A DNA stretch of 64,000 nt from positions 1 through 64,000 of the forward strand of contig JAKIZM010000003.1 of NCBI GenBank assembly GCA_022708025.1. Reading direction: 5' to 3'. The notes under the pieces are model-generated. The model was not told the origin of the DNA. It saw nothing but the letters and a program-made list of their open reading frames with translations, and ran no database searches. Position numbers and translations under genes: made by a program. Positions within the stretch are counted from its first letter, which is position 1, and the number at the start of each line of letters is the position of its first letter. This stretch comes from Bacteroidota bacterium. GTDB taxonomy: Bacteria > Bacteroidota > Ignavibacteria > Ignavibacteriales > Ignavibacteriaceae. Shown piece after piece: positions 1 through 64,000 of the stretch.

Positions 1-156
1 ACAGTCATAAGGAAGAATTTTTAAGAAATAATTATTTGTCCGTTAAATTATCTTTGTTTTTATGTCCTATATCGGATTTGAGAATACAATCAGATAGCAA
101 TTATTTAGATAAAGTTTTTTAACTTTATTCATCATTTTCAAAGATTTAGTTTAATA
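1..156. other. Leading non-coding stretch before murQ
   Basis: AT-rich sequence between the window edge and murQ. No supported gene is visible; the end of an upstream gene could lie in the first 30 bases but cannot be shown. A TATCTTTG at 49-56 fits the Bacteroidota -7 consensus TAnnTTTG, but no properly spaced -33 TTG precedes it, so I do not call it a promoter. Confidence 0.4.
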
Positions 157-1092
157 ATGAATTCACAAAAGCACTCAAGATCTTTGTTCGAAGAAATAAG
201 TAAACTTACAACTGAACAGAGAAATCCCAATTCAATGAAAATCGATTTAAGCCCAACTTCTGAAATCCTTAAAATAATAAATCAGGAAGATAAACTTGTT
301 CCTTTCGCTGTTGAAAAAGAATTGCCTTACATTGAGCAGGCTGTTGAAATAATTGTAGATGCTTTCAAACACGGAGGGAGATTGCTTTATTTTGGTGCCG
401 GAACAAGTGGCAGACTGGGAGTTGTAGATGCATCCGAGTGTCCGCCTACATTTGGAACTCCGTATGGAATGATAGAAGGATTTATTGCTGGCGGAAAAGC
501 TGCAATGTTTCGTGCTCAGGAAGGTGCTGAAGATAAAGAGGAAAACGGAGCAAAAGAAGTAGTTGCTGCAAAAGTTAACTCTAAGGATGTTGTTTGCGGA
601 ATTGCTGCAAGCAGAAGAACACCTTATGTAGTTGGCGCAGTAAAAAAAGCAAAACAACTTGGCGCTAAAACCCTTTACATCACAACTAATCCCAGACAAG
701 ACTTTGACATTAAAGAAGTTGATGTTGCAATTTGTCCATATGTAGGACCTGAAGTTGTTATGGGCTCAACAAGAATGAAAAGCGGAACAGCGCAAAAATT
801 AGTTCTTAATATGTTAACTACTGCATCAATGATCAGGCTCGGTAAAGTATATGGCAATATGATGATCGATTTGCAAATGACTAATAAAAAGTTGGTTGAA
901 CGATCCATTAAAATTGTTATGACGATTACAGGACTAAGCTATGATGAGGCTGCCGTTGCACTTGAGGATGCAAAAGGTCATGTAAAAACTGCATTGGTTA
1001 TGATTCTTGCAAAAGTTGATTACAAGGAAGCAAAATTAAGATTAAAAAAAGCTGATGGATTTGTCAGAAGAGCTATTGAAAATAATATTTAA
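157..1092 (+). CDS. murQ: N-acetylmuramic acid 6-phosphate etherase
   Basis: MurQ cleaves the lactyl ether of MurNAc-6-phosphate to give GlcNAc-6-phosphate and D-lactate in the cytoplasm, the step that commits MurNAc to salvage. The 311-residue protein is full length (E. coli MurQ is about 298). It shows the family N-terminus LTTEQRNPNS, the sugar-phosphate isomerase loop GAGTSGRLG (80-88), the acidic motif DASECPPTF (Glu94), the EGAED motif (122-126) and the late GSTRMKSGTAQK signature. Oddity: the usual GIAASGRTPY motif reads AASRRTPY here, a Gly to Arg change. It stands alone, about 38 kb from a BadF-type kinase that could supply its substrate. The family call is firm; in vivo activity is inferred. 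Confidence 0.95.
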   Translation: MNSQKHSRSLFEEISKLTTEQRNPNSMKIDLSPTSEILKIINQEDKLVPFAVEKELPYIEQAVEIIVDAFKHGGRLLYFGAGTSGRLGVVDASECPPTFGTPYGMIEGFIAGGKAAMFRAQEGAEDKEENGAKEVVAAKVNSKDVVCGIAASRRTPYVVGAVKKAKQLGAKTLYITTNPRQDFDIKEVDVAICPYVGPEVVMGSTRMKSGTAQKLVLNMLTTASMIRLGKVYGNMMIDLQMTNKKLVERSIKIVMTITGLSYDEAAVALEDAKGHVKTALVMILAKVDYKEAKLRLKKADGFVRRAIENNI

Positions 1093-1228
1093 AGATTTAC
1101 TAATAATTAATACATGAATTGATTAAATATATTCATTTTTTTAATTTGATAATGAAATCGATAAAATTATTTATTATTTCATTTTATTAACTAAATTACA
1201 TTATTAAATGAATTTACAGGAGGTTTCA

Positions 1229-2872
1229 ATGAACCGCTACCATTACTTAATGTTATTTTTTATTCTTCTTTTATCTGCTTCATTATATTCTCAAACTATC
1301 CCGCGGGCATTTGAGATAAAAGACCCTTCAGGACTTGAACTGGCATTTGGAGGAATAATTGCAGGTGTTGATTTTGACGGCGATGGTTTGCCTGAAATTT
1401 ATACAATAAATACTAACTTTGTTGACAGAGATTATGAATTAATTCCAAGGATTTACAAGTTTGAATGGAATCCTGTTACTTCTACCTGGGATTCAGTTTG
1501 GGGAGCACAAGCAGATATTATTCAACAGAACACATATCCTGCTTTAGCCTGGGGTGACTTGGATAAAGACGGTAGGCCAGAAATTTATTGGGGACCATCA
1601 AACTTTTTGGATGCATCTATTAATCCAAATCCATACAGAATATTAGTATATGAATATCCGGGAGACGGAAGTGACAATATGGGAGTTGATGATGGATTTG
1701 GCGGTTGGCTGCCAAATGCACAGACAACACTTATCAATGTAGATAATTTTAGCGTTGCGCCTATCAAGTTTGTTTTAACAGATATTGATGGTGATGGAAA
1801 TGAAGAAATAATATTTTCTAACCAATCTGCCGGCAATAATTTTCATATGGGTGTTGTTTCAGTTGATGATATTCCGAACAATGGCGGCGGATTAGAAACC
1901 TGGACTGTTAAGTTTACGGGTGAAGGTGATCCGAATCTTGCTGGTACAGGTGCCAAATGGGATTTTGCAGTTGTTGATAATAAAATATGGTTGTTTAATT
2001 CTAATGGAACTATCTCTTTAGTAAAATATGAAAATAATGGCTGGGTTACTTTTCCGGCTCAGCATAATGTTGCAAATGAAGATGCGTCTTTTAAAGGTTC
2101 TGTTGTAGTTGATTTAAATAATGATGGCAATAAAAGTATTTTTATGGGCGGCTGGTATAGCGGTAAAGTTTATTTGCTTGAAAATCCGGCAGGTACAGAT
2201 ACACTGGTTTCTTATGAAATTGCTGACTTTGAACCTTATTGTAATTACATTAGAGGTGCAACATTCGGTGATATAGACGGGAATGGAAAACCAGATATAA
2301 TTTTCGGTTCAAGATATAATGCAAGTAACACAACTAAGGTGCCGGTACTAAGAGTTGAATATCAGGGCGGCGATAAAACAGATCCTGCAAATTATTTAAC
2401 TTCAATAATTGATTCTGCTTACTGGGATAAGAACGGTGATATGCTTGTTGTTGCAGTTGGTAATTTAGATGGTGATCCGGAAGATGAAGTGCTTTATACA
2501 CAGGGTTATTCTTTAGGTAATGCAAATGATGATCCTATGCCGATAATAGTACTTGATGCTCAGGTTACACCGGTTTCAGTTGAAAAAGAAAATGATATGG
2601 TTCCTGCTCAATTCTATTTAGAACAGAATTTCCCAAATCCGTTTAATCCGGCAACTGAAATAAAATTTGGAATTACTGAATCTGCTAATGTTGATTTAAG
2701 AATTTATGATGTGCTGGGAAAAGAAATTGCTGTTCTTATTAACAATGAATTTATGAATGCTGGTTCTTATAATGTTAAGTTTGATGCATCAAAACTTGCA
2801 AGCGGAAACTATATTTATAAAATGATAGCTGGTAAAAATACTATTTCAAGAAAAATGCAGTTACTTAGATAA
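1229..2872 (+). CDS. FG-GAP/VCBS-repeat secreted protein with T9SS sorting domain (copy 1)
   Basis: Predicted exported repeat protein of 547 residues. I start it at the ATG at 1229 because AGGAGG (1218-1223) lies 5 bases upstream and a clean signal peptide ending in LYSQ follows; the in-frame ATG at 1208 would add seven residues before the signal peptide. At least six FG-GAP-like Ca-binding loops follow (DFDGDGLPEIY, DLDKDGRPEIYW, DIDGDGNEEI, DLNNDGN, DIDGNGKPDIIFGS, NLDGDPEDE), suggesting a beta-propeller. The last about 85 residues, with FPNPFNPATEIKF and the basic end KMQLLR, form a type-A-like T9SS sorting domain. A close paralogue follows directly. The ligand or surface role is unknown. 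Confidence 0.85.
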   Translation: MNRYHYLMLFFILLLSASLYSQTIPRAFEIKDPSGLELAFGGIIAGVDFDGDGLPEIYTINTNFVDRDYELIPRIYKFEWNPVTSTWDSVWGAQADIIQQNTYPALAWGDLDKDGRPEIYWGPSNFLDASINPNPYRILVYEYPGDGSDNMGVDDGFGGWLPNAQTTLINVDNFSVAPIKFVLTDIDGDGNEEIIFSNQSAGNNFHMGVVSVDDIPNNGGGLETWTVKFTGEGDPNLAGTGAKWDFAVVDNKIWLFNSNGTISLVKYENNGWVTFPAQHNVANEDASFKGSVVVDLNNDGNKSIFMGGWYSGKVYLLENPAGTDTLVSYEIADFEPYCNYIRGATFGDIDGNGKPDIIFGSRYNASNTTKVPVLRVEYQGGDKTDPANYLTSIIDSAYWDKNGDMLVVAVGNLDGDPEDEVLYTQGYSLGNANDDPMPIIVLDAQVTPVSVEKENDMVPAQFYLEQNFPNPFNPATEIKFGITESANVDLRIYDVLGKEIAVLINNEFMNAGSYNVKFDASKLASGNYIYKMIAGKNTISRKMQLLR

Positions 2873-2956
2873 TTAAATTTTATTTTTAACAAATTTTAAT
2901 AAATAGGAATAATTAACTAACAAATTATACTAACAATCTAATAAAAAGGTGACTAT

Positions 2957-4582
2957 ATGAATAAAGTATTATTCAATCTCTTGTTCTTTTTCTTAATAAT
3001 GTCTTCAGTAATAGTGGCACAAACATTTCCACGCGTTGCTGAAATCACGGATCCATCAGAATTGGAATTCGGCTTTGGTGGTGTTATAGCAGGCGTTGAT
3101 TTTGATGGAGATGGTTTACCGGAAATATATGCTGTAAATACAAACTTCGTTGATCGTCCTTACGAGGTTATTCCAAGAATTTATAAGTTTGAGTGGAATC
3201 CAACAACAGCTACATGGGATTCAGTTTGGGGAGCAATTGCTCCAGTGCCATTACAAAATACCTGGCCTGCACTTACCTGGGGAGATATAGATAAAGATGG
3301 AAAACCGGAAATTTATTGGGGACCAGTTAATAATATCGGTCCTGATCCAAATCCGGCAAGAGTATTAGTTTATGAATGTGTTGGGGACGGAAGTGATAAT
3401 TTGGGAGTTGATGATGGGTTTGGCGGATGGTTACCAAATGCAGCAACTACAATTGTTAATACAGATAATTTTAATTTGAGGCCCTTTAAATTTGTAATTG
3501 CTGATCCTGATGGCGATGGACAGGACGAATTAATATTCTGTGACAGAGCAGGAACCTGGCATGTTGGTGTTTTATCAGTTGATGATATACCGGACAATGG
3601 CGGCGGATTAGAGACCTGGACAATTGAATATAGTGGAGAAAATGATCCGAATCTTGCAACTGCCGGTGCTTCTTATGATCTTGTTGTTGTTGATAATACT
3701 ATTGGTTTAATAAATAGTAATGGCTCAATCTCTGTGATCGAATATGAAAATGGAGGTTGGGTATCATATCCACCTGTTTCCGGAGTTATGGATAATGCAA
3801 GTTCATTTAAAGGCTCTGTTGTTGTTGATTTAAATAATAATGGCAGCACAGATGTTATTGTCGCTGGCTGGTTAAACAGCAAAGTGTATCTATTAGATAA
3901 AGACGAAAACGATCTTGTTGCCTATGAAATTGCAGACTTTGCTCCTTACGCTGTAAGATTAAATGGTGCTAGTGTTGGTGATCTTGATGGAGATGGAAAA
4001 CCGGATATGGTATTCGGCTCAAGGTATATGGCAGGTAATAGTGCAAAAGTTCCAATCTTCAGATTAGAATTTCAAGGTGGTGATAGGAAAGTTGCAGCAA
4101 ATTACCAGATGTCAATTATAGATTCTGCATATTGGAGTAAAAATGGTGATATGGACGTTATCTGTGTTGCAAATATAGATGGAGATCCTGCAGATGAGGT
4201 ACTTTACACTCAGGGATATTCAAGAGGTAATCCAAATGATGATCCTATGCCGATTATCGTTTTGGATCTGCTGCATACACCTGTTTCAGTTGAAAAAGAA
4301 AATGATGTTGTTCCTGCTCAGTTTTTCTTAGATCAGAATTATCCAAATCCATTTAACCCGGCAACTGAAATAAAATTTGGAATAACTGAATCAGCAAATG
4401 TTGATTTAAGAATTTATGATGCACTTGGTAAAGAAGTTGCAGTTCTTATAAATAACGAATTTATGAACGCCGGTTCATATAATGTTAAGTTTGATGCATC
4501 TAAGCTTGCAAGCGGTAATTACATTTACAGAATGACTGCAGGCGCTAATACTGTATCAAAGAAAATGCAATTACTCAAATAA
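2957..4582 (+). CDS. FG-GAP/VCBS-repeat secreted protein with T9SS sorting domain (copy 2)
   Basis: A 541-residue paralogue of the preceding gene, alignable end to end, with a signal peptide ending near VIVAQ, the same series of D-x-D-x-D-G-x-P-E loops and the same sorting domain (YPNPFNPATEIKF to KMQLLK). The sorting domains of the two copies are nearly identical while the propeller parts differ by many substitutions, so either the tail is under stronger constraint or it has been homogenised. The gap to copy 1 is 84 bases and an AAAAAGGTG ribosome site precedes the ATG. A hairpin with a T-run closes the pair downstream. Export through T9SS is inferred from the tail; the function is unknown. 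Confidence 0.85.
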   Translation: MNKVLFNLLFFFLIMSSVIVAQTFPRVAEITDPSELEFGFGGVIAGVDFDGDGLPEIYAVNTNFVDRPYEVIPRIYKFEWNPTTATWDSVWGAIAPVPLQNTWPALTWGDIDKDGKPEIYWGPVNNIGPDPNPARVLVYECVGDGSDNLGVDDGFGGWLPNAATTIVNTDNFNLRPFKFVIADPDGDGQDELIFCDRAGTWHVGVLSVDDIPDNGGGLETWTIEYSGENDPNLATAGASYDLVVVDNTIGLINSNGSISVIEYENGGWVSYPPVSGVMDNASSFKGSVVVDLNNNGSTDVIVAGWLNSKVYLLDKDENDLVAYEIADFAPYAVRLNGASVGDLDGDGKPDMVFGSRYMAGNSAKVPIFRLEFQGGDRKVAANYQMSIIDSAYWSKNGDMDVICVANIDGDPADEVLYTQGYSRGNPNDDPMPIIVLDLLHTPVSVEKENDVVPAQFFLDQNYPNPFNPATEIKFGITESANVDLRIYDALGKEVAVLINNEFMNAGSYNVKFDASKLASGNYIYRMTAGANTVSKKMQLLK

Positions 4583-4599
4583 GTTATTTTGTTTTAATG

Positions 4600-4659
4600 G
4601 GCTATCAGAGAAATATTTTTTCAGATTATTGAATATAATTTATTCTGATAGCCTTTTTT
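4600..4659 (+). terminator. Rho-independent terminator after the FG-GAP pair
   Basis: Arms GGCTATCAG (4600-4608) and CTGATAGCC (4645-4653) pair perfectly over 9 bp around a long AT-rich loop and are followed by six Ts. The element separates the FG-GAP pair from the TonB-receptor operon. Confidence 0.75.
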
Positions 4660-4798
4660 ATGTTTTTAAGATTATTATTCTCGACAGTTCACTATTCAGT
4701 GACAATATTTTAATTATTTTTATATAATAAGCGTTTAGCTGACCAAATCGGCAGTTTAAAAAGGAAAATAAAAATAAATTTCGCCATTAGAGGTCATA

Positions 4799-7591
4799 AT
4801 GAAAAAAAACTTACTTTCTTACTTCCTTAAATTTCTAATAGTTTTATTAATATCATCTGTGCAAAGTTTTGCAGGTGTAACCGGAAAGATTGCCGGTAAA
4901 GTTACTGATGCACAAACAGGTGAGGAATTGATTGGAATAAATGTACTTGTTGAAGGAACCACAATGGGCGCTGCAACAGGTATTGATGGTACGTATATTA
5001 TTAACAATATCGAACCGGGTACCTATACACTGATTTTTTCAGGTGTCGGTTATCAAAAGCAAATTGTTAAGGATGTAAAAGTATCATCAGATTTTACAAC
5101 TCGGATTGATATCCAGCTTTCCAATGAGGCTATAAGCCTGGAAACTATTATTGTTGAAGCTCAAAGCCCGATGATCAGAAAGGATTTAACTTCTTCAAAA
5201 ACTGTTGTTGATGAAGGAATGATACAATCACTGCCTGTTGAAAGCCTTGATCAGGTTTTAACTCTGCAAGCCGGAATTACAAAAGGTGCCGGCGGTGAGA
5301 TTCACATCCGCGGTGGAAGATCATCAGAGATTTCATATAATGTTAATGGTGTTTCAACTGTTAATCCGTTTGATTTCAGCAGAACCGTAACAATCTCAAC
5401 TAATGCTGTGCAGGAATTATCAGTTGTCAGCGGTACCTTTAATGCTGAATATGGAAATGCTCTTAGTGGAATTGTAAATACTGTTACTAAAGAAGGCGGA
5501 GCAAACTATAAAGGAACTTTTTCTTTTTATACCGGTGATTATGCAAGCGCTCATAGCAGTACTTTTCTTAATATTAATAAATTTAATCCTTTCAGCAATC
5601 ACGTGGTTGAAGGTACCATAGGCGGACCAGTGCCTGTTTTCAATAATGCAATTACATTTTTCTTTTCCGGCAGATATGATAAAAGCAAAGGATATTTATA
5701 CGGTAAAAGATTACATACAATAAGCGATTCAATCTGGATTAATCCAAACAATGTTCAGGAAATAAAAGTTGCAGCTACCGGTGATAATTCAGTTGTTCCT
5801 ATGAACCCCTCAGAGGATTTTTCCGGGACAGCTAAAATAACCATAAAACCTTTTTCTGCCTTTAAGATTAATTATGATGCTGTTTATTCTAGCTCAAACT
5901 ATAAAACCTATAATCATAATCTTAAATACAATCCTGATGCTAATTATCAGAGATTTGAATGGAGTTTATTAAATTCATTAGAAATCAGACATGCAATCAG
6001 CAGCAGTACCTTTTATTCATTACAAGGTGCATATAATGTTTATGATTACAAGCGCTATCTTTTCCCATTGTTAGATGCTTCAGGAAATGAAGTAAGCTTT
6101 TATCCTGGAATGGAATTAGGATATTATTTAGGAAATGATGGTGTACATTACAAAGAACCAGATTCTGGAAGAGTTTGGGTACAAAAATTATACGCTGATC
6201 CAAGATATCAGCCGACTTTTAAACTTAACAGAACATCTCCTTATACTTTTTATGCCGGCGGTACTTTTAATGATCAGTACTACCAGAGATCTCATTCAAG
6301 TGAGATTAAGTTTGATTTAACTAGTCAGGTAAACAATCAACACGAAATAAAATTTGGTGCACGGTTTAAAAACGATTTAATGGACTTTGAGGATTTTACA
6401 ATTCAAAGAGATACATCTCAATATTTAGTTCCAACTATTTTAGGAAAAGAAAGCCCTGTTCATGATTTATATTCTAAAGAGCCGCGACAGTTTTCTGCAT
6501 ATATTCAGGATAAGATGGAATTCACCAGTATGATTATAAATGCCGGTATTCGTTATGATCTTTTTAATTCGAGATCTAAGTATGCACCTGATATTTATGC
6601 TCCGACAAAGAATCTTCAAGATGCTGAAATAAAAAATTCTTTTAGTCCAAGATTAGGAATCTCATTTCCAATTACTGATCAGGGAATAATTCATTTTTCT
6701 TATGGACATTTTTATCAGCTTCCACCTTATAGTTATTTATATACAAATCCAAATTTTGAAGATAATGTTGCAAATCCAACGTTTGGAAATGCTAACTTAA
6801 ATCCGGAAAAAACTGTAACTTATGAAATCGGATTGCAGCAGCAATTAACAGAAGCAGTTGCTTTTAATGTAACAGGATTTTATAAGGATGTGCGTGATTT
6901 ACTTGCTTTGCAAAAAATAAGAACAAGTGTAAGTGATTTTTACTTTAAGTATGTAAATAAAGATTACGGAAATATAAAAGGTATTACTTTTTCACTGACA
7001 AAAAGAAGACTGCCAACCGAATTGTTTTCATTATCGATAGACTATACATTTCAGGTGGCTGAAGGTAATGAAACAGGTGCCGATGCTTTCTTTCTGGATT
7101 TAGCTTCAGGAAGACAAAGTGAAAAAATTCCTGTGCCGTTAAATTGGGATCAGGCTCATACGTTGAATGGTGTTGTATCATTTGGCAACGATAAAGATTG
7201 GTTCGTTACCTTTGTTGGCAATATAAGTACCGGGCTGCCATATACACCGTATCTTTATGATAAACAAATTTATCTGCGGGCAAATAGTGAAAGAAAACCT
7301 CTTCAGACGAATGTTGATTTGTTAATTGAAAAATCATTTAATCTTACTGATTTAGTTATAACGGCTTTTCTGAAAATTTATAATCTGTTTGATACGAAAA
7401 ATGAACGATTTGTTTATGAAGATACAGGAAGAGCAACTTATACTTTAGAACTTAATCAAGGTGGTCCGCAAGCAGCAAATCAATTGTCTGAAAAAAATCC
7501 GCTTATATCATCGGCTACTGAGTATTTTAACCAACCACAATTTTATTCAGCTCCGCGTGAATTTAGGCTCGGAATGATGCTGGAATTTTAA
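4799..7591 (+). CDS. TonB-dependent outer-membrane receptor, SusC/CarboxypepD-regulatory type
   Basis: Outer-membrane active transporter or export partner of 930 residues. Order: signal peptide (about 1-25, SSVQSFAG), a carboxypeptidase-D regulatory-like beta-sandwich (about 29-115, GKIAGKVTDAQTGEELIG), a TonB-box-like segment near ETIIVEAQ, a plug (about 130-235, with HIRGGRSSEISYNVNG and NAEYGNALSGIVNTVTKEGG), then a 22-strand-type barrel ending in the aromatic RLGMMLEF. No SusD partner is next to it; instead a large secreted protein begins 16 bases downstream, followed by a PorV-family gene, so the three probably share a transcript. The substrate is unknown. Family confidence is high; the transport role is inferred. 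Confidence 0.9.
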   Translation: MKKNLLSYFLKFLIVLLISSVQSFAGVTGKIAGKVTDAQTGEELIGINVLVEGTTMGAATGIDGTYIINNIEPGTYTLIFSGVGYQKQIVKDVKVSSDFTTRIDIQLSNEAISLETIIVEAQSPMIRKDLTSSKTVVDEGMIQSLPVESLDQVLTLQAGITKGAGGEIHIRGGRSSEISYNVNGVSTVNPFDFSRTVTISTNAVQELSVVSGTFNAEYGNALSGIVNTVTKEGGANYKGTFSFYTGDYASAHSSTFLNINKFNPFSNHVVEGTIGGPVPVFNNAITFFFSGRYDKSKGYLYGKRLHTISDSIWINPNNVQEIKVAATGDNSVVPMNPSEDFSGTAKITIKPFSAFKINYDAVYSSSNYKTYNHNLKYNPDANYQRFEWSLLNSLEIRHAISSSTFYSLQGAYNVYDYKRYLFPLLDASGNEVSFYPGMELGYYLGNDGVHYKEPDSGRVWVQKLYADPRYQPTFKLNRTSPYTFYAGGTFNDQYYQRSHSSEIKFDLTSQVNNQHEIKFGARFKNDLMDFEDFTIQRDTSQYLVPTILGKESPVHDLYSKEPRQFSAYIQDKMEFTSMIINAGIRYDLFNSRSKYAPDIYAPTKNLQDAEIKNSFSPRLGISFPITDQGIIHFSYGHFYQLPPYSYLYTNPNFEDNVANPTFGNANLNPEKTVTYEIGLQQQLTEAVAFNVTGFYKDVRDLLALQKIRTSVSDFYFKYVNKDYGNIKGITFSLTKRRLPTELFSLSIDYTFQVAEGNETGADAFFLDLASGRQSEKIPVPLNWDQAHTLNGVVSFGNDKDWFVTFVGNISTGLPYTPYLYDKQIYLRANSERKPLQTNVDLLIEKSFNLTDLVITAFLKIYNLFDTKNERFVYEDTGRATYTLELNQGGPQAANQLSEKNPLISSATEYFNQPQFYSAPREFRLGMMLEF

Positions 7592-7607
7592 TTTAATGGA
7601 GATTAAA

Positions 7608-10600
7608 ATGTTGAAAAATAAAAGTTATTATAAAATAATTAAGTCCTTTTTTCTGTTTTTTCTGTTCAGTACTTTAATCTTTGCACAAAAAACACCTGAA
7701 CAAAGACAAGCAGAGCATCAGGCTGTTAAAGATTATCTGAATACATTAATGGAGAAATATCCGAGAAGCCGGAATAATGAATCAACAGTATCCAAGGATG
7801 CTAATAACAGAAGACTAGGAAAAATTACCGGTGAAGAAGACAGAAAATATTATATAATGAATGGCAATAATGTTCTCTGCCAGGTTTGGAATTATGGCGG
7901 TATAGGAGCAGGATTGGGTGGTGAAGGTCTAAGAGAAAAACTTGATATGGTTTGGAGAGATGTTCCGTATATATTTCAGTTTTCTCCGTTCGTTGGAGCA
8001 TCAGTTCCATCAGACCAGGATCCGAATGTAAGACTTAAAATAATTTCTGACGGTATGTACGATTATAGTTATGCTGGATTAAGAGATGAAGATCCTGTTA
8101 CAGGATTTAAATGGACTTTTCAACCGTTACCCGGTTATGCTGATCCTGATCAGGAATTTATCGCTTCAAATCCAACTTTTGATTCTGATCACGATGGCAA
8201 ACCTGATAGCTGGCCAAGAGAATGGTATCACGAATCGCTTGGTGAATATGTTTGGCCCGGATATCTAACAGTGGGAGAAAATAACGCAGATCTGGAAGTT
8301 TATTGGGCTATGGATGATAGAGATAACCTGGAGTTTATCAGAGAAAATCTTGAATATACTTATCATCCATTTATTAATGATCCTACACGAGGCGGCTTGG
8401 GAGTTTCAGTTGATGCTCGAGCATTTCAATGGAGTAATTCACTTGCAGCAAATGCTTTGTTTTTTGTATGGACAATTACCAATATAAGTGATAAAGATCT
8501 GGATACTGTATTATTTGGTATTTACGGCGATCCCGATATTGGCGGTCAGGTTGATAATAAAGACGACTGGGGCGCTTTTATAAAACCTTATGGCAGTGAT
8601 GTTCAGAATATACCTGTTTATGCACGAAGTATGGTTTACTTTTTTGATAACCCGGCTACACCAACTGGTTTGAATGGACTTCCGGTTTATTATCTTGGTT
8701 GTAAGTTTTTGGAAAGTCCGGGTAACTCTGATGATGGAATTGATAACGATGGTGATGGGATGATAGATGAAAGACAGGATGATGGGATTGATAACGATGG
8801 CGACTGGAATCCCGAAACAGATGATGTGGGTGTCGATGGAATTCCAAATACAGGAGATGAAGGAGAAGGCGATGGAATTCCAACCGCAGGGCGGAGATTG
8901 CCGGATGGCAGACCTGATCCATTGGCACCAGGTGAACCAAATTTTGAATATACAGACCTTGATGAATCTGATCAGATTGGTTTAACTAGTTTTGCCAGTT
9001 CTACCTGGAATACAGATTTAAAAATGGGCGATGATAATGTAATCTGGAATAGAAATATTCCCGGCAGCTTTAATCAAATAACTAATGATGCTGATATAGT
9101 GTTTACATTTGGTTCAGGTTATATTTCACTTAAAAAAGGCGAGTCAAAAAGAATATCAATGGCATTTCTTTTTGGTGAGGACTTGAATGATCTTTTAACT
9201 ACTGCAGAAACAGTACAAGATATTTATAACAAAAATTATAGATTTTTCCGCCCGCCTTCTTTACCAAAATTAACTGCTGTACCTGATGACAGGAAAGTAA
9301 CTTTGTATTGGGATACTGAATCAGAAAAAAGTATTGATCCAATAACTGGTGAAGACTTCGAAGGCTATGTTATCTACAGAAGTACTCGCCCTGACTTTGG
9401 CGATATTCAAACTATTACTGACGGAAAGGGCTCTAGCTTTTTATATGAGCCATTAAAAGATATTGAAGGTTTTGATGCAAAATGGGATTTAACTAATGAT
9501 TGGAAAGGTTATCATCCTGTGCCATTTCAAGGAAGAGGTGTCCATTATTATCTTGGTGACAATGCAGGCTTAAGGCATTCCTTTGTTGACTCAAATGGTG
9601 TAATTAACGGACAAACTTATTATTATGGTTTAGTTGCTTATGATCATGGTGACTCACTTGGCATTCCTCCAACTGAAACAACTAAAAAGATTTCTGTTGA
9701 TCCAATTACTGGAAAATTAGTTTTTGATTCCAATACTGCATCTGTTATTCCGGGTCCAAGGGCTAGCGGCTATAATGCTCCTTCAAATTCGGGAAACAAT
9801 ATTATTCATAATAATGGCTATTCTAATGGAATAGTTCGCTACAATATTCTGGATGATTTGAAGATAATTACTACTGATTACAAAATAACTTTTAATGATT
9901 CATTATATGTAGATGACTCTACAATTGTTGCAGGGAAAAATTACAATGTTGTAAGTAATGAAATAATTACAGAAAATTTCTTTCTGTATGGAACTAAGAA
10001 TACAAGCCTGAATAATCGGTACATAATCAATGATGATAATCTTGTAGTTAAATCTAAAGATGGGATAGTTTATCAAAAAAACATAGATTATGAAATAAAT
10101 TATAACAGAGGAGTCATTAAAAGAACAGAAACTAGCACGATGCCTGACAATAGTGAGTTTGTTATTACTTATAAATATTACTCAATATTTCAGAGCAGAT
10201 CCTTTAATGATGAAGATGATAATAATGTTTTTAATGGTATAAAACTAAAGCTGAAGGATTTTCCTGCCTTAGCAATTGACGAAGAAAAAACAAAATGGTC
10301 AGAATCATCTATTACTATTCCATATACAATTAATATAGCATCAATCGGAACGAGAAAGAAAAAATATCCCGGAGATTATATACTTACTTTCTCTGATCAA
10401 AATATCTCAACAGCAAGAAAAGTGGTTTCCGGACGAATGATAGATATTCCGGTTAATTATAAAGTTGAGGAAATCTCAACCGGTATATCAAAACCTATAA
10501 TGACGTTGCTGAATGAAAAAGTAAAGAATGATTCAGCTTTTACCCGAGGCGATGAAATTATTTTCTTTGCACCCGGTGCGCAAGGAACTCTTACTGATAC

Positions 10601-11084
10601 TTTAACCTGGGGGGTAACACTGACTAAGGTTACTGCAACTGATTCAGTAAAGCCGGGAGATGGTTATTCGCTTTTAATTTATACTCAGCGTCCTTTTACA
10701 AAAGAGGATATTTTCACTTTTAGCACAGAAGCCGGATTTGTAAGCAATCAAATGGCTTCTTCAAAACTGGATAATATTTATGTTGTTCCGAATCCTTATA
10801 TAGTTACAAATGAAATTGAACCGACTAACAAAATTCCCGGTCAAAACAGAGGAGAGCGGAGAATCTATTTTGAAAATTTACCAATGAAGTGCACTATAAG
10901 GATATTTACTTTAAGCGGTGAATTGGTAACTACTATCGAGCACGAGACCGGAATGGATAATGGCAGAGAATATTGGAATCTGCTAAACAGAGATGGATTC
11001 AGTGTTTCATATGGGCTATATATAGCTCATATAGATGCACCTGAAGTTGGTGAAAAATTGATAAAGTTTGCAATTATAAAGTAA
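7608..11084 (+). CDS. Giant secreted protein with acidic Ca-binding repeats and T9SS-like C-terminus
   Basis: A 1158-residue exported protein of unknown function. The ATG at 7608 is preferred over 7596 because GGAG (7598-7601) sits 6 bases before it and the signal peptide (FFLFSTLIFAQ) then starts normally. Around residues 365-440 lies a run of thrombospondin-type-3-like loops (DGIDNDGDGMIDE, DGIDNDGDWNPETDD, VDGIPNTGDEGEGDG) likely to bind calcium. A fibronectin-III-like part follows (about 555-690, LTAVPDDRKVTLYWD). The C-terminus (VVPNPYIVTN to KFAIIK) resembles the last beta-sandwich of T9SS cargo. Located between a TonB receptor and a PorV-family gene, it is a candidate dedicated client of both. 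Confidence 0.75.
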   Translation: MLKNKSYYKIIKSFFLFFLFSTLIFAQKTPEQRQAEHQAVKDYLNTLMEKYPRSRNNESTVSKDANNRRLGKITGEEDRKYYIMNGNNVLCQVWNYGGIGAGLGGEGLREKLDMVWRDVPYIFQFSPFVGASVPSDQDPNVRLKIISDGMYDYSYAGLRDEDPVTGFKWTFQPLPGYADPDQEFIASNPTFDSDHDGKPDSWPREWYHESLGEYVWPGYLTVGENNADLEVYWAMDDRDNLEFIRENLEYTYHPFINDPTRGGLGVSVDARAFQWSNSLAANALFFVWTITNISDKDLDTVLFGIYGDPDIGGQVDNKDDWGAFIKPYGSDVQNIPVYARSMVYFFDNPATPTGLNGLPVYYLGCKFLESPGNSDDGIDNDGDGMIDERQDDGIDNDGDWNPETDDVGVDGIPNTGDEGEGDGIPTAGRRLPDGRPDPLAPGEPNFEYTDLDESDQIGLTSFASSTWNTDLKMGDDNVIWNRNIPGSFNQITNDADIVFTFGSGYISLKKGESKRISMAFLFGEDLNDLLTTAETVQDIYNKNYRFFRPPSLPKLTAVPDDRKVTLYWDTESEKSIDPITGEDFEGYVIYRSTRPDFGDIQTITDGKGSSFLYEPLKDIEGFDAKWDLTNDWKGYHPVPFQGRGVHYYLGDNAGLRHSFVDSNGVINGQTYYYGLVAYDHGDSLGIPPTETTKKISVDPITGKLVFDSNTASVIPGPRASGYNAPSNSGNNIIHNNGYSNGIVRYNILDDLKIITTDYKITFNDSLYVDDSTIVAGKNYNVVSNEIITENFFLYGTKNTSLNNRYIINDDNLVVKSKDGIVYQKNIDYEINYNRGVIKRTETSTMPDNSEFVITYKYYSIFQSRSFNDEDDNNVFNGIKLKLKDFPALAIDEEKTKWSESSITIPYTINIASIGTRKKKYPGDYILTFSDQNISTARKVVSGRMIDIPVNYKVEEISTGISKPIMTLLNEKVKNDSAFTRGDEIIFFAPGAQGTLTDTLTWGVTLTKVTATDSVKPGDGYSLLIYTQRPFTKEDIFTFSTEAGFVSNQMASSKLDNIYVVPNPYIVTNEIEPTNKIPGQNRGERRIYFENLPMKCTIRIFTLSGELVTTIEHETGMDNGREYWNLLNRDGFSVSYGLYIAHIDAPEVGEKLIKFAIIK

Positions 11085-11105
11085 AGAGCAGCAGGAGAAA
11101 AAATT

Positions 11106-12119
11106 ATGAAAACAACAAAATCTATTATCCTTTTAATCTTGGCAGTTTCTCTGATTTTTACTGTTAATGCTCAGACTCTAAAAACGGGAACTACTGCTGC
11201 ACAAGTTCTTAAAATTAATGTTGGTCCAAGGGCAATTGGAATGGGCGGTGCATTTACTGCTGTTGCTGATGATATCTCATCACTTTACTGGAATCCTGCC
11301 GGATCGGCTAACATAGAATCTAATGAAGCTTTTTTTAATCACACAGCGTTATATCTGGACATTAATCACGATTATGCTGCTATTGCAACCAATTTAACAG
11401 GATTTGGAACAGTCGGAGCATTTGTATCAGTTTTATCTACTGATGATATGCCGGTTCGTACAGTTGAAAAACCCGAAGGAACAGGTGAATTTTTTAATTA
11501 CGGAGCGATTATAGTTGGAGTGAATTATTCACGTTACCTTACAGAAAATTTCTCAATCGGATTTAATGCAAAGTACATTAACGAATCTATATGGCATATG
11601 AGTGCAACCGGCTTTGCAATAGATGTGGGTACATTATATAAAATTCCCGTATTGAATGAACTGCGTATAGCAGCAAGCATCTCAAACTTTGGTACAAAAA
11701 TGCAGATGGAAGGTAGAGATGTAACCCAGAATTTTCCTTCGGGAGCAGGTGGAGGAAATCTTATAAATGCTAATCTTGAGTTAGATAAATTTGATTTACC
11801 TTTAATGTTCAGATTCGGGCTTTCTGCAGATGTTATTAAAGATCAAACATCAAGATTAACTACTTCTTTAGATGCTATCCATCCTAATGATCATACAGAA
11901 TATATAAATTCCGGTTTGGAATACTCCTGGAATGAAACTGTATTTCTGAGGGTTGGGTATAACTCACTTTTTGAAAAAGATTCTGAAAAAGGTTTAACAG
12001 CAGGAATCGGAATAAACTATCGTTTAGTTGATCTGGTTAAGGTTAAGCTTGATTATGCATATCAGGATTTTGGCAGATTAAGTGATGTTCACTACTTCTC
12101 ATTAGGAATTACTTTCTAA
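11106..12119 (+). CDS. PorV/PorQ-family outer-membrane protein
   Basis: A 337-residue protein with a signal peptide (to VNAQ) and the family signature at its mature N-terminus: LKINVGPRAIGMGGAFTAVA followed by DISSLYWNPAGSA. The family forms FadL-like beta-barrels; PorV works with the T9SS sortase attachment complex and PorQ is another T9SS-linked member. The end (FSLGITF) is the typical aromatic barrel terminus. It starts 21 bases after the giant secreted protein with GGAG upstream, and a strong terminator follows, so it closes the operon. Whether it is the general T9SS shuttle PorV or a paralogue specific to this operon cannot be decided from the sequence. Confidence 0.85.
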   Translation: MKTTKSIILLILAVSLIFTVNAQTLKTGTTAAQVLKINVGPRAIGMGGAFTAVADDISSLYWNPAGSANIESNEAFFNHTALYLDINHDYAAIATNLTGFGTVGAFVSVLSTDDMPVRTVEKPEGTGEFFNYGAIIVGVNYSRYLTENFSIGFNAKYINESIWHMSATGFAIDVGTLYKIPVLNELRIAASISNFGTKMQMEGRDVTQNFPSGAGGGNLINANLELDKFDLPLMFRFGLSADVIKDQTSRLTTSLDAIHPNDHTEYINSGLEYSWNETVFLRVGYNSLFEKDSEKGLTAGIGINYRLVDLVKVKLDYAYQDFGRLSDVHYFSLGITF

Positions 12120-12157
12120 AAAGTAAAATTATTTTCTTATAAGCAGCTATAATAATT

Positions 12158-12188
12158 GAGGTCTTTCATTTGGAAGACCTCTTTTTTT
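12158..12188 (+). terminator. Rho-independent terminator after the PorV-family gene
   Basis: An 8-bp perfect stem, GAGGTCTT (12158-12165) with AAGACCTC (12174-12181), followed by a run of seven Ts. It ends the TonB-receptor/cargo/PorV operon. Confidence 0.9.
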
Positions 12189-12250
12189 ATGTTTGATAGA
12201 ATAATTAGCAGGGAAACAGAGGATAATTTTTATAAATAATTCTAATATTA

Positions 12251-12334
12251 AGATTCTGAAACGATCCACCTTTGGCGGACAGAATGACAGTTGGGAGATT
12301 CTGAAACAATCCGCTTTTGGCGGGCAGAATGACA
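12251..12334. repeat. Two direct copies of a 39-bp hairpin-bearing intergenic repeat
   Basis: Copies at 12251-12289 and 12296-12334 differ at only a few positions and share AGATTCTGAAAC, an imperfect inverted repeat around TTTGGCGG and the tail CAGAATGACA. They lie between convergent genes. Related elements occur at 35304-35334 and, more distantly, at 49602-49625. A minus-strand open frame here merely translates the repeat (SFCPPK twice) and is not a gene. Confidence 0.75.
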
Positions 12335-12369
12335 AAGTCGGCTTTCAAAGATATTTGATTGAGTCTAAA

Positions 12370-13998
12370 TCAATTACCGCAGACTTGTTCAAAAACTCTT
12401 TTAAAATTACCGCCTAAAAATTTTGCAACTTCTTGCTCAGTATAACCGTGCTGTAATAATGCTAATGTCAGGTCAGGGAACTTACTAACATCTTCCAAAC
12501 CAAATGGTGTTACTTCAATTCCATCAAAATCAGATCCGATTGAAACATAATCTGTGCCCACTACACTAACTATATGATCAACATGAGCAATTACATCCTC
12601 AATTGAAGCGTTAGCACTGCCGTTAAGAAAATACGGATAGAAAACAACTCCAATAACTCCGCCGGTGTTTGCAATATCCTGAATTTGCCAATCATATAAA
12701 TTTCTGTAATGGTCATAAACACTTCTGGCACCGCTATGGGAAGCAATTATCGGATTATTGGTAACGGTAAGAATATCCTGGATAGTTTTAATTCCCGTGT
12801 GAGAAACATCTATTATAACTCCAAGTGAGTCCAGTTTACGGATAACTTGTTTACCAAAATCGTTTAATCCCTGAGTAAGTGTTCTGTTATCTTTTGCCGA
12901 AATTGCCCAGCTGGTGCTGTTATTCCAGGTAATAGTTAAATATCTCATACCCAGATTATAAAGCTCATAAAGTTTTTCCAAACTATCTTCAATATGATGT
13001 CCGCCCTCCACTCCAATTACTCCGGCAATCTTATTCTGACTGTTAAGTGATAAAGCTTCTTGTAATGTGGTAGCACTGCCTATCGATGAAGTGTTCGCTG
13101 ATAATTCAGAATTGAATATATCATACATATACAAAGCCTGATCAAAATAATTTGTATAAGCAGTTGGACTGACCCAAATAGAAAAGAATTGAATATTAAC
13201 TTCGCCGGTCTGCATTCTTGGTATATCAGTATGATTAAAATTATGCAGGTCCTTCAGATGATAGCTTGTGTCATTAACCATAACTTCAAGTATATCATTG
13301 TGCAGATCAATCAGGGTATATTTTGAGTGAATTGTTTGGAGTTCAGTAACAAAATTTTCTCCACCTAAAACAGAGGTAATAATTGAATCAGCAGCAAAGC
13401 TGAATTTTGTAATTACTATTTCCAGATCTAATGAAGATATATTTTTTACGGAATAATTATTTACAATTCCCGAACGGATTTCTCCTATACCAATTCCATT
13501 ACCGCCATCAAGCTGAACCATTTTTTTAGTTACTGAATTATTTCCAAACGAAATTGTATAAAGATAAACTGCAGCGCTTCCTCTGCTGTACCAATCAACA
13601 GTATAAACACCAGCAGGTAAAAAAGAACTTTTTTTATCGATCAGTTCACCAAGTATATTGTGAACCGTTATTGTAACCTGCCCATCGCTTGGGATAGAAA
13701 AATTAATTTTAGTTGATGGATTAAATGGGTTAGGGAAGTTTTGTTCTACCCGGAAATCATTTGGCAGATATGTAAGCGGCTCAACTGAAACTGCAATAAC
13801 ATCATATTCCCAGTTGCCGGTAAAATCAGTAAAAACAGAATCTACAGTTCCATTTGATAAATCTTTAATCTGAACTTTTGCATTTTCAATCGGTGAACTT
13901 GTCTTTGAATCTTTAACATAACCTGTTATTGTAATTGTCTGTGCAGTTAAAAAGTGATTTAATAAAACAACAGATAATATTAAAAATATTTTTTTCAT
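12370..13998 (-). CDS. Membrane-dipeptidase-like (peptidase M19) protein with internal sorting-like module
   Basis: A 542-residue exported enzyme. Order: signal peptide (1-20, FLTAQ), a carboxypeptidase-regulatory-like domain (about 22-70), a segment 84-164 that matches a type-A T9SS sorting domain (QNFPNPFNPSTKINF to VTKKMVQLD), a linker, then a complete M19 dipeptidase domain (about 225-542). Metal ligands are visible: His233 and Asp235 in IDLHNDIL, the Glu of GVEGGH, His in DVSHTG and His in ASHSGAR. M19 enzymes are zinc dipeptidases acting on L-Xaa-D/L-Xaa peptides. The internal position of the sorting-like module is unusual. The start codon directly follows the stop of the HerA-like gene, implying cotranscription. 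Confidence 0.9.
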   Translation of the reverse strand: MKKIFLILSVVLLNHFLTAQTITITGYVKDSKTSSPIENAKVQIKDLSNGTVDSVFTDFTGNWEYDVIAVSVEPLTYLPNDFRVEQNFPNPFNPSTKINFSIPSDGQVTITVHNILGELIDKKSSFLPAGVYTVDWYSRGSAAVYLYTISFGNNSVTKKMVQLDGGNGIGIGEIRSGIVNNYSVKNISSLDLEIVITKFSFAADSIITSVLGGENFVTELQTIHSKYTLIDLHNDILEVMVNDTSYHLKDLHNFNHTDIPRMQTGEVNIQFFSIWVSPTAYTNYFDQALYMYDIFNSELSANTSSIGSATTLQEALSLNSQNKIAGVIGVEGGHHIEDSLEKLYELYNLGMRYLTITWNNSTSWAISAKDNRTLTQGLNDFGKQVIRKLDSLGVIIDVSHTGIKTIQDILTVTNNPIIASHSGARSVYDHYRNLYDWQIQDIANTGGVIGVVFYPYFLNGSANASIEDVIAHVDHIVSVVGTDYVSIGSDFDGIEVTPFGLEDVSKFPDLTLALLQHGYTEQEVAKFLGGNFKRVFEQVCGN

Positions 13999-15558
13999 TT
14001 ATCTTCTTCTTCCGCCCATACCGAGAACACCAAGTAAACCACGGGTTATTTCTCTTACCAAGGTTCTTCCAACCTGTTTAGACAGCTGACTATTAATTAC
14101 TTTATCCATAGTGCTTTTTTCAGTGCGGCGGGTTGTGGTTCTTTGAGTTGGTTGTGGAAACTGATACCTGGTTTCTTCAGGCACTTTCAATTCAAAATCT
14201 TTAGCAACGTCTAATTTTTTTGTCAATATCTCATAAGCACTTTCTCTGTCAATAACATCTTTATACTTATTAAAAAGCGTAGATGTCCTTACATTATTGT
14301 CAATCTCTTCAGGAGTTAAAATATCCATTCTTGATCTTGGTGCACAAAGTAATGTTGCAGCAAGTGGTGTTGGGACACCTTTTTCGTTTAATGTACTTAT
14401 TGCCGCTTCACCAATACCAAGTGAAGTAAGTAATTCATCAGTTTTATAAAATTCAGAAATCGGATAATTCTCAGATGTTAACTTTATCATTTTTCTGTCT
14501 TGTGCTGTAAATGCTCTGAGTGCATGTTGTACTTTCAATCCCAATTGGCTTAATACAGCCTTAGGTATATCGGTTGGGTTTTGCGTGCAAAAATAAATGC
14601 CCACACCTTTTGATCTTATCAGTTTAATTATTGTTTCAATCTGATCAAGTAATGCTTTACTAGCTTCTTTAAAAATTAAATGAGCTTCATCGATTACAAT
14701 AACTAATTTTGGTTCGGCTTTATCACCAAGTTCAGGGAAAGTTGAATATATTTCCGCTAGAAGTGAAAGCATAAAAGTGGAAAATAATTTTGGTCTGTCC
14801 TGTAAATCTATCAAACGCAAAACAGATATTATTCCGTTACCGTTTTCATCAATTCGTAACAAATCTTCAACTTCGAATGATCTTTCACCGAAAAACTTTT
14901 CTGCTCCTTGTTGTTCAAGTTCAACAACCTTTCGTAAAATAGTTCCGATTGAAGCAGGTGAAATTGCACCATAATCTTTAGAAATATCCTGTTTACCTTC
15001 TGCTGCAGCATATTGTAGTATTTTCTTTAAATCTTTAAGATCAAGCAGCGGATAATTTTTATCATCGCAATATTTAAATAGTACAGCTATCAGTCCGGCT
15101 TGTGTATCATTTAATTCTAGAATTTTTGAAATAAGGATTGGACCAAATTCGGAAACTGTTGCTCTTAAACGTGTGCCTTTTTCATCTGATAAAGTCAAAA
15201 ACTCAACAGGAAATTTTTTAGGCACAAATGATATTCCGATTTTAGAATGTCTTTCTTCTATTTTTGGATTGGTTGTACCTTCTGCAGCAATTCCGCTCAG
15301 ATCACCTTTGATATCCATCAGAAGTACAGGAATACTTTTTTCTGAGAGAGTTTCTGCAAAAACCTGAACAGTTTTTGTTTTACCTGTACCGGTTGCTCCG
15401 GCTATCAATCCATGTCTGTTAATTGTACTAAGCGGAATTTTTACGAGAAGATTTGGCTGTGCTTCTTTTTCATAAATTGCTGTGCCAAGTACAAGTGAAT
15501 CACCTTTAAAAGAATATCCATCTTGAATTGAGGTGATAAATTTTTCTACAAAGCTCAT
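13999..15558 (-). CDS. HerA/YjgR-like DUF853 ATPase
   Basis: A 519-residue cytoplasmic P-loop ATPase of the HerA/FtsK superfamily, DUF853 branch (E. coli YjgR is about 500). Walker A is GATGTGKT (54-61), Walker B lies in LVIVIDEAHLIF, and the arginine- and sensor-containing stretch FCTQNPTDIPKAVLSQLG is typical. The C-terminus is glycine- and arginine-rich (LLGVLGMGGRRR). Members are predicted DNA translocases or helicases, but I know of no settled physiological role for YjgR. No NurA nuclease is adjacent, which argues against a canonical HerA-NurA resection pair. Confidence 0.9.
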   Translation of the reverse strand: MSFVEKFITSIQDGYSFKGDSLVLGTAIYEKEAQPNLLVKIPLSTINRHGLIAGATGTGKTKTVQVFAETLSEKSIPVLLMDIKGDLSGIAAEGTTNPKIEERHSKIGISFVPKKFPVEFLTLSDEKGTRLRATVSEFGPILISKILELNDTQAGLIAVLFKYCDDKNYPLLDLKDLKKILQYAAAEGKQDISKDYGAISPASIGTILRKVVELEQQGAEKFFGERSFEVEDLLRIDENGNGIISVLRLIDLQDRPKLFSTFMLSLLAEIYSTFPELGDKAEPKLVIVIDEAHLIFKEASKALLDQIETIIKLIRSKGVGIYFCTQNPTDIPKAVLSQLGLKVQHALRAFTAQDRKMIKLTSENYPISEFYKTDELLTSLGIGEAAISTLNEKGVPTPLAATLLCAPRSRMDILTPEEIDNNVRTSTLFNKYKDVIDRESAYEILTKKLDVAKDFELKVPEETRYQFPQPTQRTTTRRTEKSTMDKVINSQLSKQVGRTLVREITRGLLGVLGMGGRRR

Positions 15559-15625
15559 ATTTATTCCTGATTATGTTTTTATTCTAATATATAAAGAGGT
15601 TCTCTAAAACGAAAAATAAATTTAA

Positions 15626-16441
15626 TTACTTACTTTGATGAAGATAAACATCTCTTTGAGGATAAGGGATTGAAATATTTTCTTCATCAAATCTTTTTTT
15701 AATTTGTTCAATTAATCTGAATCTTACTTCGACTGCTTTTTTGTTAGGAACCCATGGTCCGACATAAAGTCTGACTGAACTATCAGCAAGCTCTCCGACA
15801 GCAATAGTTGCGGTTGGCTGCTTCAGAATATCTGCATCACCATCGATTATTGATTGAAGTGTTGATTTTGCTTTATCAATATCATCCTGATAACCAATAC
15901 CAACAATCAGGTCAATCATACGATTTTCTTTTTCAGAATAATTAATGATATTATCATTAATGAGCTTTGAATTCGGGATGAAAATAACTTTATTTTCAAT
16001 TGTAATAAGAGTTGTATTAAAAATTCCAACTTTTTCAACAGTTCCTTTAACATCACCGCTTTCTATAAATTGCCCGACTTTTATCTGTCTGAAAATTATC
16101 AGCATAACACCTGCTGCAACATTTGATAAAGAGCTTTGTAATGCCAGACCAATTGCTAAACCTGCTGCTCCAAGAACAGCAATTAAAGATGTGGTTTCAA
16201 TTCCTAAACGTGAGACCGCTGCGATAATAACAAACAGATATAATGTAAACTTTAATGCACTGGATAAAAATTCAGCTAAAGTTTTATCAACATTATTTCT
16301 GTTTAATATCTTCTTTAAAAATTTTGTAACGGATTTAGCGACCCAGATACCTATAACAAATGTTGCAATTGCAGATATTATCTGAATTCCAAATCCGGGT
16401 ATATAATTCTGAAACTGAGGTAAAAATTCTTTCCAATCCAT
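15626..16441 (-). CDS. mscS: Small-conductance mechanosensitive channel, MscS family
   Basis: A 271-residue inner-membrane channel that opens under membrane tension to release solutes on hypo-osmotic shock. Three N-terminal membrane segments are followed by the pore-lining helix rich in Gly and Ala (GAAGLAIGLALQSSLSNVAAG), the beta domain (ESGDVKGTVEKVGIF, IPNSKLINDNIINYS) and the C-terminal alpha/beta domain. Length matches E. coli MscS (286). It lies between the HerA-like ATPase and the DUF3078 gene, all on the minus strand with short gaps; functional linkage is not obvious. Confidence 0.92.
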   Translation of the reverse strand: MDWKEFLPQFQNYIPGFGIQIISAIATFVIGIWVAKSVTKFLKKILNRNNVDKTLAEFLSSALKFTLYLFVIIAAVSRLGIETTSLIAVLGAAGLAIGLALQSSLSNVAAGVMLIIFRQIKVGQFIESGDVKGTVEKVGIFNTTLITIENKVIFIPNSKLINDNIINYSEKENRMIDLIVGIGYQDDIDKAKSTLQSIIDGDADILKQPTATIAVGELADSSVRLYVGPWVPNKKAVEVRFRLIEQIKKRFDEENISIPYPQRDVYLHQSK

Positions 16442-16458
16442 TATAAAATTATTTCAGA

Positions 16459-17310
16459 TTAAAAAAGTGAATAACTGAATCCCAACTGTAATGCTTCTCT
16501 TAGCTGAGTTTTTCTTGTCTGGCTGATTTCATGTAAAACAGTAACAGATAAATTTACATTTATATAATCATTTACTTTTGCTGTTATAATATTATCCCAT
16601 CTTACATCCCAAACATCCAAAGCCTTAAACCTTGTGAATAATCTTAAAAAGCTGTAATAAGTCATATTAGGAAGAAATTCATATTTAGCTTCAGTAACCG
16701 ATTCGATACCTGTTTCAAATTTAAAATCTTCTATTTTATCAAGAGTTTCCTTATCGTCGGTATAGAGTGCAGCAAATTTATTTGCAAATGTCTGCTGGAA
16801 TGCAATACCTAATCTGGTTGTAATAATCTTGTTTTTATCGTAAGTAAAACCGATTGCTTCGGTAAGGTAACCTGGATCAAAGAAATCTACAATCTGAACT
16901 TCAGGCTCAACAGCATAGTCGTAACCTTTGGTTATGGCGCTTCTGAAAGTAACTGATATGTATGGATCGACTGCCCATCCGATATTTCTTGAACCAACAC
17001 TCTCAAAATAAATATCATTTTCTGTAGTTCTGTAACCAACATCCTCTAATCTTGTGCGACCGAATATTGCATTCAATCTGTTTTTCCATTTCCACGGATG
17101 ATCAAAATACACAGCACCTAAATTTGTATAAACAGAAAAAGCCAATGAATTGGTTCCGCCTTGTGCCCAGTTAGAAAAAGCTGTCTGACTTAAATTTACA
17201 CCAACTACGCCTGTCATATTCCATCCGTTTTTGAGAAGTGAGTCAGGAATTTCCTGAGCAAAAGTATTTATTGAAAAAGCAATTATTATAAAAAGAAATA
17301 TTCGTTTCAT
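16459..17310 (-). CDS. DUF3078 family exported protein
   Basis: A 283-residue protein of the DUF3078 family, common in Bacteroidota and relatives and of unknown function. I start it at the ATG ending at 17310, which has AGGGAA upstream and opens a normal signal peptide (MKRIFLFIIIAFSINTFAQ); the longer frame from 17343 puts eleven residues before it. The family hallmark is near the mature N-terminus (NGWNMTGVVGVNLSQTAFSNW and AQGGTNSLAF). Alternating hydrophobic and aromatic strands through to FSYSLF suggest an outer-membrane beta-barrel. It is 17 bases upstream of the MscS gene. Confidence 0.85.
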   Translation of the reverse strand: MKRIFLFIIIAFSINTFAQEIPDSLLKNGWNMTGVVGVNLSQTAFSNWAQGGTNSLAFSVYTNLGAVYFDHPWKWKNRLNAIFGRTRLEDVGYRTTENDIYFESVGSRNIGWAVDPYISVTFRSAITKGYDYAVEPEVQIVDFFDPGYLTEAIGFTYDKNKIITTRLGIAFQQTFANKFAALYTDDKETLDKIEDFKFETGIESVTEAKYEFLPNMTYYSFLRLFTRFKALDVWDVRWDNIITAKVNDYINVNLSVTVLHEISQTRKTQLREALQLGFSYSLF

Positions 17311-17351
17311 GTTTTCCCTGATGATTGTGATTTGAATAAGCAATATTAAAA

Positions 17352-17618
17352 TTAAATCGATGTTCCGATAACCTGATTCAGATTAAAAGGAATATCGAAA
17401 TAAAAAAAATCATTATCTTCCTTTACTACTTTATCTTTGGTTAAAAAGTATTGCTCAATTTTATTTGAATTTTTTGAATCGCTGTAAATAAAATGCAAGC
17501 CGTCTTCAAAGTAATATTTTGGTAGTCTTATTTTCTTATGAGAAAGTAAATAAGCCATATCAACGGCAATTTTTCTTAAAATACCGTTTGTGTTTGCATA
17601 CAAGTATATCGGTCTCAT
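17352..17618 (-). CDS. Small conserved-looking hypothetical protein
   Basis: An 88-residue protein that I do not recognise. It has no signal peptide or membrane segment, begins MRPIYLYANTNGILRKIAVD and is rich in Tyr, Phe, Lys and Asp. The frame is intact, codon use resembles the neighbours and it lies on the same strand just upstream of the DUF3078 gene, so it is probably a real cytoplasmic protein. No function can be proposed. Confidence 0.55.
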   Translation of the reverse strand: MRPIYLYANTNGILRKIAVDMAYLLSHKKIRLPKYYFEDGLHFIYSDSKNSNKIEQYFLTKDKVVKEDNDFFYFDIPFNLNQVIGTSI

Positions 17619-17711
17619 TTTCTTCTATTTTTCTTGTAAAATTAACCATATTGTATAACAACTAAAAACAAAAACTACCTGTCTGTTGTGCAAATCAAAC
17701 TATAATAAAAC

Positions 17712-17719
17712 TATATTTG
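17712..17719 (+). promoter_or_regulatory. Candidate Bacteroidota-type -7 element
   Basis: TATATTTG matches the -7 consensus TAnnTTTG and lies 22 bases before the ATG of the Wzi-like gene. A TTG at 17686-17688 could serve as the -33 element, although the 23-base spacing is longer than the usual 19-21. Confidence 0.3.
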
Positions 17720-17741
17720 CATATCAAAATCTGGAAATAAA

Positions 17742-19424
17742 ATGAGACTGATTTTTAAACCGCTATTTATAATAATAATATTTTTTACGTTTCAAACAAT
17801 CGCACAGATTGAAACTGTTCCGTTAAAAAACAGAGTCTATTTGTTTCTGAAAGAAATGAAAGTTAAAGGTTTATTAGATTTTATCAGAGAAGATGATCCT
17901 CTATTATCAAGATTTGAAGTTAAAAAATTACTTGATCAAATATCCGAAAACAAAACAGATTTAAGTAATACTGAATTAAAGCTTTTAAATAAATATCTGG
18001 TTGAGTTTTCAGAATCAATAAATCCAGATACTACTACGCAATTATTCAATCCACAAAACAGTTTTTTTTCTGATCTGGATCAGATGATTACGAATAAAGA
18101 AAAACACTTGTATGCTTATAAAGAACCCGGCGCAAATATTTATATAGATTTACTCGGGCATTTTTATCACGGTCAGGATTTTTCTCAGACAAGTGCTGTA
18201 AATTCTGATTTATTTGATATTGGTTTTTCAATCAGAGGAACTGTATTTGATCATCTTGGTTATAACATGACTGTAATCAAAGGTGGAGCAGGGGGCGATA
18301 GGGATTTTGCTGAAATAATTGATCCAAGATTGCAGGCTAATTTTAAATGGAGGGAAAATATTGAGAACATTAGTAACTATGATTATACTTATGGCTATCT
18401 GAAATATTATTCAGAGCCGGTTAATGATATGCATCTTTCAGTACAACTTGGCAGAGAAGATATCACACTTGGTTATGGCTATGGAAGCAAACTCGTTTTG
18501 TCTGGTGATAATCCGACAATGGATTTTATAAAATTTAATTTCGATTATGGAATTATCAGTTTCTCTTCAATTCACGCATCAACAAGCGGATATATGACTA
18601 TGGATTTAAATGATCGCTATACAAAATATTTTGCTAACAATCATCTTAAACTAAAATTCAAAAAACTATTTGATGTTGGCATTGGCGAAACAGTTATATA
18701 TTCCGGCAGAGGTATTGATTTCAGCTATCTTGCACCTGTTACTTTTTATAAGTTTATTGAAATGGAAACACAAGATAAAGACAACGGTTTGCTTTACCTG
18801 GATTTACAAACTAAGTTTATTAAAGATTTTGAAATTCAGGCAACTTTTTTATTAGATGAAGATATACTTAGTAACCTTGCGGATCTTGAAAGATACACCA
18901 ATAAAACTGCATATCAATTAGGTGCATTTTGGTATGAACCAATTGGAATTACTGATCTCTCATTAATATTAGAATATACCAGAATCAGACCTTATGTTTA
19001 TACCCATTACGATATTAAGAATAATTATACTGCTTATGGTGTTAATCTTGGGCATAGGATAGGCCCGAATGCTGATGAAATAATGGTTCGTTCAAATTAC
19101 AATTTAAACGAATGGATCAGATTGAATGCTGAATACCGGTTTCAACGCAATGGGAATAATATATATGATGAAAATGGAATATTGATTAAAAATGTTGGTG
19201 GAGATGTTGCATTATCACACGGTTATTCAATTCAAACTGATAGAGCATATTTTTTAGATGGTGAAAGAGTAAATTCCAATTTCTTCAAATTAGGAATTAG
19301 CATCGAACCAATAAGAGGCTTCTTGTTTGATGTATCTTATAATTATTTAAAAAGAGAAAATTTAGCAAAACATACATCATCAAATCAAAATTATGCTTTG
19401 TTTAAGTTTATTCTTGAATATTAA
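17742..19424 (+). CDS. Outer-membrane beta-barrel protein, Wzi-like candidate
   Basis: A 560-residue protein with a signal peptide (FFTFQTIAQ), an N-terminal helical part beginning VPLKNRVYLFLKEMKVKGLL (the pattern seen at the start of Wzi-family capsule-assembly proteins in this phylum), then about 400 residues of alternating aromatic strands and a C-terminus FKFILEY typical of outer-membrane barrels. Wzi in E. coli helps attach group 1 capsule to the surface, but no capsule genes are near. The barrel topology is well supported; the family name is a weaker inference from the N-terminal pattern. It is transcribed alone. Confidence 0.6.
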   Translation: MRLIFKPLFIIIIFFTFQTIAQIETVPLKNRVYLFLKEMKVKGLLDFIREDDPLLSRFEVKKLLDQISENKTDLSNTELKLLNKYLVEFSESINPDTTTQLFNPQNSFFSDLDQMITNKEKHLYAYKEPGANIYIDLLGHFYHGQDFSQTSAVNSDLFDIGFSIRGTVFDHLGYNMTVIKGGAGGDRDFAEIIDPRLQANFKWRENIENISNYDYTYGYLKYYSEPVNDMHLSVQLGREDITLGYGYGSKLVLSGDNPTMDFIKFNFDYGIISFSSIHASTSGYMTMDLNDRYTKYFANNHLKLKFKKLFDVGIGETVIYSGRGIDFSYLAPVTFYKFIEMETQDKDNGLLYLDLQTKFIKDFEIQATFLLDEDILSNLADLERYTNKTAYQLGAFWYEPIGITDLSLILEYTRIRPYVYTHYDIKNNYTAYGVNLGHRIGPNADEIMVRSNYNLNEWIRLNAEYRFQRNGNNIYDENGILIKNVGGDVALSHGYSIQTDRAYFLDGERVNSNFFKLGISIEPIRGFLFDVSYNYLKRENLAKHTSSNQNYALFKFILEY

Positions 19425-19637
19425 GGCAAAAAATTAACGAATAAAAAAGCTTATAATAAATCAAACTTTAGCCAAAGAATTATTTGCTAATTATAAAATT
19501 TCCCTCATTTTTGACAGAAAAACCTCACTCATTCCTATAATCGAGAAGATTTTAAAACTTAAATTTTTTCAGCTTGTAAAATCATTGCGAAAAATCGAAA
19601 AATTGGCGAAATCCAATAATTAACCTTTGTTAATGTT

Positions 19638-19653
19638 TGGAACACGGTTTGAT
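19638..19653 (+). promoter_or_regulatory. Weak candidate sigma-54 promoter upstream of the nine-haem cytochrome
   Basis: TGGAACACGGTTTGAT has the GG and TG dinucleotides at sigma-54 spacing (consensus TGGCACG-N4-TTGCW) but departs at three consensus positions, including the -12 C. It is 40 bases before the cytochrome start. A sigma-54 activator is encoded at 55.5-56.9 kb, which is suggestive only. Confidence 0.2.
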
Positions 19654-19692
19654 TTGTAAGACCAGCATAATTTAATTCATTGAGAATAGTAT

Positions 19693-21690
19693 ATGAAAAA
19701 ATCAGTACTCTTGTTCTTTTTTCTTTTAACTGTTGGAACAATGCTTAGCTTTGCTCAAACAGTTACTGTTACTACGTATGGTGTTTCATCATATGATGTT
19801 GCAATCGATAGTGTTGAACATTATTTTGACAGATCTTATAATGGACTGAGAAATGTTGGCATTGAAACAAAAGTCTTTTTAATAGCTAAGTCAACAGAAG
19901 CTTTTGTTAATCCAACCTGGGAAGTAATTGAAAAGCCAACCGGATCAAATGTTCAGTTTGGCGCTGTTAAAGTAATTGATGCTTCAAAACAGATTATAAC
20001 TTTTATTCCTGATATACAGGGAACTTATAAAGTAAAGTTTACCAGTGGTACCCAGACTGCTGAAATGGTTTTTAATGCTGCACGTTATTTAGGTGTAGAA
20101 GGTGGAACAGTTTCCTGTAAAACTTGTCATCAATATTCGATTGCTGGTCTTCCGGATATTTACAATCCCTGGTCAGCTACAGGCCACGCACTTGATAACA
20201 AAAAAGCTTTCGATGGTGAATTTGGTTTCTTCATTCCTTCTTGTATGCCATGTCATACAACAGGTTTTGATCCAAATGCCAACAATGATGGTTTTGATGA
20301 TTTTCCTTTTGTATTCCCAGCTGTACGTCAACCGGGAGTTTACAATCAATTAGTAGCTCTTTATCCTGAAGCTATGGGCAGATCAAGCATTCAGTGCGAA
20401 GCTTGCCACGGACCCGGAAGTAATCACTTTGCTAATGTTGATAATGCTAAAATAGTAAGTACACTTTCTGCTGATGTTTGTTCTTATTGCCATAAAGGTG
20501 GCGAAGAAAACGATATTCCTTTGCAATATGATCTTTCACTTCATGCTCAAGGAATTCATCAATCTCACGTTCCGAATATTCCGAGTTGTAATCCTTGCCA
20601 CTATGGGAAAGCATACATTAATAAATTAAATGGAGTATCTGGCCCGGTTACTGAAAAAGCTCCGATAACTTGTTCAACTTGTCACGATCCGCACGATGCA
20701 ACTAATACATATCAGCTCAGAACAGTTACAGCTAAATTGGAAAATGGATTAATTGTTGATAATGCCGGAGTTGGTGGCTTATGTATAAGCTGTCATCGTT
20801 CCAGAGCAAATGCAACTCCTTATGTAACTAATTATCTAAAGAATCTTGGTCCATATTTCGGTCCACACGATGGTCCTGAAGGCGATATGCTGATCGGAAC
20901 CAATGGATATACCTGGGGACAAAATATTGATCAATCACCGCACTTTGAAGATGTTGAAAATACCTGCGTTGGTTGTCATATGTATGAAAATGACAATGTT
21001 CTTAATCCGAATTTAAGCGTTGGCGGGCATACATTTAATATGACTAATGCTTTAGGACAAGATAATGTTAAAGCTTGTGTTAATTGCCACGGTAATATTG
21101 GAACAGACTTCGATCAGAAAAAACTTTATATAAATGGTAATGCAGATCTTGATAAAAACGGTGTTGCTGAAGGATTACAAATAGAAGTTGAAGGATTGTT
21201 ACATCAATTAGCACTTTTATTACCTCCTTATGGTTCACCTGTAGTTGGACAAATAGATTCTACCTGGACTCAGGATGAAGCAGGTGCATTGTATAACTAT
21301 AGATTTATTGAACACGATAGAAGTCTTGGAATACATAACCCAAGATTTACAATTGGATTACTTTATTTATCTATCGGAAAATTAGGCGGCACAGTTAGCA
21401 TCGATGATTTGAATTCTGAATTACCAAGTTCTTATACTTTATCAAACAATTATCCTAATCCGTTTAACCCAACAACTACAATTAATTTCTCAATTCCGGA
21501 GCAAACCAATGTTAAAGTTATAATTTATGATGCTCTCGGAAATCAGGTTGATGTAATTACAAACGAAGTTAAACCCGCTGGTAATTATAGTGTTAAATGG
21601 AATGCTGTTAATTATGCTTCCGGAATCTATTTCTACAAACTTGAGACAAATAATTTTGTCCAGGTTCGTAAAATGGTACTTATGAAATAA
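19693..21690 (+). CDS. T9SS-tailed nine-haem c-type cytochrome
   Basis: A 665-residue exported cytochrome. Order: signal peptide (1-21, MLSFAQ), an immunoglobulin-like beta domain (about 25-130), a multihaem region with nine CxxCH sites (Cys142, 184, 235, 263, 299, 327, 364, 425, 462), the HNPRF motif near 548 seen in several multihaem cytochromes, and a type-A sorting domain (584-665; NYPNPFNPTTTINFS to KMVLMK). Haems are attached in the periplasm; the tail then predicts passage through T9SS to the cell surface. This would place a multihaem electron carrier outside the cell. No catalytic site of a known reductase is evident. It is monocistronic, with a terminator after it. Confidence 0.92.
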   Translation: MKKSVLLFFFLLTVGTMLSFAQTVTVTTYGVSSYDVAIDSVEHYFDRSYNGLRNVGIETKVFLIAKSTEAFVNPTWEVIEKPTGSNVQFGAVKVIDASKQIITFIPDIQGTYKVKFTSGTQTAEMVFNAARYLGVEGGTVSCKTCHQYSIAGLPDIYNPWSATGHALDNKKAFDGEFGFFIPSCMPCHTTGFDPNANNDGFDDFPFVFPAVRQPGVYNQLVALYPEAMGRSSIQCEACHGPGSNHFANVDNAKIVSTLSADVCSYCHKGGEENDIPLQYDLSLHAQGIHQSHVPNIPSCNPCHYGKAYINKLNGVSGPVTEKAPITCSTCHDPHDATNTYQLRTVTAKLENGLIVDNAGVGGLCISCHRSRANATPYVTNYLKNLGPYFGPHDGPEGDMLIGTNGYTWGQNIDQSPHFEDVENTCVGCHMYENDNVLNPNLSVGGHTFNMTNALGQDNVKACVNCHGNIGTDFDQKKLYINGNADLDKNGVAEGLQIEVEGLLHQLALLLPPYGSPVVGQIDSTWTQDEAGALYNYRFIEHDRSLGIHNPRFTIGLLYLSIGKLGGTVSIDDLNSELPSSYTLSNNYPNPFNPTTTINFSIPEQTNVKVIIYDALGNQVDVITNEVKPAGNYSVKWNAVNYASGIYFYKLETNNFVQVRKMVLMK

Positions 21691-21727
21691 TCCTTTCCAT
21701 TAGTTGGTTAGTAGTTAGTTAGCGATT

Positions 21728-21758
21728 GAGTCCGTTTTCCAACGGACTCTCTCGTTTT
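21728..21758 (+). terminator. Terminator after the nine-haem cytochrome
   Basis: A 9-bp perfect stem GAGTCCGTT (21728-21736) with AACGGACTC (21741-21749) around a TTCC loop, followed by TCTCGTTTT. The T-tract is interrupted but the stem is strong. Confidence 0.75.
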
Positions 21759-21895
21759 AAAAAGGTTTGCTGTTTAAATGATACAGGGTTAAAATAATTA
21801 TTATTACTTTTTTAAAGATTTAGTTTGTCAAGTTTTTGACTTGTTATTAACTTCGTTGTGAAATTTTACAATTTAATCTAACCGGAGTAATTTTT

Positions 21896-22147
21896 ATGAA
21901 AATTTATCGAATGAATAAAATTCAAAGCTCAACTACAAGTAAAACACTTGCTTTCTTCGATATTCAATTAGACAACGAAATTATTATAAAAGGATTCAGA
22001 ATTATAAATGGCAGTAAAGGACTGTTTATTTCTGCACCTGATGAAAAAGGGAAAGACGGTAAATTTCATGAAACCGTTATCTTACCGAAAGAAATGAAGT
22101 CTGATTTGGAAAAAATAGCTTTAGAAGAATACAATAAATTAACTTAA
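21896..22147 (+). CDS. spoVG: SpoVG-family protein
   Basis: An 83-residue protein with the SpoVG fold signature: the strand AFFDIQLDNEIIIKGFRI, then INGSKGLFISAPDEKGKDGKFHET, corresponding to the family motif NGLFIAMPSRKTPDGEFRD. SpoVG proteins bind nucleic acids and act as pleiotropic regulators in Firmicutes and spirochaetes; the role outside those groups is not established. Spacing from the ATG to a GGAG-like site (CCGGAGTAA) is good. No sporulation gene accompanies it. The gene is short but the match covers nearly the full length. Confidence 0.85.
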   Translation: MKIYRMNKIQSSTTSKTLAFFDIQLDNEIIIKGFRIINGSKGLFISAPDEKGKDGKFHETVILPKEMKSDLEKIALEEYNKLT

Positions 22148-22231
22148 TCTGGCAGCCTTTCTTTTTACTGATATCAAAATGTAGTGTTAATTCACTTACA
22201 AACATCAATTATTAAATATTGCGGAGGTTAT

Positions 22232-25063
22232 ATGCTGAAGAATTATTTTCTCGTATTGCTTTCTATTATCTTAATTCATCAAACTATTTCCGCTCAGACT
22301 GAGTTTAAACTTGATTTTGAAAAATATACTCTTAAAAACGGACTTGATGTAATCTTACACGTTGACAGATCAGATCCGATTACAGCAGTAGCAATTCAAT
22401 ATCATGTTGGAAGCAACAGAGAAGTTCCGGGTAAAACCGGTTTTGCCCACTTATTTGAACATATTATGTTTCAGGAATCCCAACACGTCGGACAGGATCA
22501 ATTCTTTAAATTGATTCAGGGAAATGGCGGAACCTTAAATGGTGGTACCTGGAGTGATGGAACAATTTATTTTGAGGTTGTTCCTAACAGTGCTTTGGAA
22601 TTAGCATTGTGGCTCGAAGCTGATAGAATGGGATTTATGCTCCCAACGGTTACTTATGATGCTTTTCTCAATCAGCAGCAGGTAGTTCAAAATGAAAAAA
22701 GACAAAATTATGATAACAGACCATACGGGCAATCAAGTTATATTATAGGAAAGCTCCTTTATCCTGAAGGACATCCGTATAACTGGACAACAATTGGTTC
22801 GTTGGAAGATCTGCAAAATGCAGCTTTAAAAGACGTTCACGATTTTTACACTAAATGGTACGGACCAAATAACGCAACACTTGTTGTGTCAGGTGATTTT
22901 AATGTTGAACAAACAAAAGAATGGATCGAAAAATATTTTGGCGAAATTAAATCCTCTGCACCTGTTGAACCTTTGAAACCAATGTTGGTAAAGCTTAAGG
23001 ATTTAAAAAGAGCATATTATGAAGATAACTTTGCGCAATCACCTGAACTTTCAATGTTATTTCCGTCTGTGGAAAATTATTCTGATGACAGCTATGCACT
23101 AAATGTTCTGGCTGATCTGATTGGAAGAGGAAAAAAGTCACCTTTGTATAAGCTGCTTGTCGAAGAGAAAAAACTTGCTCCATCATTTTTTGTTTATGAT
23201 AATAGTTCAGAAATAGCAGGTGATTTCAGAATTGTTGTGAGAACATATCCAAATAAAAATTTAACTGAAGTTGAAAAAACTATTTTTGAAGGTTTCGCAA
23301 AGTTTGAAAAGGATGGATTTACAGAGAAGGACCTTGAAAGAACCAAAGCCGGTATTGAAACACAATTTTATAATTCAATCTCCAGTGTTCTTGGTAAATC
23401 ATATCAGCTTGCTGGTTATAATGTTTTTAAAGGCACTCCGGGCTATCTGAATACTGACTTAAACAAAATACTTTCGGTAACAAGCGAAGATGTATGGAAA
23501 GTTTATAATAAATATGTAAAAGATCAGAAGTATGTGCTGCTTAGTTTAGTGCCCAAAGGTAAATCGGAATTAGCTGCTGAAAATTCAGAGTTGTTTGTAA
23601 TCCCTGATGATAATATCAAAATATTTACAGAAGAAGAGCAAGCAGCTTTGCGTAATAAAACGGAAAATCAGGTAAAAGTTGATAAGCTTACTTCATCTTT
23701 TGATAGATCTCAAATGCCTGTTAACGGACCGGATGCTTTACTTAAGGAACAGAAAATCTGGAAATGGGCATTGCACAATGGAATTAAAATTCTTGGTATT
23801 GAACAAAATGAGCTTCCATTAGTTGACTTTCAGATATCAATAAAAGGCGGGATGCTGCTTGATGATCCTGAAAAAGTAGGCACGTCTAATTTAGTTGCAC
23901 GTATGATGATGCAGGGTACAAAGACAAAAACTCCTTTGGAACTTGAACAAGCTATTCAGGATCTTGGTGCAAATATTTCTATATCTGCTACAAATGATGA
24001 GATTGATTTGAGAGCAAACTGTCTTTCTTCTAAATTTGCTGAAACATTTGCTTTGGTCGAAGAAATTTTATTTGAGCCAAGATGGGATGAAAAAGAATTT
24101 GACAGATTAAAAAGTGAGATAATTGAGAACATAAACAGATCAAAAACTTCTGCAAGTGTAACTGCTACAAATGTATTTGCATTATTGACTTATGGCAAAG
24201 ATAATATATTATCAAACAATACAATTGGTAATGAGGTATCAGTGCAATCTATTACCATAGATGATTTGATGAAATATTATGATTTGGCATTTGATGCTCA
24301 GAATGCCAGTATCTGCATTACCGGTGATATTTCTAAAGAATCAGTTATTGATAAAATTTCAGGTCTGGAAAATAAATGGAAGAAAAAAGGTACTGTAGTT
24401 AAGCTGCCTGATAAATTTAATTCTTATCAAAATGCAAAATTGTATTTCATAGATTTCCCGGGTGCAAAACAATCTGAAATAAGAATTGGATCGTTAGGAA
24501 TACCTTTTACTGATCCGGATTATTTTAAGACAACTGTTATGAATTATAAATTAGGCGGTAGCTTTAACAGTTTTGTTAATCTGATTTTAAGAGAAGAAAA
24601 AGGATATACCTACGGAGCTAGAACAAATTTTTCAGGTTATGAATATCCGGGTTATTTTGTTGCAAGCGCAGGTGTTCAAACAAATGCAACATTAGAATCC
24701 GTTGAGATATTCCGGGATGAAATGGTTAAATACAGAAATGGTATTTCGGATGAAGATCTCAAATTCACAAAAGATGCTTTAATAAAATCAAATGCTCTAA
24801 GATTTGAAACGATCGGCGCATTAAGAGGAATGTTAACCCAGATCGTAAAATATGATCTTCCGTTCAATTACATAAAATTACAGGAAAAACAAATTGAAGG
24901 AATGACATTTGATGAACATAAAATGCTTGCTCAAAAATATATTAATCCGGATAAGATGATTTATTTAGTTGCCGGTGATCAAGCCACTCAATTTGAGCCT
25001 CTTAAAAAACTCGGACTCGGTGATCCAATCCTGTTGGATAAAGATGGAAATGAAATAAAATAA
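22232..25063 (+). CDS. M16-family zinc metallopeptidase, two-module
   Basis: A 943-residue exported protease of the insulinase/pitrilysin family. The ATG at 22232 is chosen because GGAGG is 5 bases upstream and a clean signal peptide (to TISAQ) follows; the longer frame would start at a GTG at 22184. The first module carries the inverted zinc motif HLFEH (His73, Glu76, His77). The second module (from about 500) has the degenerate repeat typical of the family, with the substrate-binding REEKGYTYGAR. Length matches two-module bacterial M16 proteins. It probably degrades peptides in the periplasm or outer membrane. A terminator follows. Confidence 0.93.
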   Translation: MLKNYFLVLLSIILIHQTISAQTEFKLDFEKYTLKNGLDVILHVDRSDPITAVAIQYHVGSNREVPGKTGFAHLFEHIMFQESQHVGQDQFFKLIQGNGGTLNGGTWSDGTIYFEVVPNSALELALWLEADRMGFMLPTVTYDAFLNQQQVVQNEKRQNYDNRPYGQSSYIIGKLLYPEGHPYNWTTIGSLEDLQNAALKDVHDFYTKWYGPNNATLVVSGDFNVEQTKEWIEKYFGEIKSSAPVEPLKPMLVKLKDLKRAYYEDNFAQSPELSMLFPSVENYSDDSYALNVLADLIGRGKKSPLYKLLVEEKKLAPSFFVYDNSSEIAGDFRIVVRTYPNKNLTEVEKTIFEGFAKFEKDGFTEKDLERTKAGIETQFYNSISSVLGKSYQLAGYNVFKGTPGYLNTDLNKILSVTSEDVWKVYNKYVKDQKYVLLSLVPKGKSELAAENSELFVIPDDNIKIFTEEEQAALRNKTENQVKVDKLTSSFDRSQMPVNGPDALLKEQKIWKWALHNGIKILGIEQNELPLVDFQISIKGGMLLDDPEKVGTSNLVARMMMQGTKTKTPLELEQAIQDLGANISISATNDEIDLRANCLSSKFAETFALVEEILFEPRWDEKEFDRLKSEIIENINRSKTSASVTATNVFALLTYGKDNILSNNTIGNEVSVQSITIDDLMKYYDLAFDAQNASICITGDISKESVIDKISGLENKWKKKGTVVKLPDKFNSYQNAKLYFIDFPGAKQSEIRIGSLGIPFTDPDYFKTTVMNYKLGGSFNSFVNLILREEKGYTYGARTNFSGYEYPGYFVASAGVQTNATLESVEIFRDEMVKYRNGISDEDLKFTKDALIKSNALRFETIGALRGMLTQIVKYDLPFNYIKLQEKQIEGMTFDEHKMLAQKYINPDKMIYLVAGDQATQFEPLKKLGLGDPILLDKDGNEIK

Positions 25064-25082
25064 TAATTATAGTTAATCTGAT

Positions 25083-25119
25083 AAGGCTTTCCTGATAAAT
25101 GATCGGGAAAGCCTTTTTT
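25083..25119 (+). terminator. Rho-independent terminator after the M16 protease
   Basis: A 10-bp perfect stem, AAGGCTTTCC (25083-25092) with GGAAAGCCTT (25106-25115), running into a T-run. Confidence 0.9.
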
Positions 25120-25272
25120 ATTTATTAAATATCTTTAATTCTCAGCGCTTGTTATTATCAGAATTTGCTTGGCTGATTCAACTTAATAGATTATTAAAAA
25201 TTATTTGGAAAAGTTTAGCGAAAAATTTGTTGAATAATAATTTATTTTACAGAGAGATTTAGAAGGGGAGAG

Positions 25273-25305
25273 TATAAAGGGCAAGTCTGCAACTTACCCT
25301 TTATA
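25273..25305 (-). terminator. Hairpin downstream of the RND operon
   Basis: Arms 25273-25286 and 25292-25305 pair over 14 positions with one mismatch around a CTGCA loop. It lies 19 bases past the RND stop codon. A strong T-run is missing on the minus strand, so it may stabilise the 3' end rather than terminate alone. Confidence 0.5.
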
Positions 25306-25323
25306 TTAAAATAAATATTTCAA

Positions 25324-28300
25324 TTACACCTTTTCTCTGCTCATAGGATCAATATATTTTTCCTTTGAGGTCAGATAATAAAGAGCAGGGATAACAAATA
25401 ATGTAAGAGCAGTTGATACTAATAAACCGCCGATTGCTACAATTCCCAAAGGCATTCTGATCTCTTTACCAGCAGCTCCAATACCTAAAGCCAATGGAAG
25501 CATGCCAAGGATAATAGCGATTGAAGACATCAACTGAGGTTTAAGTTTTATGGGCGCAGCTTCTAACAATGCATCTTTAGGTAAATATCCTTGCTCACGC
25601 CTGAGTTGGTTTGTATAATCAAGAATAAGAATTGCATTATTGACCACTATTCCGATCAGCATAATTATAGCCATTAAAGATGTAATGCTAAACGCTGTAT
25701 TGGTAATAAATAATGCCAATACAACACCGATCAATCCAAGCAAAACAGTAAACATTATTAAAACAGGCTGCCAGAAACTTTCAAGTATAGCTGCAAGAAG
25801 CATATAAGTTAAAAGAACAGCTAAAAAGAATGCAAAGACCATGTCTTTAATCATATCGTTCATCATTTTAACATTACCGCCCCAGGAAAAAGAATAACCT
25901 GCCGGAAGATCAATCTCTTCAAATCTTCTCTGAATTTCATTTGTAACATTACCCAAAGGAACACCCGGTGCTGCAGCGCCTGAAAACATTATTGAAGTAA
26001 ACTTATCTCTGTGTAAGATTTTTGTAAATCCTTCAGTAAACTTAATATCAGCTAATTGCGCAATTCTGAATGAACCGTACTGAGTAGCAATTGAAATATT
26101 ACCTACCTTCTCAGGTGAGTTTACAGATTCATCATTAAGTGTAATTGTAATATCGTATTCATCACCGTGTTCACGGTATTTGGCTGATTGAATTCCTTCA
26201 ATTCCTGCTCGAAGAGTCAATGCTAACTCAGTAATTGTCATACCTAGTTCAGTAAGTTTTTCTCTTCTGGGATATATTGTAATTTCAGGTTTTCCTGCTC
26301 TTGAACTATTATCAAAATTAATAAGTCCGGGAACATCTTTTAACTTTTTAATAGTCTGATTTTTTAATATTTCCAACTCATCAAGATCTTGTCCCAATAA
26401 GAAAAATTGTATCGGTGCTTCCTGTCCGCCCATACGAAAACCAACATCAACTTTAATATTTGCATTTGGAATATCTACTAGTTCCGTATTAAACATAGAA
26501 ATCATTTCAAGTAATTTAACATCCCGTTCATTTGCATCATTAAGCTGAACGTTCATAACAGCCATATTGGTACCAACATCAAGATCACTGAGTTTACCAA
26601 GATTTGTCAGAATGTATTTTACTTCTTTATGCTTTTTTATTCTTTCTTCTATAAGACGAATTGTATTTGCAGTTTCGTCAAGATTATTTCCGGGAGGCAA
26701 TTCAACTTTAACTAAAATTTTACCGTCATCTGTAGTTGGAATAAATTCAAAGCCAAGCTTTGGTCCGAAAACGATTATTACAATAATAAAAATTAAAATT
26801 GTTGCTGCTACAGTTATTCCGCTTCTAAATTTTGATTTAAGAATATAGTTGAGCATAGTCTTATAATAACCAATCTGGAGTGCATCAAATTTATTAAACC
26901 AGGTTATAAATTTATTTGACTTATGTTCCTTTGAAAGAAAAACTGAAGAAAGTAGCGGTGTTAGTGTAAACGACATTAATAATGAGAACAGTGTTGCAAA
27001 AACCGCAGCCAATGCTAATTCTTTTAACATCAGACCAACCAATGATGACATATTTGCAATAGGCAGAAATACAACAATATTCGTAAGTGTAGAAGCAAGC
27101 ACAGCAACACCAACCTCGGATGTACCCTTATATGTAGCTTGTTTGATTGTTAAGCCCATTTTTTTGAAACGAAAGATGTTCTCAAGCACAACAACAGAGT
27201 TTGCAACCAGCACACCTACAGAAACTGAAAGTCCCATCAGAGTCATCATATTTAATGATAGACCAAAGACTTGTAAAAGCAAAAATGTTGAAATAATTGA
27301 AGTAGGCATTGACATTGCAACAACTATTGTAGATCGCCAATCGTGCAAAAATAAAAACAATACAAGCGATGTAAACAAAACACCGAGATAAATATTGCTC
27401 ATTGTATCATCAAAACTGCTCTGAACGAAACCCGATGCATCGTTTACGATTTCAAGTTTTGTCCCTTCGGGCAGCGTGCTTTTTATAACAGGGAGAGAAT
27501 TACGAATAGCCTCAGCAACTTTTACAACGTTGCCATCAGTGCTTTTTATTATTCCGAGCCGTACAACATTTTCATTTTTAAAGTTTTCAATTGCATTAAA
27601 AAAAGTAGCACGTTGTCTGATATCTTTCCCTGAATCCTGAACTTCTGCTATTTGTCTGATTTTTTTTGGACCAAATGCTGTTGGGATTTCAAGTTCACTT
27701 ATATCTGTTGAACTTTGAAATTGTCCCTGTAATCTCACTGTATATTCCTGATTACCAATTTGAAAATATCCGCCGGGAATATCCATATTATGTAATTTTA
27801 ATATCTGACTTAGCTGAGGCAGCGAGATATTATTTTCATAAACTACTTTGTTATCGAGTACAACCCTGATTTCTCTTTCCTGACCGCCGGTAATTTGAAC
27901 ATTTGCCACACCGTTGATCTGAGAAAATCTGTCCTTTAAAGTTTTATCAGCAATTTCATATAATTGTCTTGGATTTAAATTACCGCTTAATACAACATCT
28001 ACAACGGGAGTAAGTCTGAGATCCACTTTCTGAACAACCGGTTTAAATGCATCAGTTGGCAGATCATTGATTATAAGATCAATTTTATCTTTTACTTCCT
28101 GATTTGCAATATTAACATCTTTAGATAATTGAAACTCAATGATAATAACTGAAGCACCATCAAGAGAGTATGATTCGATTCGCTCAATCTGACTAATCGT
28201 CGCAACAGCGTCTTCAATTCTTTTTGTTATAAGAGTTTCAGTTTCTTTCGGACCAGCTCCCGGATATATTGTTCTGACGGTAACAATTGGTATTTCAACA

Positions 28301-28416
28301 TCAGGCATCAGGTTAAGATTTAAACCGAAATATGCGATCAAACCGAAAATCAGGAAAACTAAAATTCCTACGATAGTTAAGACGGGTCTGTTAATTGATA
28401 CTTTTGCAAGAAACAT
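25324..28416 (-). CDS. RND-family efflux permease (HAE-1 type) with altered proton-relay residues
   Basis: A 1030-residue inner-membrane pump subunit with the RND plan: TM1, large periplasmic loop, TM2-6, second loop (about 550-830), TM8-12. It is third in an operon after an outer-membrane channel and an adaptor, giving a complete tripartite system that would expel hydrophobic compounds. Oddity: in TM4 the pair that is Asp-Asp in AcrB (407/408) is Ala405-Asn406 (context GVLVANSVVVLEN), and in TM10 the position of AcrB Lys940 is Asn (GIVVNNAILILDY). Proton coupling may use other residues, or the pump may be divergent. The substrate cannot be predicted. Confidence 0.92.
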   Translation of the reverse strand: MFLAKVSINRPVLTIVGILVFLIFGLIAYFGLNLNLMPDVEIPIVTVRTIYPGAGPKETETLITKRIEDAVATISQIERIESYSLDGASVIIIEFQLSKDVNIANQEVKDKIDLIINDLPTDAFKPVVQKVDLRLTPVVDVVLSGNLNPRQLYEIADKTLKDRFSQINGVANVQITGGQEREIRVVLDNKVVYENNISLPQLSQILKLHNMDIPGGYFQIGNQEYTVRLQGQFQSSTDISELEIPTAFGPKKIRQIAEVQDSGKDIRQRATFFNAIENFKNENVVRLGIIKSTDGNVVKVAEAIRNSLPVIKSTLPEGTKLEIVNDASGFVQSSFDDTMSNIYLGVLFTSLVLFLFLHDWRSTIVVAMSMPTSIISTFLLLQVFGLSLNMMTLMGLSVSVGVLVANSVVVLENIFRFKKMGLTIKQATYKGTSEVGVAVLASTLTNIVVFLPIANMSSLVGLMLKELALAAVFATLFSLLMSFTLTPLLSSVFLSKEHKSNKFITWFNKFDALQIGYYKTMLNYILKSKFRSGITVAATILIFIIVIIVFGPKLGFEFIPTTDDGKILVKVELPPGNNLDETANTIRLIEERIKKHKEVKYILTNLGKLSDLDVGTNMAVMNVQLNDANERDVKLLEMISMFNTELVDIPNANIKVDVGFRMGGQEAPIQFFLLGQDLDELEILKNQTIKKLKDVPGLINFDNSSRAGKPEITIYPRREKLTELGMTITELALTLRAGIEGIQSAKYREHGDEYDITITLNDESVNSPEKVGNISIATQYGSFRIAQLADIKFTEGFTKILHRDKFTSIMFSGAAAPGVPLGNVTNEIQRRFEEIDLPAGYSFSWGGNVKMMNDMIKDMVFAFFLAVLLTYMLLAAILESFWQPVLIMFTVLLGLIGVVLALFITNTAFSITSLMAIIMLIGIVVNNAILILDYTNQLRREQGYLPKDALLEAAPIKLKPQLMSSIAIILGMLPLALGIGAAGKEIRMPLGIVAIGGLLVSTALTLFVIPALYYLTSKEKYIDPMSREKV

Positions 28417-28428
28417 CTGAATTTCCTT

Positions 28429-29475
28429 TTATTGAATAACATTGATTTTGCTTCCGTCTTCTAACTGAGAAGCACCTTTAACAACTAATAGTTCTCCCGG
28501 GTTAATTCCAGAGCTGATTTCGTACATTAATCCGCTTTCGCTTCCATTTGATATATATCTTTTAGATGCTTTGCCATTATCGTTAATAAATACATACGAA
28601 CCATTTTCATCATTCATTACAATGCTTCTGGGTATGACAATTGCTTTCGGATTTTCATAAGTTAAGATTTTAATTTCGTTGGTTAAACCGCTTTTCAAAA
28701 CACTGCGCGGATTATCAAATTCTACTTCAACATAAAAAGCTTGTTTTGCCGGATCAATTGCTAATGCTATCTCAATTACTTTACCAATAAATTTTTGTCC
28801 TCCGAATTCAGTAATTGCTTTCATTCCTTTTTTAAATTGAATGATTTCTTTTTCAGATACCCAGATTTTACTGCGCATTTTAAATGTTTGTGATACCGTA
28901 AACAAAGGTGTTTCACTTTTAACACCATCACCGGGATTTACTTTTAAATTTACAATGTAACCGTCAAAAGGAGATTCTATAAATAACATTTTTCTTAAAG
29001 AGAGATAGTTCCTTTTGGCAACTTCATATTGAGTTTGTGAGCCTTCAAATGCTGCAAGCGATGTTTCACCATCTTCATACAATGCTTTTATTCTCTGATA
29101 ATTCTTTCCCGAATTTTCATAAGTTGTTTTTGCCTGATTGTATTGTAATGCCGGGTTATCTGTATCAAACTCAATAATTACCTGACCTTCTTTTACATAG
29201 TCTCCGATTTGTGAATTAACTTTTGTGATATTACCGCCGACCATTGCCCCTTTTGTAGCCTCTTTAATTCCGGTAAGCTTTGCAAAGAATGATAAATATT
29301 TTTCATAAGGCTGATATTTTATTTCTTCAACTTTTACAGGGATTCCCTCTTCGCTTCTTATCTGTTCAGGGGTTTTATTATTTTTATCATCACCTCCACA
29401 GCTTGCTAAAAATAAAAATGTTAAAAACATTAAAGCTGAACCGGATAATATTTTATTTGATAATAGTTTTTTCAT
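28429..29475 (-). CDS. RND efflux periplasmic adaptor (membrane fusion) lipoprotein
   Basis: A 348-residue adaptor that bridges the RND pump and the TolC-like channel. It has a lipoprotein signal with lipobox LASC (Cys26), then the beta-barrel/lipoyl halves split by a helical hairpin (about 100-160), including KVNSQIGDYVKEGQVIIEFD and FDGYIVNLKVNPGDGV, which are the two half-lipoyl motifs. Length is in the usual 330-400 range. It sits 12 bases upstream of the pump gene and 34 bases downstream of the channel gene. Confidence 0.92.
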   Translation of the reverse strand: MKKLLSNKILSGSALMFLTFLFLASCGGDDKNNKTPEQIRSEEGIPVKVEEIKYQPYEKYLSFFAKLTGIKEATKGAMVGGNITKVNSQIGDYVKEGQVIIEFDTDNPALQYNQAKTTYENSGKNYQRIKALYEDGETSLAAFEGSQTQYEVAKRNYLSLRKMLFIESPFDGYIVNLKVNPGDGVKSETPLFTVSQTFKMRSKIWVSEKEIIQFKKGMKAITEFGGQKFIGKVIEIALAIDPAKQAFYVEVEFDNPRSVLKSGLTNEIKILTYENPKAIVIPRSIVMNDENGSYVFINDNGKASKRYISNGSESGLMYEISSGINPGELLVVKGASQLEDGSKINVIQ

Positions 29476-29509
29476 TTAAATAATTTCTCCTGATACTTTG
29501 GAAAGATTT

Positions 29510-30949
29510 TTATTCAATTTCTGTAAATATATTTAAATACTCAGAAGATGTTCTGCCGAGTATTTGTTCAAGTTCAAATTTAGCAACAATATAATTGTAA
29601 GTTATTTGAATCAGATTTAACCGGGCTTGTTTTAACGCCATATCAGAATTTTGAATTTCTATCTGACTTCCGGCACCTTCTTTATATCTTACTTTTGCTA
29701 TTTCATAAGCTCTTTGGGCAACTTCAACAATTCTTTGTTGGGCGTCCAGTAATGATTCAACTCTTTTTAATTCCAGCAATTTTGATTTTGCATTTAGTAT
29801 TGTAAAATCACGTAATTTGTTTAACTGCTCTTCAGTCTGCTGATAAGTTATAGTTGATTGTTCTACAGCATATTTTGTTCTGTTGCCGCGCCAAAGATTT
29901 ATTGATAAGCTAAGACCAACAGTTGCTGCAGAATAAGTATTAAAGTCCCACTTTTCAGATGAGCCTGCATAAGTATATTGACCGAAAGCTGCAAGTGTGG
30001 GCCAATAACCTGCAACATCAAGTTCAATAAATGCCTCATCAACCTGCTTTTTAAGCTCAAGGGTTTTTAATTCAAAATTTTCAGTAAGCGCTTCATTTAT
30101 CAAATCACTTTCATCTGAATGATCAAAAACATTATAAACAAACTCACCTTGTACGTCGATTTCTTCATTTTGATTAATGCCAAGAACAATTTTTAATCCG
30201 TCAGTAGCGGTCTTAAGATTATTTTCCATTTGTAATAGAACCGGTCTGATATTTTCAACCTGAACTTCTGCCTGCAGCATATCAAATTCAGAAACAAGTC
30301 CTTGTTTATACAATGCTTTAACATTATCAAGATTATCCATTGCATTATCAAAGCTTTGTTTGGTTATCTCAAATACTTTCTTTGAAAGTAAAACCCCGTA
30401 AAATGTTTTTTGAACTGAAAAAACTGTTTTAGAAACAGTACTATTTAAATCTGCTCTTGCAAGTTCATAATAAATTTTAGATGCTCCGATGCCCTTAAAT
30501 ACTGCTGAACTGAATAAAGTTTGTGTTAATGTTATTCCGGTTGAAAAATTATTTGATTGAGAGAAGGATTGTAGAATATTATACATCGGTTTGAATTTAC
30601 TATTATTACGCGGTATAACATTTTCATTAAAAAGAATAGAATAAGTTGCATTGGTCAAAAGTGCCTGAAAATCCGGGAACAGCATCATAGGTTTTTTAAT
30701 AAAGTGAGAAAAATTTCCGGATAAATCAACACTTGGTAACGCATATCCAAATGCTTCATCAACTGCAGCGCCGGCTTTTTTAACATTCATTACTGATATC
30801 AATATATCACGGTTGTTCTGCAGTGCCATATTTATTGCCTCATCAATTCCAATTATTTTTTCCTGTGCAGAAATTTTCCAACCAGAAAATATTGTAGTAA
30901 AAATTATTGTGAATAAAATGAGTTGAATAAAAGAGAGTTTATGTTTCAT
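29510..30949 (-). CDS. TolC-family outer-membrane efflux channel
   Basis: A 479-residue outer-membrane factor with a signal peptide (to KISAQ) and the internal structural duplication of the family: two long helical repeats, e.g. the stretch near KTVFSVQKTFYGVLLSKKVFEI and the later ARLNLIQITYNYIVAKFELEQILGR. First gene of the efflux operon (channel, adaptor, pump). About 300 bases separate it from the divergent glcD-like gene, so the promoter lies there. Confidence 0.92.
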   Translation of the reverse strand: MKHKLSFIQLILFTIIFTTIFSGWKISAQEKIIGIDEAINMALQNNRDILISVMNVKKAGAAVDEAFGYALPSVDLSGNFSHFIKKPMMLFPDFQALLTNATYSILFNENVIPRNNSKFKPMYNILQSFSQSNNFSTGITLTQTLFSSAVFKGIGASKIYYELARADLNSTVSKTVFSVQKTFYGVLLSKKVFEITKQSFDNAMDNLDNVKALYKQGLVSEFDMLQAEVQVENIRPVLLQMENNLKTATDGLKIVLGINQNEEIDVQGEFVYNVFDHSDESDLINEALTENFELKTLELKKQVDEAFIELDVAGYWPTLAAFGQYTYAGSSEKWDFNTYSAATVGLSLSINLWRGNRTKYAVEQSTITYQQTEEQLNKLRDFTILNAKSKLLELKRVESLLDAQQRIVEVAQRAYEIAKVRYKEGAGSQIEIQNSDMALKQARLNLIQITYNYIVAKFELEQILGRTSSEYLNIFTEIE

Positions 30950-31247
30950 CTATTTCCTGAATATGAACTTAGAAATATTTATATTGAAGTAGTAGTTAAC
31001 TCTATAAGAATATTTAAAAAAATGTGGCGCTAATTTACTTAAGTCTTGAGAATTTATTTTCCCATATCATAATCTAAAATTAGATTGTGACTATAATCAA
31101 TGCTTCACGATTGGCAAGTGTTTAACTATATCTTCTCTCTTGTTGCTCTTTATTTATGTAAGCTCAAATACTGAGTAAAGCGCGAAGATTTATTTATTAA
31201 AGTACTATGATTTTAGGTAAATTTGCGACAAATAAAATTTTATAGAT
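30950..31247. promoter_or_regulatory. Divergent intergenic region between efflux operon and glcD-like gene
   Basis: Holds the promoters of both transcripts. On the plus strand TAAATTTG (31218-31225) fits the Bacteroidota -7 element, 22 bases before the glcD start, without a clear -33 partner. AATCTA and TAGATT (31071-31086) form a small inverted repeat that could be an operator. No gene is seen. Confidence 0.35.
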
Positions 31248-32687
31248 ATGGATAAAGTAATACTTGATAAGTTAAAATCCATTGTAGGAACACAAAATTT
31301 TTTGGATTCTAAAGAAGATAAACTTGTTTATTCTTATGATGGTACACCTGTATTCAGACATTTGCCTGAAGCAGTTCTTTTCCCTGAAAACTCGGATCAG
31401 ATTTCAGAAATTTTAAGACTTGCCAATCAAAATCAGTTCAATGTTGTTCCCAGAGGTGCAGGTACCGGATTAAGTGGAGGTTCAATACCTGTTGATAATT
31501 CTGTTGTAATTGTAATGACAAAATGGAATCGCATTTTAGAAATTGATTCAAGTAATCTGACAGCCTGGGTTGAACCCGGAGTAGTTACAGGTATTTTTCA
31601 AAAGGAAGTTGAAAAGATCGGATTATTTTATCCTCCTGATCCGGGCAGTCTCACTGTTTGCACATTAGGTGGTAATGTGGCAACAAATGCTGGCGGACTA
31701 AGAGGATTAAAATACGGTGTTACTAAAAATTATATTCTTGGTGTCGAAATGATTCTTCCAAATGGTGAATTATTGAAAAGCGGCGGAAAGAACATGAAAG
31801 ATGCTGCAGGATATAATCTGAAAGATTTTATAATCGGAAGTGAAGGAACACTTGGAATAATAACAAAGGTCTTAGTAAAGCTTATACCTAAACCGAGTAA
31901 CTCGATAACCTTGTTAATAATTTTCAATAAGCTTGTTGATGCCGGTAAAACTGTTTCAGATATTATCGCTTCGCACATAGTTCCTTCAATGATGGAATTT
32001 CTGGATAATACTACAATTAATTGTGTTGAAGATTATGCACATATTGGACTGCCAAGAAAAAGCGAAGCAATTTTACTTGTTGAAGTTGATGGAAGAAGTT
32101 CAGAAGTTCAGGAGGATGCAGAGATAATCAGAAAAATTGCAATTAAGAATAATGCTGTCGCTCTTAAAGGAGCTTCTGATGAAGCTGAAGCAAATAATTT
32201 AAAAACTGCACGAAGAAGTGCTTTTAGTGCATTGGCTAGAAAAATGCCTACTACTATTCTGGAAGATGCAACAGTTCCAAGAAGTGAACTTCCTGTTATG
32301 ATTGAAAAAGTTACCAAAGCTGCTAAGATGTTCGATGTAATGATTGGTAATTTTGGACACGCTGGCGATGGTAACCTGCATCCAACTTGTTTAACAGATG
32401 AAAGAGACAGCAAAGCTCTTGATAAAGCTCATAAGGCGTTTGAATATATTTTTAACGAAGCTATTAAGTTAGGCGGCACCATCACGGGAGAACATGGAAC
32501 AGGGTTATCTAAAAAGCAATTTCTGGAATCAGTAGCTGGTCCTGCCGGCGTTGATATGATGAAAAAAATTAAATGTGCAATTGATCCGAATAATATTCTT
32601 AATCCTGAAAAGATATTTTCGATCTCACCAAAATGTGAAGGAATCTTACCACTAAAACGCGAACAAATAAAAAATTTTAATGCATAG
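31248..32687 (+). CDS. glcD: FAD-linked oxidase, GlcD-like (glycolate/D-lactate dehydrogenase FAD subunit)
   Basis: A 479-residue flavoprotein that oxidises a 2-hydroxy acid such as glycolate or D-lactate. The PCMH-type FAD domain contains PRGAGTGLSGGSIPV and PPDPGSLTVCTLGGNVATNAGG; the C-terminal cap has FGHAGDGNLHPT and EHGTGLSKKQF, both family hallmarks. The next gene, overlapping by 8 bases, encodes the iron-sulfur partner. No glcE gene is present, so the complex may be a two-subunit variant. D-lactate released by MurQ is an attractive substrate, but this is speculation from content, not proof. Confidence 0.92.
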   Translation: MDKVILDKLKSIVGTQNFLDSKEDKLVYSYDGTPVFRHLPEAVLFPENSDQISEILRLANQNQFNVVPRGAGTGLSGGSIPVDNSVVIVMTKWNRILEIDSSNLTAWVEPGVVTGIFQKEVEKIGLFYPPDPGSLTVCTLGGNVATNAGGLRGLKYGVTKNYILGVEMILPNGELLKSGGKNMKDAAGYNLKDFIIGSEGTLGIITKVLVKLIPKPSNSITLLIIFNKLVDAGKTVSDIIASHIVPSMMEFLDNTTINCVEDYAHIGLPRKSEAILLVEVDGRSSEVQEDAEIIRKIAIKNNAVALKGASDEAEANNLKTARRSAFSALARKMPTTILEDATVPRSELPVMIEKVTKAAKMFDVMIGNFGHAGDGNLHPTCLTDERDSKALDKAHKAFEYIFNEAIKLGGTITGEHGTGLSKKQFLESVAGPAGVDMMKKIKCAIDPNNILNPEKIFSISPKCEGILPLKREQIKNFNA

Positions 32688-33999
32688 ACAAAACGATTAT
32701 AAAGACCTGTTAAAAGTTTTACCGCACGATGATATACTTCAGCAGTGTATTCATTGTGGTTTATGTTTAGCTACTTGCCCCACTTACGATATTACGAAAA
32801 TTGAACGATCTTCACCTCGTGGAAGAATAGCAATGGTAAAATCTGTAGCAAGAAGTGAGATGGAATTAAGCGAGAGATTTGCTGAAGAAATGAACTTCTG
32901 TCTCGATTGCCTTGCTTGCGAAACTGCTTGTCCTGCAGGTGTTCAATACGGTCGAATGGTTGAAACTGCGCGCGTTGTTGTTGATGAAGCAGGATTCGGA
33001 ACTACGAAGTTAAATCGTGGAATAAAAAGATTTCTGCTTAGAAAAATTGTTGCATCAAGAAGCGGGTTAAAATCTGTTTCGCGATTGTTAAGGTTCTATC
33101 AAAAATCTGGATTACAAAAATTTGTCAGAGCAACAGGACTGTTGAAAATATTTTCCAAAAAACTTAATGAGATTGAAGCTTTGTCACCTTCAATTTCAGA
33201 TAAGTTTTCAGATAAGGAAATTAAAGAAGTTGAATTACCGGTGGGTGGCGTAAAATATAAAACTGCATTTCATTTTGGCTGTTTAATGAATACAATGTTT
33301 GCAGATATTAATATGGATACGATTGATGTGCTGAAAGAGTGTGGATGTAAAATTGTTACGCCAAAAGATCAGGTTTGCTGCGGCTCGCTGATGGGGCATA
33401 ATGGTGATCTGGAATTTGCACTGAAGCTTGCAAGAAAAAATATAGATGTATTTGAAAAGATTGATTATGATTATTTAATTTCAAACTCGGCGGGATGCGG
33501 TGCTTTTATGAAAGATTATGCTTATTTGTTTGAGGACGATCGAAAGTATGCTGAGAAAGCAAAAAAGTTTGCATCTAAAGTTAAAGACATAACTGAGTTT
33601 ATTAGCGAACAAAAACCAGAATTAAATCTTAATTCCGAACTTAATCCTCAATCAGTAACATATCACGATGCTTGTCATTTAGTTCACGCTCAAAAAGTTT
33701 TTTCACAGCCAAGAGAAGTAATTAAATCTTTACCCGGAGTCGAATACACTGAACTTGAAGAAGCAACCTGGTGCTGCGGCAGTGCTGGCATTTATAATGT
33801 TGTCAGATATGAAGATTCATTGGTTCAATTGAAGAGAAAGATGAATAATATTAAGAACACTAATGCAAAGGTTGTCTTAACCGGAAATCCAGGCTGTATG
33901 GGACAGATAAAACACGGTACTAAAAAATTTAATGTAGATGTAGAAGTGATGCACCCTGTTACATTGATTAAAAAGCTGTTAAAGAAAAATCAAACTTGA
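32680..33999 (+). CDS. glcF: Iron-sulfur subunit, GlcF-like
   Basis: A 439-residue protein with two N-terminal 4Fe-4S ferredoxin motifs (Cys23/26/29/33 in CIHCGLCLATCP and Cys74/77/80/84 in CLDCLACETACP), followed by two CCG domains (FGCLMNT to VCCGSLMGHNG, and YHDACHLVHA to TWCCGSAGIYN) like those of GlcF, LutA and heterodisulfide reductase B. It would take electrons from the GlcD-like flavoprotein and pass them toward quinone. Translationally coupled to glcD by an 8-base overlap. Convergent with lysA, 12 bases apart. Confidence 0.9.
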   Translation: MHRQNDYKDLLKVLPHDDILQQCIHCGLCLATCPTYDITKIERSSPRGRIAMVKSVARSEMELSERFAEEMNFCLDCLACETACPAGVQYGRMVETARVVVDEAGFGTTKLNRGIKRFLLRKIVASRSGLKSVSRLLRFYQKSGLQKFVRATGLLKIFSKKLNEIEALSPSISDKFSDKEIKEVELPVGGVKYKTAFHFGCLMNTMFADINMDTIDVLKECGCKIVTPKDQVCCGSLMGHNGDLEFALKLARKNIDVFEKIDYDYLISNSAGCGAFMKDYAYLFEDDRKYAEKAKKFASKVKDITEFISEQKPELNLNSELNPQSVTYHDACHLVHAQKVFSQPREVIKSLPGVEYTELEEATWCCGSAGIYNVVRYEDSLVQLKRKMNNIKNTNAKVVLTGNPGCMGQIKHGTKKFNVDVEVMHPVTLIKKLLKKNQT

Positions 34000-34011
34000 T
34001 CTCTTGTGGTT

Positions 34012-35274
34012 TTATAAAATCTTTTCATCCCACAACAGATGCTCAAAAGTTTCTCTGCTTCGTATAACATCATATTTAGAACTGTCAACCAATATTTCTG
34101 CAGGGCGTCTGCGTCCGTTATAGTTTGAACTCATCACCATTCCGTAAGCACCGGCAGACATTATAGCAAGATACTCTCCGGATTTCGATTCAGATAATTC
34201 TCTATCTCTTGCGAAATAATCTCCTGATTCACAAACTGGACCGACAACATCTGCAATTATATTTTTACTGTTTTCAGATTTCTGAATCGGTTGAATATGA
34301 TGATAAGCCTCATAAATAGAAGGGCGGAGAAGATCATTCATTGCTGCATCAACAATTATAAAATTTTTATCTCCGTTCTGTTTAGTGTATAAAACTTCTG
34401 TTACTAAGATTCCTGCATTTGCAGTTAAAAATCTGCCAGGTTCAAAAATAATTTCACAGTTTAGTCTCTTAAAAAGCGGGATTGTTTTTTCGGCGAAATC
34501 TTCGATAGTAAAAGATTGTTCATTATTGTAGGTTACACCTATTCCGCCGCCAACATCAAAGTGTTCCAACTTTAATCCATCTTTTTCAATTTCAAAATAA
34601 AGTTCAGACAATTTTTCTACCGCTTCGCAAAATGGATCGATAGAAGTTATTTGTGAACCGATGTGCATATCAATTCCGGTAAATTGGATATTCTTATACT
34701 TATTTCGTGACTTATAAATTCTTAATGCAGATTTAGAATCAATCCCGAATTTGTTACTTGATAGTCCTGTAGAAATATATGGATGAGTTTTTGCATCAAC
34801 ATCAGGATTAACACGAATTGCAACTTTTGCAGTTTTATTCATCTGTTGAGCAATGATGTTTATCAATTCAATTTCCTCTTCAGATTCCGCTTTGATCATT
34901 AAAACATTATGTTCTAATCCAAGCTTAATTTCATTTTTTGTTTTACCGACACTTGTTAAAATTATTTTTGAAGGATCGGCTCCTGCTTTTAATGCACGAA
35001 AAAACTCTCCTTCCGAGTTTGCATCAATACCGCTTCCGAGCTTTACGAAAGTATTTATAACGCTCAGGTTGAAATTTGATTTCATTGCATAAAATATTTT
35101 ATGATCAATGCTTTTAAATGCCTTTTCAAATTCCTGATATTGTTTTATAAAATGATTTTTGCTGTAAATATAAAGTGGAGTGCCAAATTCCTTGGCAAGT
35201 TTTTCCACTCCTATTTCTTCAATGTAGAGTTGATTGTTTTTATATTTTATGAAGTTTGTTTCAAAGTATTTCAT
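34012..35274 (-). CDS. lysA: Diaminopimelate decarboxylase
   Basis: LysA decarboxylates meso-diaminopimelate to L-lysine using PLP. The 420-residue protein has the PLP lysine (Lys65 in FYAMKSN), the glycine loop HFDVGGGIG, EPGRFLTANAG, the CESGD motif (GPVCESGDYFARDR) with the active-site Cys, and YGMVMSSNYNGRRRPAE. Fold-III decarboxylase of normal length. It lies upstream of the amidase-NamZ gene's 3' end, on the same strand but separated by an intergenic repeat. It could use diaminopimelate from either biosynthesis or cell-wall recovery. Confidence 0.96.
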   Translation of the reverse strand: MKYFETNFIKYKNNQLYIEEIGVEKLAKEFGTPLYIYSKNHFIKQYQEFEKAFKSIDHKIFYAMKSNFNLSVINTFVKLGSGIDANSEGEFFRALKAGADPSKIILTSVGKTKNEIKLGLEHNVLMIKAESEEEIELINIIAQQMNKTAKVAIRVNPDVDAKTHPYISTGLSSNKFGIDSKSALRIYKSRNKYKNIQFTGIDMHIGSQITSIDPFCEAVEKLSELYFEIEKDGLKLEHFDVGGGIGVTYNNEQSFTIEDFAEKTIPLFKRLNCEIIFEPGRFLTANAGILVTEVLYTKQNGDKNFIIVDAAMNDLLRPSIYEAYHHIQPIQKSENSKNIIADVVGPVCESGDYFARDRELSESKSGEYLAIMSAGAYGMVMSSNYNGRRRPAEILVDSSKYDVIRSRETFEHLLWDEKIL

Positions 35275-35303
35275 GGTTTTTTGTTTCCTGTAATTTCACA
35301 CCT

Positions 35304-35334
35304 CGATCCACATTAGGCGGACTCAGAGTAACAA
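35304..35334. repeat. Single copy of the hairpin-bearing intergenic repeat
   Basis: CGATCCACATTAGGCGGA followed by CTCAGAGTAACA resembles the two copies at 12.25-12.33 kb (CGATCCACCTTTGGCGGA then CAGAATGACA). The copy is more diverged and lies between lysA and the amidase-NamZ gene. Confidence 0.5.
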
Positions 35335-35338
35335 TAGT

Positions 35339-37150
35339 TTAATTATAAAAATAATACTTCTTAGAAAGCTTCCTGAAACTATCTATATCTATATTCAAAT
35401 AGGGAAGAATATCCTCAACTTTTAATCTTTGCATAAAAAGCTCACGAATTCTACTTGTTCCCAAAACTTTATCAAACATATCAAAGCGTCCTTCATTTTC
35501 AGTAATAATATTTCTTCCATATAGTTCATTAATCGCTTGCGCAAAATAAAATTGTGTTGTAATTAAATTTACTTTGGAATAATCAGTAATATAAGTTTCA
35601 ACTCCGTTTAGCATTTTATCTTTTCCAAATCCATAATAAGGTTTATAACTAATCGGTCTGAAGATTACTCCCTCCAGATTATATGAATTCATCTTATTGG
35701 CAAGTTGTTCCGAGTTTATCCACTCAGTTGCAAAAGTTTGAAATGGTAAAGTATATCCGACACCAATTGATAAAACTCCTCTAAGTTCTCCAATAATTCC
35801 AGAAGCAGCATAATAGAAAGGAGAATATCTGTGAGGAATATGCGGTGAAGTTAAAACCCACGGTAAACCGGTCTGTTCAAAATACATATCTCTTGTCCAG
35901 CCTTCCATTGGTATTACAGTTAACTTACATTTTACTTTACTCGGCAGCATACCTTCTTCATTCAACATTTTTGCTAATTCACCAACGGTTAATCCGTGAA
36001 CATAAGGTATCGCAAATTGACTGACGAATGAGAAATATCCATCTTCAACCAAATTACCTTCAATCCTGTTTCCGCCAAGCGGATTTGGACGATCAAGCAC
36101 AACAACCTCTTTATTGTTTTCTGCTGCAGCTTCCATAACCATTCCCATTGTGCTGATATATGTATAAGATCTGCTTCCGATATCCTGAATATCAAAGACT
36201 AAAACATCGACATCTTTTAACATATCAGTATTGGGTTTTCTAGTTTTTCCGTATAAAGAATAAACAGGAAGTTTTGTTGTTTCGTCAATGTAAAAATCAA
36301 CATGCTCTCCGGCAGTGTAATTTCCTCTAACACCATGTTCAGGTCCATATAGCGCAGTTAGATTAACTCCTTCAGCTTCAAATAAGATATCAACAGTAGA
36401 TTTTAAATTTCTATCAACGCCGGTTGGATTTGTTACCAATCCTACTCGTTTATTCTTAAGGATATCAAAATTTCTTTCACGTAAAACTTCTATTCCGGTT
36501 TTAACAATTGTTTTATGTTGACAATCCCCTGATGATACTATCGACTCAACCATTTTTAAAAAAGAACCATCTTCAAAATATTTGTATAAGTCTTTCCCAG
36601 GACAAAGTGTTTCAGTATAATCTCTGTGAGTTTTAATATCATTATAACTTACATTATACTTTTGTTTAAGAAACGCTGTCAACTTTGCAAGCGAATTTAG
36701 CTGCACTTCTTTTATTTTTTGCTCTTCGTAATTTCCAACTACACAAATTAATGCGTGCCCTGTAACATCATAATCTGTGTTTGTATCACCGGGAATATTT
36801 ATCGGACGAGCTTCATAAATATTTCCTTTAAGGTCAATCATAAAATGATATGGATTATCCGACCATTTTTTTTCTCTTCTGCTCCAGCTTTGAAGATTAC
36901 GGAGATATTGAATCATATCTTTGTCTTCAGCAAAATATTCACCGCCATGATGAATTGTAATTTTATTTATCTTATGTTGTGGAACAATTCTGTCAAAAGG
37001 AACCCATCCCCAATCATTTCTTTTAACTACAATCAAATCATCAGGATATTCAAGTTCAGAAATGTTAACTGTTTTAATTATCTCTGTGGAAGAACATCCA
37101 AGTAAAATAAATCCGGTTATAATTGTAAATAAAGTAAAGCGTAATTTCAT
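35339..37150 (-). CDS. Lipoprotein fusion of N-acetylmuramoyl-L-alanine amidase and NamZ-type exo-muramidase (DUF1343, GH171)
   Basis: A 603-residue predicted lipoprotein. The ATG ending at 37150 is chosen because it opens a signal peptide with lipobox LLGC (Cys19); an upstream start at 37231 would bury it. The first catalytic domain (about 50-195) is Amidase_2/PGRP-like with zinc ligands in ITIHHGG (His67 or 68), His175 and Cys183 (THRDYTETLCPG). The second (about 215-603) is DUF1343, the family of NamZ, which removes terminal MurNAc from peptidoglycan chains; its conserved Glu is Glu271 in YGPEHG, with FDIQDIGSRSYTY. The fusion would strip stem peptides and free MurNAc. It is divergent from the NhaC-BadF-AmpG-M3 operon. 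Confidence 0.9.
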   Translation of the reverse strand: MKLRFTLFTIITGFILLGCSSTEIIKTVNISELEYPDDLIVVKRNDWGWVPFDRIVPQHKINKITIHHGGEYFAEDKDMIQYLRNLQSWSRREKKWSDNPYHFMIDLKGNIYEARPINIPGDTNTDYDVTGHALICVVGNYEEQKIKEVQLNSLAKLTAFLKQKYNVSYNDIKTHRDYTETLCPGKDLYKYFEDGSFLKMVESIVSSGDCQHKTIVKTGIEVLRERNFDILKNKRVGLVTNPTGVDRNLKSTVDILFEAEGVNLTALYGPEHGVRGNYTAGEHVDFYIDETTKLPVYSLYGKTRKPNTDMLKDVDVLVFDIQDIGSRSYTYISTMGMVMEAAAENNKEVVVLDRPNPLGGNRIEGNLVEDGYFSFVSQFAIPYVHGLTVGELAKMLNEEGMLPSKVKCKLTVIPMEGWTRDMYFEQTGLPWVLTSPHIPHRYSPFYYAASGIIGELRGVLSIGVGYTLPFQTFATEWINSEQLANKMNSYNLEGVIFRPISYKPYYGFGKDKMLNGVETYITDYSKVNLITTQFYFAQAINELYGRNIITENEGRFDMFDKVLGTSRIRELFMQRLKVEDILPYLNIDIDSFRKLSKKYYFYN

Positions 37151-37219
37151 AATATTTCCGTTATCATTCGATTTAAAAGAATCAATTCTTTCAATAGTTA
37201 AAAACAATTTTTTAATAGC

Positions 37220-37250
37220 CAAAATTAACATTAAAGAACTGCTGGTTCAA
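37220..37250 (-). promoter_or_regulatory. Candidate promoter of the amidase-NamZ gene
   Basis: On the minus strand TAATTTTG (37227-37220) fits TAnnTTTG and is preceded by TTG (37250-37248) at 20-base spacing, the Bacteroidota sigma-A arrangement. It lies about 70 bases before the chosen ATG, and downstream of it only the shorter start remains in the transcript. Confidence 0.4.
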
Positions 37251-37361
37251 TAAAATATAATTTTAACCCCAAAGTATTTTTCAATATTTTGCAGCATATA
37301 AAGGAAAATTTTTTGATCTTTAACAGACAAATTAATTACTACCAAATTTAGCGGCTAATTT

Positions 37362-38849
37362 ATGGATCATTACGGTTTCTGGTCACTTCTTCCACCTTTA
37401 CTTGCAATTATTTTTGCAATTAAAACCCGTCAGGTATTTGTTTCCTTATTATTCGGTATCTGGCTTGGTTGGATTATTCTAAGCGGAGGAAATTTTATTA
37501 CCGGCACTACTGCAACAATACAAGCACTTGTAAATGTTTTTGCAGAAGCAAGCAACACAAGAACTATTATGTTTAGCTGTCTTGTCGGGGCTTTGATTGC
37601 GTTTATCCAACGATCAGGCGGAGTTGCAGGCTTTGTTCATCTGGTTAACAGGTTACTTACATATCTTGAAAATAAAAAGATTGGTAAGAGCAGAAAAATA
37701 GTTCAGCTTTTAGCCTGGGCAACTGGAACCGCAATCTTTGTTGAATCCAGTATTAACACTTTAACAGTTGGAACAGTATTCAGACCGGTTTTTGATCGAC
37801 TAAGAATTCCACGAGAAAAGCTTGCTTACATTGGTGATTCTATTTCTGCTCCGACTTGTATTCTGATTCCGTTAAATGCCTGGGGAGCTTACATAATGGG
37901 TTTGATCGCTGCACAAGGATTCAGCAGTCCGCTTACAGTTTTAGTTTATTCATTCCCATTAAATTTTTATCCAATGTTTGCAATGGCGATGGTCCTTTTT
38001 GTGATTCTATCTGGAAAGGATTTTGGTCCGATGAAAAAAGCTGAAGAGAGAGCAATAAAAGAAGGTAAAGTAATTCGGGATGGTGCTGTGCCGCTTATTT
38101 CTGCTGATGTTGTTTCATTGGAGAAAAAAGAAAATGTTAAACCAAGAGCGATAAATATGATTCTTCCTATTGCTGTTATGGTTGCAATGATGCCATTGAT
38201 GTTGCTTTATACAGGATGGGGAGAAGTTGAAAATATTTCTCAATATCCATGGTATGAACAAATATTTTTCGCAATTGGAAAAGGATCCGGTTCAACTGCG
38301 GTTTTATATTCTGTCTTAACTTCGATCATTGTTGCAAGTTTTCTTTATGCTTCACAAAAAATATTTTCTTTTTCTGAAACTATTGATTTGATATTTAAAG
38401 GTATCAGTGGACTGATTCCGCTTGCATTGCTTATGATGCTTGCATTTGCAATTGGAACTGTGTGTAAAGAATTAGGCACAGGGTATTATACTGCTGAATT
38501 ATCCAAGCAATGGTTATCACCAAACTTAGTTCCGGTTATAATATTCCTGGTTGCTTGTTTTATTGCATTTTCAACCGGAACATCGTGGGGAACTTTTGCA
38601 ATAATGATTCCGATTGGAATTCCGATGGCTCAGGCTCTTGGCGCAAACTTGTATTTAGCGGTTGCTGCTGCTCTTGGCGGCGGAGTTTTCGGAGATCATT
38701 GTTCACCGATTTCTGATACTACAATTATTTCATCAATGGCTTCAGCGAGTGATCATATAGATCATGTTAAGACACAATTGCCTTATGCAATAACTGCCGC
38801 AGTTATTTCCGGTATATTGTATTTGATACTTGGATTTATTATTCACTAA
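37362..38849 (+). CDS. NhaC-family Na+/H+ antiporter-like transporter
   Basis: A 495-residue inner-membrane protein with about 11-12 helices and the NhaC-family pattern: AIKTRQVFVSLLFGIWLGW near the N-terminus, VESSINTLTVGTVFRPV, GDSISAPTCILIPLNAWGA and GGGVFGDHCSPISDTTIISS. NhaC/MleN members exchange Na+ and H+, some with an organic acid such as malate or lactate. It is the first gene of a plus-strand operon with a BadF-type kinase, an AmpG-like permease and an M3 peptidase, and is divergent from amidase-NamZ. That setting raises the possibility of a solute from wall breakdown (lactate?) as co-substrate; this is inference. Confidence 0.85.
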   Translation: MDHYGFWSLLPPLLAIIFAIKTRQVFVSLLFGIWLGWIILSGGNFITGTTATIQALVNVFAEASNTRTIMFSCLVGALIAFIQRSGGVAGFVHLVNRLLTYLENKKIGKSRKIVQLLAWATGTAIFVESSINTLTVGTVFRPVFDRLRIPREKLAYIGDSISAPTCILIPLNAWGAYIMGLIAAQGFSSPLTVLVYSFPLNFYPMFAMAMVLFVILSGKDFGPMKKAEERAIKEGKVIRDGAVPLISADVVSLEKKENVKPRAINMILPIAVMVAMMPLMLLYTGWGEVENISQYPWYEQIFFAIGKGSGSTAVLYSVLTSIIVASFLYASQKIFSFSETIDLIFKGISGLIPLALLMMLAFAIGTVCKELGTGYYTAELSKQWLSPNLVPVIIFLVACFIAFSTGTSWGTFAIMIPIGIPMAQALGANLYLAVAAALGGGVFGDHCSPISDTTIISSMASASDHIDHVKTQLPYAITAAVISGILYLILGFIIH

Positions 38850-38884
38850 AAATTTATTTTTTAAAAAAATCTGAAGGTGATGAT

Positions 38885-39802
38885 TTGAAATATTTTATTG
38901 GAATGGATGGGGGAGGAACAAAAACAAAATGCATTCTTACCGATGAGAACCTCAATCAGATATATGAAGTTGTTGGAGGAGCTTCAAACTTCTTAGTTAT
39001 TGGAACTGAAACAGTATCCCAAACTGTTTTTGATCTGATAGACAAATGTGTGACGGCAGCTAAAATATCATTAGAAGATCTTGAAGCAATTGTTCTCGGA
39101 ACTACTGGCGGAGGAAGAAGAAGTGATGCTGAACTTCTGGAAAAACAAATTTTTGCTGATGCAAAAAGCAAATCCGTTTCAATAAATAAATTCAAGGTTG
39201 AAAGCGATGCTAGGATTGCATTAGAAGGTGCCTTTTCAGGTAAAGCCGGAAGTATTCTTATTGCTGGAACCGGATCAATTATGTTTGGTAAAGATTATAA
39301 GGGCGAAATTCATCGTGTCGGTGGTTTCGGAAGATTTATCGGCGATGAAGGAAGCGGTTATCGTATCGGAAGGAAAGGATTAAATGCAGTTGCCAGATTT
39401 ATGGATGGCAGGGCAAAGCCAACAAAAATTGCTGATCTGCTTGAACAGGTTTTCTCTATCTCAACATCTGAGCAATTAATAACTGAAGTTTACAGAAATA
39501 ATTTTGATATTGCTTCTGCTGCACCTATTGTTTTTGATGCTGCCGATAGCGGTGATAAAGTTGCACAAAGGATTCTTGAAAACGAAGCAGATGAACTTTT
39601 ACTTCACATTAATTCAATGAGGGAAAAATTAAAAGTTGATTTACTTAAAGTATCATTGATCGGAAGTATATTAACCAAACCAAATTATTTCTCTTACTTG
39701 TTTAATGAAAAAGTAATAAGACGATTTAATGATGTGAAAATTATGGAAGCAGAACATTCTCCGGAATTTGGTGCTGCCTTATTAGCTAAGCAATTAATTT
39801 GA
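38885..39802 (+). CDS. BadF/BcrA-type sugar kinase, candidate N-acetylmuramate/N-acetylglucosamine kinase
   Basis: A 305-residue ASKHA kinase with phosphate-1 motif MDGGGTKTK (8-16), a GTGSIMFG adenosine/phosphate-2 loop and GGFGRFIGDEGSGYRIGRKGL, the signature shared by NAGK-like and MurK-type amino-sugar kinases. It would phosphorylate GlcNAc or MurNAc at O6 in the cytoplasm. The start codon is TTG, supported by AAGGTGA six bases upstream and by the family N-terminus. Its position, between NhaC-like and AmpG-like genes and beside NamZ, favours MurNAc as a substrate, giving MurNAc-6-P for MurQ. Substrate choice is not provable by eye. Confidence 0.85.
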   Translation: MKYFIGMDGGGTKTKCILTDENLNQIYEVVGGASNFLVIGTETVSQTVFDLIDKCVTAAKISLEDLEAIVLGTTGGGRRSDAELLEKQIFADAKSKSVSINKFKVESDARIALEGAFSGKAGSILIAGTGSIMFGKDYKGEIHRVGGFGRFIGDEGSGYRIGRKGLNAVARFMDGRAKPTKIADLLEQVFSISTSEQLITEVYRNNFDIASAAPIVFDAADSGDKVAQRILENEADELLLHINSMREKLKVDLLKVSLIGSILTKPNYFSYLFNEKVIRRFNDVKIMEAEHSPEFGAALLAKQLI

Positions 39803-39848
39803 ATAAAATATTTAAAACAAAAACTCATAAAGAAAAAACGGAGTTTAA

Positions 39849-41144
39849 ATGCCGAATAAAAAAATAACTTTTAGAAATCCGTGGGCGTGGGTTCCATCTT
39901 TATATTTTGCAGAAGGAATTCCTTATGTAATGGTAATGACAGTATCGGTTGCAATGTATAAAAAACTTGATATTTCAAATACTGATATCGCATTCTTTAC
40001 CAGTTTGCTTTACCTGCCATGGACTATAAAGTTTTTGTGGGGACCTTTTGTTGATATGTTTAAAACAAAAAGGTTATGGATAACATCAACTCAATTTCTA
40101 ATTAGTATTGCTTTATTCGGAATAGCTGCTGCGTTAGTTACATCTCATTTTTTCTTTTTTACAATACTGGTTTTTAGTTTGATGGCATTCGCATCAGCAA
40201 CTCATGATATAGCTGCTGATGGTTTTTATATGCTTGCTCTCGATGAAGCAAAGCAAGCTGAGTTTGTAGGTATCAGAAGCACCTTTTACAGAATCGCTAC
40301 AATTGCAGGGCAAGGTTTGATGGTGATGTTAGCAGGATTTTTAGAATACCGGATGAGTAATCAAAGTGCGTGGTCAATTGTTTTTATTGTGATGGCTTCA
40401 GTTTTTTTCCTTTTATTTTTCTATCATAAATTTATTCTGCCTTATCCAACCACTGATTTCCCGACACTTCAGGACAAATCTAAAACAGTAATGAAAGAAT
40501 TTGCTGATACATTTGTTTTGTTCTTTAAGAAGAAAGAGATATGGGTTATTCTGGCTTTTTTACTTTTTTACAGATTCGCAGAAGCTCAGCTTGTAAAACT
40601 TGTTCAACCGTTTCTTCTTGATCCAATTGAAAAAGGTGGATTAGGATTAAGCACAGAAGAGCTTGGACTTGTATATGGAACGATTGGTGTAATTGCTTTA
40701 TTATTTGGCGGTGTTCTCGGCGGTATTGCTATTTCAAAAAAAGGATTAAGATACTGGCTCTGGCCGATGGTTATAATTATGCATACGCCTGATTTAATTT
40801 TTATTTATTTATCTTATTTTCAGCCACAAAATCTGTTTCTGATTATTTCATCAATTGCTATTGAACAATTCGGTTACGGTTTTGGTTTTACTGCTTATAT
40901 GATGTATATGATTATGATATCTCAGGGAAAACATAAGACTGCGCATTACGCAATCTGCACTGGAATAATGGCGCTTGGAATGATGCTGCCGGGAATGTTC
41001 AGTGGTTGGCTGCAAGAGCAAATCGGGTATAATCATTTCTTTGTTTGGGTCGCTTTATCAACAATACCCGGATTTATAGTTGCTGCACTTGTAAAAATTG
41101 ATTCTGAATTTGGGAAGAAGAAAGAGGAAGTCGCTAAGGCTTAA
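39849..41144 (+). CDS. AmpG-like MFS permease (PAT family)
   Basis: A 431-residue, 12-helix major facilitator protein of the peptide-acetyl-CoA transporter branch, which includes the muropeptide permease AmpG. Typical stretches are WVPSLYFAEGIPYVMVMTV (TM1), the TM2-3 loop WTIKFLWGPFVDMF and TM4-5 with SATHDIAADGFYM. AmpG imports GlcNAc-anhydroMurNAc peptides in Proteobacteria; Bacteroidota relatives are less well defined. GGAG precedes the ATG. It lies 46 bases after the BadF kinase, in the same operon, consistent with uptake of cell-wall fragments. Confidence 0.82.
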   Translation: MPNKKITFRNPWAWVPSLYFAEGIPYVMVMTVSVAMYKKLDISNTDIAFFTSLLYLPWTIKFLWGPFVDMFKTKRLWITSTQFLISIALFGIAAALVTSHFFFFTILVFSLMAFASATHDIAADGFYMLALDEAKQAEFVGIRSTFYRIATIAGQGLMVMLAGFLEYRMSNQSAWSIVFIVMASVFFLLFFYHKFILPYPTTDFPTLQDKSKTVMKEFADTFVLFFKKKEIWVILAFLLFYRFAEAQLVKLVQPFLLDPIEKGGLGLSTEELGLVYGTIGVIALLFGGVLGGIAISKKGLRYWLWPMVIIMHTPDLIFIYLSYFQPQNLFLIISSIAIEQFGYGFGFTAYMMYMIMISQGKHKTAHYAICTGIMALGMMLPGMFSGWLQEQIGYNHFFVWVALSTIPGFIVAALVKIDSEFGKKKEEVAKA

Positions 41145-41194
41145 ATTTTAATAAACTATGTTTCAAGTTACTTTTAATAAAGGGAGAAAAGGAA

Positions 41195-43300
41195 ATGAAA
41201 TATTTCATCTGTTCACTTATTCTATTTATCGGAATTATGTCTGCTGATATACAATCACAAACAGCGAATAACGATAATCCGTTTTTCACTGAATATACTA
41301 CGCCGTTCCAAACTCCGCCGTTTGATAAAATCAAGATAGAACATTATTTACCTGCATTTGAAGAAGGAATCAAAATTAAACGAGCAGAAGTTGAAGCAAT
41401 CATCAATAATCCTGATAAACCGACCTTTGAAAATACAATTGCTGCTATTGAGAAAAGCGGTAAACTGCTTAGGAAAGTATCAAGTGTGTTTTTTAATCTT
41501 AGCGGTTCTGATGGAAATGATGAAACACAAAAGATTGCGGAAACTATCACACCTGAGTTATCAAAACTGAATAACGATATCTTTCTAAACGAAAAACTTT
41601 ATCAGCGCGTTAAAGCTATCAATGATGAGAAAGACAATTTAAATCTTACTGCTGAACAGCTTAAGGTTCTTGATAATTATTATTCCGATTTTGTCCGGAA
41701 TGGAATCGGACTTGATGATGTTAAAAAAGCGAGACTGAAAGAAATTAACCAAGAGATAAGTATGCTTAGTCTTAAGTTTGGTGATAATCTTCGTAAAGAG
41801 ACTAATGCAATCGCTTTAGTTATTGATAACAAAGATGATTTGATTGGTTTGCCTGATGTTGCAATCCAAAGTGCTTCTGAGCTTGCAGAGCATAACGGAT
41901 TAAAAGGGAAATGGGCTTTTAATCTGCAGCGAACAAGCTTTACTCCGTTTTTACAGTATTCTGAAAAAAGAAATCTCAGGGAAAAACTTTATAAAGCATA
42001 TCTGATGCGAGGAAATAACAATAATGAATTTGATAATAAAGAAATTATAAAAAAAATGATTGCGCTTCGTATTGAAAAGGTGAATCTGCTTGGCTATAAA
42101 ACTTTTGCTGATTTTAAACTCGAAAAAAATATGGCAAAAGATCCTGAAATAGTTAATAAATTTTTAGCTGATCTTTGGGCGCCTGCATTAAAAAAATCAA
42201 AAGAAGAATCTGCTGATATGCAGAAAATAATTGATGCTGAAGGTGGCAATTTTAAATTGGCAGGATGGGATTGGTGGTATTATGCTGAGAAAGTTAAGAA
42301 AGATAAATATGCGCTTGATGAAGAAATGCTTTGTCCTTATTTCAAAATGGAAAATGTAAGGCAAGGCGCTTTTGATGTTGCCAATAAATTATATGGAATT
42401 CAGATTATTAAAAGAGATGATATTCCTGTTTACGAACCCGATGTTGATGTGTTTGAAGTTAAAGAAGCAGACGGAACTCATATCGGAATTTTTTATACAG
42501 ATTATTATCCGAGAAGCGGCAAAAGAGCCGGTGCGTGGATGAGCGGTTTCCGTGGACAATCGAATATGGATGGAGAGTTTATAACTCCGCTTGTTGTAAA
42601 TGTTGGAAACTTTTCAAAGCCGACAAAAGATAAACCTGCATTACTTAGCTTTGATGAAGTAAATACTTTGTTCCACGAGTTTGGACACGCATTGAACGGA
42701 TTATTTACAAAATCCACTTATCCAGGGGCACAAAGATCTTCTGTTGATTTTGTTGAGCTTCCTTCACAAATAATGGAAAACTGGGCATCACATCCCGAAG
42801 TTATTAAAATGTATGCAAAGCATTATCAAACAGGTGAAACAATTCCTGATGAGCTAATTCAGAAAATTGTTAACTCACAATATTTCAATAAGGGATTTGA
42901 AACTTTAGAATATCTTGCTGCTGCTATTCTTGATATGGATTGGCATATGCTTACAGATGTTAAAGATATTGATGTAGAAAAGTTTGAAGAAAAATGTTTG
43001 AACGAAATTGGATTGATTCCTGAAATTGCATCGCGTTATCAAAGCACAAACTTCAACCACATTTTTGGCGGTGATGGTTATTCTGCAGGATATTATGGTT
43101 ATAAATGGTCGGGTGTGTTGGACAGCGATGCATTTAGCGCTTTCCTGGAACACGGATTATATGATCACGCTACTGCTGAAAGCTTCCGTAGAAATATTCT
43201 GGAAAAAAGCGGGAGCGATGACCCGATGGTTTTATATATTAAGTTCAGAGGAAGAGAACCAAAACCGGATGCGTTAATTCATAAATTAGGATTTAATTGA
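41195..43300 (+). CDS. M3-family metallopeptidase (Dcp/oligopeptidase A-like)
   Basis: A 701-residue zinc peptidase with signal peptide (to IQSQ), a long helical N-terminal domain and the catalytic motif HEFGH (His494, Glu495, His498) plus a downstream Glu in QIMENWASHPE. Family features FRGQSNMDG and GDGYSAGYYGYKWSG support the Dcp subgroup, which releases dipeptides from peptide C-termini. It ends the NhaC-BadF-AmpG operon, with GGAG before the ATG. Exported, it could trim oligopeptides before uptake; whether wall stem peptides are substrates is unknown. A strong hairpin follows. Confidence 0.94.
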   Translation: MKYFICSLILFIGIMSADIQSQTANNDNPFFTEYTTPFQTPPFDKIKIEHYLPAFEEGIKIKRAEVEAIINNPDKPTFENTIAAIEKSGKLLRKVSSVFFNLSGSDGNDETQKIAETITPELSKLNNDIFLNEKLYQRVKAINDEKDNLNLTAEQLKVLDNYYSDFVRNGIGLDDVKKARLKEINQEISMLSLKFGDNLRKETNAIALVIDNKDDLIGLPDVAIQSASELAEHNGLKGKWAFNLQRTSFTPFLQYSEKRNLREKLYKAYLMRGNNNNEFDNKEIIKKMIALRIEKVNLLGYKTFADFKLEKNMAKDPEIVNKFLADLWAPALKKSKEESADMQKIIDAEGGNFKLAGWDWWYYAEKVKKDKYALDEEMLCPYFKMENVRQGAFDVANKLYGIQIIKRDDIPVYEPDVDVFEVKEADGTHIGIFYTDYYPRSGKRAGAWMSGFRGQSNMDGEFITPLVVNVGNFSKPTKDKPALLSFDEVNTLFHEFGHALNGLFTKSTYPGAQRSSVDFVELPSQIMENWASHPEVIKMYAKHYQTGETIPDELIQKIVNSQYFNKGFETLEYLAAAILDMDWHMLTDVKDIDVEKFEEKCLNEIGLIPEIASRYQSTNFNHIFGGDGYSAGYYGYKWSGVLDSDAFSAFLEHGLYDHATAESFRRNILEKSGSDDPMVLYIKFRGREPKPDALIHKLGFN

Positions 43301-43313
43301 TCTGAAATTATTT

Positions 43314-43349
43314 TGTCTTTGCATGAAATATGTTTTTCATGCAAAGACA
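43314..43349. terminator. 14-bp perfect hairpin between convergent genes
   Basis: Arms 43314-43327 and 43336-43349 are exact reverse complements around an 8-base loop, located between the M3 peptidase stop and the NlpC/P60 stop. There is no long T-run on either side, so a bidirectional terminator or transcript-end stabiliser is the best reading. Confidence 0.6.
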
Positions 43350-43372
43350 TTAAAAATGTATAGGAATAAATT

Positions 43373-44563
43373 CTATTGGATTTTATAAAAACCATTATCC
43401 ATAATTTTTTCAATTCCTGAATTCCCAATAGAACCTAAATATCTTTTCGCTCTTATAAATCCGCTCTTTCTGTAATCACTGTAATAAGGTTTTGAAGGAT
43501 TGAAACTGTTTATTCTTACTCTGCCTGCGTCGTGAATAAAATCTCCGTCACCGATATAAATTGCAACATGTGTTATTCTTTCTTTCTTTTCTGGTGTTCC
43601 TTTGAACCCGAAAAATAAAAGATCTCCGGGCTGCAGATTTTCCCAGCCATTATCAGTATTTACCAATTCACCAAAATTAACTTGTTGGGAAGCATCCCGA
43701 TTAAGAACAATTCCATTCAAGAAAAAAACTGTTTTAGTAAATCCGCTGCAATCCATACCTTTTGTTGATGTTCCGCCCCACAAATAAGGTGTTCCCATAA
43801 AACGATATGCAGTGCTTAAAATATCATTTGCTTTGGGATTAAGAGATTTATACCAATCATTAAATAATTTTGCATCATCTTTTTTTATGTAACCAATTCT
43901 CTTATCAGGATATTCAACTTTGAAATAATTTTGTTCATCACCTAAGTATTTTAAAATATTTCCTGCAACCAAGTCTGATACTGTTTGGGATTTATCATCT
44001 GGATTAGAATAGCACAATCCGTAATTTGCTGTAAAAATAACTTTATCGGACGAGATCCAACTATTAAATTCATCCTTATCCATAAATTGCACACCATCAT
44101 CATCCAACCAGGAAATATAGCCATCAGGTGTTTGAACAAGATAGTATCCATCCTGTCCTTTCTTTAAAACTTTAACAGGAGTTCCCATAATTGATTGAGT
44201 AACTAATTCAGCAGGATGATCTGGTTTTGAGCGGCAGTTTGCAACAGATAAATTTATTACCCCATAAATCTTTCCGTTTAATTTTTCAGATGGAAGCAAT
44301 TCAATTTTATCAGTAAAGTTTATCTTAGTCTGTTTAAGACCTTTATCAAGCTCGACTTTTGCTTCGGGTAAATTTGTTTCGCCTTTAATTATAACGACGT
44401 TTTCATCCTCAACAGCTTCAACATTAAATAAAGCTGTTCTTTTATCCGGAGCAAATTTATCTTTTACATTCTGAATAATTGTATTAAGATTTTCCATTTG
44501 ATTTTGTGCCTGCGTATTTACATAAAAAGTTATTAAAACGAATAATGTTAAAAAAATCTTCAT
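43373..44563 (-). CDS. NlpC/P60 cell-wall endopeptidase with SH3 domains
   Basis: A 396-residue exported cysteine peptidase. Order: signal peptide (to NTQAQ), an unassigned N-terminal segment, two bacterial SH3-like domains (about 105-165 and 177-235) and an NlpC/P60 domain (about 245-390) with catalytic Cys272 in GMDCSGFTK, His332 in THVAIYIGDG and His344 in DFIHDAG. The family cuts the gamma-D-Glu-diaminopimelate bond in stem peptides. The SH3 domains suggest selectivity for a free N-terminal L-Ala, as in recycling enzymes of the YkfC type; this is inference. It lies 15 bases after the transglutaminase-like gene. Confidence 0.92.
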   Translation of the reverse strand: MKIFLTLFVLITFYVNTQAQNQMENLNTIIQNVKDKFAPDKRTALFNVEAVEDENVVIIKGETNLPEAKVELDKGLKQTKINFTDKIELLPSEKLNGKIYGVINLSVANCRSKPDHPAELVTQSIMGTPVKVLKKGQDGYYLVQTPDGYISWLDDDGVQFMDKDEFNSWISSDKVIFTANYGLCYSNPDDKSQTVSDLVAGNILKYLGDEQNYFKVEYPDKRIGYIKKDDAKLFNDWYKSLNPKANDILSTAYRFMGTPYLWGGTSTKGMDCSGFTKTVFFLNGIVLNRDASQQVNFGELVNTDNGWENLQPGDLLFFGFKGTPEKKERITHVAIYIGDGDFIHDAGRVRINSFNPSKPYYSDYRKSGFIRAKRYLGSIGNSGIEKIMDNGFYKIQ

Positions 44564-44578
44564 AATAGTTCCTGATAA

Positions 44579-45994
44579 TTATTTGTATTCTACTTTCATA
44601 TTATAATCCCACTGATTAAAATAAATATTTCCGCCGCGCCATTCCAGTTCACCTCTCTGGAAATCAACAGTTTCACTTCTTGGAAATATCTTAGCTGGGA
44701 ATAGCGGTCTTGAATAATCATCATTTACAATTAAATGATAAGCATCAATGTTTCCCAAAAAGAAATATCTTTCATCTTCTTTATCAGAATCAACCAATCC
44801 GAAAGACTGATCAACCGGAACCCAGCCGTATCCTTCCAGATATATTTCACTCCAATCGTGCAGATTGATTTCTCCCGGATGAAGCATCCAGCCGCTTTGC
44901 CATTTAGCAGGAATGCCGTTATATCTGCAGAGAGTCATAAACAAAAGTGTTTTAATTCCGCAATCACCATGACCGGTATTCATACAATATTCAGGAATAT
45001 TCTCAAGAGTTGAATATTCTCTTGCACCAGCCCAGGGAATATTTGTTGATATCCAGGTAAATATCTTTTTAGCAATCAGATAAGGGTTGGCTTCGTCACC
45101 GACAATCTTGTTTGAAAGCTCTTTTATTTTATCACTGAATATTATATGAGGCGCTCTTTCAGCTATGTAAGTTTTATATAATCCTGATTCTTTATTATAA
45201 GGTTTAATTTGATTCGGCTGAATAAAATTAATCTCGTTGTAACCTGTTACCTCAAGAACCATATTAAAAATTGTTGGCTGATCTTTTATTGCTGGTTTCT
45301 GAATATAAACTGTCCGCTGTTGATTATCGTTACTTGCAAGGACATATTCATCTGAATTTACGGAAAGTAGTTTAACATCAACCTGTCTCCGATGACCTTC
45401 CCTTGGAAAAGGAAGCCAGCATCTTATAATTTCTCCATCAGGGACATCGTTTGCATCAACTGTTACAGTATAATCTAATTTAAAAGTTACTGGTCTTACT
45501 AGGTCCTCGTTGCCGTTTGCAGATTCATCAAGTATCAATGGAATATGTTCCTCAAGAAATACATCTTTTGGATCTTTTTTAAATCCATCAATTTTTAATT
45601 TCTGTTCCTTTGCTTCTTTATTTATCCGAAAAAGATTAGGTGCAGATCTTGAGAAATACCATTTCTTTCCATCAATAATTTTATATTCTAGCGAACCGTC
45701 ATTTTCCCATTTAGCCAGATCTTTTTCTTTAACATCAGGATAATATTTATTTATAAATTTTAAAACATCATCCGCAGTTTTATTAAAGTCTATTTTTATT
45801 CTATCAAGTCTTTCTTTTTCAAATAAAAGATCAAGTTTGTCTTCAGATGTAATCGTTGTTGATTTGATTTTGTTTTCAATCAATTCTGCTGCTTTGGTAT
45901 ATTCACCCGAATTTACTAATTCGTTCACATCATTAAATTTTGTTTGAGCTGCTATCATAGATGTTAATAAGAAAATCCAGAAATATATTTTCAT
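44579..45994 (-). CDS. Exported transglutaminase-like protein
   Basis: A 471-residue exported protein with a C-terminal transglutaminase-like domain whose triad is visible: Cys345 (GHGDCGIKT), His379 (INLHDWSEIYL) and Asp395 (WVPVDQSFG). I start it at the ATG ending at 45994, which has GGAG 5 bases upstream; the frame begins two codons earlier at a GTG. The N-terminal 160 residues are charged and helical, followed by a beta-rich domain (about 168-260). Bacterial members are mostly thought to be peptidases rather than cross-linkers; the substrate is unknown. Operon with NlpC/P60 downstream. Confidence 0.85.
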   Translation of the reverse strand: MKIYFWIFLLTSMIAAQTKFNDVNELVNSGEYTKAAELIENKIKSTTITSEDKLDLLFEKERLDRIKIDFNKTADDVLKFINKYYPDVKEKDLAKWENDGSLEYKIIDGKKWYFSRSAPNLFRINKEAKEQKLKIDGFKKDPKDVFLEEHIPLILDESANGNEDLVRPVTFKLDYTVTVDANDVPDGEIIRCWLPFPREGHRRQVDVKLLSVNSDEYVLASNDNQQRTVYIQKPAIKDQPTIFNMVLEVTGYNEINFIQPNQIKPYNKESGLYKTYIAERAPHIIFSDKIKELSNKIVGDEANPYLIAKKIFTWISTNIPWAGAREYSTLENIPEYCMNTGHGDCGIKTLLFMTLCRYNGIPAKWQSGWMLHPGEINLHDWSEIYLEGYGWVPVDQSFGLVDSDKEDERYFFLGNIDAYHLIVNDDYSRPLFPAKIFPRSETVDFQRGELEWRGGNIYFNQWDYNMKVEYK

Positions 45995-46160
45995 TATCAC
46001 TCCTAATTTATCGGATTGATCTTAAGTTATTAAAAAATTTCCTAATTATCATAGAATTCCAATCAACTAAAGAATCACTATATAAAAATAACGAAGCTTT
46101 ATACAATATTCACCAAAGTTATTTATTTTTACTCAAATGATTTTCAAGAATGGAGATCCT

Positions 46161-47297
46161 ATGAAAACTTCAGAACGACTTCTTTCACTAGATGTATTCA
46201 GGGGAATAACAATAATGGGAATGATACTTGTTAACAATCCCGGAACCTGGAGCGCTGTTTATCCGCCTCTATTACACGCAAAATGGCACGGCTGCACTCC
46301 GACTGATCTTATCTTTCCGTTTTTCCTATTTATTGTCGGTGTCGCCGTTTCATATTCTTTAAGTAAAAGGAAAGCTGCCGGTGGAAGTATGAAAAGCCTT
46401 TATCTGAATATTTTCAGAAGGTCTATAATTCTTTTTGCTTTGGGAATTATTCTTGCTGGCTTTCCATTCGGATTATTATTTGGTCACGAATTTTCCTGGA
46501 GCACAATTCGAATTCCTGGAGTCCTTCAAAGGATTGCAATTGTTTATTTAGTTTCAGCAATTCTTTTTCTTTCAACGAGCACAAAATTCCAATACTGGTT
46601 TACTGCTATTATTCTTGTTCTTTATTGTGCGCTGATGAGTTTGATTCCTGTTCCCGGAATTGGTTATGCAAATTATGAACCCACAACAAATCTTGCAGCC
46701 TGGCTGGATTATCTTTTATTAAAAGATCATCTTTGGTCAGCTTCAAAAGTATGGGATCCTGAAGGAATCTTATCAACACTGCCTGCTATTGGTTCAGCAA
46801 TGATCGGAATATTTGCCGGAAATTTACTCAGAAGCGACAAAGACCAAACTACTAAAACTGTCTGGCTTTATACCTGGGGAGTTATTTTAATGGCTGCTGG
46901 ATGGATTTGGGACGGATGGTTTCCAATCAATAAAAATATCTGGACTAGTTCTTATGTTTTATATACCGGCGGACTTGCATTAGTATTTTTGGCTTTCTGT
47001 TATTGGTTCATTGATGTGAAAAAAGTAACCTGGTGGATAAAACCTTTTCATGTTTATGGAATGAATGCAATTACTGTTTTCTTTCTTTCCGGAATAGTTG
47101 GAAGAATTATGTATATGATTAAATGGACCAGTGCAGATGGAAACCCAATCACTTTAAAAAATTACTTATTCGAAACTTTTTTTCTTTCCTGGCTGGAACC
47201 GATAAATGCATCTCTTGCATGGGCAATTGTTTATATTCTCATTTGGTTAGGGCTGATGTGGATACTTTATGCAAAGAAAATATTTATTAAAGTTTAA
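46161..47297 (+). CDS. DUF5009/COG4299 polytopic membrane protein, MurT-like candidate
   Basis: A 378-residue integral membrane protein with about 10-11 helices, similar in pattern to bacterial relatives of heparan-alpha-glucosaminide N-acetyltransferase: RLLSLDVFRGITIMGMILVN at the start, AKWHGCTPTDLIFPFFLFIVG and RIPGVLQRIAIVYLVSA. The start at 46161 follows GGAG by 5-6 bases; 46137 is an alternative. From memory, the Tannerella forsythia MurNAc transporter MurT belongs to this type of protein, which would make it a MurNAc importer candidate here; an acetyltransferase role is the alternative. It is flanked by cell-wall enzymes. Confidence 0.75.
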   Translation: MKTSERLLSLDVFRGITIMGMILVNNPGTWSAVYPPLLHAKWHGCTPTDLIFPFFLFIVGVAVSYSLSKRKAAGGSMKSLYLNIFRRSIILFALGIILAGFPFGLLFGHEFSWSTIRIPGVLQRIAIVYLVSAILFLSTSTKFQYWFTAIILVLYCALMSLIPVPGIGYANYEPTTNLAAWLDYLLLKDHLWSASKVWDPEGILSTLPAIGSAMIGIFAGNLLRSDKDQTTKTVWLYTWGVILMAAGWIWDGWFPINKNIWTSSYVLYTGGLALVFLAFCYWFIDVKKVTWWIKPFHVYGMNAITVFFLSGIVGRIMYMIKWTSADGNPITLKNYLFETFFLSWLEPINASLAWAIVYILIWLGLMWILYAKKIFIKV

Positions 47298-47323
47298 AGA
47301 AATCTTATAAATGTTTTAAAAGG

Positions 47324-47354
47324 TTTAACCTCGCAGAATCAACTGCGGGTTAAC
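47324..47354. terminator. Imperfect hairpin between convergent genes
   Basis: GTTTAACCTCGCAG and CTGCGGGTTAAC pair imperfectly across an AATCAA loop, between the ends of the DUF5009 gene and the VIT/VWA gene. No clear T-run. Confidence 0.45.
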
Positions 47355-47361
47355 TATATGA

Positions 47362-49554
47362 TTATTCATATACTTCATAAAGGACATTCCTATAATAGAA
47401 TTTTACATTTTTACCCAAAGCTAAAAACTGAGATACTTGTGGTTGTTTCTTTAACAGTTTGTAATAATCATCTGAATCAAATTGAATTCTTTTAACATTT
47501 TTTATTTCTTGTTTTTGTAATTCGCTGTCTATCCAATATTTATCCTGTTGATAAAAAGCTCTGCCAGACACAATTTTTACTTGTTGATTTAAATTCTGTT
47601 TTTGTCCTTTTGAATCTGTGTAGAAAAATCTCTCATTACCTTGCTGAGTTTGACTGTAATTTGCGGCAGTATTCAATCCCTGAAAATCTTTACTGATTTC
47701 AACACTGCTTCTTCCTGTTGTTTCATTCATTTTAAAATAATATTCCTGAGCTGATTTCTTTAACTCTGGTCTCGGCGGCAAAGTTTGTAACCCATCAGTT
47801 AATCTTCCGTTGCGAACTCTTACTTCTTCATCTTCCATTATTAAATAGCTTGTATAAGGAGTTATTATTCCGTGTTCGCGTGCAAGAGTGGTGATTTCTT
47901 CAATCAACTCTTTATCGTTTCCGTTTAATCTGATTAAATCCAACAGATATCCAATTCTTCTTGATGCCCAAAGTGTAGAAATAAAGCTGTAATCTTCGTT
48001 CGATTTTGTAAACTCATCAGTTAAAATAAACTGCTTTTGTTTTCCTTGTAATTTACCAGAGAGAGTAATTTTTGTTTTTCCATTATTCTTATATCTTCCA
48101 AAGACAAGAAGATTTGAACCTTTAAAAAGATCAGGTAAATCTTTTGGATAAGTATGATAAACTTCAATATTACCAAAGTCCAGTTTCAGGTTGCTTAAAA
48201 CAGGCGACTGAATTTTGTCATAAAAATTTGAAACTTTAATCTCAATATCTTCATCATCATTTACATATGTTCTCCATGCTTTTGTAGCTTCAGTCAATTT
48301 ATCGAGTATGTGAGTGTTTACATCATCTCCAACACCAAAGGTGAATATTCTTGATTGTTTACTATTTAATTTCAAAATTTTTTTAACAAGCTTTTCATCG
48401 TTCATTTCACCGATTGTTGGTCTTCCATCTGTAATGAACACAATAAAATGCGGTCGTTCTGATTCTGTATAGCTATTAAATACTGAAGCAAACGCTTCTT
48501 CAATATTGGTTCCACCAATAGCTTTTAGAGCATCTATGAATTTATTTGCTTCGCTTTTACTTTCTTTATCAGCTTGTTTGAGATTCTTGAATAATGAAAA
48601 TGCCTCTGTAGAAAATCTTATAATATTAAAATGATCGTCTGAGTTAAGATTATTTACACAATATGTTAAAGCTTTCTTAGCCTGTTCAAGTTTATCTCCG
48701 CTCATACTACCTGAAACATCAAGAATAAAAGTAATATCCTTGCTTTCAATATTTGATTTATCAATCTCAATTGACGGACTTGCACTAAACAAAAAGTAAC
48801 CATCATTGTTACCTGATTTATAAGTAAGTAACAATAAACCAACTTTTGAAGAACTTTTTGAGAAATAAAGTTTAAAATCATTATCCGGTTTTGTGTTTTT
48901 TTCTTCAAATGAAATTATAGAGTGAGTATCCCTCTCATTTACAATATCAACATTATGAGTTGGGCAGTAAATATTTTTTAATGGTTCAGATGATTTAATA
49001 TCAACTTTTACAGATACATTTTTTAATGGTTTAGCAGAGAACTTTTCTGTATTTAATGGATAAATGTATTCGAATAGATTGTTATCTGATTCAAGCATTT
49101 GAGAATAACTGATTGAGATTTTCTTCTCACTTCTTGGTTCAATAGGAAAGATTCTTAATTTAAAAATATTTTGTTCACTGTATTCTAATAATGCAGGATC
49201 CCTCATTTGTCTGACGATATCCTCGTAGATTTTTCTTGCTTTTTCAGAATCTAATAGCTCAGCTTTGATCTCTTTTCCGTTTATAATCATAGTGAAATTA
49301 TTTATCACTGCTCCTTTTGGGACTGGAAAAATATAATAACCTTCCAGTTGATAGTTAGTAGGATTATAAAATGATTGCTCAATTTTTGTAATCGCTGTTT
49401 GATCATTAATCTTTACATCAACATTGTGATAAACAACTTCTAATGGAAAAGGATGAGGTAATGGATGTGGGCGGGGAATAACGATGAATCCATCTGCAAA
49501 TATGTTAGTAGATACAAACAAAATAAAAGCTAAAATCTGAAGTTTAGTTTTCAT
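47362..49554 (-). CDS. Exported VIT and von Willebrand A domain protein
   Basis: A 730-residue protein with a signal peptide (1-20, TNIFA), a VIT domain (about 35-160, with LEGYYIFPVPKGAVINNF and ARKIYEDIVRQMRDPALLEY), a VWA domain (about 272-440) carrying an intact metal-ion site Asp279-Ser281-Ser283 (DVSGSMSG) and TDGRP, and a C-terminal region of about 200 residues. Such proteins resemble inter-alpha-trypsin inhibitor heavy chains and probably mediate metal-dependent protein binding; no enzymatic domain is visible. Transcribed alone on the minus strand. Confidence 0.93.
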   Translation of the reverse strand: MKTKLQILAFILFVSTNIFADGFIVIPRPHPLPHPFPLEVVYHNVDVKINDQTAITKIEQSFYNPTNYQLEGYYIFPVPKGAVINNFTMIINGKEIKAELLDSEKARKIYEDIVRQMRDPALLEYSEQNIFKLRIFPIEPRSEKKISISYSQMLESDNNLFEYIYPLNTEKFSAKPLKNVSVKVDIKSSEPLKNIYCPTHNVDIVNERDTHSIISFEEKNTKPDNDFKLYFSKSSSKVGLLLLTYKSGNNDGYFLFSASPSIEIDKSNIESKDITFILDVSGSMSGDKLEQAKKALTYCVNNLNSDDHFNIIRFSTEAFSLFKNLKQADKESKSEANKFIDALKAIGGTNIEEAFASVFNSYTESERPHFIVFITDGRPTIGEMNDEKLVKKILKLNSKQSRIFTFGVGDDVNTHILDKLTEATKAWRTYVNDDEDIEIKVSNFYDKIQSPVLSNLKLDFGNIEVYHTYPKDLPDLFKGSNLLVFGRYKNNGKTKITLSGKLQGKQKQFILTDEFTKSNEDYSFISTLWASRRIGYLLDLIRLNGNDKELIEEITTLAREHGIITPYTSYLIMEDEEVRVRNGRLTDGLQTLPPRPELKKSAQEYYFKMNETTGRSSVEISKDFQGLNTAANYSQTQQGNERFFYTDSKGQKQNLNQQVKIVSGRAFYQQDKYWIDSELQKQEIKNVKRIQFDSDDYYKLLKKQPQVSQFLALGKNVKFYYRNVLYEVYE

Positions 49555-49601
49555 AGTAAAACATCCTTAATTTTTCTGAATCAGCTAAAGAATAAATAAC
49601 A

Positions 49602-49625
49602 CGCTTCGACAGGCTCAGCGTGACA
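49602..49625. repeat. Short intergenic palindromic element
   Basis: CGCTTCGACAGGCTCAGCG followed by TGACA, with CGCT/AGCG arms. Its tail CTCAGCGTGACA resembles CTCAGAGTAACA of the repeat at 35.3 kb, suggesting a distant member of the same dispersed family. The rest of the 230-base gap shows nothing else. Confidence 0.45.
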
Positions 49626-49785
49626 TTTTAGTGATTTACTAAATACTCATTTTATCTATGCAAAAATTAATTTATTCTTACTTTATCAAGAGCATTTATG
49701 TATTTATTATTTGGAGCTTTAACAAAATTAGTTTGAGGTTTGTTCCAGCTTTAATAAGAAAAGAAATAATGGAAAGATTTTTGAC

Positions 49786-50529
49786 CTACTGTATTTCAAA
49801 ATCAAAATAAGTATTTGGAAAAGGTTCGTTTTTTAATGTAAAATGCCACCATTCCTCAGCAAGGTTTTTAAAACCATATTTTTCCATTAATGTTTTAAGT
49901 AATAAGCGGTTAGCTTTTTGCTGAACAGAAATTTCTTTATTTAATGTATGTGACCGTTGATGAAAACAGTCAAATCCGGTTCCCATATCAATTGAGTTGT
50001 CTTTGAATCTCTCGTCATAAGATTTAAAACATTCACATTGATTTTCAATATCATATTCAGGTTGATAGGGAAGCGGTATTGGAACAATCGTTAAATCAAT
50101 TGTGCTGCCTCTGCTATGTCCGGACTTTTTTGCAATATATCCATCAATAAACAAACGATCTTTATCGAGAGTTGAATAGAATTCTTTTTTAGTTAAGGTG
50201 TCGGCAAGATATTCAGCCCATCTTACGAAATGATCTACTGCTCGTTGAGGTCTGTAAGCATCATAAACTTTGAGTGAAAGATTAAACTGCTTTAATTCGT
50301 TTTGAACTTTTAATAAGGAGTCTGCTGCAGCTTTGGTTATAAAACATTTTTGTGCATTGTATCCATTTACTGGTACACCGAGAAAATTATGACTTGTTGC
50401 ATATCTTAAATCAAGAACTATATCAGGAATTACTTCTCTGATTTCAACAAATCCTTTAGGAATATTCTGAGAATAAGAAGATGAAGCTAGGAATAATATC
50501 GCAACAATTATAAAAATGATTCTGTTCAT
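49786..50529 (-). CDS. D-alanyl-D-alanine dipeptidase, VanX/DdpX family
   Basis: A 247-residue exported zinc dipeptidase that splits D-Ala-D-Ala. The signal peptide ends near SSYSQ. Motifs: ATSHNFLGVPVNGY, VYDAYRPQRAVDHF (with the transition-state Arg), SGHSRGSTIDLT (His and Asp ligands) and EEWWHF (catalytic Glu and His ligand). The ATG ending at 50529 is used; a TTG directly before it is the alternative. No VanH, VanA or VanS partner exists nearby, so glycopeptide resistance is unlikely; nutrient recovery from wall peptides, as for DdpX, fits better. It is 17 bases downstream of the seven-haem cytochrome gene, apparently the last gene of that operon. Confidence 0.93.
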   Translation of the reverse strand: MNRIIFIIVAILFLASSSYSQNIPKGFVEIREVIPDIVLDLRYATSHNFLGVPVNGYNAQKCFITKAAADSLLKVQNELKQFNLSLKVYDAYRPQRAVDHFVRWAEYLADTLTKKEFYSTLDKDRLFIDGYIAKKSGHSRGSTIDLTIVPIPLPYQPEYDIENQCECFKSYDERFKDNSIDMGTGFDCFHQRSHTLNKEISVQQKANRLLLKTLMEKYGFKNLAEEWWHFTLKNEPFPNTYFDFEIQ

Positions 50530-50546
50530 CAAACTAATAGAAAAAA

Positions 50547-52043
50547 TTATTCACTTTTCCAGTGACAATCTGTGCAAAGCTGTTTTTCGGTTGCCTGGTC
50601 TAAATCAACAGGATGCTTGAATTCCAATCCATTAAGATCAACACGTGTTACACCATTATTGTCTGTTTGTGCAATAATCTTATGGCAGCTATTACAATCA
50701 TTTGAAATTACTTTACCATCATCACTCACATGATTTCCATCGTGACATCTGAAGCATCCGGGTGTATAAACATGCGAAATATTATTTGGAAAATGTTTCC
50801 AGTCTGCGTTCATATATGTAAAATAGTTTCTGGAATAAATTGCTTTTACAACATCAATGCTTTTAGAAATATTTTCACTTTTTGCTTTGTAAATATCAGG
50901 ATAGTTTGAGATGTAAAAATCATTGATTCTTTGTTGAATGCTTTCTAATGCCTGTTGTTTAGTAAAATATTTATCTTCCAGAACCTCCACAGCAATACTT
51001 TTTATAAAGGGAAGCGATTCATCTATTTGATTACTTGCCATCATTTTGTTCATCATTTTATCAGGTTGATGATAAATATGTGAAGGGCGATTATGACAAT
51101 CGATACAATCCATTGTTCTTAAATTTTGTGGATTAAAATTTTTCTCATCAAAACCGGCTTGTTTGTCTCTGAAAATAGTTTCTTTTCCATCCTTGGTTTT
51201 AACTTTTACCCATGGAATTTCGAGCCTTCTTTCATCAGTATGAATATATGATATTAAATTATCAGCATTTGCATGCCAATGAATTCCTTCGATAGATTCA
51301 AACTTACTTTTTCCACCGCCAATTTTTATCAACATACTAATATTTGATTTTGTATTTTTCTCGTCAGAAAGGTAATAAGTATAATCAACTTTGGTTTCGT
51401 TATAAAAAAGCGAAGGTGTATGACATTGTTCGCAAGTTCCTTCTGCTGGTCTTAATTCTTTAACAGGCGTGCCTATAGGGCGTGAATACTTATTGAAGAT
51501 AACAGAATAAACCTGATAAGCTCCCGAAAACTTGGATTTGACATACCAGCTTGTACCTGAACCGATATGGCAGCCAACACAACCAACTCTTGAATGAGGC
51601 GAATCTAAGTAAGCAGTGTATTCAGGTTCCATTACAGCATGGCAAACTGTTCCGCAAAATTCATCCGACTCGGTATATTCATAAGCTTTGAAACTACCAA
51701 AAGCAGAAAAAAGTAATAATACAATAGTTCCAATTGAAAAAGTTACAAACATTGCCCTTTTCTTCGGATCATTTAAATCAATTACCGGAAGCTTTTGTGA
51801 TCTGTATTTGCCGTGTTTTTCTCTTTTCCTTTCACGAATAATTCCATACGCAATCAACAACAAGCCAACAATAAGAATTGAAGGAAGAATAATGTATGTA
51901 AGAATCCCCATATAAGTGTTTTCTTCACTGCTGAATAAATCCAAAATGAAAAGAAAAACAATCAGTCCAAAACTCAGTAAAGCAATACCAGCGCCGGTAA
52001 GTGTAATTGGATTATAAACATAATGGGGAAATATTTTTCTCAT
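50547..52043 (-). CDS. NapC/NirT-like membrane-anchored seven-haem cytochrome c
   Basis: A 498-residue protein begun at the ATG ending at 52043, which has GAGGAAT upstream (a TTG four codons earlier is the frame start). Three N-terminal membrane helices (about 12-36, 45-69, 97-120) are followed by a periplasmic haem domain. Numbered from the TTG frame start, six CxxCH sites lie at Cys159, 208, 317, 434, 454 and 494, plus a CGTVCH (C-x3-CH) site at 134. The first haem pair, with DSPHSRVGCVGCH, resembles NapC/NrfH quinol dehydrogenases. It probably takes electrons from menaquinol together with the upstream cytochrome b fusion. Confidence 0.88.
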   Translation of the reverse strand: MRKIFPHYVYNPITLTGAGIALLSFGLIVFLFILDLFSSEENTYMGILTYIILPSILIVGLLLIAYGIIRERKREKHGKYRSQKLPVIDLNDPKKRAMFVTFSIGTIVLLLFSAFGSFKAYEYTESDEFCGTVCHAVMEPEYTAYLDSPHSRVGCVGCHIGSGTSWYVKSKFSGAYQVYSVIFNKYSRPIGTPVKELRPAEGTCEQCHTPSLFYNETKVDYTYYLSDEKNTKSNISMLIKIGGGKSKFESIEGIHWHANADNLISYIHTDERRLEIPWVKVKTKDGKETIFRDKQAGFDEKNFNPQNLRTMDCIDCHNRPSHIYHQPDKMMNKMMASNQIDESLPFIKSIAVEVLEDKYFTKQQALESIQQRINDFYISNYPDIYKAKSENISKSIDVVKAIYSRNYFTYMNADWKHFPNNISHVYTPGCFRCHDGNHVSDDGKVISNDCNSCHKIIAQTDNNGVTRVDLNGLEFKHPVDLDQATEKQLCTDCHWKSE

Positions 52044-52120
52044 ATTATTCCTCAATAATAGTTTAAGGAAAACAAATAACGATATCGATATTTAAATTCA
52101 GAATTAAAGTAGAAATAAGA

Positions 52121-54328
52121 TCAAGCGTCCTCTGAACTTTGTTCAGATTTCATTCTTTCTTCAGCTTGTTTCTTTTTGATTCTTTCAAGTTCAAGCGGAT
52201 GCTCTTCCGCCATTTCTTCTTCAGTAATTGTACCTTTGAACCAGGCTAAACTCATCGGATAAATATCGGGATTAAAGATAACAAAGTAGAAATGCCAGAC
52301 AACTATTGCCAAAAATGCCAACCAGGCTTCATAAAAATGAATAGTTCTTGCAATATCCCAATCAAGTTTTGAGAATAAACCGATATAATCAATGTAAAAC
52401 CACATTAATAAACCTGTAACTGACATAACTATTGTTCCCCATACCAGAGCCCAATATTCTGCTTTTTCAACATAACTGAATCTATCTAATTTTGGTTTTA
52501 CCTTTGATAGACCGAGATTATATTTTGCAACTCCTATAGCATCAGTAAAATCTTTAAGAGTAGGGAACAGATCTTTCACTAACTCACGACCTCTTTGTGT
52601 AAATGCAATGTAATAAATATGATATAAGCTCACTGAAATCATCACGACAGCAGCGATTCTGTGTACCCAGCTTCTGTAAACAAAAACATCTGACCAGACA
52701 TCTGTAATATGTGAAACCCACCACGCATTTGGATACCTTAACATAAATCCCGTCAGAACTAAAACTATAAAACTGATTGCCATTATACCATGCTGAATTC
52801 TCTCGTTCAGTGTCATCCTCAAATATAAAGCATGACCATATTCTTCTTCTACGATATGTCCGCGCTGCTTTAATTTCTTAATCTTGGATTTCTTAATCAG
52901 ATCCAGAAAATTGTGTAGGAACATTCCACCAATAACTGAGATAAGTAAAGTAATATAAATATAAGATATCCAGTAAAGGATTGGCTCATCTTCTTTATCC
53001 AGTGTTACGTGAATAGTACCTTTCGTAAAAGTTTCATTTGCACCCGGATGACAAGAACCACAGGTTTTTACAAGATTACCTTTATAAATTGTAGAAGTTG
53101 GATCAGAAGATGGTTTAATATTATGTACACCATGGCAGCTTGCGCAATTTGCTACAGTAGCAGATCCGCCGCTTAATGCTAATCCATGATACGATTCCGA
53201 GAAAGTTTTATATCTGTTAGCAGATAATCCGTATTTTTCAGAGAGTGCAACAGATTCGTGGCAAGGTGAACAAACCTGTCTAGATAAATTCTGAAATGCA
53301 ACCGGTGAATTAGGATCATCAACACGGAGAATATTATGTTCACCATGACAATTAGTACAAGATGGTGCATCACCGTTACCTTTAATAACTAACTGACCAT
53401 GAATACTTTCTAAAAATTCATTCTTAATCGCGCTATGACATTTTCCGCAAGTGTTTGGAATATTTAATCTGTAAACACTTGAACGTGAATCAGTAGGTTT
53501 TAAAATATTATGAGATTCATGACAATCAACACAACTTGCGGCATCTCCGTTTTTATCTCTATTTAATGCCAAACCATGAACGCTTTTATCATAAGCATGA
53601 ATAAAACCGGCAGAAGGAGTTGTTCTGTTCTTTACATCTTCATCATCAAGATGGCAGGATAAACAAAGCTTTTCCTGTGTAATTTTTTTATCAACTTTAT
53701 TTTCACCAAATGCAGATGTTGTTACCGGTGATTTATGACAGGTAATGCAGTTAGGTGCTGATTTATCACCGTTCTTAAAAGCATTGCCGTGGTTTGAAAT
53801 TAAATATTGTTCAGTTGCCTCTTTATGACAACTACCGCAGGAAGTTATTAAGTTGTTTTGATTCCATTTACTCTTTGAATTTTTAATACTAATAACATCG
53901 TGGATACCGTGACAGTTTTTACAAGATGTATCAGGTGATTTTCCATTACCTAAAGATTTAATAATCTGAGGATGAAATGAATGCTTAGTAAGATCTTTCT
54001 GATGACAACTGATGCATTTAACCTCCTGAATATTTTCTGCATGCGGCATTGCCTCAGGATCGAAACCTTTATGACACGATACACAGCTTAATTTTGAGTG
54101 AGAAGAGCTTTTGAAAATATTTTCATCAACAAAAAGGGAAATTACCTTTCCCTTCTTTTCCATAGTGAGTTCATTATCACTATGGCACATTAAACAGTCA
54201 TCATTCGATTGAGCATATATTTTTGAGGGTAAAATAACTAATCCGATTACAAGGAGGGTTTGTATTATATTTAAGATGTTTGGGAAGCATCTTATTTTTT
54301 TCTCGTTTGATGATGATTTAAGTGCCAT
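52121..54328 (-). CDS. 13-haem cytochrome c fused to a cytochrome b561-type membrane domain
   Basis: A 735-residue protein with a signal peptide (to KIYAQ) and thirteen CxxCH sites (Cys45, 82, 105, 136, 164, 194, 222, 266, 294, 324, 353, 395, 423), followed from about 450 by a membrane domain like the formate-dehydrogenase gamma/cytochrome b561 family (RIQHGIMAISFIVLVLTG, SWVHRIAAVVMISVSLYHIYY, TIHFYEAWLAFLAIVVWHFYF), whose His residues would bind two b haems. Recurrent HGLAL-type motifs could give distal haem ligands. The layout recalls Geobacter CbcL, a menaquinol oxidase feeding extracellular electron transfer, though homology was not tested. Second gene of the cytochrome operon. Confidence 0.9.
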   Translation of the reverse strand: MALKSSSNEKKIRCFPNILNIIQTLLVIGLVILPSKIYAQSNDDCLMCHSDNELTMEKKGKVISLFVDENIFKSSSHSKLSCVSCHKGFDPEAMPHAENIQEVKCISCHQKDLTKHSFHPQIIKSLGNGKSPDTSCKNCHGIHDVISIKNSKSKWNQNNLITSCGSCHKEATEQYLISNHGNAFKNGDKSAPNCITCHKSPVTTSAFGENKVDKKITQEKLCLSCHLDDEDVKNRTTPSAGFIHAYDKSVHGLALNRDKNGDAASCVDCHESHNILKPTDSRSSVYRLNIPNTCGKCHSAIKNEFLESIHGQLVIKGNGDAPSCTNCHGEHNILRVDDPNSPVAFQNLSRQVCSPCHESVALSEKYGLSANRYKTFSESYHGLALSGGSATVANCASCHGVHNIKPSSDPTSTIYKGNLVKTCGSCHPGANETFTKGTIHVTLDKEDEPILYWISYIYITLLISVIGGMFLHNFLDLIKKSKIKKLKQRGHIVEEEYGHALYLRMTLNERIQHGIMAISFIVLVLTGFMLRYPNAWWVSHITDVWSDVFVYRSWVHRIAAVVMISVSLYHIYYIAFTQRGRELVKDLFPTLKDFTDAIGVAKYNLGLSKVKPKLDRFSYVEKAEYWALVWGTIVMSVTGLLMWFYIDYIGLFSKLDWDIARTIHFYEAWLAFLAIVVWHFYFVIFNPDIYPMSLAWFKGTITEEEMAEEHPLELERIKKKQAEERMKSEQSSEDA

Positions 54329-54349
54329 AGTTGATAAACTTAAACCTGA

Positions 54350-54691
54350 TTATTCTCCTTTAAGTGTTAATAACCAGGTAACTAATACTTTAAGATCTTC
54401 GTCAGTTCCTTTAAAAGATGATTTATGATCTTTATCGTTTAACTTAGCTTCTTTTTTCAAATATTTTGTTAAAAACTCGGCTGTATTATCTTTTCCAACT
54501 GAAGAAAGATCAGAAGCATCCGATTTCTTTGATTCTATACCAACAGATTTAACGGTGTGGCACATTTGACATTTATTATCAGTAAAAACCTTTTTGCCAT
54601 CGCCATCAGCTTGATCGGCTACTACATAAGCAAAACCATACAAAGCTACTATTGTTATAATTAAACCAAAATATACTAATATGTTCTTCAT
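54350..54691 (-). CDS. Small monohaem c-type cytochrome
   Basis: A 113-residue protein with an uncleaved or cleaved N-terminal hydrophobic segment (VYFGLIITIVALYGFAYVVA), one CxxCH (CQMCH) and a C-terminal helix ending TWLLTLKGE typical of class I cytochromes; a Met ligand is not obvious in the expected position. It would shuttle electrons in the periplasm. First gene of the operon, 21 bases upstream of the 13-haem fusion. Confidence 0.85.
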   Translation of the reverse strand: MKNILVYFGLIITIVALYGFAYVVADQADGDGKKVFTDNKCQMCHTVKSVGIESKKSDASDLSSVGKDNTAEFLTKYLKKEAKLNDKDHKSSFKGTDEDLKVLVTWLLTLKGE

Positions 54692-54954
54692 TTATCTATC
54701 CTTTTATTTGTGTTAGTTATCGATTTTTTTGCTTGCTTATTAACAATTAGAATACCAAAATAAATTTATTATTATTTGCTAAAAATCTAATATTCTTATT
54801 GTTCAGATTTGTTAAATTCTCAGCTTTGAGAGCTGTTTTCGCATCAGTTCGCATATTTTAGAATAATTTTTTTATTGTTGCGTGCTGACAATAATTTTAA
54901 AATATTGTTTTTAATTAACTACAAAAGTGCATTTATAAAAGTACAATTTGAATA
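54692..54954. other. Intergenic region upstream of the cytochrome operon
   Basis: 263 bases of AT-rich sequence that must hold the promoter of the cytochrome operon. I found neither a convincing TAnnTTTG element nor a sigma-54 site on the minus strand, and no short gene. Confidence 0.3.
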
Positions 54955-55314
54955 TCAATTTGCTGGAAGCAATATAGGAATTTTTGATGAAATATCGTTA
55001 AGGTCAAATGGCTTATAAAAAATTTCATTTACAAATTTTTTAATTTCATTTTCTCTGCTCAGATTTTTATCACTGAATACATAAGTTAAAATTAAAGGGA
55101 GATCACCTTTACACTGCTTTATCTGTTCACATATTTGTAATATTTCGTTATTTGGTTCGGTGTCAAGAATTACCAGGTCAGCAGAATTACTACACACCAG
55201 CGATGACACTACTTCCAGATCTGTAGTGGTTACAACTTTATACTGAGTTTGCAGATATAATAGCAAACTATAACATAAACTGAAATCAGGGCTGTAGATT
55301 ACTATGTTTTTCAT
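54955..55314 (-). CDS. Stand-alone receiver-like protein lacking the acidic pair
   Basis: A 119-residue single-domain protein with the receiver pattern: VIYSPD at strand 1, Asp51 (LVILDTEP) at the phosphorylation position, Thr77 and Lys101 (FYKPFD). The usual two adjacent acidic residues after strand 1 are reduced to Asp10 (SPD), so Mg2+ binding and phosphorylation may be impaired. No output domain. It lies 225 bases downstream of an NtrC-type regulator on the same strand, but with its own gap. Confidence 0.75.
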   Translation of the reverse strand: MKNIVIYSPDFSLCYSLLLYLQTQYKVVTTTDLEVVSSLVCSNSADLVILDTEPNNEILQICEQIKQCKGDLPLILTYVFSDKNLSRENEIKKFVNEIFYKPFDLNDISSKIPILLPAN

Positions 55315-55539
55315 ATTCTAATTATTGGAACTTTCCCCTATGGAAAAGTTTTATTGATTTTACTATTTGTGTGCCAAGTTTGATAGATAGTAAATATTGT
55401 GAGTAATCAGTTGATTTGTTGAATAAAAGCTATAAAAATGGGGTTTAATATTCTCGCTAATGGTAATGTAAAAAAATGCATTTCAACTATTGAGAATATA
55501 TCTAAACCATAATTAAGGGTAAAAAAGTATAGACTGGAT

Positions 55540-56895
55540 TTAGATTTTTATGTCTAATTCCTTCAATTTTCTATAAAGTGTGGATAAACCAACCTTTAAA
55601 GCATCTGCAGTTTTTTCTTTATTATTTTCATTATTTTCAAGTGCACGCAGAATAAAATCTCTTTCAAATTTTCTAACTGATTCATCAAGTGAGCCGTTAA
55701 ATGAGAAATCGTATTCATCAGCTTTTGGCTTAAAAGAAGCAGGCAGTTCCTGTATTGTTATCATATCGCCCTTACAAAAGATTACTGCTCTTTCAATAAT
55801 ATTTTCGAGTTCACGAACTTCACCTTTCCATTCGTGATTAAGAATTGCTCTCATTGCTTCATTATCAATTCCTTTAATGTTTTTGTTTAACTCTTTTCTA
55901 TATTTATCAAGGAAGTGATCTGCTAATAAAGGAATATCTTCTTCACGCTCTTTTAATGATGGAAGGTGAATATCTACAACATTAATTCTGTAATATAAAT
56001 CCTCCCTGAATCTGCCGGCTTTAACTTCTTCTTCCAGATTACGATTAGTTGTGGTAATGAATCTTGCATTTACCGGCAATGAAATAGTTGTACCAACAGG
56101 TGTGTATTCTTTTTCCTGAATTGCTCTGAGAAGTTTAACTTGTAATTGTGGCGGCATTTCACTTATTTCATCAAGAAATAAAGTACCGCCGTTAGCAGCT
56201 TTCATATAACCTTCTTTATCAGAAATAGCTCCTGTAAAAGCACCTTTTTTATGTCCGAATAATTCACTTTCAATAAGGTTTTCTGAGATAGCTCCGCAAT
56301 TAACAGCAATAAATGGTTTATTTTTTCTGTGACTTTTATAATGAAGAGCACGCGCAACTAATTCTTTTCCTGTACCGCTGTTTCCGCTGATTAATACAGT
56401 TGAATCTGTTTCCGCAACAGCTTCAATCATTTCATAAACTTTTTTGATGCTGGCACTTTTACCAACAATATTTTCGAAATCATATTTCCTGTGAATCTCT
56501 TCACGGAGGATCTTATTTTCGCTTAACAGATCTTTAACTTCAAAAAGCCGCTGCACTTTTATTAATAATTCATCAAATTCCACAGGTTTTAAAATATAAT
56601 CACTTGCGCCGTTTCTTAAAGCGCTGATAGCTGTATCCAAAGAACCAAAAGCTGTAATAATTATTACTGAAGTTTGAAAATTTATAGTTTTAATTTTTTC
56701 AAGGAGTTCAGTTCCTTTCATTAAAGGCATTTCAATATCGGTTATAACTAAATCGAAGTGATTATCTAAAATTTTTTCATAAGCAGTTTTACCATTTTCA
56801 GCTTTATCTACCAGATAACCTTCTTTTTCAAGAATGTAGAATAAAGAATCCCTGATTATTTCTTCGTCGTCAACAACTAAAATTTTATATGCCAT
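55540..56895 (-). CDS. NtrC-family sigma-54-dependent response regulator
   Basis: A 451-residue transcription activator: receiver domain (1-120; Asp10/Glu11, phospho-Asp53, Lys103), AAA+ domain (about 142-385) with Walker A GNSGTGKE (171-178), the GAFTGA sigma-54 contact loop (218-223) and a Walker B in GGTLFLDEI, then a Fis-type helix-turn-helix (about 420-448, NKEKTADALKVGLSTLYRKL). Activates sigma-54 promoters when phosphorylated. The cognate kinase gene ends 12 bases upstream. Target genes are not known; the nearby cytochromes are possible targets. Confidence 0.95.
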   Translation of the reverse strand: MAYKILVVDDEEIIRDSLFYILEKEGYLVDKAENGKTAYEKILDNHFDLVITDIEMPLMKGTELLEKIKTINFQTSVIIITAFGSLDTAISALRNGASDYILKPVEFDELLIKVQRLFEVKDLLSENKILREEIHRKYDFENIVGKSASIKKVYEMIEAVAETDSTVLISGNSGTGKELVARALHYKSHRKNKPFIAVNCGAISENLIESELFGHKKGAFTGAISDKEGYMKAANGGTLFLDEISEMPPQLQVKLLRAIQEKEYTPVGTTISLPVNARFITTTNRNLEEEVKAGRFREDLYYRINVVDIHLPSLKEREEDIPLLADHFLDKYRKELNKNIKGIDNEAMRAILNHEWKGEVRELENIIERAVIFCKGDMITIQELPASFKPKADEYDFSFNGSLDESVRKFERDFILRALENNENNKEKTADALKVGLSTLYRKLKELDIKI

Positions 56896-56907
56896 TTTTA
56901 TCCTAAA

Positions 56908-58332
56908 TTAATTAATAGGTAACTTTATTATAAATGATGTTCCTTCATTTAATTTACTTTTTATTTTTATATCTCCCTGAAAACTTTTTACAATTCCATA
57001 ACTTACCCATAAACCTAAACCGGTACCTTTTCCTTCAGTTTTGGAAGTAAAAAACGGTTCAAATACTTTATTTAATTTATCTTCTTTGATTCCGATCCCA
57101 GTATCGGAAAAGGTCAACGTAACTTCGTTGTCGGTGCTTTCAGATTTCACTGAGATCTTCTCAATCTTACTATTTCTTTTTTTCTCAATAATAGCATCAA
57201 CAGAGTTTAACAGAATATTAACGAACACTTGTTGTATCTGGTCCGATATCAAAGGTAACAATGGTATGTTTGGACTTAAATTTGTTTCGAATATTATGTT
57301 CTGAGCTTTAGTACCAACCTTGGTTATTTCAACAGCTTCTTTAATTACCAGATTTATATCAGTCAGTTCTAATTCATAATTCGATGGTCTGGAAAAATCA
57401 ACAAGGTCTCGTATAATTTTAGATATTCTTGTAATCTGGCTTTTCACCAAATCTAACTTTTCATTTACAAAAGGATCGGTGGAAATTCTTTGTGCAACTT
57501 GTACCAAAGCTGAAATAGAAGCTAAAGGATTTCCAACTTCGTGTGCAATACCTGCAGCCAACGTTCCAATGCTTTCCATCTTTTGAGTGTGGATTAACTG
57601 CCTTTCTAAAGTTCTTTTTTCAGTCAGATCGCGATGAATTCCAAAATATCCTGATACCTTTCCATCTTTATCCAGAATAGGGGAAACAAGCAACTGAGTA
57701 AAAAACGGTTCACCATCTTTCTTAAGGTTTTCAACTTCACCGACCCAGACTTTACCACTGGAAACTGTATCCCACATTTTATCCCAAAACTTAGCAGAAT
57801 TTTTTCCACTGGCTAATATGCTGGGATTTCTGCCAATCAATTCATCTTTAGAATATCCGCTTGCAGTTTCGAAAGCCTTATTAACATAAATCATTTTACC
57901 GTTCAGATCAGTTATTTGTAAAGGATTAACAGTATTTTCTGCAACATTAAAAAACCTGATAAGGTCCATCTCTTTCTTTTTCTCTTCACTTATATCCCTT
58001 GCAGTTACAAGCGTCAGTCTTTCTTTGAATTCCTGACTTTTAAAAGGCACAAAAGAAAGTTTTACGTTGATGAAATTCTTTTTAAAAAACAGTCTGGTTT
58101 CAATCTCTTCAGGTTTTCCAAGGTTTAATGATTTATTAAACAGGTTTTGTGTTTCATTTCTATCACACAACTCAACATAATCAAAAAGGATGTCGGTCTT
58201 ACCATTTAAGATTTCTAATTTTTCACTCGATGCTTTATTATAAAATCTGATATCTCCCTTATCGTTAATTAAAAAACACATATCAGGGAATCCATCAAAC
58301 AGAGAAAAATCTAATGTGATATTTTTATTCAT
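56908..58332 (-). CDS. Soluble PAS-domain sensor histidine kinase
   Basis: A 474-residue kinase with no membrane segment: two PAS domains (about 8-118 and 124-238; the second ends GYFGIHRDLTEKR), a HisKA domain with phospho-acceptor His264 (AGIAHEVGNPLASI) and an ATPase domain with N-box LLNSVDAI and G-boxes DTGIGIKEDK and GKGTGLGLWVSYGI. NtrB-like arrangement: it would sense an intracellular signal, perhaps redox or a small ligand, and phosphorylate the NtrC-type regulator encoded 12 bases downstream. Confidence 0.94.
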   Translation of the reverse strand: MNKNITLDFSLFDGFPDMCFLINDKGDIRFYNKASSEKLEILNGKTDILFDYVELCDRNETQNLFNKSLNLGKPEEIETRLFFKKNFINVKLSFVPFKSQEFKERLTLVTARDISEEKKKEMDLIRFFNVAENTVNPLQITDLNGKMIYVNKAFETASGYSKDELIGRNPSILASGKNSAKFWDKMWDTVSSGKVWVGEVENLKKDGEPFFTQLLVSPILDKDGKVSGYFGIHRDLTEKRTLERQLIHTQKMESIGTLAAGIAHEVGNPLASISALVQVAQRISTDPFVNEKLDLVKSQITRISKIIRDLVDFSRPSNYELELTDINLVIKEAVEITKVGTKAQNIIFETNLSPNIPLLPLISDQIQQVFVNILLNSVDAIIEKKRNSKIEKISVKSESTDNEVTLTFSDTGIGIKEDKLNKVFEPFFTSKTEGKGTGLGLWVSYGIVKSFQGDIKIKSKLNEGTSFIIKLPIN

Positions 58333-58455
58333 TTAAGCTAAAAATTTCTTATAAAAACTATTGCGCTAAAATAAACAATCCGTACCGATTTATTAAACCC
58401 AAAATAGTGCACTTTTTATACAAATTTGTAAATTTCTGACAATCAAAATAATATT

Positions 58456-58938
58456 ATGAAAGAACTTATTAACATATTAAAATATAAACTTGTTTGGGCT
58501 AATGTTATAGCCGCCGTAATCGTGTTATTAGTTTCATTTTATCGATATGAATTTTCTGCATTTGCTTATGTTTTAATTAGTAATTTGTTCGATATCTTTG
58601 GATATCATTTTGCTCTTATTAGAAGAACGACACAACTGCCTGAAAAAATTATTATTCGTTCTTATAGAATAAATCAGTTTTTATTTGATGTGCTGCTATT
58701 GCTGATTATCGGATTTGTTTTTGATTGGATTGCTGCTTTAGCAGGCTGGATAATGAAGAATTTCGGACTTCAGGATGTTTTATATTACTTTTTCCTGCAA
58801 ATGAAACTGCCTGATAGGTGGACCTGGATGAAATGGACTCCATTGGGTTTTTTCAAAGGTGATTTATTGAAAAGTGAAGTTCTAATTCAATGTTTTATAG
58901 GCGTTTTGATTGCAGTTTTATTATTGATATTAAGATAA
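58456..58938 (+). CDS. Hypothetical membrane protein
   Basis: A 160-residue protein that I do not recognise. It shows about four hydrophobic helices (roughly 14-48, 73-98, and a last one at 142-159) with a Trp-rich loop (DRWTWMKWTPLGFFKGD). It starts 19 bases before the nitrilase-family gene and is probably cotranscribed with it. No motif suggests a function. Confidence 0.7.
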   Translation: MKELINILKYKLVWANVIAAVIVLLVSFYRYEFSAFAYVLISNLFDIFGYHFALIRRTTQLPEKIIIRSYRINQFLFDVLLLLIIGFVFDWIAALAGWIMKNFGLQDVLYYFFLQMKLPDRWTWMKWTPLGFFKGDLLKSEVLIQCFIGVLIAVLLLILR

Positions 58939-58957
58939 AGAGAAAGGAATTATTCTA

Positions 58958-59728
58958 ATGAATAAAAAATTAAAAGTTGGATTGGTGCAATATTCTCCGG
59001 TTTGGGAAGATAAATCTGCTAATCAGAAAAAGATAAAAAGTTTGATTGAAAAAACGAGCAGTTTAAATCTGATGGTTTTTCCGGAAATGACTTTAACCGG
59101 TTTTACTATGAACTCAAATAAGTTTGCTGAAAAGACTGATAGTGAATCATATTCATTTTTTTCAGAGATAGCTAAAGAGAAAAATTGTTCAGTAATGTAT
59201 GGAATAATTGAAAAAGGAAAGAATAAAAATTTTAATACTCTTGTTCATTTAAACAATCAGGGGAAAATAATTAATACATACAGAAAGATTCATCCTTTTT
59301 CTTATTCAAAAGAAGACAAAAATTATGGTAAAGGAAAAGAAACTGTAATAAGCAAAGCTCAGGGGTTTAAGTTTGGTCTTTCAATCTGTTATGATCTCCG
59401 ATTTCCTGAGCTTTATAGATATTATGTCAAAGAGAAAGTTGATGCTATAATTGATATTGCTAATTGGCCCGATACAAGAATTGAGCATTGGCGGACATTA
59501 TTAAAAGCCCGTGCTATTGAAAATCAGTGTTTTGTAATTGGTGTAAATCGAGTCGGTCCTGATCCTTTTGTAAAGTACAATGGTTTTAGTTCTGTCTTTG
59601 ATCCGATGGGAAAAGAATTAGTTTCAGTTGAAAACTCTGAAGAAGTAATTATAACTGAGATTGATAAAGATTTAGTTTCTGAAACACGAAAGAAATTTCC
59701 GTTTTTAAATGATATAAGAATGATCTGA
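58958..59728 (+). CDS. Nitrilase-superfamily amidase (omega-amidase/YafV-like)
   Basis: A 256-residue cytoplasmic C-N hydrolase with the catalytic triad Glu43 (VFPEMTLTGF), Lys110 (YRKIHPFSYS) and Cys144 (LSICYDLRFPELYR). Length and motif spacing match the YafV/omega-amidase branch, which hydrolyses 2-oxoglutaramate or 2-oxosuccinamate during transaminase side-product repair. The exact amide is not certain. Second in a short plus-strand run after a membrane protein and before a thioesterase. Confidence 0.9.
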   Translation: MNKKLKVGLVQYSPVWEDKSANQKKIKSLIEKTSSLNLMVFPEMTLTGFTMNSNKFAEKTDSESYSFFSEIAKEKNCSVMYGIIEKGKNKNFNTLVHLNNQGKIINTYRKIHPFSYSKEDKNYGKGKETVISKAQGFKFGLSICYDLRFPELYRYYVKEKVDAIIDIANWPDTRIEHWRTLLKARAIENQCFVIGVNRVGPDPFVKYNGFSSVFDPMGKELVSVENSEEVIITEIDKDLVSETRKKFPFLNDIRMI

Positions 59729-59788
59729 TCCATTAAACAATTTAAAAACAAACTTATTAAATAATTTTAGAACGATTGGTTAATTAAA

Positions 59789-60187
59789 ATGTTTACAATA
59801 AAAAGAAAGATTAATTTTTTTGATTGTGATCCTGCAGGGATAATCTTTTATTCACGGATTTTTGAATTTTGTCATTCAGCTTATGAAGAAATGATTTCAA
59901 GCTTTCAGATAAAAGAAAATTATTGGAAAAATTATGATTATGTCGTTCCGATTATTCATTCAGAAAGCGAATATGTAAAACCAATTAAATATGGCGATGA
60001 GATTACCATTAATGTTCAGGTTTCACAATTACGCGACTCGTCCTTTGAATTAACTTATACGATAAAAAAAGAAAAAGTTTTATGCAGCCATGCTAAAACT
60101 GTTCATGTTTTTGTAGATAAAAAGAGCTGGAAGAAAAAAGAAATGTATAAGGATTTGAAAGATGGATTAAAAAAACATGTTATTTAA
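59789..60187 (+). CDS. Hot-dog acyl-CoA thioesterase, DHNA-CoA thioesterase candidate
   Basis: A 132-residue 4-hydroxybenzoyl-CoA-thioesterase-type protein with the active-site motif FDCDPAGIIFYSR; Asp14 corresponds to the catalytic Asp17 of the Pseudomonas 4HBT enzyme. It lies next to menE, menA, menB and menH, which lack a hydrolase for 1,4-dihydroxy-2-naphthoyl-CoA, so it is a good candidate for that step (MenI role). It is convergent with menE, and their 3' ends overlap by 8 bases, so it belongs to a different transcript. The general thioesterase call is firm; the menaquinone role is inferred. Confidence 0.82.
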   Translation: MFTIKRKINFFDCDPAGIIFYSRIFEFCHSAYEEMISSFQIKENYWKNYDYVVPIIHSESEYVKPIKYGDEITINVQVSQLRDSSFELTYTIKKEKVLCSHAKTVHVFVDKKSWKKKEMYKDLKDGLKKHVI

Positions 60188-61598
60188 AAATCTTTTTAAT
60201 TTTTTCTCTCTCAAATTTTCCAAGACTCGTTTTTGGCAGTTCAGTTGTGAAGAAAAACTTTTTAGGAATTTTATATCCTGCAATCTTTAGTTTTAAAAAA
60301 TCCTTAATCATTTTTTCATTTACAGATTCATCATCAGTAACAACTGCACACGCAACAATGTGTCCCCATATTTTATTTTGCTGAGGAAACACACAAACTT
60401 CTTTTATTCCATTAATTTTTTGAATTACTCTTTCAACTTCAATCGGATTTACATTTTCGCCACCAGTAATTATCAAGTCATTTCTTCGTGCTTCAACAAA
60501 CAGATAACCTTCATTATCAATAAATCCAATATCCCCTGATTTATAATATTTATCAATGAATTTATTATTTGTTTCATTGCTGTCATTAAGATAATTCTTA
60601 AATAAACTGCTTGACTTAATAAGTATTTCAGATTCTTCTGATATTATTAACTCAACATTCGGAAAAGGTTTTCCTGAAGATAACGGTCTGGTTTTTATTT
60701 CCTTTGCGGAAATAGCAGTTATCATTGATCCTGTTTCAGATGATCCATAAACACGAAAAGGATTCCAACCTGATTTATCAGCTTGAATCATTAAATCATC
60801 ATCAATAAATCCACCGCCGATAAGTGCAACTTTTAAAAATTTTCCGGGAGAGATACTTATATTAAGCAATCTTTCTAATTGTGTTGATACTAATGATAAA
60901 TGAGTTGGATTAAATAATGCGATCGAATCAATAATATCATTAGTCTGAATAGATTTCGGAATAATCAAAGTTGAACCAAAATATAATGAGCGGCAGATTA
61001 TTTGAAATCCGCCTATATGATAAAAGGGAAGGGAAGCTAACCATCTGTCTTTTTCTTCTTGTCTTAAAAGAACATTTCCGTTTTTAATATTATTTATTAA
61101 AGAAGAAAAAGTGTGAACGACTCCTCTTGGTTTGCCGCTTGAACCGGAAGTAAAGATAACAACAGCTTCGTTTTTTTCTTCAGGAATTTTAAGATCAGTA
61201 ATCAATCCCGGATTTATTTCAATATCATTTTTCTTAATTATCTCAGTATCAGATAAATTATCAAAACTAAAAAATGTTTTATCGGTTATTAAAAATTTTA
61301 TTTGATGATCGTTTATAATTAATTCAACTTCTGAGTTAAGAAGTTTTGTATTAATCGGAACAGGCACTGCACCAATTAACCAAAGAGATATCACACTTTT
61401 AATAAAAAGAATCTGATCATCTGATAAAATTGCAACATAATCGTTTTCTTTAATTTGTTTTGATACAAAAAATTCTGAAAAGTCTGCTGATGATTTGAAT
61501 AGGGAATAATATGATATTTCAAATTCAGAATTTTTAATAGCTATTAAATCTTTCCTATCAGAATATTTAAATAGGCTATTATTAAAAGAGTCTTTCAT
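60180..61598 (-). CDS. menE: o-Succinylbenzoate-CoA ligase
   Basis: A 472-residue adenylate-forming enzyme that activates o-succinylbenzoate with ATP and CoA in menaquinone synthesis. P-loop IFTSGSSGKPRGVVHT, the A5 motif RVYGSSETGSM, the A7 motif YKSGDIGFIDNEGYLFV, RRNDLIITGGENVNPIEVE and the C-terminal lysine in PKTSLGKFEREK are all present. Identity as MenE rather than another acyl-CoA ligase rests on its short length and its place 7 bases after menA. Confidence 0.92.
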   Translation of the reverse strand: MKDSFNNSLFKYSDRKDLIAIKNSEFEISYYSLFKSSADFSEFFVSKQIKENDYVAILSDDQILFIKSVISLWLIGAVPVPINTKLLNSEVELIINDHQIKFLITDKTFFSFDNLSDTEIIKKNDIEINPGLITDLKIPEEKNEAVVIFTSGSSGKPRGVVHTFSSLINNIKNGNVLLRQEEKDRWLASLPFYHIGGFQIICRSLYFGSTLIIPKSIQTNDIIDSIALFNPTHLSLVSTQLERLLNISISPGKFLKVALIGGGFIDDDLMIQADKSGWNPFRVYGSSETGSMITAISAKEIKTRPLSSGKPFPNVELIISEESEILIKSSSLFKNYLNDSNETNNKFIDKYYKSGDIGFIDNEGYLFVEARRNDLIITGGENVNPIEVERVIQKINGIKEVCVFPQQNKIWGHIVACAVVTDDESVNEKMIKDFLKLKIAGYKIPKKFFFTTELPKTSLGKFEREKIKKIFK

Positions 61599-61605
61599 TT
61601 TAATT

Positions 61606-62514
61606 CTAATAGGAATTTCCCAGAATTATTCCGGTTGAAAAGAGAAGTCCAAAAAGAGCGGAGAACTTTGCAGTTAATTCAAGTGTCTTATTTAGTTGTG
61701 TGCCGTTTAATATATATAACATTTTTATAAGAGTAATTGCTAAAGGCAATGTTATATATGGTAAGAATACAAAAAATCCGAAATCATATTTAAAATGCAG
61801 AATGAATGGGATGAAAAAAGAGAGCAGCATAAAAAAGATATATTCAAGACGGGAAAATTTTTTCCCGAGTAAAACAGCTAAAGTATTTTTCCTTGCTTTT
61901 TTATCTTCTTCGATATCACGGTAATTATTTACAATTAAAATATTTGTAACCAGCGCACCAACAGGTAATGAAATAATGAATGCCAGCAGAGAAAATTCTT
62001 TCAAGTGTAAATAATATGTCCCAACAGTACCAATTATACCAAAAAATATGAACACAAAAATATCGCCAAGCCCATTATATGCAAGTGGAAATGGTCCCGC
62101 AGTATATGCTAATCCAAATATTATTGATAAGATTCCAATCCAAAGAATAATAAGATCAACAGAATAGACAAGATATAAACCCAAAAGAAAAGCTAAACCA
62201 AAAACAATAATAATTCCGATTTCCATTTCTTTAACTGATATTAATCCGGTTGCTAAAACTCTTTGCGGACCTTTTCTTTCCCTGGTATCTGATCCTTTTA
62301 AGTGATCGTAAAGATCATTTGAAAAGTTGGTCCCTATCTGAATCAGCACAGCACAAATTAATGCAATTAAAGAATAAAGCGGATAAAATGTTCCTTTATA
62401 ATATGCTAATGATGAGCCAACCATAACAGGAACTAAAGCAGCAGGTAATGTTCTTGGTCTGCTTGCTAATATCCAGCTTTGCATCTTTGAGATATCGGTT
62501 TTCTTTTCAGTCAT
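61606..62514 (-). CDS. menA: 1,4-Dihydroxy-2-naphthoate polyprenyltransferase
   Basis: A 302-residue UbiA-family membrane enzyme, about 8-9 helices, that joins DHNA to a polyprenyl chain. The two Asp-rich prenyl-diphosphate sites are visible: NFSNDLYDHLKGSDT and NNYRDIEEDKKARKNT. Its ATG overlaps the menB stop by one base (TAATG), showing translational coupling. The N-terminus WILASRPRTLPAALVPVMVG is typical for MenA. Confidence 0.95.
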   Translation of the reverse strand: MTEKKTDISKMQSWILASRPRTLPAALVPVMVGSSLAYYKGTFYPLYSLIALICAVLIQIGTNFSNDLYDHLKGSDTRERKGPQRVLATGLISVKEMEIGIIIVFGLAFLLGLYLVYSVDLIILWIGILSIIFGLAYTAGPFPLAYNGLGDIFVFIFFGIIGTVGTYYLHLKEFSLLAFIISLPVGALVTNILIVNNYRDIEEDKKARKNTLAVLLGKKFSRLEYIFFMLLSFFIPFILHFKYDFGFFVFLPYITLPLAITLIKMLYILNGTQLNKTLELTAKFSALFGLLFSTGIILGNSY

Positions 62515-63347
62515 TAAGGAAGCTTCGGATATTTTTTAAAATCTGGTTTTCTCTTTTCGTTGTAAGCTCTTTTACCTTCCTGAGCTTCTTCACTCATATA
62601 ATAAAGTAAGGTTGCATTGCCTGCAAGTTCCTGAATACCAGTTTGTCCATCAAGCTCTGCATTAAAAGCTGATTTAAGTAATCGGATTGCCATTGGACTG
62701 TGTTGCAAGATTTCATTTGCCCAGTTTATACCTTCTTCTTCCAGTTTTTCAACAGGCACAACTTTATTAACCAATCCCATTTCTAAAGCTTCTTTTGCAT
62801 TGTACTGTCTGCATAGATACCAGATCTCTCTTGCTTTCTTTTGTCCTACTAATCTTGCAAGATAACTTGAACCATAGCCGCCATCAAAGCTTCCTACTTT
62901 TGGTCCGGTTTGCCCGAATACAGCATTATCGGCGGCAATAGTTAAATCGCATACAACATGAAGAACATGACCGCCTCCGATTGCATAACCGGCGACAAGA
63001 GCTATAACAACTTTAGGAATACTTCTGATAAGTTTTTGAAGATCGAGAACATTTAATCTTGGAACTCCATCTTTACCAACATAACCCATATCACCGCGAA
63101 TGCTTTGATCACCGCCAGAGCAAAAAGCATACTTACCATCTTTTGCAGGACCGTAACCGGTTAATAATACTACACCGATTGATTGATCTTCTCTTGCATC
63201 AGAAAAAGCTTCATACATTTCAAAAACTGTTTCAGGCCGGAATGCATTTCTTTTTTCTGGTCGGTTGATTGTAATCTTTGCAATACCATCCATCTTTTCG
63301 TAGATGATATCTTTATAATCTTTAACTTTTTTCCATTTAGATTTCAT
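62514..63347 (-). CDS. menB: 1,4-Dihydroxy-2-naphthoyl-CoA synthase
   Basis: A 277-residue crotonase-fold enzyme that cyclises o-succinylbenzoyl-CoA. The oxyanion loop [35 protein letters not shown] and [15 protein letters not shown] are diagnostic. The Gln-Thr-Gly in the latter matches bicarbonate-dependent type I MenB (E. coli Gln154/Gly156) rather than the type with an acidic residue. Coupled to menA by a one-base overlap and 10 bases after menH. Confidence 0.97.
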
Positions 63348-63357
63348 AATTTCCTTT

Positions 63358-64000
63358 TTAAAACTGACCTAAATAATTGGTTACAATTTCAATAAATCTT
63401 TTCGGTTCTTCAAGATGTGTGTTGTGACCTGAATTACGAACTATTTTATGTTTTGCTTTAAAAAATCTTTTTGCAATTCTTGCGTTAATACCTGTGTACT
63501 TACTATCAAGGTCTCCCGTTATTAATAATACTTTAACTGGTATTTTTTTTAATTGATCGTGAACCGGCGGCATTATTCCAGAACTAAATCCTCTTAATGA
63601 ATTTGCATAACCCGTTTTATTAGCAGCAGCTTTTTTCTTTTTCATCATTTTTAATTTATCGTTCGAAAACCTTAATTGAGTATAAAATAATTCCTGATCG
63701 CTCCATAATTCTATAAATTCTTCAATTGAATGAGATTCTATATACTCAACAAGTTTCATATCTGACTCATATCTTTTGCTGCGTTCGTCGTCGTTTTTAA
63801 TTCCTGCAGTTGAGCTTTCTAAAATTAAACCTCTGATGTCTTCAGGAAAAGTAACAGCGTAGTTTAGTGCTAAACGTCCGCCCATTGAATAACCAAGTAA
63901 AAAAACCTTCTCTTTTGTAAGCTTATCTTTTATAAATTTTAGTTGCTGCACCAATGAATCGACTGAATAAAGTGAACTATTATTTGGAGCATCACTTTTT
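63358..64000 (-). CDS. menH: MenH-like alpha/beta hydrolase, 5' end cut by the window
   Basis: Partial gene; the frame stays open to base 64000, so at least 214 residues are seen and the start is outside. The nucleophile elbow [10 protein letters not shown] (serine), an acid within [12 protein letters not shown] and the last His in [11 protein letters not shown] make a hydrolase triad. Its place just before menB fits MenH (SHCHC synthase), which eliminates pyruvate from SEPHCHC. A TTG at 63954 could start a shorter frame but would remove part of the fold. The assignment as MenH rather than a general hydrolase rests on context. Confidence 0.85.

Follow-up and report, generated by a model that had tools for sequence, protein, structure and literature searches.

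A type A sorting domain nested in the N-terminal arm of a predicted exported M19 dipeptidase

T9SS sorting domains are normally defined and annotated as removable signals at the C-terminus of proteins. The dipeptidase gene described here, located in a window of 64,000 nucleotides (the whole stretch of DNA analysed), departs from this arrangement: its sorting domain (CTD) lies near the N-terminus and is followed by 380 further residues, and it is neither C-terminal nor ended by Lys or Arg. This raises the question of what a sorting domain does in the middle of an enzyme's chain. The nested CTD provides a natural test that separates the parts of the signal needing a free C-terminus from those serving the fold or PorV binding, and it offers a caution that the automatic label 'T9SS type A sorting domain-containing' is no proof of secretion. 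In the open-licence literature searched, no T9SS sorting domain was found to be described as internal or nested. The gene and its parts are as follows.

12370–13998, minus strand: whole gene, encoding a predicted exported M19 dipeptidase of 542 aa with a nested sorting domain (open reading frame; PF01244, 340 bits; 16 close relatives)
13942–13998, minus strand: putative signal peptide, residues 1–19, with Q as residue 20 (by eye from the sequence)
13795–13941, minus strand: transthyretin-like (CarboxypepD_reg) domain, part 1, residues 20–68, four strands (PF13620 match, model strands, fold alignment)
13747–13794, minus strand: entry linker, residues 69–84, of low confidence and poorly conserved (model, orthologue alignment)
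13510–13746, minus strand: nested T9SS type A sorting domain (CTD), residues 85–163, seven strands (Pfam, NCBIfam, model, orthologues)
13432–13509, minus strand: exit linker, residues 164–189, opening with the conserved D164-G165 at the position where terminal CTDs close with Lys/Arg (comparison with orthologues and terminal CTDs)
13333–13431, minus strand: transthyretin-like domain, part 2, residues 190–222, three strands (model, fold alignment; excision test mixed)
12385–13332, minus strand: peptidase M19 (membrane dipeptidase) barrel, residues 223–538 (PF01244, PDB match, residues invariant in 35 rows)

The dipeptidase and its split N-terminal domain

The gene product is an exported M19 dipeptidase, with its activity predicted from the sequence. 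The Peptidase_M19 match extends across residues 223–538 with 340.2 bits (Pfam), and comparison of this part with dipeptidases in the PDB gives a best E of 6.9e-59, to 9h0b. Seven barrel residues (H233, D235, E331, H400, H421, R432 and D490) are invariant in 35 orthologue rows, and we take these to be metal or substrate residues; the first five are presumed to be ligands, as in the human enzyme. A HerA/VirB4-like ATPase gene lies directly upstream on the same strand (window positions 13999–15558) and is also found near the dipeptidase in several members of the genus. The same genome encodes an M19 paralogue of 413 aa (G000:C9:5593-6660, L267) that has neither a transthyretin-like nor a sorting domain.

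The presence of a type A sorting domain within an M19 dipeptidase was proposed in the first-pass annotation, and the open reading frame, the domain and its place are all confirmed. Residues 88–161 match TIGR04183 with 34.6 bits (cut-off 23; NCBIfam) and Por_Secre_tail (PF18962) with 27.2 bits (cut-off 27; Pfam), and a TIGR04183 match at E≤0.001 is present in 16 of the 17 dipeptidase orthologues scanned. The finding exceeds what chance would give, as the same segment recurs in 35 of 35 orthologues. FlgD_ig (PF13860) matches the nested domain weakly, at 14.6 bits, which is below its cut-off (Pfam). In a profile search of the PDB the sole T9SS chain is 8glj_D (E 0.029), ranked below a proteasome chain (0.028).

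The CTD had been placed between a regulatory-like domain and the enzyme; this is corrected here, as it is nested inside the regulatory-like domain, which resumes after it. Several observations bear on the nesting. First, the CarboxypepD_reg (PF13620) match to residues 23–65, at 31.4 bits and just under the cut-off of 32.3, covers positions 1–42 of the 82-position profile and ends immediately ahead of the insert. Second, a model of the whole protein built from 17 orthologues (mean pLDDT 84.4, pTM 0.71) has four strands at residues 21–68, seven at 83–162 and three at 190–220, followed by the barrel, with G117 predicted to fall between strands 3 and 4 of the seven CTD strands. Third, the N-terminal arm was modelled separately (pLDDT 79.0, pTM 0.45, so that the positions of its two domains relative to each other are unreliable) and aligns by VIA-align with 5aq0_B, the transthyretin-like domain of human carboxypeptidase D (Z 12.4, rmsd 1.4 Å over 79 of 82 residues), and with 1qmu_A (Z 12.2). 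The 5aq0_B alignment extends from model residue 3 to residue 205 (first to last aligned); VIA-align reports these end residues only, and we infer from the 82 residues of the target and from the strand list that the stretch skipped is the sorting domain. CTD structures are absent from the 50 VIA-align rows, which is uninformative because the CTD was modelled only within the arm, and Foldseek with the N-terminal model gave chiefly multi-domain matches with poor TM-scores. Fourth, excision of the CTD gives a mixed outcome: the PF13620 match reaches the profile's second half in three of five joined sequences, while the window's own sequence and that of L014 still stop at profile position 43, and the second host-domain half of the window protein has no match on its own. 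From sequence and model, the CTD can be placed firmly in the loop between predicted strands 4 and 5 of the transthyretin-like sandwich. An end-to-end fusion of a small secreted protein with an enzyme was also considered as the origin, and is rejected because the host fold is split around the CTD.

Distribution and conservation of internal sorting domains

The frequency of internal domains was addressed using a profile made from the window genome's own sorting domains and run over 728,989 bases, comprising the window together with genome stretches and loci; the stretches surround 150 TIGR04183 hits (209 candidates initially, 150 scored), and coverage of the genome is incomplete. There are 167 distinct sorting domains, of which 159 are C-terminal (151 finishing exactly at the stop codon), seven are truncated where a locus or contig stops, and one is internal. 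That of the dipeptidase is thus the sole internal domain found in the searched stretches, and the exceptional position ascribed to it at the outset is confirmed for the window genome as one among 160 domains with a readable end.

Orthologues were defined as M19 matches with at least 50% identity, and are present in 17 genomes (including the window's own) of the 59 relatives searched and in 26 of 245 genomes drawn from the class; at E≤1e-55 the class draw yields 40 of 245, the other 14 having 38–45% identity. Eight genomes are shared between the draws, giving 35 in all; one of these (G112) is cut at the N-terminus by a contig end, is unreadable there and was left out, such that the 35 rows analysed are the remaining 34 genomes and a named contig, L071. 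The internal sorting domain is present in all 35 orthologues with a readable N-terminus, spread across eight family-level groups (f1, f2, f3, f5, f11, f13, f14 and f19) and L071, with nearly constant segment lengths; L289 has an extra stretch inserted in the first motif. The four M19s read among the 14 of lower identity (L293–L296, 38–41% identity) have neither a transthyretin-like nor a sorting domain, and a draw of 395 genomes from the phylum contributed one additional M19, with 39% identity and no sorting domain. No M19 whose transthyretin-like domain is unsplit, which would represent the pre-insertion state, was found among the M19s with about 40% identity that were read; these (L293–L296 and L372, apart from ten others of that kind) lack both domains. 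In a tree of 163 domains the 35 internal CTDs lie on one side of a branch with support 100/95, in an alignment of only 81 columns with an unsettled bootstrap. Within this sample, the relationships among the sequences trace the arrangement to one insertion in an ancestor that has been retained since.

The CTD is also more conserved than the domain that hosts it, as judged by the mean entropy of alignment columns across the 35 rows (host half 1, 2.14; CTD, 1.54; exit linker, 2.58; host half 2, 2.25; M19, 1.21), and its dN/dS is 0.07–0.31 in six pairs.

Comparison of the 35 internal domains with 156 terminal domains of the window genome reveals both shared and altered positions. Common to both are PNPFNP, G117 (100 vs 99%), G130 (100 vs 99%) and K159 (100 vs 97%), with G117 and K159 present in 35 of 35 internal domains. 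Three replacements are seen. First, the terminal Lys or Arg (75+23%, i.e. 98% of the 156) is Asp in 91% of internal domains (32 of 35). Second, the Leu two places before the end (82% of terminal domains) is Gln (91% of internal ones). Third, the Ser of SG[VI]Y (96%) is Ala (94%). The internal domains also differ in the residues following G117 and have two one-residue deletions. In the L071–L150 loci, 111 of 113 terminal domains end in Lys or Arg. The exit pattern KM..LDG has matches in 31 of 59 genomes; outside the M19 family, among the loci read, these mostly do not mark the end of a sorting domain.

The first-pass annotation had raised the prospect of internal copies in other proteins. No further copy was found in the searched stretches of the window genome, and six internal sorting-like domains, apparently of separate origin, are present near protein N-termini in a Gemmatimonadota MAG (L079, G272). 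Five of these sit within a regulatory domain split in the same manner, the sixth immediately follows a signal peptide, and all six exit by MVL[VL]DG; in the L079 domain, FlgD_ig (31.3 bits) scores above Por_Secre_tail (17.4, below its cut-off). The L079 gene is at 6001–8229 of JAPPEG010000121.1, and its copy is followed by a dockerin and LDL-receptor-B repeats; the others are L367–L371. When 24 other genomes were searched with the Gemmatimonadota module, it was mainly the sorting domain that was covered among the matches listed. A common origin for the M19 and Gemmatimonadota copies was considered and is unsupported, the two lying apart in the tree (81 columns, unsettled bootstrap). There is also a 360-aa frame (L061, G058:C44) in which 11 aa precede a CTD with the ending KKMVLLDG and about 270 aa follow it, possibly another internal copy or a broken gene.

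T9SS machinery, PorV-family neighbours and possible roles

The window genome encodes SprA (1028.7 bits) and PorU (951.6 bits); the contig that carries the window has, outside the window, a second, partial PorU-sortase-like match within a frame of 1793 aa (G000:C55:86614-91257). Two genes downstream of the dipeptidase and convergent with it are also relevant.

11106–12119, plus strand: PorV/PorQ-family outer-membrane protein, convergent neighbour and possible partner (NF033709 match)
7596–11084, plus strand: 1162-aa predicted exported protein adjoining the PorV-family gene (tail sorting-domain-like by eye)

The product of the first matches NF033709 with 220.4 bits (cut-off 90) and is under the cut-offs for PorV and PorQ proper; the tail of the second has no Pfam family at E≤0.01. 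Among 35 loci with M19 in place (the window, L330–L362 and L071), 14 have a strong PorV-family gene (E≤3e-92) no more than 3.5 kb from M19. This gene is convergent at 0.16–1.85 kb in the window, L330–L334, L336 and L339, at 2.7 kb in L337 and 3.5 kb in L342, 9–60 bp upstream on the same strand in L355, L356 and L359, and upstream on the same strand in L357, where it overlaps an over-extended ORF start. These 14 neighbours form four paralogue groups in a tree (eight of the window type, four of an f5/f11 type that is upstream on the same strand, and two singletons), and because of this the association seems, from the sequences, to have recurred rather than to have been inherited once. Three f13 loci (L347, L351 and L354) have a FadL-like barrel after M19 on the same strand with a weak match to the PorV-family profile (E about 1e-13), and this is all that those three contain; no PorV-family gene is near M19 in 18 of the 35 loci, some stretches ending early. 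The window genome has 13 PorV-family genes over the cut-off, so a single adjacency can arise by chance, with a roughly estimated probability of about 2.6% for a given gene within 3.5 kb (13 × 7 kb / 3454 kb). The linkage was noticed post hoc and is suggestive only.

What might the nested domain do? It is no ordinary cleavable terminal tag, as follows from its nested architecture, and because the chain continues for 380 residues it is no tag cut off with the enzyme left on the anchored side. As the arrangement is real, old and conserved, the sorting domain has probably become a permanent part of the protein with a job of its own. Two leading readings of that job remain. In one, the domain would have been kept for recognition and would continue to contact the secretion machinery or a PorV-like barrel; in the other, as had been suggested initially, the beta-sandwich would be used for something other than sorting.

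We lean tentatively, at a little under an even chance, toward the first of these in a specific form, in which the CTD would be a permanent, uncleaved recognition domain, acquired by a single retained insertion, that docks the dipeptidase on a PorV/PorQ-family outer-membrane barrel and would keep it at the outer membrane. There is precedent in a review (PMC10202324) where the PorU CTD is described as remaining bound to PorV and the PorZ CTD as binding PorQ; the same text describes Lys residues of motif E as required. PMC10994853 reports that a near-C-terminal, almost invariant CTD Lys touches PorV in all of its structures, and K159, being 97–100% conserved and placed there by the weak 8glj alignment, would be this Lys. 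PMC12618676 describes type A domains as using PorV and type B domains as using cognate barrels often encoded next door, and PorV is described as acting as a shuttle in PMC5562754. The nested fold, its conservation in 35 of 35 orthologues, its single origin, the kept K159, the presence of SprA and PorU, the PorV-family linkage and the PorU/PorZ precedent are all consistent with docking. Against it stand Asp in place of the terminal Lys or Arg (32 of 35) and the mostly Ala replacement of the SG[VI]Y Ser, both at positions in secretion-tied motifs, and the 18 of 35 loci without a PorV-family neighbour. The kept G117, G130 and PNPF prove no recognition, because the conserved motifs other than the Lys specify the fold only, according to PMC10994853. 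In short, the retained Lys and the nearby PorV-family genes point towards recognition, while the lost terminal Lys/Arg and the neighbourless half of the loci point away from it.

The second reading, a pure structural exaptation in which the CTD fold would be a building block of a periplasmic dipeptidase (a spacer, or an arm for stability or substrate access) with T9SS contact lost, is quite possible. It accounts for the loss of the terminal Lys/Arg, the changes common to the clade in motif D and near motif B, the conservation of mostly fold-specifying motifs (PMC10994853) and the 18 loci lacking a PorV-family neighbour. It sits less easily with K159, kept in 35 of 35 though the Lys is reported as a PorV contact and as important in transport, with a CTD conserved above its host domain and beyond a spacer's need, and with the recurrent PorV-family linkage. 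We consider it rather unlikely that the CTD is instead a working internal secretion signal, read mid-chain by SprA and PorV so that the folded enzyme would reach the surface with no special docking partner. The genome encodes SprA and PorU, neither G117 nor K159 varies, and C-terminal His tags are reported as tolerated on PorU, PorZ and PPAD in PMC11285876, which also describes the CTD's C-terminus and its b3-b4 loop as important for secretion; nonetheless, all but one of the 160 CTDs with a readable end are terminal, a 380-residue extension far exceeds the reported tags, and the terminal Lys/Arg is lost. An ordinary sorting signal cleaved by PorU ahead of the CTD, as in normal cargo, is very improbable: PorU is encoded and the linker at residues 69–84 is poorly conserved, but the cut would anchor only half a transthyretin-like domain and free the enzyme with the tag. 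An artefact or relic (misassembly, read-through or a decaying gene fusion), for which the odd layout alone speaks and which the first-pass annotation had entertained as a misassembled junction or a fusion relic, is scarcely credible given the same junctions and near-constant segment lengths in all 35 orthologues, whose assemblies are separate, the low dN/dS of the CTD (0.07–0.31, six pairs), and a nested position that excludes end-to-end fusion.

A broader proposal may be entertained, which we regard as doubtful: that sorting domains need not be terminal, and that a never-cleaved, nested one may be recognised mid-chain and tether an exported enzyme to a PorV-family barrel dedicated to it. Such domains would have arisen at least two times, in the M19 clade and in the Gemmatimonadota multi-gene family, both with an [LV]DG exit replacing the terminal Lys/Arg.

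Comparison with known systems

The nested domain shares with type A domains (TIGR04183 / PF18962) the same profile match, the seven predicted strands, PNPFNPST, the Gly of the b3-b4 loop and the near-invariant Lys, and differs from them in being internal and nested, with an Asp exit in place of the terminal Lys/Arg and 380 residues beyond. The FlgD Ig-like domain (PF13860) is weakly similar, and TIGR04183 is the better fit to the dipeptidase domain. Like the carboxypeptidase D transthyretin-like domain (PF13620; 5aq0), the host has a seven-stranded fold, but a complete CTD interrupts it after strand 4, and it sits ahead of an enzyme. The full barrel is common to the dipeptidase and to peptidase M19 of the renal/membrane dipeptidase kind (9h0b, 1itq), whereas the dipeptidase has a split N-terminal arm with a CTD, which the M19s read at 38–41% identity (L293–L296) lack. 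The uncleaved CTDs that PorU and PorZ carry in the T9SS attachment complex offer a parallel, in that the dipeptidase CTD would also be retained and a PorV/PorQ-family barrel is a possible partner; theirs are C-terminal, whereas that of the dipeptidase is nested, close to the N-terminal end of a metabolic enzyme.

What the first reader, a model, noticed from the sequence alone, without database searches (positions are those of the whole stretch)
19693..21690. Nine-haem cytochrome predicted to be delivered to the cell surface by T9SS
Nine CxxCH motifs and a complete type-A sorting domain are on one chain, with an Ig-like domain in front. Secreting a folded, haem-loaded protein through T9SS would offer a way to place electron carriers outside the cell without a porin-cytochrome conduit of the Mtr type.
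Basis: partly seen in the sequence, partly recalled or inferred. Interest (0 to 1): 0.7.

Follow-up and report, generated by a model that had tools for sequence, protein, structure and literature searches.

The report
Nine-haem surface cytochrome with T9SS tail
The gene encodes a nine-haem electron-carrying protein with the tail that the type IX secretion system recognises; relatives sit in operons with a porin-cytochrome wire through the outer membrane, so it is probably the outer end of such a wire and not a replacement for one.

Summary
ORF 19693-21690 (665 aa) has nine CxxCH, all 18 of its Cys inside them, a signal peptide, an Ig-like domain and a type-A T9SS tail above the Pfam and NCBIfam cut-offs. 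The genome has PorU, PorV and SprA and at least 150 such tails. All nine haem motifs and eight further His are at least 96% conserved in 90 homologues, and nearly all homologues in the class keep the tail.

The haem core is c554-like in front and NrfA-like behind. Its closest solved relatives are OcwA and a Carboxydothermus-type cytochrome, both surface Fe(III) reductases.

The same genome carries an Ignavibacterium-type pcc cluster (4-haem, porin-like, 14-haem, 6-haem). In ten relatives from six genera the T9SS nonahaem gene stands at the head of that cluster. The window also has a CbcL-like and an NrfH-like inner-membrane cytochrome gene.

Best reading: an OcwA-like terminal cytochrome delivered by T9SS to the outer face, fed by a conventional pcc conduit. 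I found no paper on T9SS-tailed multihaem cytochromes in the library held. Secretion, haem loading and electron transfer are untested.

The parts
19693..21690 (+). T9SS-tailed nonahaem c-type cytochrome, 665 aa
   Evidence: homologues in all genomes of the genus and most of the order
19693..19758 (+). predicted Sec signal peptide, residues 1-22 (..SFAQ)
   Evidence: Read from the sequence; helix 3-15 in the model
19849..20082 (+). Ig-like beta domain, residues 53-130
   Evidence: AlphaFold pLDDT about 90; Ig/filamin-type matches in the PDB
20116..20493 (+). haems 1-4 (CxxCH at residues 142, 184, 235, 263), cytochrome c554-like half
   Evidence: PF13435 weak on the window protein (below cut-off), above cut-off in homologues; c554 1bvb in the profile search
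20587..21387 (+). haems 5-9 (CxxCH at residues 299, 327, 364, 425, 462) and the three-helix bundle, NrfA-like half
   Evidence: Profile matches to NrfA at query 414-571; PF02335 in homologues; predicted helices 491-509, 527-541, 550-565
21451..21678 (+). type-A T9SS sorting domain, residues 587-662
   Evidence: PF18962 and TIGR04183 above cut-off; seven-strand sandwich, pLDDT about 95
21728..21749 (+). terminator-like hairpin 37 bp after the stop codon; suggests the gene ends its own transcript
   Evidence: consensus match; 2 found against 1.6 expected in shuffles, so weak
52121..54328 (-). candidate upstream partner: CbcL-like 13-haem cytochrome c with a cytochrome b561-type membrane domain, 735 aa
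   Evidence: link to the nonahaem protein is inference only
50547..52055 (-). candidate upstream partner: NrfH/NapC-like membrane cytochrome, 502 aa, 6 CxxCH plus one CxxxCH
   Evidence: link is inference only
54350..54691 (-). small monohaem cytochrome c beside the CbcL-like gene, 113 aa

Best explanation
The gene encodes an extracellular nonahaem cytochrome of the OcwA/NrfA-c554 kind. The protein enters the periplasm by Sec, receives nine c-type haems there, and is then moved across the outer membrane by the type IX system through its C-terminal domain, which PorU is expected to cut or exchange so that the protein stays on the cell surface. There it accepts electrons that have crossed the outer membrane through a separate, conventional porin-cytochrome (pcc) complex and passes them to an outside acceptor such as Fe(III) oxide, an electrode or another cell. 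T9SS thus does the job that lipoprotein export does for MtrC or OmcB; it does not replace the conduit. Shown here: the domains, their conservation, the T9SS genes, the pcc cluster in the same genome and the shared operon in relatives. Inferred: haem loading, secretion, cleavage, contact with the pcc complex and the acceptor.
For: Nine CxxCH invariant and eight further His at least 96% conserved in 90 homologues. Tail above cut-offs, T9SS genes present. PDB profile search: OcwA 6i5b 2.2e-29 and 6qvm 1.8e-25, then NrfA, octahaem nitrite reductases, MccA and c554; OcwA is a nonahaem cell-surface reductase made of a c554-like and an NrfA-like haem group (PMC6703420). Own genome: c554-like 4-haem, 421-aa barrel, 400-aa 14-haem, 311-aa 6-haem genes in a row, matching the published I. 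album pcc cluster, whose periplasmic cytochrome also has 400 aa and 14 haems (PMC4245776). In G008, G015, G021, G028, G032, G035, G048, G052 and G059 the order is T9SS nonahaem, c554-like, barrel, 14-haem, 6-haem (G015 is cut by the contig end within the barrel); in G010 the same without the c554-like gene. These lie in two separate clades of the tree. In L068 the homologue reads as a lipoprotein with no T9SS tail and sits beside relatives of the pcc cytochromes, so the anchor appears to be exchangeable.
Against: The window gene itself is not in the pcc cluster (that is on contig C28), and in the window's own clade of 36 sequences I saw no pcc linkage. The barrel has no Pfam, NCBIfam or PDB match, so its porin nature rests on position and on the published I. 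album case. The pcc cluster already has its own 6-haem putative outer cytochrome. The haem core of the AlphaFold model is low confidence. No export or redox data exist.
Confidence: 0.62

Rival explanations
1. One reading: T9SS placement lets the cell do without a porin-cytochrome conduit, the electrons reaching the protein by soluble shuttles or by loading before export.
For: In the window's own clade the gene stands alone or beside a paralogue, with no pcc neighbours. A few relatives that match the nonahaem core lack a detectable pcc barrel, for example G027 and G040, though G040 and G027 are fragmented assemblies.
Against: The own genome and 86 of the other relatives have the pcc barrel and ten have both in one cluster. 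T9SS moves protein, not a sustained electron flow.
Confidence: 0.1
2. A surface enzyme of the NrfA/octahaem type that reduces nitrite, hydroxylamine or another small molecule outside the cell, with electron transfer to minerals secondary or absent.
For: The NrfA-like half and three-helix bundle. Only eight conserved extra His for nine haems, so at least one haem probably has an open site, haem 2 by analogy with c554 and OcwA. OcwA reduces nitrite and hydroxylamine slowly (PMC6703420).
Against: The His-His pair that lies over haem 2 in OcwA aligns with GTHH-type residues in many relatives but with GEEN in the window protein and two close relatives, and no CxxCK motif of NrfA is present. The operon partners are a conduit, not a small-molecule system.
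Confidence: 0.17
3. The tail is a vestige or is not used, and the protein works in the periplasm or stays at the inner face of the outer membrane.
For: No secretion data.
Against: Strong conservation of the tail down to the terminal lysine across the order, and score in the middle of the at least 150 tails of this genome.
Confidence: 0.07
4. The partner barrel is the Wzi-like protein encoded just upstream (17742-19424), forming a new porin-cytochrome pair.
For: Adjacent and co-directional in the window and in G001, G002, G003 and G004.
Against: Absent next to the gene in G005 of the same genus and everywhere outside the genus; Wzi is a capsule-surface protein family; 268 bp gap; no periplasmic cytochrome beside it.
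Confidence: 0.04

Closest known systems
OcwA of Thermincola potens (PDB 6i5b; PMC6703420)
   Same: Nine c-type haems in the same order, c554-like front and NrfA-like back, C-terminal helix bundle, predicted surface position; best profile match in the PDB (2.2e-29)
   Different: OcwA is from a Gram-positive cell and has no Ig-like domain and no T9SS tail; its beta-sheet insert at residues 75-156 has no counterpart in the short haem 1 to haem 2 stretch here; its His-His pair at haem 2 is absent in the window protein
6qvm 'Multiheme cytochrome cf', by length and name probably OmhA of Carboxydothermus ferrireducens (PMC7829351)
   Same: Profile alignment over nearly the whole haem region (1.8e-25); surface cytochrome of a Fe(III) reducer
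   Different: 681 aa; OmhA has eleven haem motifs and is from a Gram-positive host; the identification of 6qvm with OmhA is my inference
Ignavibacterium album pcc cluster IALB_1840 to IALB_1837 (PMC4245776)
   Same: The own genome's cluster on contig C28 has the same order and a periplasmic 14-haem protein of the same length (400 aa)
   Different: The published cluster is described without a T9SS-tailed nonahaem member; I compared by description, not by sequence
MtrC / OmcB type outer-membrane cytochromes
   Same: Role as outer cytochrome above a porin-cytochrome conduit; PF22113 match above cut-off
   Different: MtrC and OmcB are lipoproteins (background knowledge); this one has a T9SS tail, and its haem core resembles OcwA/NrfA more
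T9SS type-A cargo proteins
   Same: Sec signal, C-terminal beta-sandwich domain, PorU/PorV/SprA in the genome
   Different: Known type-A cargo are mostly proteases, glycosidases and adhesins (background knowledge); a multihaem cytochrome cargo was not found in the papers searched

Membership tests
T9SS type-A cargo | C-terminal domain of PF18962 / TIGR04183 at the very end of the protein | tested here: met
   40.4 and 42.3 bits, above both cut-offs, residues 587-662 of 665
T9SS type-A cargo | T9SS machinery in the genome | tested here: met
   PorU 952 bits, PorV 315 bits beside it, SprA 1029 bits; PorK, L, M, N not searched
T9SS type-A cargo | N-terminal Sec signal peptide | tested here: inconclusive
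   Clear by eye (MKKSVLLFFFLLTVGTMLSFAQ); no predictor available
T9SS type-A cargo | Actual export and tail removal | not testable with these tools
   Needs fractionation of wild type and T9SS mutants
OcwA-type nonahaem surface reductase | Nine haems, c554-like then NrfA-like halves with helix bundle | tested here: met
OcwA-type nonahaem surface reductase | His-His pairs over open haems 2 and 5 | tested here: not met
   GEEN at the haem 2 position; no pair at the place aligned with OcwA HH380/381; relatives keep GTHH at haem 2 in part
OcwA-type nonahaem surface reductase | Inserted beta-sheet domain (residues 75-156 of OcwA) | tested here: not met
   Only 42 residues separate the first two haem motifs here
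Outer cytochrome of a pcc/Mtr complex | Gene in a cluster with porin and periplasmic multihaem cytochrome | tested here: not met
   Not met at the window locus (contig C55 against C28); met in ten relatives for homologues
Outer cytochrome of a pcc/Mtr complex | Lipoprotein anchor | tested here: not met
   No Cys outside the CxxCH motifs
NrfA nitrite reductase | CxxCK catalytic haem motif and five haems | tested here: not met
   All 18 Cys are in nine CxxCH motifs
MtrC/MtrF family | PF22113 domain | tested here: inconclusive
   54.8 bits, cut-off 30, but the model also rings on an unrelated 14-haem protein of the genome (34.8 bits)

The most novel reading that the evidence does not exclude
In Ignavibacteria the type IX system is the regular export route for the outer, haem-loaded subunit of porin-cytochrome electron conduits: a folded nonahaem protein passes through SprA and docks on a pcc complex, so that a secretion system otherwise known for hydrolases and adhesins builds the respiratory cell surface.
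Probability: 0.5. Interest if true: 0.78.

Novelty: new variant of a known kind. Interest (0 to 1): 0.6.

Why it matters
How outer cytochromes reach the cell surface is known mainly for lipoproteins of Proteobacteria and Geobacter. A T9SS-tailed nonahaem protein sharing an operon with a pcc conduit would be a second route, would show that T9SS can move a multi-cofactor holoprotein, and would give Ignavibacteria, often found on anodes and in iron-rich settings, a testable terminal reductase. The operon arrangement in ten genomes makes the test concrete.

Tried and rejected
Structure of the haem core by AlphaFold: only 25 sequences could be used and the core came out below pLDDT 50, so Foldseek on the full model found only Ig-type domains and was not used for the core. 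The genome-contig scan was dominated by the common tail motif, so most of the 80 loci share only the sorting domain. Wzi-like barrel as the conduit: rejected on synteny. Identification of the porin by family or PDB profile: no match. Further T9SS-tailed multihaem genes in the own genome: comparing the PF14522 and PF18962 hit lists gave none besides the window gene, but the CxxCH pattern list was truncated and PF14522 misses some cytochromes. Literature: no paper in the held library has 'multiheme cytochrome' with T9SS or 'multi-heme' with type IX secretion system; subscription papers and preprints are not covered.

Full report
Observation. The ORF at 19693-21690 encodes 665 residues with nine CxxCH motifs and no other cysteine. 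Shuffling the same residues gives at most one such motif in 20,000 trials. The last 79 residues are a type-A T9SS sorting domain by Pfam and NCBIfam and fold confidently as a seven-strand sandwich. Residues 53-130 form a separate confident beta domain with Ig-type relatives.

The organism. The genome holds at least 150 T9SS tails, PorU with PorV next to it on contig C35, and SprA on C27. Judging by identical coordinates, the same-genus genome G003 is the record titled Ignavibacteriales bacterium UBA8501, so the window comes from an ignavibacterial genus; this is an inference.

Conservation. The protein was found in every genome of the genus and at high score across the order. In a sample of 296 genomes of the phylum, 47 have the cytochrome core and 44 of these lie in the same class. 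In 90 homologues the nine haem histidines and eight further histidines (165, 245, 284, 334, 392, 417, 446, 548) are at least 96% conserved and no other His is. Eight candidate distal ligands for nine haems leave at least one haem probably open; by analogy with cytochrome c554 and OcwA this would be haem 2. Not a proof, since Met or another residue may serve.

What the core is. A profile built from the window protein and distant homologues finds OcwA (2.2e-29) and 6qvm (1.8e-25) first, then NrfA, octahaem nitrite reductases, MccA and c554. OcwA is a nonahaem cell-surface reductase whose haems 1-4 superpose on c554 and 5-9 on NrfA (PMC6703420). The same two halves show up in homologues as PF13435 and PF02335, and the three helices of the NrfA-type bundle are predicted. 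Two OcwA traits fail: the His-His pair at haem 2 is GEEN here (it is GTHH or similar in many relatives), and the inserted beta domain between haems 1 and 2 is missing. I therefore say it works like OcwA and shares its core, without filing it as an OcwA.

The conduit. Contig C28 of the same genome carries, in one direction, a c554-like 4-haem gene, a 421-aa gene with no cysteine motif and a barrel-like sequence, a 400-aa gene with 14 CxxCH and a 311-aa gene with six CxxCH and a lipobox-like start. This is the layout published for the pcc cluster of Ignavibacterium album, IALB_1840 to IALB_1837, where the periplasmic cytochrome has 400 residues and 14 haems (PMC4245776); pcc porins are also reported from other Ignavibacteria (PMC7399161; PMC6137239). 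The barrel is found in 87 of 97 relatives.

The operon. In nine relatives a T9SS-tailed nonahaem gene stands directly before c554-like, barrel, 14-haem and 6-haem genes (in G015 the contig ends within the barrel), and in a tenth (G010) directly before the barrel. They come from six genera of the window's family. Eight belong to a clade without the Ig-like domain and two to an Ig-bearing clade, so the linkage appears in two places of the tree. Outside the class, the homologue in L068 reads as a lipoprotein with a collagen-like linker and no T9SS tail, and its neighbours include relatives of the 4-haem, 14-haem and 6-haem proteins. The surface anchor thus looks exchangeable while the cytochrome and its company stay.

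Limits. The window gene is not in the pcc cluster of its own genome, and its own clade shows no such linkage; its role is carried over from relatives. Its clade is otherwise made mostly of another family (f2), which suggests transfer or old paralogy; not tested further. The gene seems to be its own transcript: 268 bp before it and a hairpin with a T run after it, although that scan is weak.

Electron supply. In the window itself, on the minus strand, lie a 13-haem protein with a cytochrome b561-type membrane part (CbcL-like), an NrfH/NapC-like membrane cytochrome and a monohaem cytochrome. They would suit the step from quinol to periplasm, but nothing ties them to the nonahaem gene except the genome.

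Conclusion. Most likely this is the surface end of a pcc-type electron conduit, delivered by T9SS. Tail, core, T9SS genes and operon linkage in relatives are shown by sequence. Secretion, haem loading, docking and acceptor are inferred. No paper on T9SS-tailed multihaem cytochromes was found in the library searched, which is not the whole literature.

Noticed in passing
window 50547-54691 (-): CbcL-like 13-haem cytochrome with a b561-type domain, NrfH/NapC-like cytochrome and monohaem c in a row; a sigma-54 regulator and sensor kinase (55540-58332) lie upstream on the same strand.
   Followed up: partly
window 17742-19424 (+): Wzi-like outer-membrane protein directly before the cytochrome in most genomes of the genus, absent there in G005 (L172).
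   Followed up: partly
window residues 270-273 of the 665-aa protein (20500-20511): The GTHH motif over the haem 2 pocket in many relatives is GEEN in the window protein and its two closest relatives, as if a substrate pocket had been lost.
   Followed up: partly
L144 13045-14082 (contig C28): A PorV-family protein is encoded on the opposite strand next to the pcc cluster; 13 PorV-family proteins score over the cut-off in the genome.
   Followed up: no
L066 7836-11825 (Sumerlaeota): A 1330-aa protein with two tandem copies of the nonahaem core and no T9SS tail.
   Followed up: no
L065 7920-12414: Two tandem tail-less homologues that end in TSP3-type repeats instead of a T9SS domain.
   Followed up: no
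L231 5592-8285: In G007 an 898-aa gene with 18 CxxCH lies next to the T9SS nonahaem gene.
   Followed up: no
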